From a virus: a stretch of 26,836 bases of DNA. The notes below the pieces were generated by a model, which ran no database searches, had not been told where the DNA came from, and worked only from the letters and a program-made list of their open reading frames with translations. The DNA is taken from IMG/VR virus record IMGVR_UViG_3300032217_001331, positions 1 through 26,836 of that record. One strand, 5' to 3'. Below, in pieces: positions 1-26,836 of this stretch. A program made the translations under genes and the position numbers. How positions within the stretch are numbered: the stretch's first letter is position 1; every line of letters begins with the position of its first letter.

Positions 1-463
1 CTAGAAGATTATCTGGTGCTGCGTCAATAAATTCAATAAATGGTTTGTCTAAAGCACCACGAATTGAAGCACCCTGAGTGATAGCATTAATGAGGCGGCG
101 TTTAGCAACTTCATCATTCATAATGTCTGTGGAGGGTATTTGAGGTTGGGGCATTTGAAGCTCAGGCTCTCCAGGTTCCATAGGGGGAAGATTACCCGCT
201 CCTAAAGTAGCTTCAATCTCAATACCAAACTCATCAATAACAGGATACATTTTTTTAACCATTCTTACTGCTAATTGCTCCAATTGTTCTTTATATGGAG
301 CTTCATCTTGCATAAGTTGATTTATCAGTACAGCAGAACGTTGCATGATCTGCATTAAGTTAGCATTACCAAGCATTCTTTCTCGTGCTTGGGCACTTTT
401 ACCTTTTAGGTTTTGGATAGTTCCGGGGTCTTGGAATATATCCTTATATTGAATCTCGTTCAT
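1..463 (-). CDS. Hypothetical phage protein, C-terminus cut by window edge
   Basis: The frame opens with ATG at 463-461 and runs without a stop to base 1, giving 154 visible residues starting MNEIQYKDIFQDPGT. It begins four bases after the stop of the 87-aa gene, so it is the last gene of that group here. The visible part is mostly helical and charged. Residues around 25-45 (ANLMQIMQRSAVLINQLM) look like a coiled helix. A Pro-rich stretch of the PPMEPGEPELQMPQP type follows, then the segment RRLINAITQGASIRGA. I recall that last segment from hypothetical proteins encoded near head genes in uncultured marine phages, but I cannot name a function. No signal peptide, membrane segment or catalytic motif is visible. 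The gene is real by frame length, codon use and tight packing; the role is unknown, possibly virion-associated. Confidence 0.8.
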   Translation of the reverse strand, partial: MNEIQYKDIFQDPGTIQNLKGKSAQARERMLGNANLMQIMQRSAVLINQLMQDEAPYKEQLEQLAVRMVKKMYPVIDEFGIEIEATLGAGNLPPMEPGEPELQMPQPQIPSTDIMNDEVAKRRLINAITQGASIRGALDKPFIEFIDAAPDNLL

Positions 464-467
464 TAGA

Positions 468-731
468 TTATTTACCTTTTAATGATTTATATTTTTTTAC
501 AATATTAGCTATACCTTGAGATACAGCTTCATTAGTTTCTTCTTTAGCTTTACTTCCAGCTTTCGGACTAGTTTTTGGAGCGTTATCAGGTTTTTTAAAA
601 GGACTAGGCTTGTCAGTACCGGGTTTTGTTTTTGTTTTTTCCTTTTCAGCAGGTGCAGTTTTAGTTCCTGCTTCAGTTAATGCCTTAGCAATTTCTTCTT
701 TAATTATTTTCTTAAGATCGTTGAGTTTCAT
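468..731 (-). CDS. Small basic protein with amphipathic N-terminal helix
   Basis: This 87-aa protein is very rich in Lys, Thr and Pro. Residues 1-20 form an amphipathic helix (MKLNDLKKIIKEEIAKALTE) ending in Leu-Thr-Glu followed by Ala-Gly. The next 50 residues are a disordered Lys/Thr/Pro linker, and the last 20 (SQGIANIVKKYKSLKGK) are a second basic helix. Its start overlaps the end of the 904-aa gene by 20 bases, so the two are probably translated together. The N-terminus resembles T4 capsid-targeting sequences, with a possible (L/I)-x-E prohead-protease site after residue 20. A mature product would be a short basic peptide able to bind DNA or sit in the head. That role is inference; no named family was recognised. 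Confidence 0.75.
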   Translation of the reverse strand: MKLNDLKKIIKEEIAKALTEAGTKTAPAEKEKTKTKPGTDKPSPFKKPDNAPKTSPKAGSKAKEETNEAVSQGIANIVKKYKSLKGK

Positions 732-3426
732 ATTTATTTTTGTTTAAATGTTTACGTAATAATTCTTTTGTCTCCTCTAACATATGTGGATTTTCAGCTA
801 AAAACATATTAATAGCTACTCCCTTTTCTGATTCAGCCAAGTTTTGGGCTTGTAAAGTAGCTAAAAGGTTATCAGGAGATCCTATGTTTGTAAAGGTATT
901 GGGGGTTAATATATAATGGGAGTTACCTGGTTGTAATACTATGGATGCAATGTATGTTCCATTTTGGAGTTCAATGACATATATTTTATTATTTCCACTG
1001 TAGACCATTCGTCTAACTCTTCCTCTACCTCTTAATATATTGTCACGACGACCTGCTCCTCTGTCTCCATATACTCTAGTTGTTATAGTGGCATCTGCAA
1101 ATCTATTTTTAATTGCAGATGGTAATTGATTCCAAGTGTTTAATAACCCAGCCGGTTCTAATGCAGTTGTAACACTTGAAAAATCTCCAACGACTGGAGC
1201 AACGTCTTGTTGTGCTCTTGGTTGGCCACCACCTGCTGGTCTTCCTCTTCTTCTAATAGGAGCAGCAACTCGTTCTCCTGCGCCTAAATCAGCAGGTGTA
1301 GGACCTGCTTGTGCGGCTGGTACTTCGGGTTCAACTACTGGTTCAGCAGCCGGAGCAGCATTTCCTAATAATCGTGCTACGGCAGCAGGTGTAATAACTG
1401 CTCTAATGAGGTTATTGCGTTTTCCTACTACTTTACTGTCTCTAGGATTTGCAGTATTAATAAGAAATATTTTTTCTTCTCCGTCTTCAGTAGCAACTAC
1501 TGCGCGGGAGCGATTATTTGGATTTAATGGAGGGTTAGCTTCAAGAAATTCTTTTTTTCGATTCCTTCCATAATAATCACTAACATCTAAAATTGAAGCT
1601 AAATCTGCATCGTTGTATGACATGTTTTGGCTACGCATGTACTCAAAATAAGGAGGCAAGTATTCGGAACCATCCATACCATTGCCACCATCATATAGGT
1701 ACCAATATTCTCCTCCAGCTCTACGACCATATGTGTGAGGTAAGAAAAAATCAGTTGCAGGAGTAGAAGCGGGGAGAGTAAATATAGGATAAGAAGCGTT
1801 AGGTGCCGTTAAGACAACATATGCGATATTGCCACCAAAGGTAGAAATTCTAGAAGCATACGGTGTTGAGTTTATTATATTAAGACAAGCACTTTTATCT
1901 ATAGCATTTGGAAGATTAGTTTTATTAAATATATAAGATAAAATTCTAGTTTGAAATGAAGTATTTGTAGTTTCATCTGCCAATGCTTGTTGAACCTCTT
2001 CACTATCAAATGGTATTGAAGTTATAGTACCATTTTCTATTTTATAAGAAGCAAATGAATTTGAATCTAATAAAATTTGTTTACCATCAATTTCTTTAAC
2101 AATAAGCCCTGAATCAGGGGTATTTTTAGCTGTTTCTATAATTTCCCTTAATTTAGATTTACTTAGTATTTCCATTGAGGCCAACTGCATTAAGGTTTTA
2201 AAAGGGAGCTGGTCTAAATGATCATAATCAAGCAAATAATTAGCATTTTCTTTATTAACTTTAACACTGCGATAATTTGTAGCTTCCTCATGAAGTGCTA
2301 TGTTTAAATCTTGACCTATGGTTAAAAATACTATAGTTCTTTTATCTTTAGTTACATATACTCTTTCATCTGTGGCTAAATCCCACTTGTTAGTGTAAGT
2401 AAGTACTTTTTTAACATCAAATGAAAATGTTTCTTTTGATAAATAATTAGTAGATATTTTACTACGTAAATTTTCAAGTATAGATTTTTGATTATTAGGA
2501 GAAAACTTATCTAAACTTTGAACTAATTCCTCAGTAGATACTATTCCTGGATTTTTAGCAAGGTAAGTAGCAACCTCAGGAAATTTAGGGAGATATTTTT
2601 CTACAAAACGTTCATTGCTTATATCCTCAAAAAGTTTTTTTCCTTTTCTAACAGCCAAATACGATTGTTTGTCTGGGAATAGAAGGAGAGCCCATTCCAT
2701 ATATGGCATAGGTTCGTTTTTGTATTGTTGGGTAAATACTTCCTGGGGGGAAAGAGGGATATATTTTAATACACTTTTAACATTTGGGATATCTCTTAAC
2801 CAAGGAATTTCAGATAATAATCTGTCAAAACTCATTGGTTCAGATTCGTTTGGTCTATTTTCTCTATTAGTCCAAACATATCTTTTATTTTCTTGAGTAT
2901 CTCTAACTTGTATAGCTACAAAACTTAATGGATAATTAGTATTATCTAAATTGGTATTTCGTGCTAAATAAAATGTAGGAAAACTTCTTTCTTTACCATA
3001 TCGGTAAATAGGAAATGAAGTTCTAGTAATACACCATGTAAGATTAGGTGAGCGATGACGTTGACAAAGTTCTTCTTTACTACCATTGTAAATTACAATG
3101 GTATTATCTTCATTATTATAGACAGTATCTGGGGTAATTTCTGCAGATGTTTCTGCTCCTGGGGAAGCAGTAGCTATAGCTTCTAGGTCACCTAATGAGT
3201 ATTTAAATAGATCTTTTTCTTTAAGATTAGGTTTGTTTCTTAAAACTTTATCAAAGAAATCTATATAAGCATTTAGCGTATCATCAGATATGTTTCTGTT
3301 TTTTCTGTCAGCTTCTTTTCTAAATTGATTAAAAAGCTGTTGTTTAATTGCAGGGGCATATGCCTCAGTTAAACCATTATCCCAATTATTAATAACGTGT
3401 AGTATGAATCTATATATTGGCTTCAC
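712..3426 (-). CDS. Large multidomain phage protein with WCITR domain and AT-hook
   Basis: This is a 904-aa protein of unknown function. GTG at 3426-3424 is the likely start: an in-frame TAG lies two codons upstream and the first internal Met is near residue 198. Residues 8-22 contain a helix ending in Leu19-Thr20-Glu21/Ala22, a possible prohead-protease site. Residues 108-190 contain an uncharacterised domain I recall from many phage and giant-virus proteins: NLTWCITR at 128-135, then a YRYG segment and a TFYLARN strand. A long helical middle follows. Residues from about 680 to 745 are an Ala/Pro/Gly-rich linker ending in an AT-hook-like RRRGRP (725-730), and a globular C-terminal part closes the protein. 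Its end overlaps the 87-aa gene. The AT-hook suggests minor-groove DNA contact, and size with processing site suggests an internal head protein; both are inferences. No catalytic motif was identified. Confidence 0.85.
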   Translation of the reverse strand: MKPIYRFILHVINNWDNGLTEAYAPAIKQQLFNQFRKEADRKNRNISDDTLNAYIDFFDKVLRNKPNLKEKDLFKYSLGDLEAIATASPGAETSAEITPDTVYNNEDNTIVIYNGSKEELCQRHRSPNLTWCITRTSFPIYRYGKERSFPTFYLARNTNLDNTNYPLSFVAIQVRDTQENKRYVWTNRENRPNESEPMSFDRLLSEIPWLRDIPNVKSVLKYIPLSPQEVFTQQYKNEPMPYMEWALLLFPDKQSYLAVRKGKKLFEDISNERFVEKYLPKFPEVATYLAKNPGIVSTEELVQSLDKFSPNNQKSILENLRSKISTNYLSKETFSFDVKKVLTYTNKWDLATDERVYVTKDKRTIVFLTIGQDLNIALHEEATNYRSVKVNKENANYLLDYDHLDQLPFKTLMQLASMEILSKSKLREIIETAKNTPDSGLIVKEIDGKQILLDSNSFASYKIENGTITSIPFDSEEVQQALADETTNTSFQTRILSYIFNKTNLPNAIDKSACLNIINSTPYASRISTFGGNIAYVVLTAPNASYPIFTLPASTPATDFFLPHTYGRRAGGEYWYLYDGGNGMDGSEYLPPYFEYMRSQNMSYNDADLASILDVSDYYGRNRKKEFLEANPPLNPNNRSRAVVATEDGEEKIFLINTANPRDSKVVGKRNNLIRAVITPAAVARLLGNAAPAAEPVVEPEVPAAQAGPTPADLGAGERVAAPIRRRGRPAGGGQPRAQQDVAPVVGDFSSVTTALEPAGLLNTWNQLPSAIKNRFADATITTRVYGDRGAGRRDNILRGRGRVRRMVYSGNNKIYVIELQNGTYIASIVLQPGNSHYILTPNTFTNIGSPDNLLATLQAQNLAESEKGVAINMFLAENPHMLEETKELLRKHLNKNKYETQRS

Positions 3427-3443
3427 TAACTATAATGTTTTAA

Positions 3444-3454
3444 TTATAAATATT
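3444..3454 (-). promoter_or_regulatory. Recurrent AT motif upstream of the 904-aa gene
   Basis: The + strand reads TTATAAATATT (coding strand AATATTTATAA), 17 bases before the GTG start of the 904-aa gene. The same motif or a one-base variant recurs in front of seven other genes in this window. It could be a phage promoter element or a translation-related signal; the sequence alone cannot decide. Confidence 0.45.
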
Positions 3455-3459
3455 GGGTC

Positions 3460-4176
3460 TTATTTCGTTTTACCCCATTTTTTACCTTTACCTTTTGTTT
3501 TACATTGAGCAGGTGTAGGACGACATGAAGGGTATTTAGCACGCTTTTCTCCTTCTTTTCTACCACATGGTTTACATTTACCATCTCTACAAGTGTTACA
3601 ATCTACCCAACCACCTTCTTTACCAGGTGCTCCTTTACGTTTGAACCAAGTACGAAGTGTTTCTTGTTTAGCTTCATTTAATATATCTTGAAATTCTTGC
3701 GGTAATTTTTTAATATTTACTAATTTAGCAGGAATTGATTTTAATTCAGCATCTATAGCTTTATTAGCTCTATGATTACCATCTATAATATATTTATAAT
3801 CTCCATTATCATCTACAATAATAATAATAGGATATTTAAAATCAGCAGCACTTAACCTATCTGATTCTATACCACCACTGTCTTTTTTAATAACTATTTT
3901 TTTAATTTTTTCAATAGGGGCTTGAATAATAGGATAATCTTTTATAATATTCAAAAGTTGTGTTAATGTTATTTTTTGTCCATTTTTTCCTGTCCAAGAT
4001 GTTTTTTGCCAATCTTCTTTTAAATCTTTCCAGATTTTACCTTGACGGCATCTAACAATAGCGCCTGATTTGTAAGCGGATGGTTTATCGTATTTGCGAT
4101 CAGCGATACGTTTGCATCGGTCAGCTTTTTTCTTTTGTTCCTTAAGGAGTTGTTTTAGTAAGTGTGTAAGTTTCAT
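3460..4176 (-). CDS. ParB-like fold protein with Cys-rich terminal modules
   Basis: I place the start at ATG 4176-4174, giving 238 aa. An upstream in-frame ATG at 4263 would overlap the previous gene by 83 bases. From 4176 the protein begins MKLTHLLKQLLKEQKKK, the amphipathic N-terminus type of neighbouring genes, four bases after the preceding stop. Residues 32-44 are PSAYKSGAIVRCR, a small module I recall in many phage proteins. Residues 110-160 contain YIIDGNHRANKAI, with D-G-N-H-R at 132-136, the signature of the ParB/sulfiredoxin-like fold that includes nucleases and nucleotide-binding proteins. The C-terminus (residues 180-238) is a basic Cys-rich module with Cys193, 196, 201, 204, 218 and 225, probably zinc-binding. 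A DNA-acting role is plausible, but enzymatic activity cannot be claimed. A potential (L/I)-x-E site is L11-K12-E13. Confidence 0.82.
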   Translation of the reverse strand: MKLTHLLKQLLKEQKKKADRCKRIADRKYDKPSAYKSGAIVRCRQGKIWKDLKEDWQKTSWTGKNGQKITLTQLLNIIKDYPIIQAPIEKIKKIVIKKDSGGIESDRLSAADFKYPIIIIVDDNGDYKYIIDGNHRANKAIDAELKSIPAKLVNIKKLPQEFQDILNEAKQETLRTWFKRKGAPGKEGGWVDCNTCRDGKCKPCGRKEGEKRAKYPSCRPTPAQCKTKGKGKKWGKTK

Positions 4177-4180
4177 TATT

Positions 4181-4819
4181 TTACCACTTTTTACAAGACC
4201 AATAATTTGCTTTCCATCTTGGTCCGGGGTTATCACAATGATGTCTTGCTCTGTAGGCGGCACGTCTTTTAGGATTTTTGGCTTTAATTACCATTCTTTT
4301 ACCTTTAGCTGACTTTCCACCAAATCCAAAGTTAACTTTTACAACTTTACCTTTAGCGTTCTTAACATATACTTTAAATTTTTTAATGTCACCCTGCATT
4401 GGTTTACCTAATTGAACCTTACGACCGTGGTATTCAGCTTCGGTTAATGTTTCAACTTCTATCATTGGTAAATCAAGTGGGACTATTTTACCTTCATACA
4501 TTCCAAAACGACCTAAATCTGTGGTTTCAAATAACTTTTTATCTTCACCTTGCAATTCAATAACTCCTTTTTTCCACAATAATCGAGCTTCATGTATTAA
4601 ATTTACATGAGCTTCAGATCCTGGCCGGAATATGTTATCATGAATAGGTAATTGATTACTTAAGTGATAACGCATGTTTTCTGATATAGGCATGCTATAC
4701 TGTTTAGACTCATTTAGCAAGGGAGCATCAGTGCATTTATCACAACCACAATCACATTTTTTCTTTTTGGGCTGCTCAGTTAATACTTTTTTAATTGCTT
4801 CTATAAGACGTTGTTTCAT
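4181..4819 (-). CDS. Cys-rich basic phage protein with CDNPGP tail module
   Basis: This is a 212-aa protein. The first 15 residues (MKQRLIEAIKKVLTE) form an amphipathic helix with a Leu-Thr-Glu site after residue 15. A Cys cluster follows (Cys22, 24, 26, 29), likely a small metal site. A middle region around residues 40-120 has no recognised fold. A second Leu-Thr-Glu/Ala site lies at 125-128. From there a basic beta-rich stretch leads to a C-terminal module with ARHHCDNPGP (191-200) and NYWSCKKW (205-212). I recall this tail module, in closely similar wording, from many marine phage proteins, where it ends otherwise unrelated proteins. It sits 20 bases downstream of the 169-aa gene and four bases upstream of the ParB-like gene, so it is part of one operon. 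The function is unknown; a packaged virion protein is my inference. Confidence 0.82.
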   Translation of the reverse strand: MKQRLIEAIKKVLTEQPKKKKCDCGCDKCTDAPLLNESKQYSMPISENMRYHLSNQLPIHDNIFRPGSEAHVNLIHEARLLWKKGVIELQGEDKKLFETTDLGRFGMYEGKIVPLDLPMIEVETLTEAEYHGRKVQLGKPMQGDIKKFKVYVKNAKGKVVKVNFGFGGKSAKGKRMVIKAKNPKRRAAYRARHHCDNPGPRWKANYWSCKKW

Positions 4820-4839
4820 GTTGTAAGTATTAAATGTTT

Positions 4840-5349
4840 TTATTCAGGAGTTTCTTCCTCACTCTCAGGAGCTGGTGCTTCTGGGGCTGTTTCGTCTGCT
4901 GGGGTTTCTCCTGTAGAAGGTATAAGTCCTCCTTCTTCTTTTTCGGGTTCAGCTTTACTACCATACATCAATATACGAGCAACAGATTCAATTGCTCTTT
5001 GTTCTTCATTGATGTTGCGCAAATAATATTTTTTACCTTCTATTTGAGCAACCCAAGAACGTTCAGTATAAATTAAATAAAAAAACTGTTGGTTAGTTAA
5101 AACAATTTTAAATGTAGTAGGGCGAGGAGCTACCCATTGTATGTCAGAAATAAAAAGTTCGTATTGATCTGTAAGAAAGGATGTGACAGTATCTCTTAGA
5201 GTAGGAAATTTAGACAAAAGTGGAAAAGCACCTACATCTAAGTCTGCATCTTGGGGAGTAATGTCTAATACATCCTCCTTGGTTTTATTTGCATATACTC
5301 GTTTGGCTATGCCTTGAATCTTGTCTATTAATTCTTTTTTAGTAGCCAT
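4840..5349 (-). CDS. Hypothetical protein with acidic Pro/Glu tail
   Basis: This 169-aa protein was not recognised. Residues 1-25 are a helix (MATKKELIDKIQGIAKRVYA). Residues 60-115 look like an alternating beta-strand domain (for example FKIVLTNQQFFYLIY and SWVAQIEGKKYYLRNI), followed by a helix near 120-130. The last 40 residues are a disordered acidic Pro/Glu/Ala tail, ending SEEETPE. The start follows the stop of the 192-aa gene by three bases and has no Shine-Dalgarno; an A-rich leader (ataaaaa) precedes the ATG. The position in the operon of basic, Cys-rich and tag-bearing proteins suggests a related job, perhaps an acidic partner, but nothing in the sequence proves it. Confidence 0.78.
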   Translation of the reverse strand: MATKKELIDKIQGIAKRVYANKTKEDVLDITPQDADLDVGAFPLLSKFPTLRDTVTSFLTDQYELFISDIQWVAPRPTTFKIVLTNQQFFYLIYTERSWVAQIEGKKYYLRNINEEQRAIESVARILMYGSKAEPEKEEGGLIPSTGETPADETAPEAPAPESEEETPE

Positions 5350-5352
5350 TTT

Positions 5353-5931
5353 TTATTTGTCTAAGTAGTATACTTCTTCTTCCATTTGTTGGGGTTGACT
5401 TGGAAGATTTTGCGATTGTAAATATTGGTATACTGATTCTAGGTAATCATTAGCTTTGGTAAGTTTACTTTGCACCCATGCTTCTAACTGTGTATTTTCA
5501 TCTAGCATACTGAATAATTTTTCAGCATTTTGGATTAAATTATAAAGCTCAGACTTAGCCATTTCGCCCTCATAATCCATTTCTTCACCACATCCCTCAC
5601 ACATATCGTCTTCTTTAAGTTTTACCCCACGTCCTTTTAGTATATCAGCATATGTTACTTTACCATCGCCTGTTAAGTCAGGGAATTTTTCATCAACAGA
5701 TAATTTACTCTTAATGATTTCTTTTAATCGTTCGTTGTTCATAGTTTTAACTTGCTTTTTAGCTATGTTTATTGCCGCACCCCTCATTACTCGCTCAGCT
5801 TCTCCTTTGTAGTTATTGATAAACTTTTTTCTATTTTTCTTCATAGCCTGGTAGACTTGTTCTGCTCGGTCTAATACAGACGTAGATAATTCAGGTGCTT
5901 GTGGTGTTGCGGGTTGTTCTTGGTGTGTCAT
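5353..5931 (-). CDS. Helical protein with EF-hand/dockerin-like calcium loop
   Basis: This is a 192-aa protein. Residues 15-75 are long basic helices (including GAAINIAKKQVKTMNNERLK). Residues 83-103 contain FPDLTGDGKVTYADILKGRG. Asp85, Thr87, Asp89, Lys91, Thr93 and Asp96 are spaced like an EF-hand or dockerin calcium loop. A Cys pair follows (MCEGCGEEM, Cys111 and Cys114). A helical module at 124-172 includes LEAWVQSKLTKANDYL. I recall both the calcium-loop segment and the AWVQSKLTKA module from many T4-like and marine phage proteins of unknown role. The gene is the first after the 5952-5973 hairpin, so its mRNA either starts just upstream or reads through it. Calcium binding is predicted, not shown. 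Confidence 0.8.
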   Translation of the reverse strand: MTHQEQPATPQAPELSTSVLDRAEQVYQAMKKNRKKFINNYKGEAERVMRGAAINIAKKQVKTMNNERLKEIIKSKLSVDEKFPDLTGDGKVTYADILKGRGVKLKEDDMCEGCGEEMDYEGEMAKSELYNLIQNAEKLFSMLDENTQLEAWVQSKLTKANDYLESVYQYLQSQNLPSQPQQMEEEVYYLDK

Positions 5932-5951
5932 ACTAATTAAATTTAATAAGA

Positions 5952-5973
5952 ATAAGGGGTTTTACCCCCTTAT
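5952..5973 (-). terminator. Hairpin terminator after the histone-like gene
   Basis: A perfect 8-bp stem (ATAAGGGG paired with CCCCTTAT) encloses a six-base loop, 19 bases after the stop of the histone-like gene. On the minus strand it is followed by a T-rich run (TCTTATTAAATTT). It is the only clear intergenic hairpin I found in the window. It probably ends or weakens transcription between the histone-like gene and the 192-aa gene, or acts as an mRNA 3' stabiliser with partial read-through. Confidence 0.7.
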
Positions 5974-5992
5974 AACTTATTGTGATGTTCAA

Positions 5993-6166
5993 TTACTTTG
6001 CTTTGTCTTCAGCAACTGAAGCTTTACGGTATTCAGTAACCAACTTTTTAAGCTCACCAAGTGACTTGCGAGCTCTACCATGGGCTGCCTTAACTGGTTT
6101 TCCATGTTCGGTTGAAAACTCATCCCATAAACCTTGCATTTTTTCAAATAACTCTTGAGTGTTCAT
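5993..6166 (-). CDS. Histone H1-like (Hc1-type) DNA-binding protein
   Basis: This is a 57-aa basic helical protein. It reads MNTQELFEKMQGLWDEF, then a His/Lys/Pro turn, then the core KAAHGRARKSLGELKKLV and the end TEYRKASVAEDKAK. The KAA-x-x-RARK-x-x-x-E-h-x-K pattern and the final (E/K)-(Y/F)-RK-x-S closely match what I know of the small histone-H1-like Hc1 proteins common in Bacteroidota chromosomes, which are about 57-60 aa, so the length is full. These are thought to bind and compact DNA. In a phage it could cover host or phage DNA, shift host transcription or help condense DNA for packaging. The gene lies 26 bases after the 114-aa gene and is followed by the hairpin at 5952-5973, so it may be expressed as the end of a separate unit. 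The start is the only suitable ATG and has no Shine-Dalgarno. Confidence 0.85.
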   Translation of the reverse strand: MNTQELFEKMQGLWDEFSTEHGKPVKAAHGRARKSLGELKKLVTEYRKASVAEDKAK

Positions 6167-6192
6167 AGATTTTATTTTTTAATTAATATATA

Positions 6193-6537
6193 TTACATTT
6201 GCCCACCTGTTCCTGGGATTTGGGTCTTCAGGAAGAATAGGGCAGTGTTTCCAATTTGTCTTACCAATTTTTCTTTGGTTTCACTATCAGGCATTTTCTT
6301 AGCAGCATCTAAAGCCATTTGTAAGCCTTGTCCTACTTGCTTTTCGGTTGAATCTCCACCACTTAAATCCATTTCAGGAGCAGCAGGTGCATCCATAGCT
6401 ACAGGCTCATCCATTGGGATATCCAGGTTTAACTCAGTTTCTTCAGCAGATTCTTCGTCTTTTTTAAGTTTTTTTTCAAAAAGAGAAAGTTCTTCTTTAA
6501 CAAGTTGAGATATTAAAGTACGTAGTTGTTTTTCCAT
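6193..6537 (-). CDS. Hypothetical acidic helical protein
   Basis: This 114-aa protein was not recognised. Residues 1-30 are a strong amphipathic helix (MEKQLRTLISQLVKEELSLF), which resembles the N-termini of several other proteins here. Leu19-Phe20-Glu21 could be a processing site, but the match is weaker. Residues 30-70 are an acidic, Pro/Met/Ala-rich disordered stretch (LDIPMDEPVAMDAPAAPEMD). The C-terminal 45 residues form a helix (KQVGQGLQMALDAAKKM) and a hydrophobic end with the string TALFFLK. The gene follows the recurrent AT motif at 6550-6560, which overlaps the stop of the 184-aa gene, and precedes the histone-like gene by 26 bases. A small virion or scaffold-type protein would fit this composition, but that is a guess. 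Confidence 0.75.
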   Translation of the reverse strand: MEKQLRTLISQLVKEELSLFEKKLKKDEESAEETELNLDIPMDEPVAMDAPAAPEMDLSGGDSTEKQVGQGLQMALDAAKKMPDSETKEKLVRQIGNTALFFLKTQIPGTGGQM

Positions 6538-6549
6538 CAGAATAATTTA

Positions 6550-6560
6550 TTATAAATATT
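6550..6560 (-). promoter_or_regulatory. Recurrent AT motif upstream of the 114-aa gene
   Basis: The + strand reads TTATAAATATT, ending on the stop codon of the 184-aa gene and lying 12 bases before the 114-aa start. It is identical to the copies at 3444, 15738 and 24671. Confidence 0.45.
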
Positions 6561-7113
6561 AGCGTTTTTTAGGGACACAATTAGGTACTTGTCTTCCATC
6601 TTTTTCTTTCATACCAATTTGCTCATATCCTTTCCAACATGATTTACCTTCTTTAAGTTTAGCCATTACTGCTTCCTTTATTTCTTCATCTTTAAAAATG
6701 TTTTTAATATTATCTATATCGGGAAGAGAATAACCAGACTGCTTAAGTTGGGTTTCAACTTTATCTTGAATTCGTTTCATAGCAGTTTTAAATGGATCTT
6801 CTTTAGGAGTAGCAAAACCAGCTTTTGGAGTTAATTCATTCAATGGAGTATCACCCCATTCACCACCCACATTATTATTTCTTTCTGTGTAAAGAAAATC
6901 CATGTATTCCTCAATATCTGAGGGGGTAAATCCACCACGTTTTTCTAGAACACCACGTAATACAAAGTCTAGTTTTTCACTTTCATCTGTGTTAGCAGGG
7001 ACTTTAACGAATTCTTTTCGGGTGTATTCTACTTTAGGATTATCTTTAACGAATTTCCCTATCTTAGATAGAGTATCAGGACCTAATTCAGCTAGTTTAT
7101 ATTTGTATGCCAT
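6559..7113 (-). CDS. Phage protein with C-terminal CWKGY/PNCVP module
   Basis: This is a 184-aa protein. The first 70 residues look like a compact helical domain (LAELGPDTLSKIGKFVKDNP, then VLRGVLEKRGGFTPSDIEEY). A linker with VGGEWGDTPLNEL follows, then a helix at 105-150. The last 26 residues form a small module with SCWKGYEQIGMK (158-169) and VPNCVPKKR (176-184), two Cys 20 residues apart. I recall this tail, nearly word for word, at the ends of many unrelated phage proteins from marine samples, so it behaves like an attachable tag. The gene overlaps the Dps-like gene by one base (TAATG), so translation is coupled. No enzymatic motif was seen and the function is unknown. Confidence 0.8.
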   Translation of the reverse strand: MAYKYKLAELGPDTLSKIGKFVKDNPKVEYTRKEFVKVPANTDESEKLDFVLRGVLEKRGGFTPSDIEEYMDFLYTERNNNVGGEWGDTPLNELTPKAGFATPKEDPFKTAMKRIQDKVETQLKQSGYSLPDIDNIKNIFKDEEIKEAVMAKLKEGKSCWKGYEQIGMKEKDGRQVPNCVPKKR

Positions 7114-7475
7114 TATTTTAAATATGAAAGTTTATATATAGTTGATTTAATCAATTCAGTTACAGCATCTAATTGGTTTTGAATGTAACTGTCTTCAACT
7201 GTTTCATATGTTTGGTAAACAGCCTCACATAACGTTTCAAAGTATGCTATAACTTGTTCTTTACTTTGATATTGTTTTAGATTAAAATTAGTATAGTCAG
7301 TTATAATACCATATTTGCCTTGGTATGATTCTACTAAACCATCAATTAATTCAACAATACCATCATAGTAAGTGTTCAAAGCCATATGCTCTGCAAATGA
7401 AGGTGTTTGTAAGTGGAAAACATGTGCTTGTGTTCTTGAATGAAACAAGTAAGAAATTAATTTAGAAAACTCCAT
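7113..7475 (-). CDS. Dps/ferritin-like protein (DUF5856-type)
   Basis: This is a 120-aa all-helical protein. Residues 8-40 read LFHSRTQAHVFHLQTPSFAEHMALN, followed by YYDGIVELIDGLVESYQGKYG (a 20-residue helix and a turn). The arrangement of His, then Phe-Ala-Glu-His, then an acidic helix resembles the Dps/ferritin-like four-helix bundle. I place it in the small phage family DUF5856, found in T4-like phages. Dps proteins bind iron at subunit interfaces and protect DNA, but this protein is shorter than cellular Dps (about 160 aa), and I cannot tell whether it still binds metal. It sits two bases after the GAF-like gene and overlaps the 184-aa gene by one base. The family call is fairly sure; an iron or DNA-protection role is inference. 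Confidence 0.7.
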   Translation of the reverse strand: MEFSKLISYLFHSRTQAHVFHLQTPSFAEHMALNTYYDGIVELIDGLVESYQGKYGIITDYTNFNLKQYQSKEQVIAYFETLCEAVYQTYETVEDSYIQNQLDAVTELIKSTIYKLSYLK

Positions 7476-7477
7476 TA

Positions 7478-8101
7478 TTATGATTTTTTATTAGTTAAAT
7501 AGTTACTCATTAAGTTACCAATGGCGCCTATTTTCTGGCGTATAAATATCCATTCGTTTTGAGTGAATTTGTGTTTTTTATTAACGTAGTGTACCCCCAT
7601 GATGCCAATTATTCTATTGTCTAAGCCTTTAATAGCAAATAAATAAACTGATTTACATCCAGGGCCATCAGCTTGATATAAATCAAGACCGTATGATGGT
7701 CCAGCATTCATATCTTCAATGATAATTTCTCCTTTTTCATATAAAAGAGAGAATTGTTTGCTGAATAATGATACTGGGATGTTTTGGAATAAGGTTTTTA
7801 ATGAGTTAGTATCTGGAGTAGTAATCTCATAGAACACTGAGAATTTTTGGATGGATTTACCTGTAGGGTAAAAATGGCCTCCATTGTGGAATTGAGCAAT
7901 ATAAACTTGGTCGCAATCTATTTCATGTAGAATAGCGTCAAGCTGTTGCTCAATTATTTCATTATGCTGTATAGCATCTCTTAAAGGGTCATTGTTGAGT
8001 TTGTTGATAAATTTTTTTTCAACCCATTTTACTAGTAACGGACCAAAAATTGAAGTTGTCAACGCAATAATGATCGGAACAATAATTTGAATTTCACTCA
8101 T
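7478..8101 (-). CDS. Membrane-anchored GAF-like protein
   Basis: This is a 207-aa protein. Residues 5-25 (IIVPIIIALTTSIFGPLLVKW) are a single membrane helix followed by basic residues, so the rest should face the cytoplasm. Residues 40-62 form a helix. The rest looks like a GAF/PAS-type sensor fold: VYIAQFHNGGHFYP (67-79), KFSVFYE (86-92), a helix, then SVYLFAIKG and IIGIMGVHYV strands (151-172), and a final helix at 183-200. I recall phage proteins with the FHNGG motif and the same layout, with no known role. GAF domains bind small ligands such as cyclic nucleotides or chromophores. It overlaps the preceding zinc-finger gene by four bases (ATGA). It might sense the host state at the membrane, or the helix may make it holin-like; I favour the first. 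Confidence 0.75.
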   Translation of the reverse strand: MSEIQIIVPIIIALTTSIFGPLLVKWVEKKFINKLNNDPLRDAIQHNEIIEQQLDAILHEIDCDQVYIAQFHNGGHFYPTGKSIQKFSVFYEITTPDTNSLKTLFQNIPVSLFSKQFSLLYEKGEIIIEDMNAGPSYGLDLYQADGPGCKSVYLFAIKGLDNRIIGIMGVHYVNKKHKFTQNEWIFIRQKIGAIGNLMSNYLTNKKS

Positions 8102-8667
8102 TTTTTTAAGCTTTGTAGGTATTTAATTGTTTCTTCTTTATTTTCTAGCAACTTTTGCTTTGAAGAACCTACCCAACGTTCTATATCACCGGCTTCAGTG
8201 ACATATGAAGTGTTGGATTCATTAATTTCCTCGTCAATCCAAATATTAAAATCGTTTACGATACCATCAATATCCGAATTGATAATGTGTTTTTCATAAT
8301 CGCTCCATAAACCTTTAATTCGTAGTTCTGTTTCGAAGTCTACTTGACAATCAAAACATCTTTTATATTGGAGATAAAATAATTTATCATTTTGCTTTTT
8401 CATAATGTTACTACAACAAGGACAAAAAAGCGGCAAATGAATTGATTCTTTTGCTTTATCTAATTTAGTAAGATTTTGTTTGATTCCATTTTTGATGGTC
8501 CATGAACGACCATCAGCTTCCCAGACATCTCCTTCCTCATGAAACTCTTGTTGTTTAGTATAACCGGTTCCGACAGACGTTTTCTCCCCGTATTTACCTG
8601 TCATTAGGTTACGGAGGCGTTGTACGTCCTTTTGTTGGAACTCTTTTTTTAAAACGTTATCAGACAT
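8098..8667 (-). CDS. Zinc-ribbon phage protein of unknown role
   Basis: This is a 189-aa protein. The N-terminal 30 residues are basic and helical (LKKEFQQKDVQRLRNLMTGK). Residues 44-66 contain GDVWEADGRSWTIKNGIKQN, which I recall as a conserved block in hypothetical proteins of T4-like cyanophages and related phages. Residues 80-120 hold a zinc-ribbon: Phe-Cys-Pro-Cys-Cys near 81-85 and Cys-Phe-Asp-Cys about 20 residues later. The C-terminal half is acidic and helical, with DGIVNDFNIWIDEEINES. It overlaps the GAF-like gene by four bases and starts two bases after the 160-aa gene. The zinc ribbon suggests contact with nucleic acid or with a polymerase, but nothing more specific is visible. 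Confidence 0.75.
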   Translation of the reverse strand: MSDNVLKKEFQQKDVQRLRNLMTGKYGEKTSVGTGYTKQQEFHEEGDVWEADGRSWTIKNGIKQNLTKLDKAKESIHLPLFCPCCSNIMKKQNDKLFYLQYKRCFDCQVDFETELRIKGLWSDYEKHIINSDIDGIVNDFNIWIDEEINESNTSYVTEAGDIERWVGSSKQKLLENKEETIKYLQSLKK

Positions 8668-8669
8668 TA

Positions 8670-9152
8670 TTATTTTGTTAAGTTGTATGTAACTCCTGCA
8701 TTATCAAATACAGTTGTAAATACTTTTTCTATATAATCTTTAGTTATTTTTGGAGTTGAAGTAGCTTGAATTTCATTTCCTGTTACTTTATATCCTGTAA
8801 TTTTACTTAACATTACCGGTGCAAGTCTATTTAAGTCAGAATCAGTATTAAGTAAATTAGCTATATATGCTGAGATGTTAGCGGCTGTTTTTTCAGGACG
8901 AGTACTATGAGCACGTTGGCTTGGGGTGCCAAAGTATGCCGCTACTTTATCTTTAATGTTTTTATTCGCATGAAGTAAACTACTTAGATACATCCCATAA
9001 TTATTAGGATTTTCTAATGCGTTTACTAAATCTTGTATGGTAGAATTCCCTTGAGGAGTAACTACTACATTTTTAGTAATTTTAAGACGAGTAGATGTAG
9101 GTTCATCCCCCATGTCATTTTCCATTAAATACATTAAACTGTATCTGTTCAT
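8670..9152 (-). CDS. Hypothetical protein, likely virion- or accessory-associated
   Basis: This 160-aa protein was not recognised. The N-terminus MNRYSLMYLMENDMGDEP could be a short targeting helix with a Leu-Met-Glu site (residues 9-11). The rest is mixed: a Val/Thr strand region (ITKNVVVTPQGNSTIQDLV), then Asn/Ala-rich helices (ISAYIANLLNTDSDLNRLAP) and a C-terminal helix (YIEKVFTTVFDNAG). No Cys, catalytic motif or membrane segment is present. The gene lies behind an AT motif at 9170-9180 and begins a run of tightly coupled genes (zinc ribbon, GAF-like, Dps-like, 184-aa). The start has no Shine-Dalgarno. Confidence 0.75.
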   Translation of the reverse strand: MNRYSLMYLMENDMGDEPTSTRLKITKNVVVTPQGNSTIQDLVNALENPNNYGMYLSSLLHANKNIKDKVAAYFGTPSQRAHSTRPEKTAANISAYIANLLNTDSDLNRLAPVMLSKITGYKVTGNEIQATSTPKITKDYIEKVFTTVFDNAGVTYNLTK

Positions 9153-9169
9153 ATATAAAGATTGGTTTT

Positions 9170-9180
9170 TTATAAATATA
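9170..9180 (-). promoter_or_regulatory. Recurrent AT motif upstream of the 160-aa gene
   Basis: The + strand reads TTATAAATATA, 17 bases before the start of the 160-aa gene. It differs from the main form only in the last base. Confidence 0.4.
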
Positions 9181-9197
9181 CAAAAAAAAGATACCCC

Positions 9198-10037
9198 CTA
9201 CAACGAATTCTCCCAGCTTCTAAAGTACATGTTTCCATCTCTATATGCTTCTAATTCTAATTCTTGTAAATATTCGTCTTCGTTAATATTCTGTCCTTGA
9301 ATACCTTGAATTTTACCTTCAAGATTTTGCTTATGATGAATCATTTCATGAGCATATGAGCGCAATATATCTTTTGGGTGTCTGCTGCATGTATATAAAA
9401 CAATACATTTAGTATTAGGATCATAATGTGCAGTACGTCCTAATATATTAGAAGCGTTTTCTTTATCATCTTCAATAAAATTAACGTCTGGTAGGGGGTC
9501 TAAGTCTAGGCCATTATCCATCATGAACATTGTAAGGGATATTAATTTATCCCTGAATTCTTTATTATGCTCTAATCCTTTTTTAGTGATATTAGATACT
9601 ACAATCTTATCCTTATGCTTATCAACTTTAAAATCAGATGGTACTACATTTTTAATATGATCCTTATAATAGTCAACTCTATTAGAATCAGATGAAACAT
9701 TTAATTCTATATCTTGATTTTGTAGCGGTTCAAAGAAATCATTAGTAGAAGATTGTTGAGGAGTATTATCATGTCCGCATTTGTGACACATGTATAAATC
9801 ATCTCCTCCATCTTTTATTTTCCATGTCCATCCACAATTGTCACAAACAATTGAATCACCTTGAACTTCTTCATCAATAAATGAAGTTATCTCATCACCT
9901 TCATACACATATGATTCTTCAGTTGAGGGTTTAACTTTAGATAAATCTAATTTTTCTAAAATGGGACGAATTAAATCAATTGATTTTTTAGAGTATTTTT
10001 CTTCAAAATATTGTATCACATCAGATTTTTGAGGCAT
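9198..10037 (-). CDS. Zinc-ribbon HExxH metallopeptidase-like protein
   Basis: This is a 279-aa protein. Residues 62-91 are a zinc ribbon with CDNCGW (65-70), an acidic GGDD turn and MCHKCGHDN (83-91). I recall this ribbon in many unrelated phage proteins. The C-terminal part has AHEMIHHKQNLEGK (229-242), an HExxH zinc-protease motif with His230, Glu231 and His234. ELELEAYRDGNMYF (259-272) follows and probably supplies the third ligand (Glu261 or Glu263). The overall shape matches small phage metalloproteases often annotated as SprT-like or unnamed peptidases. It may process virion or host proteins; the substrate cannot be seen. The gene stands alone between two AT motifs (9170-9180 and 10051-10061), with gaps of 45 and 22 bases. 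Loss of activity is unlikely, since the motif is complete. Confidence 0.78.
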   Translation of the reverse strand: MPQKSDVIQYFEEKYSKKSIDLIRPILEKLDLSKVKPSTEESYVYEGDEITSFIDEEVQGDSIVCDNCGWTWKIKDGGDDLYMCHKCGHDNTPQQSSTNDFFEPLQNQDIELNVSSDSNRVDYYKDHIKNVVPSDFKVDKHKDKIVVSNITKKGLEHNKEFRDKLISLTMFMMDNGLDLDPLPDVNFIEDDKENASNILGRTAHYDPNTKCIVLYTCSRHPKDILRSYAHEMIHHKQNLEGKIQGIQGQNINEDEYLQELELEAYRDGNMYFRSWENSL

Positions 10038-10050
10038 AGCGTACGTTTAG

Positions 10051-10061
10051 CTATAAATATT
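10051..10061 (-). promoter_or_regulatory. Recurrent AT motif upstream of the metallopeptidase gene
   Basis: The + strand reads CTATAAATATT, one base off the main form. It overlaps the stop of the nuclease gene by two bases and lies 13 bases before the metallopeptidase start. Confidence 0.4.
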
Positions 10062-10830
10062 AAATATCTTCCCGTTTTACTGTTGTTCTAAATGATTCAA
10101 ATGAAGGAGACGATGTTGGGTTTTCTAAATCAAATAACGTACGTACTGTTTTAAAAATATTTAAATTTTCTTCTTGTGTACGTTCTGGTTCTATTACTTC
10201 CCAGCCCTTACCTTGCATTTTATCTTTTTTAGGACCACGCTTAGCTGATTTCAGCCACAATATTCCTTGGCGTTGAGCATCTTTTCCATAACATTCTTTA
10301 TAGCACTGTGTATAAACTGCGGTTTGTAATTCATATGTTGGTTGGATGTGATTAGAAGTTTTAACATCTAAAATCCATAATTCATCTTCAATTTCACAAA
10401 TTAAGTCACAGGTACCTGCTACTTTTAATTCATCTGAAAATAAGTGTACTTCGGTTTCGATGAGTTTAGGTTTATGGGTTTCCCAAAATTCTGCAAAGCA
10501 CAGGAACATTTGCCATACATTAGGATTATATTGTGGGTAACCATTTTTGTTTAAAAAATTTAGTTCATTTCCATTTAAGTATTCTTCTACCATTTCATGG
10601 ACTTGAGTACCTTCTTCAGCTGCTTTTTTAACGATATGTTCTGAGGCATATCCTACTTTTTTAAGCCAATCCTCAAAGTGTTTACCTTTAGGATAGTATC
10701 CTAAAACGTAAGTAACAGATGGGTAATAATTACCGTTTCGTCTATAAAATCTAGAGTCAGGTAATGTAATTTGTTTATAATCATCAGATATTTCTAAAAT
10801 ACGATTATAGGAATGTTTAATTGTACTCAT
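10060..10830 (-). CDS. PD-(D/E)XK nuclease (RecB/Cas4-like exonuclease fold)
   Basis: This is a 256-aa protein. The nuclease core has GTQVHEMVEEYLNG (74-87, His78), ETEVHLFS (125-132), AGTCDLICEIED (138-149, Asp142), WILDVKTS (152-159, Asp155 and Lys157) and ELQTAVYTQCY (167-177, Gln169). These are the expected catalytic Asp, Asp-x-Lys and Gln of the PD-(D/E)XK superfamily (PDDEXK_1 type). The Cys residues do not form the Cas4 iron-sulphur cluster. It overlaps the primase gene by four bases (ATGA), suggesting joint expression and a role in phage DNA replication or recombination, such as end resection or recycling of host DNA. Length is near that of related phage exonucleases. The family is clear; the exact substrate is inferred. 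Confidence 0.85.
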   Translation of the reverse strand: MSTIKHSYNRILEISDDYKQITLPDSRFYRRNGNYYPSVTYVLGYYPKGKHFEDWLKKVGYASEHIVKKAAEEGTQVHEMVEEYLNGNELNFLNKNGYPQYNPNVWQMFLCFAEFWETHKPKLIETEVHLFSDELKVAGTCDLICEIEDELWILDVKTSNHIQPTYELQTAVYTQCYKECYGKDAQRQGILWLKSAKRGPKKDKMQGKGWEVIEPERTQEENLNIFKTVRTLFDLENPTSSPSFESFRTTVKREDI

Positions 10831-11759
10831 ACTAGTTCTAGTTTTTTTTCAAATAAGTTTGAAAAGGTTAATGGTTGAGTGGTTTGAATTAGTTTAGTAA
10901 AGTTTTCAAAACCCATTTCACTTGGGTCTTTATCTTTTAATTCTACTAAATATACTTCTTTACCCTCGTTTAATAGTTCTTCACAAAATGATAAAGCTTG
11001 TTTAATAGCATCTTTATCCAATGCTATATATACTTTTTGTACCTGTGAGGTAACGAGTTTTTTCTTTAATTTATCCTGGATGTTTTTGCCTAGTAATGGT
11101 ATTACATTGCGCTTAATAGCCATCATATCAAATGGTCCTTCACATAGAATGATAGGTACATTCCAATTTATAAAAAATTCAAATGGAACAATGTTTCTTG
11201 ATACATTTGGGTTCTTGTATTTGGATCTAGAAAACTCTTCAAATCCTCTAGAGGTAAAATAATTTAAATTACCTTTTTCATCATATGAAGGTATAACAAC
11301 CATGTTAGAATATGGTCCATGTTCACAGTAACCAATATTGTATTTTAGGATATCATATTTGGTAATACCACGGCGTTTTAGGTAAGCTAACGCGCGTCTA
11401 CCAATGAGATTATTGGCAGTCACATCCGTCAGTGAAATAAATTCTTCAGGCAATTTAACGCGCTCTAAATCAGTTTCTGTGTGCTCAGATTTAGAAGTAC
11501 CTACTAAAGAATATAATGCTTGAAGCTTATCTGGTGTAACTTCTAGGTGCTTGAATAAACGAGTTAATTTTCTACCTTTAGTATTACATACCCAACAATG
11601 CCAAGGATTATCACCTTTAGCATTTGTGTCCATGTTTACTTCAAGTTTAGGCTTATGATGTTTGCAAAACGGACAAGCATATGCCCGATTGTTTTTAGAG
11701 GTATTTTTACCACTACCTAAAACAGAATCTACTAGGGTTACTAATAATTGGTTTACCAT
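10827..11759 (-). CDS. DNA primase (CHC2 zinc finger plus Toprim)
   Basis: This 310-aa primase makes RNA primers for phage replication. Residues 28-60 hold the zinc site: ACPFCKHHK (Cys29, Cys32) and WHCWVCNTKG (Cys55, Cys58). Residues 150-200 carry the catalytic-domain segment GPYSNMVVIPSYDEKGN and its helix. The Toprim core has ILCEGPFDMMA (204-214, Glu207) and IALDKDAIKQA (245-255, Asp248 and Asp250), with the usual Glu and DxD spacing. No helicase domain follows, so it is a stand-alone primase of the T4 gp61 size class (T4 gp61 is 342 aa) and needs a separate helicase, not seen here. It lies between the GIY-YIG gene and the PD-(D/E)XK nuclease and overlaps the latter by four bases. Confidence 0.92.
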   Translation of the reverse strand: MVNQLLVTLVDSVLGSGKNTSKNNRAYACPFCKHHKPKLEVNMDTNAKGDNPWHCWVCNTKGRKLTRLFKHLEVTPDKLQALYSLVGTSKSEHTETDLERVKLPEEFISLTDVTANNLIGRRALAYLKRRGITKYDILKYNIGYCEHGPYSNMVVIPSYDEKGNLNYFTSRGFEEFSRSKYKNPNVSRNIVPFEFFINWNVPIILCEGPFDMMAIKRNVIPLLGKNIQDKLKKKLVTSQVQKVYIALDKDAIKQALSFCEELLNEGKEVYLVELKDKDPSEMGFENFTKLIQTTQPLTFSNLFEKKLELV

Positions 11760-11782
11760 CCATATAAGATACGGAATGGAAT

Positions 11783-12238
11783 TTAGGAAACAAAATCTTT
11801 TTTAAAAAACTTTCCTAATATATTATCGTTATAGCTATTTACAAGTAAAACACTATACTGGCATTGGTAGTGTACTTCCCAGTAGGTTAATTCTTTTTTA
11901 GTATTAACTATTTTAATAATATCTCTTTGAAATGCTAGGTTGCCGTTTAATTTTATTTCAGCTGATATTTCTTTATTGGAGCCCCAATATGTAGCCCAAT
12001 CAGATTCCTTATGTACTTTTTTAGTTGTTGCTTTACGACCAGGTCCTGATTGTTCAGCTAATTCAGCTTTAGTAAGTTTTTTCTTTATGTTATGATAAAG
12101 ACTTTTTTTACCAATGTAAAACTTACCTGTTACTCTATTTGTAATCCTATAAATGAATCCAAAACTATTCTGTGGGAAATCCTCTATAGATTTAAATTCT
12201 TTAATTTGAGCGTTTTCATACCAAAACCAGTTGTTCAT
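11783..12238 (-). CDS. GIY-YIG endonuclease (SegE-like)
   Basis: This is a 151-aa protein. The GIY-YIG fold is visible in GFIYRITNRVTGKFYIGKKS (27-46), where Gly-Phe-Ile-Tyr replaces GIY and Tyr-Ile-Gly is intact. KESDWATYWGSN (77-88) follows, then a helix with Arg105 and Trp-Glu-Val-His near 120-123; Glu121 is the likely metal ligand. The layout resembles T4 Seg-type homing nucleases and similar free-standing phage enzymes. It sits between virion genes and primase, with three and 23 bases of spacing, and may be a mobile passenger or serve phage DNA processing. No intron or intein is seen. Active-site residues appear present, so it is probably functional. Confidence 0.85.
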   Translation of the reverse strand: MNNWFWYENAQIKEFKSIEDFPQNSFGFIYRITNRVTGKFYIGKKSLYHNIKKKLTKAELAEQSGPGRKATTKKVHKESDWATYWGSNKEISAEIKLNGNLAFQRDIIKIVNTKKELTYWEVHYQCQYSVLLVNSYNDNILGKFFKKDFVS

Positions 12239-12241
12239 ATT

Positions 12242-13105
12242 TTAGAAATTTAAATTTACTTGAAATAAAGCTTCGTTATTAAAATTTTTATTATATGGTC
12301 TAGGGAGTTTAGCTGTTGCTAATAACTCATTGTTGTCATTATATAAACCAATTGAGGTAACATACGCCTGTGGATTATTATACCACTCGGGGCGTATTAT
12401 AATGCCTGAACTGCCTGAAATGAAACTTGGGTTAGCCGAGTAGTTATATTCTGAGTTTCGGGCTCTAATAAAAACTGAGTTAGTGGGGGCAGCATCTTCA
12501 TAGTAAAGTTGAAATGCAATGCCTAAGGCAGTGGGTACACTACCATTAGTTAATATGATTCCAATGTCTGGGAGGAATAGTCCATAAGCACCTGTTCCTG
12601 TTCCGTAAGAAAATCCTCCTCCGGATAAGGTAGATCCTAAAACTAAATTATATGCCCTTCCACAATTAAGCATTTGGGGTGGGTTTTTGTGACTATCATC
12701 AGTTAAATTACCAAGCCGTAAACTACCTGGAAGAAGAGCGGTTTTATATCTTGATTTATTTATTGAAATGACACTGAATAGGGTGCGAGTGGTTCCTCCC
12801 CAAATAAACTCAGCATTTTTATCTCCATACACTATGTTTCTAAGAGCCGCATAAAATTGTTTTCGTTTGCTGCTTGAACTTATTTCATTTTTGTCAACTA
12901 AAGCATAACTAAATTGCACATTAGAAGGATTACCTATGTAGTAATCAGTATACATAAGAACAGAACCAGACATATTATGTGCTGTTGTACCAAATGTAGG
13001 AAGAGTATCATATACTGGTTGATTGGAGGAACTAACCCAACATGTATCAGATGTTGAGTTAATAGAAGAAACAAAATCTAAAGAATCTATTCTAGTTAAA
13101 GCCAT
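12242..13105 (-). CDS. Virion structural protein, paralogue A
   Basis: This 287-aa protein is one of three tandem relatives. Shared blocks are SINKSRYKTALLPGSLRLGN in the middle, RARNSEYNYSANPSF near residue 213, and the end AYVTSIGLYNDNNELLATAK, followed by a VNLNF C-terminus. The protein is rich in Ser, Gly, Asn and Tyr with a beta-strand pattern and has no signal or membrane segment, as expected for an exterior tail component. I recall the same E-(F/Y)-NYS-x-NP and GLYNDNNELLA-x-AK blocks in structural proteins of marine contractile phages. It follows the 316-aa paralogue by four bases and precedes the GIY-YIG gene by three. Baseplate or tail-decoration protein is the likely role; receptor binding is possible. 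Confidence 0.78.
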   Translation of the reverse strand: MALTRIDSLDFVSSINSTSDTCWVSSSNQPVYDTLPTFGTTAHNMSGSVLMYTDYYIGNPSNVQFSYALVDKNEISSSSKRKQFYAALRNIVYGDKNAEFIWGGTTRTLFSVISINKSRYKTALLPGSLRLGNLTDDSHKNPPQMLNCGRAYNLVLGSTLSGGGFSYGTGTGAYGLFLPDIGIILTNGSVPTALGIAFQLYYEDAAPTNSVFIRARNSEYNYSANPSFISGSSGIIIRPEWYNNPQAYVTSIGLYNDNNELLATAKLPRPYNKNFNNEALFQVNLNF

Positions 13106-13109
13106 AATT

Positions 13110-14060
13110 TTATCTGTCTAAGTTTACAACTATTGTCATATCTGTGGTTCTAGTAGTAGGTACAGGTTGGGCTAGTTTACCCACTGCTAATAATTGTTGA
13201 TCATCATCATATAGTCCAACAGCTGTAATGTAAGGGGCAAAAGAAGATCCGGTTACGAAATCCCAAGTTTTTCCACTGGTATCTAAAGAACCTGTTGTTG
13301 CTAATGGGCTTATATACCCACTTCCTGAAAACATGGTTGGGTTTAGTGAGTAGTTAAATTCACTTTCTCGAATAGTGCATTTATATTGGGTTTCATAAAT
13401 TACTATAGAACTTTGAAAACTACAAGTAACATCGATGGATGATGAAAATGAAGGGACGGTTGAGGTAGTTGGAGCTGGGAATTGGGTTATTATAGCTAGC
13501 CCATGAGGATATGATATTGTTCCTGCAGGGGTAGTAGAACCTGAAAGTAAAAGTCTGCCTTCTCCATCATCTACTACTATTTTATATACACCTGTTTGCC
13601 ATTTCCATTTAAAATAGAAACTATTGGGGTTAATATAATCACCATACAATTGAGAAGGAATAGATAATACTCCTATTTGGGCGTCGGATGATGTGGGAAA
13701 ATATCTTGATTGAGATAATGTAGTTTGTAAATAATTATCAAATCTACTATGTACATTTAAAGTAGCCCCCCCTTCAATAATATTCCCATCCATATCCGTT
13801 TGGATAGTTTCACCTTCAGGATTAGGAAGTTGATTAGAGTAGTATAACTGCTTTGCGGAGGCATAAACAAGAGAAGCAGAGACTGGTTGGGGGGTGGAGT
13901 ATGTGATGTCAGTTGTGCTTCCAAAAGAAGTATTAACTCCTATACATCTAACCATTCCGCTTTCGGATATAGCGGTACCCCCATTAAAAGTAAGACTTTT
14001 ATGTGTAACTAAAGGTGTTATTATAACATCTTGTGAAGTAAGAGATTTGAAAGCACCCAT
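13110..14060 (-). CDS. Virion structural protein, paralogue B
   Basis: This 316-aa member of the paralogous trio is the most divergent of the three. The conserved C-terminal blocks are ESEFNYSLNPTMFSGSG and APYITAVGLYDDDQQLLAVG, followed by a TIVVNLDR end. Its N-terminal half differs from the other two and lacks their SRYK-x-x-x-x-PGS block, so only the last third is clearly shared. Its middle (for example SSIDVTCSFQSSIVIYETQY) is beta-rich. The divergent front part may carry the specific function, such as contact with a different tail part or ligand. Its start follows the stop of the 324-aa gene by three bases. No enzymatic motif is visible. Confidence 0.76.
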   Translation of the reverse strand: MGAFKSLTSQDVIITPLVTHKSLTFNGGTAISESGMVRCIGVNTSFGSTTDITYSTPQPVSASLVYASAKQLYYSNQLPNPEGETIQTDMDGNIIEGGATLNVHSRFDNYLQTTLSQSRYFPTSSDAQIGVLSIPSQLYGDYINPNSFYFKWKWQTGVYKIVVDDGEGRLLLSGSTTPAGTISYPHGLAIITQFPAPTTSTVPSFSSSIDVTCSFQSSIVIYETQYKCTIRESEFNYSLNPTMFSGSGYISPLATTGSLDTSGKTWDFVTGSSFAPYITAVGLYDDDQQLLAVGKLAQPVPTTRTTDMTIVVNLDR

Positions 14061-14063
14061 TCA

Positions 14064-15038
14064 TTAAAAATCTAATTTAACACGTACTAAAGCTTCCTTA
14101 GTAAAATCTTTTTTAAGCGGTTTTGATAATTTAGCTACGGCTAATAACTCATTGTTATCATTATACATTCCTACGGATGTAATGTATGTTTGAGGGTTTT
14201 GGATAAAATCATCATAGAGTATAGCACCAGCACTTGCGGAGACTGAGAAGCTTGGGTTAACTGAGTAGTTGAATTCGGCGTTTCTGGCTCGTACAAACAC
14301 AAAGTCAGATGTTACTGTTTCTTGGCTTTGGAGATAAAAACTCTTTAAACCTCCAATGAAAGTAGAAGGGTTATTATCAGCTGTGTTGGAGTTCCTATTT
14401 GTTGTTATCCCAGTTAAAGCATTTGGGTTTAAAATAGCAACCCCAACATCTGGAAATAGGTAGCCGTATACTCCACGGGATCCACTTGCTACCCCATTAC
14501 CAAAGCTACCTGATCCTAGGGTAAATCTCCTGCCAGCACTTGTATAATCAGCAACCGAAGTAATAGCGCTATTATCGGTTATTTTTACACCACTAATAAA
14601 ACTGCTACTAATTTGAATACTTCCGGGCATAATAGATTGCTTGTAACGAGCTCTATTTATTACCACAGCATAAAAGTTTCTATTTGTTGAAGTTCCACCA
14701 AAGTTAAAAGAAGCATTTTCATCTTCTCCAAACAACAAATTAATAAATTGTCCGTAAACTGTCCTTGAAGGTGATAAACCATCAACTCCAGCATTATATA
14801 ATAATGATCCAGACCCATCAGCATCACCGTATGCTACAGCAAATTGAATTTCTGCAGTAGAGTAGCTAGCTGGGTCAATGTTATAAACGTTGTAGTAATA
14901 TGGGCCACTAGGACCAGAGGTCTGGGTGGTGGAAGTGGGGAATGATGTTAAAGAAGATGAGTATCCAGTCCAAGCAGGGGCAACAATAGCTTCTGCACTA
15001 ACCAAAAAATCTTCGGGATCTAATCTTTTAAATGCCAT
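14064..15038 (-). CDS. Virion structural protein, paralogue C
   Basis: This 324-aa member of the trio is closest to the 287-aa copy. Shared blocks are INRARYKQSIMPGSIQISS, FVRARNAEFNYSVNPSF and TYITSVGMYNDNNELLAVAK, with an end of ALVRVKLDF. The N-terminus (MAFKRLDPEDF) also matches the MALTRIDSLDF start of the 287-aa protein. It is transcribed first of the three, 18 bases after the 220-aa gene. Three tandem copies suggest duplication and specialisation of a tail or baseplate component, since whole-length similarity is kept between two of them. No membrane or catalytic feature was seen. Confidence 0.78.
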   Translation of the reverse strand: MAFKRLDPEDFLVSAEAIVAPAWTGYSSSLTSFPTSTTQTSGPSGPYYYNVYNIDPASYSTAEIQFAVAYGDADGSGSLLYNAGVDGLSPSRTVYGQFINLLFGEDENASFNFGGTSTNRNFYAVVINRARYKQSIMPGSIQISSSFISGVKITDNSAITSVADYTSAGRRFTLGSGSFGNGVASGSRGVYGYLFPDVGVAILNPNALTGITTNRNSNTADNNPSTFIGGLKSFYLQSQETVTSDFVFVRARNAEFNYSVNPSFSVSASAGAILYDDFIQNPQTYITSVGMYNDNNELLAVAKLSKPLKKDFTKEALVRVKLDF

Positions 15039-15056
15039 TTATTTAATATTTTTAAA

Positions 15057-15719
15057 TTATGCTGAGTTTCGGTTAATTATGACAGGGACTGTAATTCTAG
15101 CTCCGCTGTCTCTGCCTATTACTGTTAACGTAGTGGAAATTTGTGTTACTCCTGTTGGGAATAAAATATTAACTGTAGTAGCAGACAGGTTAATGGTAGT
15201 GCCAATTACGGTTTTAGACACGTTAGTTCCAAGAGTAGTTGTTGAGTTTAACGCGTTAGCTTGAGTTGTATTAATACCCACACCACCAAATGAGCTCATT
15301 AATCTTACATCAGCGATTGTAGCTGTGTAACCAGAGGATTCACGGGTTTGGGTTCCACCCAAGTAATTCAGTGTTTGAGGGCTAATGGCAAGTGAAGCAC
15401 CTTGGTTTAGGGTAATAGAAGTATAACCAAGATTTAAAATAGGAAGTTTAGAAGTACCTCTTGGTAGAGTAGTAAGCAAATATTTCATTGCTTGTGTTTC
15501 ATCAGGAAATGCTTCTAATAGAGGCATATTATCAATTGCTTGTCCGTAAAATGCAGATCCAAGAGGATTAGTAGGATTATACAATGTATAATCAATTTCA
15601 TCATCCGCTAATGCAAATTGTGTGATTCTAAAAGAACCATCATTTTTAGCTAACAATTCTCTACCTTTTCTTGTTAAGATAGCGTCTACTGTAACTATTG
15701 AGTTATTAAGATATCCCAT
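15057..15719 (-). CDS. Virion structural protein (tail/baseplate region)
   Basis: This is a 220-aa protein. The N-terminal block VDAILTRKGRELLAKNDGSF (11-30), then ITQFALADDEIDYTLYNP, then MPLLEAFPDETQAMKYLL around 65-82, is a pattern I recall in small structural proteins of marine T4-like phages. The second half is strand-rich with Thr/Ser repeats (TTLGTNVSKTVIGTTINLSA), as in a beta-sandwich. The gene follows the AT motif at 15738-15748 and opens a run with the paralogous trio. The position after the large tail proteins supports a tail or baseplate function. The exact role is unknown. Confidence 0.78.
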   Translation of the reverse strand: MGYLNNSIVTVDAILTRKGRELLAKNDGSFRITQFALADDEIDYTLYNPTNPLGSAFYGQAIDNMPLLEAFPDETQAMKYLLTTLPRGTSKLPILNLGYTSITLNQGASLAISPQTLNYLGGTQTRESSGYTATIADVRLMSSFGGVGINTTQANALNSTTTLGTNVSKTVIGTTINLSATTVNILFPTGVTQISTTLTVIGRDSGARITVPVIINRNSA

Positions 15720-15737
15720 TTTTTATATTAAGTTTTG

Positions 15738-15748
15738 TTATAAATATT
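15738..15748 (-). promoter_or_regulatory. Recurrent AT motif upstream of the 220-aa gene
   Basis: The + strand reads TTATAAATATT, overlapping the stop of the 531-aa gene by two bases and lying 18 bases before the 220-aa start. This is the widest spacing to a start codon among the copies found. Confidence 0.45.
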
Positions 15749-17342
15749 AATTAAATAAGTCTTTTTGTGTTAAATCTGCTAATATTTTATCTGTGTTGTT
15801 TACTAACTCTTTAGAAATAAATTCAGGTTGAATAATTCCTGTGAAGCTATTTCCTTCTGTAGGTTTAGGTACATCTAAAACTACATATGATCCATCATTT
15901 ATTACACGATATATAATAAAATGGCCGGGAGTTTGGATGCTAGTGTTTGCTCCTAATGTTGAGCCTACATTTGGAGTAACTTTTAAAGCTAAAGTATTTG
16001 GAAGAGGAACCCCACCAAATGGAAAATCTTTAGTAATGTCTACTATAGTATAAACTTGTTCTTTATTATATTCAAGTCTTATAAAATCCCCCGGTCTAAC
16101 ATCACCAAAAGGTATACTTATAGGAGAAAATCCAAACGTTGATGAAGCAGAGTTAAGATTTTGAGTTAAACCACTATCATATATAAATCTTGAAGCTGAG
16201 AAGAAGATTAATTGAGAATAATTATATGTTGGGGCATCAAGTATACCAAAATAAGAGTTTGGGGGAGTAGAGGATGAAGCAGCATATATGGCATTAACAC
16301 CATCTATTAGTTCAGCATTTGTTGTTCCTCCGGGAGAAGTAGGGGTTTCTTGGACAATAGTGAAACTAGTGTCTGATACGTAGCCTAAACTGGTTTTTAG
16401 ACCTCTAACCCTAAAATTATATATATTTTCATCAGTATCTTCTAGGTATGCTCGGTATTGAAGTTTAAATTCATCAGTAGCTGTAAAATCTATATATGAA
16501 GAACCATCGGGACGCCAATAACCATCTGCTGTTGGTGTAACTATATGCCATGGGGATGTCCAAATTGTTTCGGTACTATTTTTTATAATTCGAGTTTGGA
16601 TCTGGTTATTGCCAGTCATGCTTGGATTATTCTGTATGTATAAGCTAGTATTAATTTTGATTCTAGTTCTGGCTTCAATTGAGCTACTTTGAGCTACAAG
16701 ACTTGGGCCAAGACCAGGTTGTGTCCATGCTCCTGCTCCTAAATTATTATGGGCATTAAATGGAAAATCTAGCCAGTTACTTGATGAAACAGTAATATAG
16801 CCAGAAGTATTATTTTGATAAAACATTCGAGCCCCAACATTTCCCACAGGGTTAGTAGTTTGAGAAGATAAAGAACCAAAACTCATAGTAGTAATGTAAT
16901 CTTGATCGTTTACGCCGGTTTCTGTTACTAAAATAGGAACTATTCTCCCCACATGGGTTATATCATGTTTACCAATTAAAGAATCATCATTTGGATTTGC
17001 AGTTAATAACGGATCATTTCCTATTAACTTAACAATTGCTTTCTTGCCTATTTCAAAATTATCAGTTAGGTTATGTAAAGCTATTGCTTGGGGTCGGCTG
17101 GGGTTAGTATCAGGTTCAGGGTTAACTACATTACCTTCAGTATCAATTAAGTATTTAATAAAATAGGCTGTTTGATCTATAAGTTCAGGACCTGTTCCTC
17201 CTACACCATCAAAATAAGCAAAGTATGTTTGATTTTGTTCTGCTACAGCTTGTTTGGGTGTAGTTCCATAATCAAAATGTTGAGAATCTAAAACATCTAT
17301 ATTATCAGGATTTTGTTGGGTGTAAGCGTTATTTGAAGGCAT
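15747..17342 (-). CDS. Structural protein of the tail module
   Basis: This is a 531-aa protein. The N-terminal 60 residues are Asp/Asn-rich with an ATG start and no Shine-Dalgarno. The protein is almost wholly beta-strand and turn, with many Thr/Ser/Asn/Gly. Residues 310-350 contain VRGLKTSLGYVSDTSFTIVQ, resembling a fibronectin-type repeat edge. Residues 400-435 (FGFSPISIPFGDVRPGDFIR) and 440-490 form another beta domain. It is 11 bases after the 1051-aa gene and directly before the AT motif at 15738. Its place in the tail gene order suggests a tail or fibre-related component; no catalytic residues are seen and no named family was recognised. Confidence 0.75.
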   Translation of the reverse strand: MPSNNAYTQQNPDNIDVLDSQHFDYGTTPKQAVAEQNQTYFAYFDGVGGTGPELIDQTAYFIKYLIDTEGNVVNPEPDTNPSRPQAIALHNLTDNFEIGKKAIVKLIGNDPLLTANPNDDSLIGKHDITHVGRIVPILVTETGVNDQDYITTMSFGSLSSQTTNPVGNVGARMFYQNNTSGYITVSSSNWLDFPFNAHNNLGAGAWTQPGLGPSLVAQSSSIEARTRIKINTSLYIQNNPSMTGNNQIQTRIIKNSTETIWTSPWHIVTPTADGYWRPDGSSYIDFTATDEFKLQYRAYLEDTDENIYNFRVRGLKTSLGYVSDTSFTIVQETPTSPGGTTNAELIDGVNAIYAASSSTPPNSYFGILDAPTYNYSQLIFFSASRFIYDSGLTQNLNSASSTFGFSPISIPFGDVRPGDFIRLEYNKEQVYTIVDITKDFPFGGVPLPNTLALKVTPNVGSTLGANTSIQTPGHFIIYRVINDGSYVVLDVPKPTEGNSFTGIIQPEFISKELVNNTDKILADLTQKDLFN

Positions 17343-17353
17343 AATCTTTATTT

Positions 17354-20300
17354 TTAATATGGTACATTAAAATCACGTGAACTTTGTCTTGACCCATTGT
17401 ATCTGATGTTAGACCAAGCGTTTGAAGAATAATTTGAGTCTTGAACAGCCGCCCTAGCAGCTGATTCAGAAATAAGTAGAGTAAAATTAGAAGGGGTTAA
17501 AATACCAGTATCTAAATCAACTTCCATATAGTGAGTAGATCTTACATCATCCGCACTATTATTAATTATAGGGTTATACTCATAATAATCCCAAATAACA
17601 TCACCTGGGGTAAATGACATGTAATTATTTTGGGAGATAGGAGAAGTAGGAAGGGGATATGGTTGAACATTGGGTAAAACCGCATACAACCAATAATTAT
17701 TTACATTATCAAAAGCACCTGTTTCAACATCTAATTGACTAGGGTTAGTAGCTGTTGCATTTGGGAATTGAGAAAATCCAACATTTTGAACACGAGCTAA
17801 AGTTCCAGCATTGTTAATACTATTTTGTGAAACAGTGTGTATTTTTAAATATTCAACTGTTGATCTTCTTCCCCAAGCATATATATTTCCACTACTAGGA
17901 TTAGTAGAATTTAAAAAAGTTTTAAGAGACATATTAGTACCATTATAAACTCTTACAAAATATCTGTTATTAGTAGGAATAGGGAATTTAAATGGATTAG
18001 CAGGGTCTAATTCTCCATTAGTAACAACCGTTGGGTAATAAGGCAATTCACCATTATAAAATTCAGATTGATCACTATGTAAGGATCGAGTTAAACCTAA
18101 AGGTGTTTTAATATCTTGATACCAAGATTGAGTATTATTTACTCTAGGAGTTAATGAGTTATAATCATTAAAAGTACCCCCAGTACTGCCTGAAATAAAT
18201 CCGGAAGCTATAGAGCCACTGTAGTAGTTATTGCTGCCTGTAACTTGAGGTGGTATGTGTTTGCTTCGTTCTAGTAAGTGTTGTTTGATAACAATACCTG
18301 ATTTTAAATTTGTCCTTGCAGGAACAAAATCTTTAATCATTTTAAATAATGAATTATCAAAGTATTGTATTAAACGAATATAAGCAATTAAATCATAATA
18401 TGGTTTAGAAGAAGAATAACTAGCACTAAAATAAGAAGTACTAAATGTAGTTAAATTTGGGTAGCCGGAGTAGAGAGATTGTCTTGGGTCCCCAATATAT
18501 TCTCCTATATCAAAATATCCACTGGTGGATATGATATGGTTATCTACTTCGTTTTGAGGTGAGAAAGCAATTTCTACTGAGCTAACACCTTGGGATACGC
18601 TGGATGTAGAGGGTATGACTTGTTCTAAACTTCGAAATGGTGATAGGGTATATGCTTCTTGAGTATATTGGGTGTTTATTGGGGGTAAAGAAGCAGATAT
18701 AGAACCTGATGAAAGAATTAAAATTCGATCATTTATGATATCCCGTACTCCAGTACGGGGGATAGTATTAGTATAATTACCTCCAAATTCACTTACTTGC
18801 AAAATAGAACTAGTAATACCAAACATACTAATGATGTTTTGCAAACCAGCTGTTGTTCCTTTAGATTTAAGTAGATAAGGTAAATTATGGTAAATACGCT
18901 TATACATTTCCTTATTAACATCATCCAAAGGAGTATAATACGATTCTTGAGAAGCAGTTACGTATGTTGTAATTTTTTCAGCATCAACAGGGTATAGATT
19001 AAGACCTCGCAATAAACTACCAGATGCAAATCCTGTAAAGGCGTTGAATAAATCATTAACTGAGAAGTTGTTTTGGTATATTTTTAATCCAAATGATCTA
19101 ATAGCATCTGCTACTAAATCTTTAGAAATACCATAATCTAAGCGGTTGTCTCCACTATAACGATTTGTAACATCTTTATAATAAACCCAAATATTATCAT
19201 AATGCTGTCCAATCATATCAATGAATACACTATATGGGGCATTCTGTGGGTCATCCCTTAAATATGCTGGTATAGTATTGATAAGATAATTTTGGTTATC
19301 TTGATCATATAGTGAAGCACTTGCTATTAACCCATTATACCAAGTAGTAACTGAGGCGTTGCTGCTAGTTATTAGAGTATATGGTGGGGTAGTAGTACTT
19401 TTAGGGTATGTAGTTGAACCAGTGCTATAATAAAGATAATATTCAAAACCATCAAAGTTTTTGATGATATTTGTAATTTTATCTGTAAAGTATAAGGCAC
19501 TGGAGGTTATAGACGCACTTGTTGTAGAATTTAATATTCCTAAACTTGAACTGTACTGTTCAATTAATTGAACCTTATAAAAAAAGTTTTCAACTCTTGA
19601 TGTTGCTGATGAAAAATAAACAAAATCATTAAAGTTAGAATAATCAATCCCTATTTCTATGCTTTTTTCTGCTAAGTATGATACAATTTGGTTATATGAA
19701 GATGCAAACCCAGTGTTTAATAATTGTTCATAATTAAGATAATTAGTTGAATTATTAACTCGGTCTTTAAAAGGAAGATTTAAATTTGGTCCTTTAAGTG
19801 TAGGATTAGTTATTCTAGGAGTAACTACTTCTAGTTGAAACGAAACATTAAATGCTAATGGATCTGCAACTTTAGTAACAACCCACAATGTATCTTTTAT
19901 ATTAAATTGAGGAGGCAAAGGCTCATATAAATTGATTAACACTTCGTACTGCGTACTAGTATTATCAACTAACATGTTATTAGCTATAACTAAATTGTTG
20001 TCCCCAAAATTTAAATAAAAATCTTGAAAGTATGTTGAATTGGCTAATTGAGTTTTAAAGTTTTTTACTAAATTCTCAATTAAAAAATTTGACAAAACAT
20101 TTGAAGCTAATCTTACTTCTGTTCTGTCTGAGGAAATACTTTTTATAAAATAATTCTGTCCATCAAAGGATGAATTAAGTTCATTATTAAAAAAACTATA
20201 TATTACATTATAATCCCCTTGAGAGAACCCAGCCTTAAGTAAGTTTTTTTCTGGGTCAAGGCCAATTTCATACGTTGTATTAGAAGAGGGGTCTGAAAAA

Positions 20301-20509
20301 GCAAGGTTACCAATAACCTGATAATCTGTAAAACCATGATTGGTTAATTGGTATGAGCCGTCTAAAGACTGTATAGTGTATTCTACATAATTTAATGAAG
20401 GATTAAATGTAGAAGTAGAATTTTCAATAGAAAGTAAGCTTAAATCCTGGGGGGAATAAACTTGGGCTTCTAAATTATCAGGATTAAGAGGTGTTACTGT
20501 TGCTGCCAT
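17354..20509 (-). CDS. Large tail protein with gpI-like region
   Basis: This 1051-aa protein is the largest in the window. The N-terminal 200 residues are beta-rich. Residues about 430-450 read RDDPQNAPYSVFIDMIGQHY, and about 530-570 contain RIYHNLPYLLKSKGTTAGLQ followed by IISMFGI. That matches the pattern of P2 gpI-type tail proteins (Leu-Leu-x-x-Lys-Gly-Thr-x-x-Gly-Leu, then a small hydrophobic helix). In simpler contractile tails gpI sits after gpJ, the gp6 equivalent, and the order here (gp6, then 373-aa, 120-aa, this gene) agrees. The C-terminal 250 residues are Ser/Tyr/Asn-rich with the block QSEFYNGELPYYP, which I recall in other marine phage tail proteins. Its start overlaps the 120-aa stop by one base (TAATG). 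It is probably a baseplate wedge or fibre-attachment protein. Confidence 0.8.
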   Translation of the reverse strand: MAATVTPLNPDNLEAQVYSPQDLSLLSIENSTSTFNPSLNYVEYTIQSLDGSYQLTNHGFTDYQVIGNLAFSDPSSNTTYEIGLDPEKNLLKAGFSQGDYNVIYSFFNNELNSSFDGQNYFIKSISSDRTEVRLASNVLSNFLIENLVKNFKTQLANSTYFQDFYLNFGDNNLVIANNMLVDNTSTQYEVLINLYEPLPPQFNIKDTLWVVTKVADPLAFNVSFQLEVVTPRITNPTLKGPNLNLPFKDRVNNSTNYLNYEQLLNTGFASSYNQIVSYLAEKSIEIGIDYSNFNDFVYFSSATSRVENFFYKVQLIEQYSSSLGILNSTTSASITSSALYFTDKITNIIKNFDGFEYYLYYSTGSTTYPKSTTTPPYTLITSSNASVTTWYNGLIASASLYDQDNQNYLINTIPAYLRDDPQNAPYSVFIDMIGQHYDNIWVYYKDVTNRYSGDNRLDYGISKDLVADAIRSFGLKIYQNNFSVNDLFNAFTGFASGSLLRGLNLYPVDAEKITTYVTASQESYYTPLDDVNKEMYKRIYHNLPYLLKSKGTTAGLQNIISMFGITSSILQVSEFGGNYTNTIPRTGVRDIINDRILILSSGSISASLPPINTQYTQEAYTLSPFRSLEQVIPSTSSVSQGVSSVEIAFSPQNEVDNHIISTSGYFDIGEYIGDPRQSLYSGYPNLTTFSTSYFSASYSSSKPYYDLIAYIRLIQYFDNSLFKMIKDFVPARTNLKSGIVIKQHLLERSKHIPPQVTGSNNYYSGSIASGFISGSTGGTFNDYNSLTPRVNNTQSWYQDIKTPLGLTRSLHSDQSEFYNGELPYYPTVVTNGELDPANPFKFPIPTNNRYFVRVYNGTNMSLKTFLNSTNPSSGNIYAWGRRSTVEYLKIHTVSQNSINNAGTLARVQNVGFSQFPNATATNPSQLDVETGAFDNVNNYWLYAVLPNVQPYPLPTSPISQNNYMSFTPGDVIWDYYEYNPIINNSADDVRSTHYMEVDLDTGILTPSNFTLLISESAARAAVQDSNYSSNAWSNIRYNGSRQSSRDFNVPY
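18742..18759. repeat. Perfect inverted repeat inside the 1051-aa gene
   Basis: CCCGTACT, two bases (CC), then AGTACGGG form a perfect 8-bp inverted repeat inside the tail gene, unusually GC-rich for this region. It encodes Pro-Arg-Thr-Gly-Val-Arg, so it may be only a codon coincidence. Confidence 0.5.
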
Positions 20510-20871
20510 TACGGAGTAGTATTAGGTAAAGTAGTACTAGCTGAGATTTGTAGAGAAATTATTTGTTGATTAGCAGCAAGTAAATCTTGTCTTAGAACGG
20601 TTATTTCATCTAGTAAAAGTTGAACATCTTCATTTGCAGATTCAAAATTTATATAGTCCCCACTTGTTTTAACTAAATATTCATGTGAATTAGTATTCCC
20701 TTGAGCCGGGATATCATAGAATAAATTATTATACAGGTCAAAAAATTCTGCTACAGTTATAGTATCTTTTAACGGTGCAGGAGGTAAAGAAACTTGTGAA
20801 AACGAAGTGTCAATTGTATTTTCATAAGTTTGTTTATTAAAAACTGTTTTATTTAACGGGTAATTAGCCAT
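20509..20871 (-). CDS. Small tail-module protein with C-terminal coiled coil
   Basis: This 120-aa protein was not recognised. The first 40 residues are Thr/Ser/Pro-rich and flexible. Residues 40-60 read TVAEFFDLYNNLFYDIPAQG, a hydrophobic helix-turn. Residues 80-112 form a probable coiled coil (VQLLLDEITVLRQDLLAANQ, then QIISLQIS). The end (SASTTLPNTTP) is disordered. It overlaps the 373-aa gene by eight bases and the 1051-aa gene by one. Its small size and coiled coil suit a connector or chaperone between the DNRLRE-like and gpI-like proteins. Confidence 0.75.
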   Translation of the reverse strand: MANYPLNKTVFNKQTYENTIDTSFSQVSLPPAPLKDTITVAEFFDLYNNLFYDIPAQGNTNSHEYLVKTSGDYINFESANEDVQLLLDEITVLRQDLLAANQQIISLQISASTTLPNTTP

Positions 20872-21985
20872 TTATTACTTTAAAATAATAATTATTATCA
20901 AAAATTATTGTTGATCCTTTTATAACTGATTTAATTAGAATTTTATAATACCTTTCAGGTTCTAAACCATTCATATACAATGTAAAATAACTTCCATTTC
21001 CATCAACACTCAATTGAGTATATTGGTCATCGTAATCTACGACAACTTCATTAGTATCCAAGTCTTTTATAGAATAATATGAAGCAGTTGGAAGATAATA
21101 ATTTTGGGTAAAATAAGATGAAGTTTGAAATGTTCTTGCTGGGTAGGTTGGTCGGCTGTTTACTCTAAATCTGTTTATACTTTCAGGGTAAAACACGCCT
21201 ATATTATCATCTATAGCTACTGTAGCTGTAGTAGTGTTTAATTCAGTAAGAGTAGAAGAGCCAGTATTATAACTGTAATCTCTCCATCTAAATTCTAACT
21301 GTGGGGGGTAAATAGTATTAGTATCCCTAGAGAAGAATTGTATTTTAGTTTGATAATTTTCATTATTAACAAACTCAATTGACTGTTTAGCTATTAAACC
21401 ATTATTAACTATTGATCCACTATACCAAGCTTTAACCATATTAGTGATATTAGTGTTAATATCACCACTATCAGTATAAGTAAAACTTTGGGTTGAATAA
21501 ATAGGCAATACAGTAGTATTTGATGAAGTGTAGTACCAATTACCCCCACCTATTTGATTACCATATGATGCGGTTACATTAGTTGGAAAACCACTTGTAG
21601 CCCAAGCATTGCTTCCTGAGTATGATCTCCAAATCCAGCTTGCACCATCTGTAATTTCAGGACTGTAGTTGTATTTTCCGGTACCCATATTCCATGTAGC
21701 AGAAATGGGATAAAATTCTAATGTTGTAGTAGTTGATAAACCTTCTAAGTTAGCAGCAAATCCTCTAAAATTAGCTTGCCATTGAGAGCCACTAATCTTA
21801 TTAGTAATAATATCACTAATTTCAGCATTATCAAACTGGATTAAGAATCTGCTAGTTTGAGGGTAAGCTGTTAGGTTATTAATGGTAGTAGTTGTTTCTA
21901 TTACTTCATCTAACCCTGTATTTTTATTAGGGTATAATGAGTAAATAGTAGCATCCTTAGTAGGGAATATTTTATAAACAGCCAT
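20864..21985 (-). CDS. DNRLRE-like tail or baseplate protein
   Basis: This is a 373-aa protein. The N-terminus KIFPTKDATIYSLYPNKNTG (5-24) matches the start of the DNRLRE-type beta-sandwich, where a Lys-Asp-Ala-Thr-Ile-Tyr strand is followed by Pro-Asn-Lys-Asn-Thr-Gly. RFLIQFD and the later SATWNMGTGKYNYSPEITD agree with that family's later strands. The C-terminal third is a separate beta domain (about residues 255-373) with VDYDDQYTQLSVDGNGSYFT. DNRLRE domains occur in surface and filament-like proteins. It begins seven bases after the AT motif at 21992-22002 and is the first gene after gp6, so it is probably a baseplate or tail-exterior protein. Confidence 0.75.
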   Translation of the reverse strand: MAVYKIFPTKDATIYSLYPNKNTGLDEVIETTTTINNLTAYPQTSRFLIQFDNAEISDIITNKISGSQWQANFRGFAANLEGLSTTTTLEFYPISATWNMGTGKYNYSPEITDGASWIWRSYSGSNAWATSGFPTNVTASYGNQIGGGNWYYTSSNTTVLPIYSTQSFTYTDSGDINTNITNMVKAWYSGSIVNNGLIAKQSIEFVNNENYQTKIQFFSRDTNTIYPPQLEFRWRDYSYNTGSSTLTELNTTTATVAIDDNIGVFYPESINRFRVNSRPTYPARTFQTSSYFTQNYYLPTASYYSIKDLDTNEVVVDYDDQYTQLSVDGNGSYFTLYMNGLEPERYYKILIKSVIKGSTIIFDNNYYFKVING

Positions 21986-21991
21986 TTTTTA

Positions 21992-22002
21992 TTATAAATA
22001 TA
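21992..22002 (-). promoter_or_regulatory. Recurrent AT motif upstream of the DNRLRE-like gene
   Basis: The + strand reads TTATAAATATA, between gp6 and the 373-aa gene, only six bases before the start. Confidence 0.4.
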
Positions 22003-22006
22003 AAAA

Positions 22007-23860
22007 TTATAAAGGTACTACACGTCCCTTAATATCAGAGTCAGGATATTTAACTTCAAAAATCATTGGATCCAATGAAGGGTAAACAATATTATTTTGA
22101 GTTGCACCAGCAATATCATAAGCAAATGGAGAATATCCTAAGCTAGTACCTACTTTATTAGTAATACTAATTGCTTTAACTGTTTGGACACCATCAATTT
22201 TGTCTAACATAATGTATAAATCTCTCAATACAATTGGTTCGTTAATTTGCCATTTGTCAATTTCAAAATAACTTTTTAAAGCACTAATACAATTAATTAA
22301 TACTTCACTATTATTATATTCCGGAAGTACAATGAGATCAAAATCTACTCCAATATTGATGGTATAAGCATCTCTGATTCTAATAGTATCATTGATTACT
22401 CTATATTGGGATAAGTATGTTTTTAAATTATTTTTTAAAGCATCAGATGCTGTTTTTAGCTGTTTACTATTGTTGTAAGCTAAAACATACAGGTCTAATG
22501 TAGATGGGGTTTCACCAGGAAGAATATTTTCTAATTTTTCTGGTTCAAGGTATATTTTGGCGATTGAGCCATACTTTGAAGGTAAACTTAAAGCTCTAAT
22601 TAAATAGTCATCTTGAGTTACCGTTCTTAATTGAGTACCAAATGCTGCTAATGAATTAAATCTTAATTCATCAACTGTATCACCATCTTTACCTCCGGTA
22701 GCTGCTAAAGGATTAGTAACTGTTACTGAGCCTAAAACTCGGCTTCGTAAACTTGGATTTAATCCGGCTGCGGCAAATGTAATATTTTTAGTATCAACTA
22801 TAGTAGTAATAGAATTAGCGGGTACATTAGCTGATACTCCCCCGCCTGTTAAGTAACGAACTGTTAATGTTGTGTTGTAAGGAGCAATACCGTAAGTACC
22901 TGTATATAAGAAGTTAGCTGGGTCAAATGCGGTATATAGAAATGAATTACTTGGACTAGTAAGATTTAAACCTACATTAGTTGGATTAGGAATAATTTCT
23001 TCATCATTGTTCTGGGTGTTGGTTCCTGCTCCAAATTGAATTTGCATTGTGCTAGGGGAAGTGAATCTTGTTACAAATCTTCTTGGGGCTTTTAATAATT
23101 GTAACAAATATGGTGTATCACCTGAGCTGTTTGGGTTAGTGTTAGTTATAGTATCATAAATAGTTTCTTGGGCAAGATATGGGGCTTCATACCATTCATT
23201 ATCATCACTATCCATTATATCTAGAACCTGTATGATATTTGAGTCTTCAATTTCTATTGTTTGAAAACGTTCAGGAGCTCCAAATGAAAAATTAATAGAT
23301 GTTACGTTAGCAGAAATTGCTTGTCTAGTTTTTTTAAGAAGGAAAAAATCAGGTACACCACCAACTGTGCTGTAAATTGTAATTTGAGTAGGGTCAGCTG
23401 AGCTTGAAAACGCAAAGTCTACAGGATCTTGCATTATAAAACCTGTAGCTCCGTTTAGATTAGATGATAATGAAGTATTAGCTGCTATTTGTACAGTGTA
23501 ATTAAAATCAGGAACCCATGTACCTCCAGTTAACTTAGCAGGTACTTGTTGATATATGTCTACAGAAGCTAAAGCTACACCTGTAACTTTAGGTACGTAG
23601 CCTAGCATGTATGCTAATGTATATAAATTATTTTGTTGGCGAGCAAATTGAACAAAATTTTCTTGAATTTGGTTATCAAGATAAAATGACATTACATCAC
23701 CAACATATGCTGACATTTCCAAGAACAACATGCCTGGGGATGAAGGTGAAAAGTCATTATACGTGCTGGGGAAATATGTTTTGGTATACTCAATAAGGGC
23801 ATTCCTTAATTCGCCAAAATCTTTATTTATATATTTTATATCTCTATTTTCAGTTGCCAT
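22007..23860 (-). CDS. Baseplate wedge protein gp6-like (Baseplate_J family)
   Basis: This is a 617-aa protein. The N-terminus (about 14-85) has NKDFGELRNALIEYTKTYFP, FLEMSAYVGDVMSFYLDNQI and NNLYTLAYMLGYVPKVTGVA, typical of T4-type gp6. The middle is a Baseplate_J-like beta domain. The C-terminal region has LDLYVLAYNN, IRIRDAYTINIGVDFDLIVL and EPIVLRDLYIMLDKIDGVQT. The length is close to T4 gp6 (660 aa). In contractile tails gp6/gpJ forms the wedge backbone ring around the hub. It overlaps gp25 by one base (TAATG), giving the conserved gp25-gp6 order. Confidence 0.92.
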   Translation of the reverse strand: MATENRDIKYINKDFGELRNALIEYTKTYFPSTYNDFSPSSPGMLFLEMSAYVGDVMSFYLDNQIQENFVQFARQQNNLYTLAYMLGYVPKVTGVALASVDIYQQVPAKLTGGTWVPDFNYTVQIAANTSLSSNLNGATGFIMQDPVDFAFSSSADPTQITIYSTVGGVPDFFLLKKTRQAISANVTSINFSFGAPERFQTIEIEDSNIIQVLDIMDSDDNEWYEAPYLAQETIYDTITNTNPNSSGDTPYLLQLLKAPRRFVTRFTSPSTMQIQFGAGTNTQNNDEEIIPNPTNVGLNLTSPSNSFLYTAFDPANFLYTGTYGIAPYNTTLTVRYLTGGGVSANVPANSITTIVDTKNITFAAAGLNPSLRSRVLGSVTVTNPLAATGGKDGDTVDELRFNSLAAFGTQLRTVTQDDYLIRALSLPSKYGSIAKIYLEPEKLENILPGETPSTLDLYVLAYNNSKQLKTASDALKNNLKTYLSQYRVINDTIRIRDAYTINIGVDFDLIVLPEYNNSEVLINCISALKSYFEIDKWQINEPIVLRDLYIMLDKIDGVQTVKAISITNKVGTSLGYSPFAYDIAGATQNNIVYPSLDPMIFEVKYPDSDIKGRVVPL

Positions 23861-24327
23861 TATAGTGTAATTTGAATATTTTCAGGAGTGTTTCCTAAAT
23901 ATGAATAATTTATAGATAATTGTATAGCATTTTCTTCATATATGGGAGTTAAAGCTACTCCATTTATTTTAACTGTAGGGAAATTTGTTGATAAGTCATT
24001 AGTAATTTTAATTTCTAAACCTTTTAAATTACTGTCAGTTATGTTTTCGAATAATTGACTTTGTAAATTAGAACCAAAACTGGGGTTAAGCATCCTTTCA
24101 CCTTTATTAGTCAACAAAAAATTAATCATGTTTGACTTAACTTGATCAACAGTAGTATATGTTGAATTAAATACTGAAGTTCCTGTAGTTAATGATGGGT
24201 TAAACCCAGATCCTGTGTATAGTGGGGTGCCCGTATTAGTAGCGCCACCATTAAAAGGAATAGAAACCCCAACAGCTACTCGCTGGTTTAAGTCTAAAGG
24301 GTTTTGATTTGCTATTCTAATCGCCAT
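23860..24327 (-). CDS. Baseplate wedge protein gp25-like (GPW/gp25 family)
   Basis: This is a 155-aa protein. The family core runs through residues 55-125: TTVDQVKSNMINFLLTNKGE, then RMLNPSFGSNLQSQLFENI, then TNFPTVKINGVAL. The Leu-x-Thr-x-x-Gly-Glu-Arg-x-x-x-Pro-x-Phe-Gly-Ser core is the key signature. In T4 this protein joins the sheath-initiating end of the wedge. The N-terminal 45 residues are Gly/Thr/Asn-rich and flexible. It overlaps both neighbours by one base (TAATG), so the 113-aa protein, gp25 and gp6 are translationally coupled. Length is slightly above T4 gp25 (132 aa). Confidence 0.93.
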   Translation of the reverse strand: MAIRIANQNPLDLNQRVAVGVSIPFNGGATNTGTPLYTGSGFNPSLTTGTSVFNSTYTTVDQVKSNMINFLLTNKGERMLNPSFGSNLQSQLFENITDSNLKGLEIKITNDLSTNFPTVKINGVALTPIYEENAIQLSINYSYLGNTPENIQITL

Positions 24328-24668
24328 TATTTAGTCATTAACCCCATTATTTGATTTAAACTTACTTCACCACCAGGTAAACTTGAACCTTCACCTATTG
24401 TACTAATAGGAGGAGGAGTGTATGCTTGTTGGACATGTGATGAGTTGGCAGAAATTGTAGTATCAAATTCACCACCAATCATGCTACGCAAGTTACGTTT
24501 AATGTCTGGGTTAAGGTTTGTTTTTGTAGTATAAGGAATAGGGTTAGCATTTTCAGTAACTACAGTTTTAGGAGAACGTACTGCTTCAAGAAGTATATCT
24601 TTAATTTCTTCTTGAATTGCTTCACGAACTGCTTCTTTAATTAACTTTTTTAAAAAATCTGTTTTCAT
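24327..24668 (-). CDS. Small helical protein with capsid-targeting-like N-terminus
   Basis: This 113-aa protein was not recognised. The first 30 residues are a charged amphipathic helix (MKTDFLKKLIKEAVREAIQE, then EIKDILLEAV) holding two or three (L/I)-x-E sites: Ile10-Lys-Glu12 before Ala13, Ile18-Gln-Glu20, and Leu26-Leu-Glu28 before Ala29. The rest is flexible and Pro/Ser/Asn-rich, with an end LNQIMGLMTK. The gene starts two bases after the AT motif at 24671-24681, so little leader exists. It is coupled by TAATG to gp25. This may be a baseplate-assembly helper rather than a head protein, which tempers the capsid-targeting reading. Confidence 0.76.
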   Translation of the reverse strand: MKTDFLKKLIKEAVREAIQEEIKDILLEAVRSPKTVVTENANPIPYTTKTNLNPDIKRNLRSMIGGEFDTTISANSSHVQQAYTPPPISTIGEGSSLPGGEVSLNQIMGLMTK

Positions 24669-24670
24669 GG

Positions 24671-24681
24671 TTATAAATATT
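24671..24681 (-). promoter_or_regulatory. Recurrent AT motif upstream of the 113-aa gene
   Basis: The + strand reads TTATAAATATT, two bases from the ATG of the 113-aa gene. The very short spacing argues against a simple -10 promoter unless the mRNA is nearly leaderless. Confidence 0.4.
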
Positions 24682-24684
24682 TAA

Positions 24685-26226
24685 TTATTCAGCTGTTAAC
24701 TGAGGATTTGAATCTATAATGAATTTTAATTGATCAAGTAAAACTTGTGGGTCAGATGCAAATGAAGAATCTGTTTTTAATACTGGGGTTCCTTGTTTGT
24801 TAAGGGCTTGGGCAAAACGTCTCGGGTATGAAGAACCAGAAGTAGCATCTAATTTTAGTTCTAAAGTAAATCCTTTATATATGTTATCATTTTGGGTTGC
24901 TTGTATCACATTACTGTTATTTATTCCTGTTGATTCATTAACAAAATCATTTAATTCAGTATTAATAGCTTCAAAAGGTACTTCTTGTTCTTGAGCACAT
25001 TGTTGGATTAAAGCATCTAATGAATTTAAAATATTTAAAATTACACCCAATAAAGTACCTATAGTAGCTAAAGTTACTGTTGTAATATTAACTACTACGT
25101 TAAGTTTCTTTAACAATTCCTCAAGTTTAGCTACACCAACTGGTACCACTGGTGGTGCGGGGAATGGTATGACTGTTATGGCTAGGATCCCAACTCTTAA
25201 TGCAGTAATGGCTACGCTTGCTCCTAAAGAGATTTTAGCTAAAGTAGTTACAACTTTGTATACTGCGTTTATTTGTTTTACTAAACTATTGCGTTTTTTT
25301 ATAATTCGTAATAATTCAGTTTGATTAGGACATGAAGCTAAATCTTTTAAAGTACTTAAAGGTAATTTAGCTAAAATGCCTTGCACCACAGCTGCTCCAA
25401 AAGGTAATAATAAAGCTATTAAAAAAGGAATAATTTTCCTTTTAATTTGATTTTTTTTACTATTAAGAAGATTAGCTAATCTGGCTTGGGGGGTAAGTTG
25501 TGCCCCTAATGTTTTTTCTAGTGACTTATTATTTTCAGTCGCTATTTCCGTATTAATTTGAGCAGTCGCAGTAGTTGTGACATCAGGTTCTGGTGCTAAA
25601 GTAATGCGGGGGATATCAGTAACTGTGTTATATGAGGGTAGGTTAGCTAACGGAATTTTGCTAACTTGAGCAGGTGTAGGAAAGTATTGGGAAGAACGAG
25701 CCTCAGAAGTTAATGTTAAGTATACAGATTTATTATCCCCACTAGAATTAGTAAGCTCAGCAGATGAAATTCGAGCTATAGCATCCGAATTTTGATTATA
25801 AGGGGCTTGACTTAGAAAAAGATCAAAGTCATAATACCCAATTGTAGTAGTACTAGCAGTGGAAAGTCCGTTTGCTGCTGCATTTTGTTGAGCTATTACT
25901 GTGGGATCAGTAATAATAGTAGTAGTACCAGGTGTTGAAGGGATGGTTCCCAAAAGATTTTGCATCGATTGAAAATCAGTTGGCGCGGCACTTGATGGGG
26001 TTTGAGATGTAACAATAAGATTATTCTCAGTCAAGTATAAAGCAGTAATAATATACTCTAGATCTTCATCAGTATCAAGTACAATATTACCATTTACATC
26101 TGTGTACCCAATTAATTTAAGAGGACCAGCATCCATCGCCGGTGTACCAAAAATTGTAGCTCCAGTTAATGGAGTAGCAGTAGAAGTATCAGAATTTAAC
26201 CAAAGATTAAGTATTTTTTTTGGCAT
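24685..26226 (-). CDS. Tail-module protein with hydrophobic core, unknown family
   Basis: This is a 513-aa protein. Residues 1-220 are Thr/Ser-rich with beta pattern (for example LKLIGYTDVNGNIVLDTDED at 37-56, like a carboxypeptidase-regulatory or Ig-like fold). Residues 235-310 are helical and basic. Residues 266-288, 330-358 and 376-402 are three hydrophobic stretches (IPFLIALLLPFGAAV, ISLGASVAITALRVGILAI and TVTLATIGTLLGVILNIL). The end has a conserved-looking block RRFAQALNKQGTPVLKTDSS (476-495) and a helix. I recall similar proteins beside gp25 in uncultured marine phages. The hydrophobic part could insert in the host membrane at infection, or pack inside the tail. No signal peptide is seen. 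Confidence 0.75.
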   Translation of the reverse strand: MPKKILNLWLNSDTSTATPLTGATIFGTPAMDAGPLKLIGYTDVNGNIVLDTDEDLEYIITALYLTENNLIVTSQTPSSAAPTDFQSMQNLLGTIPSTPGTTTIITDPTVIAQQNAAANGLSTASTTTIGYYDFDLFLSQAPYNQNSDAIARISSAELTNSSGDNKSVYLTLTSEARSSQYFPTPAQVSKIPLANLPSYNTVTDIPRITLAPEPDVTTTATAQINTEIATENNKSLEKTLGAQLTPQARLANLLNSKKNQIKRKIIPFLIALLLPFGAAVVQGILAKLPLSTLKDLASCPNQTELLRIIKKRNSLVKQINAVYKVVTTLAKISLGASVAITALRVGILAITVIPFPAPPVVPVGVAKLEELLKKLNVVVNITTVTLATIGTLLGVILNILNSLDALIQQCAQEQEVPFEAINTELNDFVNESTGINNSNVIQATQNDNIYKGFTLELKLDATSGSSYPRRFAQALNKQGTPVLKTDSSFASDPQVLLDQLKFIIDSNPQLTAE

Positions 26227-26238
26227 ACAGTGTGTTTA

Positions 26239-26249
26239 ATTTAAATATT
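26239..26249 (-). promoter_or_regulatory. Variant of the recurrent AT motif upstream of the 513-aa gene
   Basis: The + strand reads ATTTAAATATT, keeping the TAAATATT half and changing the first half. It overlaps the stop of the edge gene by two bases and lies 12 bases before the 513-aa start. Confidence 0.3.
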
Positions 26250-26836
26250 AGGGGCACATTTTATAACTCCAAAATGAAGAACCATTATAATTTCCTTTTA
26301 TGTATGATACAATAAAAGTTCCATTATTAGGTACCGTACGTAAATTATAAACTAAATCGCCTCTAGTTATTGGGTAACCATATACTAAATTAGTAGAACC
26401 AACAACTTTTGGAACGTTATTTAAACAAAAATTTATATGACTATTATAGTCTGTGGCTTTAAATCCTCTTACTATATTACGAGTAGCTCCTCTATCACTA
26501 GGAACTAAACTTGCTGCATAATCTTGATTCCATTGAATAATTTGGCTAGCTATCAATCCACCATATACTCTATCTTCAACACCATTAAACCCTTTAAACC
26601 AATCATCAATTAAACTTTGTCGTAAATTTCCATTAGGAGAGTCACCAGTAATTGGAAGAGTAAAGGGAGTTATTCCTGGAGGGGTGGGGGTTCGTAGGGT
26701 AGCTAAGTATATAACAAATGACCATGAGGTTACACTTCCTGGAGCAGAAGTATTTTGATAGTAAGTATCAGTGTATGTTATAGCATTAGTTCCTTGAGCA
26801 CTAAACCCAAATCTATCTGGGAGGTCAAAAGCATCA
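26248..26836 (-). CDS. Phage protein, N-terminus cut by window edge
   Basis: The frame stays open from the stop at 26248 to the window end, giving 195 visible residues (DAFDLPDRFGFSAQGTNAIT at the edge, SFWSYKMCP at the end). A Met at TTG 26556 would give only 102 aa, but the upstream codons continue in frame without a stop and with similar composition, so the start lies outside. The visible part is rich in Asn, Tyr, Pro and Gly. It contains SLIDDWFKGFNGVEDRVYGG, then a helix with IASQIIQWNQDYAAS, then a beta-rich region with YPITRGDLVYNLRTVPNNGT. No family was recognised; its position suggests a tail or baseplate protein, and no lytic-enzyme motif is visible. Confidence 0.75.
   Translation of the reverse strand, partial: DAFDLPDRFGFSAQGTNAITYTDTYYQNTSAPGSVTSWSFVIYLATLRTPTPPGITPFTLPITGDSPNGNLRQSLIDDWFKGFNGVEDRVYGGLIASQIIQWNQDYAASLVPSDRGATRNIVRGFKATDYNSHINFCLNNVPKVVGSTNLVYGYPITRGDLVYNLRTVPNNGTFIVSYIKGNYNGSSFWSYKMCP

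What the first reader, a model, noticed from the sequence alone, without database searches (positions are those of the whole stretch)
5993..6166. Phage-encoded Bacteroidota histone H1-like protein
The 57-aa product has the KAA-x-x-RARK core and RKxS end of the small Hc1-like histones of Bacteroidota chromosomes. A phage copy suggests DNA compaction, host transcription control or help in packaging, and it identifies the host phylum. It is followed by the only clear terminator here, which suggests regulated expression.
Basis: partly seen in the sequence, partly recalled or inferred. Interest (0 to 1): 0.72.

Follow-up and report, generated by a model that had tools for sequence, protein, structure and literature searches.

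The report
Phage-borne Hc1 histone-H1-like mini-protein
A large tailed phage carries a real, conserved gene for a 57-residue bacterial 'histone H1-like' (Hc1) protein; the kind is already reported from phages, but here it forms a phage-specific family, usually sits among the late virion-building genes, and lacks the tail with which the chlamydial protein binds DNA.

Summary
The gene is real: a 57-aa ORF on the MINUS strand (6166..5993), Pfam Hc1 PF07432 at 40.7 bits (cut-off 23.5), under purifying selection (median dN/dS about 0.22). Hundreds of IMG/VR contigs encode relatives.

The protein falls in a supported phage clade with a four-residue-shorter loop, not among the few Bacteroidota Hc1s sampled; its nearest cellular relatives found are Neomarinimicrobiota. 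So Hc1 does not identify the host phylum. Kinship with Flavobacterium phage immuto and absence of Shine-Dalgarno sites (0/29) fit Bacteroidota better. AlphaFold2 gives a two-helix hairpin with a conserved basic stripe on helix 2. The lysine-rich tail that binds DNA in chlamydial Hc1 is missing; only the domain reported to dimerise is present.

Relatives of this clade mostly lie co-directionally in the late structural cluster; two lineages have it between head-maturation protease and scaffold/major capsid genes. Best reading: a dimeric, weakly basic DNA-binding protein made late that condenses phage DNA for packaging (inferred). PF07432 in phages is published (PMC12619734): a new member of a known kind.

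The parts
5993..6166 (-). Hc1 (PF07432) gene, 57 aa: helix 3-21, loop, helix 26-56; conserved basic residues K26, R31, R33, K34, K40, K41, R47, K48, K55 on helix 2
   Evidence: Pfam hit; alignment A3; AF2 pLDDT 97.3; charge moment; dN/dS
5952..5973 (-). Stem-loop 3' of Hc1 (8 pairs, loop 6), then a T-rich tail: candidate terminator or mRNA 3'-end element
   Evidence: same-position hairpins in L002-L009, L035, L037, L074, L112, L123, L138. RNAalifold keeps 6 pairs but shows no double compensatory change
6181..6195 (-). TAATATATATTAATT upstream of Hc1 (its first three bases are the stop codon of the upstream gene): AT-rich element seen in close relatives as TAATTTATATTAA; possible promoter, unproven
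   Evidence: upstream sequences printed (L002, L004-L007, L009, L035, L037)
6193..6537 (-). Upstream neighbour (cluster c2, 114 aa), conserved beside Hc1 in type-A loci; N-terminus MEKQLRTLISQLVKEE
5353..5931 (-). Downstream neighbour (cluster c0, 192 aa), conserved beside Hc1 in type-A loci
   Evidence: no informative PHROG
4840..5349 (-). Cluster c6 protein (169 aa), next gene in type-A order c2-Hc1-c0-c6-c3
22007..23860 (-). Baseplate wedge subunit: marks the window as part of a contractile-tailed phage structural cluster; closest isolate is Flavobacterium phage immuto (48%)

Best explanation
The gene encodes a tail-less Hc1-type nucleoid protein of a T4-like phage related to Flavobacterium phage immuto. 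The chain folds as a helical hairpin (predicted). By analogy with the N-terminal domain of chlamydial Hc1 it probably dimerises (inferred), so that basic stripes on the second helices can contact nucleic acid (inferred from conservation). In this clade it is made with the late structural genes (inferred from co-directional neighbourhood) and most likely binds newly replicated phage DNA, condensing or shielding it before or during packaging, perhaps staying in the head (inferred). Family membership, purifying selection, the phage-specific clade and the late-cluster position are shown; DNA binding, timing and virion presence are not.
For: PF07432 over cut-off. Relatives in hundreds of viral contigs, one copy in each of 15 large records, all of which were chosen because they carry the gene. 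AF2 hairpin, pLDDT 97.3. Basic residues conserved at 82-100% across 85 sequences and segregated on one face of helix 2, opposite the hydrophobic face (p about 0.01 by column shuffling), with helix 1 acidic. In types A, B and C it lies on the strand of TerL-portal-protease-MCP or of the tail cluster. Two separate tree lineages place it between the head-maturation protease and scaffold/MCP, 1.4-1.7 kb from the MCP in three large contigs.
Against: Net charge is small (-1.3 to +4.8 among the relatives listed), and the DNA-binding tail of chlamydial Hc1 is absent. In the immuto-type and marine long-loop lineages Hc1 lies about 63-84 kb from the MCP, beside GroEL in immuto, so the head-cluster link is not universal. 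The gene is patchy: Microcystis phage Mel-JY01 has related primase, capsid and baseplate genes but no detected Hc1, and only 2 of 21 TerL-bearing fragments carry it, most of which do not span the region. No proteomic or expression data were found.
Confidence: 0.45

Rival explanations
1. Host take-over protein: it joins or displaces the host's own nucleoid proteins to silence or compact the host chromosome or repress transcription.
For: Chlamydial Hc1 represses transcription and compacts the E. coli nucleoid (PMC2848022; PMC12619734). Lak and prophage-like copies are of host type. In immuto, marine and prophage-like lineages it lies outside the head cluster, near DNA-metabolism or chaperonin genes.
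Against: In the window's clade it sits with late structural genes and has diverged as a phage clade from the sampled Bacteroidota Hc1s, not what simple mimicry of those would give.
Confidence: 0.27
2. A protein-protein module (dimerising helical hairpin) with no nucleic-acid role, for example an assembly or scaffold helper or chaperonin-linked factor.
For: Only the domain reported to dimerise in chlamydial Hc1 is kept; it lies next to prohead protease and scaffold in type C and next to GroEL in immuto; many small helical hairpins share the fold.
Against: The most conserved residues are the basic stripe K26/R31/R33/K34/K41/R47/K48/K55, unusual for a pure dimerisation hairpin.
Confidence: 0.18
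3. A cargo gene of no fixed function, picked up from hosts and moved about the genome by recombination.
For: Several unrelated positions and patchy presence.
Against: dN/dS about 0.2 and near-invariant core residues over a very divergent clade.
Confidence: 0.1

Closest known systems
Moraphage histone H1-like protein (PF07432), PMC12619734 (2025)
   Same: Same Pfam family; encoded by large aquatic tailed phages; a packaging role was suggested there too
   Different: Lineage comparison not tested here; that paper gives no structure, tree or gene-order analysis of Hc1 in the passages read
Flavobacterium phage vB_FspM_immuto_2-6A gp196 (hypothetical protein)
   Same: 58% identical over the full length; same supported phage clade; the isolate most similar to the window in primase and baseplate too
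   Different: Follows groES-groEL about 84 kb from the MCP; scores 21.0 bits against PF07432, below the cut-off
Lak megaphage and Bacteroidota Hc1 ('histone H1', 57-59 aa)
   Same: Same tail-less hairpin domain and K..RARK...RK.S core
   Different: Loop KGNKAAG(T/Q)RARK is four residues longer; separate branch (97/91)
Neomarinimicrobiota chromosomal Hc1
   Same: GE(I/M)KKLVTxYRKASVA signature shared with the phage clade
   Different: Chromosomal, beside genes such as htpG by inspection of sequence; keeps the longer loop GNKAAG
Chlamydial Hc1 (HctA)
   Same: Homologous N-terminal domain, the part modelled by PF07432
   Different: HctA has a lysine-rich C-terminal DNA-binding tail; absent here

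Membership tests
Pfam PF07432 (Hc1) | Whole-protein score above curated cut-off (23.5 bits) | tested here: met
   40.7 bits, E=2.2e-10, profile positions 2-56 of 57
Pfam PF07432 (Hc1) | Conserved core K..xRARK...K....RK.S | tested here: met
   K26, A32, R33, K34, K41, R47, S50 invariant in A1, which includes Bacteroidota plasmid copies
Chlamydial Hc1/HctA | Lysine-rich C-terminal nucleic-acid-binding domain | tested here: not met
   Protein ends at residue 57; at most 3 further residues in 85 aligned relatives; domain roles from PMC2848022
Chlamydial Hc1/HctA | N-terminal dimerisation | not testable with these tools
   Only monomer prediction available: helical hairpin
Bacteroidota chromosomal H1-like proteins | Groups with Bacteroidota Hc1 in a tree | tested here: not met
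   Falls in a 99-row clade (100/95) apart from the 26-row branch with Bacteroidota/Lak (97/91); Bacteroidota sampling limited to 5 plasmid copies plus prophage-like contigs, 61 columns
H-NS family | Match to an H-NS profile | tested here: not met
   No such Pfam hit even at E<=10
Eukaryotic linker histone H1 | Winged-helix globular domain | tested here: not met
   Two-helix hairpin in AF2
T4-type internal head protein | Phage-specific N-terminal capsid-targeting peptide ending in (L/I)xE | tested here: inconclusive
   Phage copies start MNTQELFE (L6 and E8 conserved), but plasmid copies also have LxE near the start
T4-type internal head protein | Present in virions | not testable with these tools
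   No proteome found; the one paper found for host LMO8 does not mention immuto

The most novel reading that the evidence does not exclude
A T4-like phage lineage turned a bacterial nucleoid protein into a head-morphogenesis factor: the tail-less Hc1, made between prohead protease and scaffold, coats or organises the packaged genome inside the capsid, a phage counterpart of chromatin proteins in giant-virus particles.
Probability: 0.15. Interest if true: 0.7.

Novelty: new member of a known kind. Interest (0 to 1): 0.36.

Why it matters
Tailed-phage DNA is usually thought to be packed without histone-like proteins. A small H1-like gene that is common in environmental viral contigs and repeatedly sits with head genes makes it testable whether some phages use a nucleoid protein in packaging. 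The immuto phage, an isolate with a lab host, carries a copy. The copy is annotated hypothetical and lies below the Pfam cut-off, so such genes are likely under-counted.

Tried and rejected
(1) Overlapping + strand ORF 5982-6158 as the real gene: rejected, the Pfam hit and selection are on the minus-strand frame. (2) N-terminal capsid-targeting peptide: LxE also occurs near the start of host-type copies, so no support. (3) Hc1 as a host-phylum marker: rejected as it stands. (4) Fold search: no match with E<=0.001 in PDB or BFVD; the top BFVD hit is a viral 'Histone H1' (TM 0.92, E 0.14), not significant for so small a fold. (5) PDB sequence search: nothing. (6) NCBIfam: nothing over cut-off; PHROGs: nothing better than E=0.018. 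(7) Hc1 as a core gene of the lineage: not shown, 2 of 21 TerL fragments, incomplete contigs. (8) TATTTATA motif before Hc1: not above background.

Full report
Observation. The ORF at 5993-6166 lies on the minus strand. It scores 40.7 bits against PF07432 (cut-off 23.5); NCBIfam gives nothing over its cut-off and PHROGs nothing better than E=0.018. Codon comparison of 40 same-length relatives gives a median dN/dS of 0.22, so the gene is functional.

Distribution. In annotated phages the relatives are Flavobacterium phage immuto (58%, 'hypothetical protein'), a 634 kb uncultured phage and, with a Bacteroides-plasmid query, 15 Lak megaphage records, Dulem virus 40 and, at weak significance, cyanophage S-SRM01, whose record already says 'histone H1'. 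PF07432 in four complete moraphage genomes was published in 2025 (PMC12619734), with a packaging suggestion. The kind is therefore known.

Family tree. With 168 sequences (61 columns, rough supports) the window lies in a 99-row clade (100/95) with the loop shortened by four residues. Bacteroidota plasmid copies, prophage-like contigs and Lak form another branch (97/91). Neomarinimicrobiota genomes (7 of 120 sampled have a PF07432 match over the cut-off) carry Hc1 with the signature GE(I/M)KKLVTxYRKASVA. In several the neighbours look chromosomal by inspection of sequence: HtpG, DNA polymerase I, S-adenosylmethionine synthetase. One of the seven (G059, locus L165) looks like a phage contig instead. 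Hence Hc1 does not point to Bacteroidota by itself. Independent hints do: the closest isolate for Hc1, primase and baseplate wedge is immuto, and none of 29 window genes has a Shine-Dalgarno-like site, as is usual in Bacteroidota (own knowledge). But the next closest isolate, Mel-JY01, has a Microcystis host.

Structure. AF2 gives helices 3-21 and 26-56 at pLDDT 97.3. Across 85 sequences K26, R31, R33, K34, K40, K41, R47, K48 and K55 are basic in 82-100% of rows. The basic moment of helix 2 exceeds column shuffles (p about 0.01) and points away from the hydrophobic face; helix 1 is net acidic. [quoted passage not shown] The phage protein is only the former, so compaction is plausible but unproven.

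Neighbourhood. In the window the order is c2-Hc1-c0-c6-c3 (type A), conserved in many contigs. Type B has Hc1 followed by an oxidoreductase and, five to seven genes on, TerL and portal. Type C has portal, head-maturation protease, Hc1, a scaffold-like gene, MCP (the scaffold gene is named by position and sequence, no PHROG hit). Type C occurs in two places of the tree. In 13 large viral contigs and immuto the MCP is homologous: Hc1 lies 1.4-1.7 kb from it in type C, roughly 17-27 kb in type A contigs read linearly, and 63-84 kb in marine long-loop and immuto-type phages. The head link is thus a feature of the window's clade, not of all phage Hc1 genes.

Regulation. A hairpin lies 15-21 nt after the stop codon in the window and 14 relatives of its clade, with differing inner pairs; RNAalifold on the MAFFT alignment keeps six pairs without double changes. 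It may be a terminator or mRNA stabiliser; the T-run is weak.

Verdict. Real, conserved and phage-borne; a new member of a known kind. Packaging or DNA condensation is the best-supported reading at moderate confidence; host silencing and a pure assembly role remain open.

Noticed in passing
window minus strand: TATTTATA starting near plus-strand 3445, 6551, 9171, 10052, 15739, 21993, 24672: TATTTATA on the coding strand is about 18-fold enriched in the 40 nt before gene starts in the window and 6- to 13-fold in relatives: a candidate phage late promoter, mirror of T4's TATAAATA. Hc1 itself has only a loose match.
   Followed up: partly
window 468-731, 3460-4176, 4181-4819, 6193-6537, 24327-24668 (minus strand): Several structural-cluster proteins begin with a similar amphipathic basic peptide (MKxxLxxLIKEEV/IxKxL), possibly a shared targeting or assembly tag.
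   Followed up: no
window 12242-15038: Neighbouring genes 12242-13105 and 14064-15038 are paralogous (cluster 76) and flank 13110-14060, which looks similar: a possible expanded tail-fibre or receptor-binding set.
   Followed up: no
window 11783-12238 and 9198-10037: By sequence, a GIY-YIG-like endonuclease (GFIYRITNRVTGKFYIGK) and a zinc-metallopeptidase-like protein (HEMIHH motif) between tail and Hc1 regions.
   Followed up: no
window 3460-4263: Protein with a weak ParB-like match and a cysteine-rich C-terminus (CNTCRDGKCKPCGRKEGE) in the Hc1 neighbourhood.
   Followed up: no
L173, L178, L180, L181: Prophage-like contigs with host-type Hc1 a few genes after 725-aa and 258-aa genes: possibly Mu-like transposase A/B, so a separate early-region placement of Hc1.
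   Followed up: no
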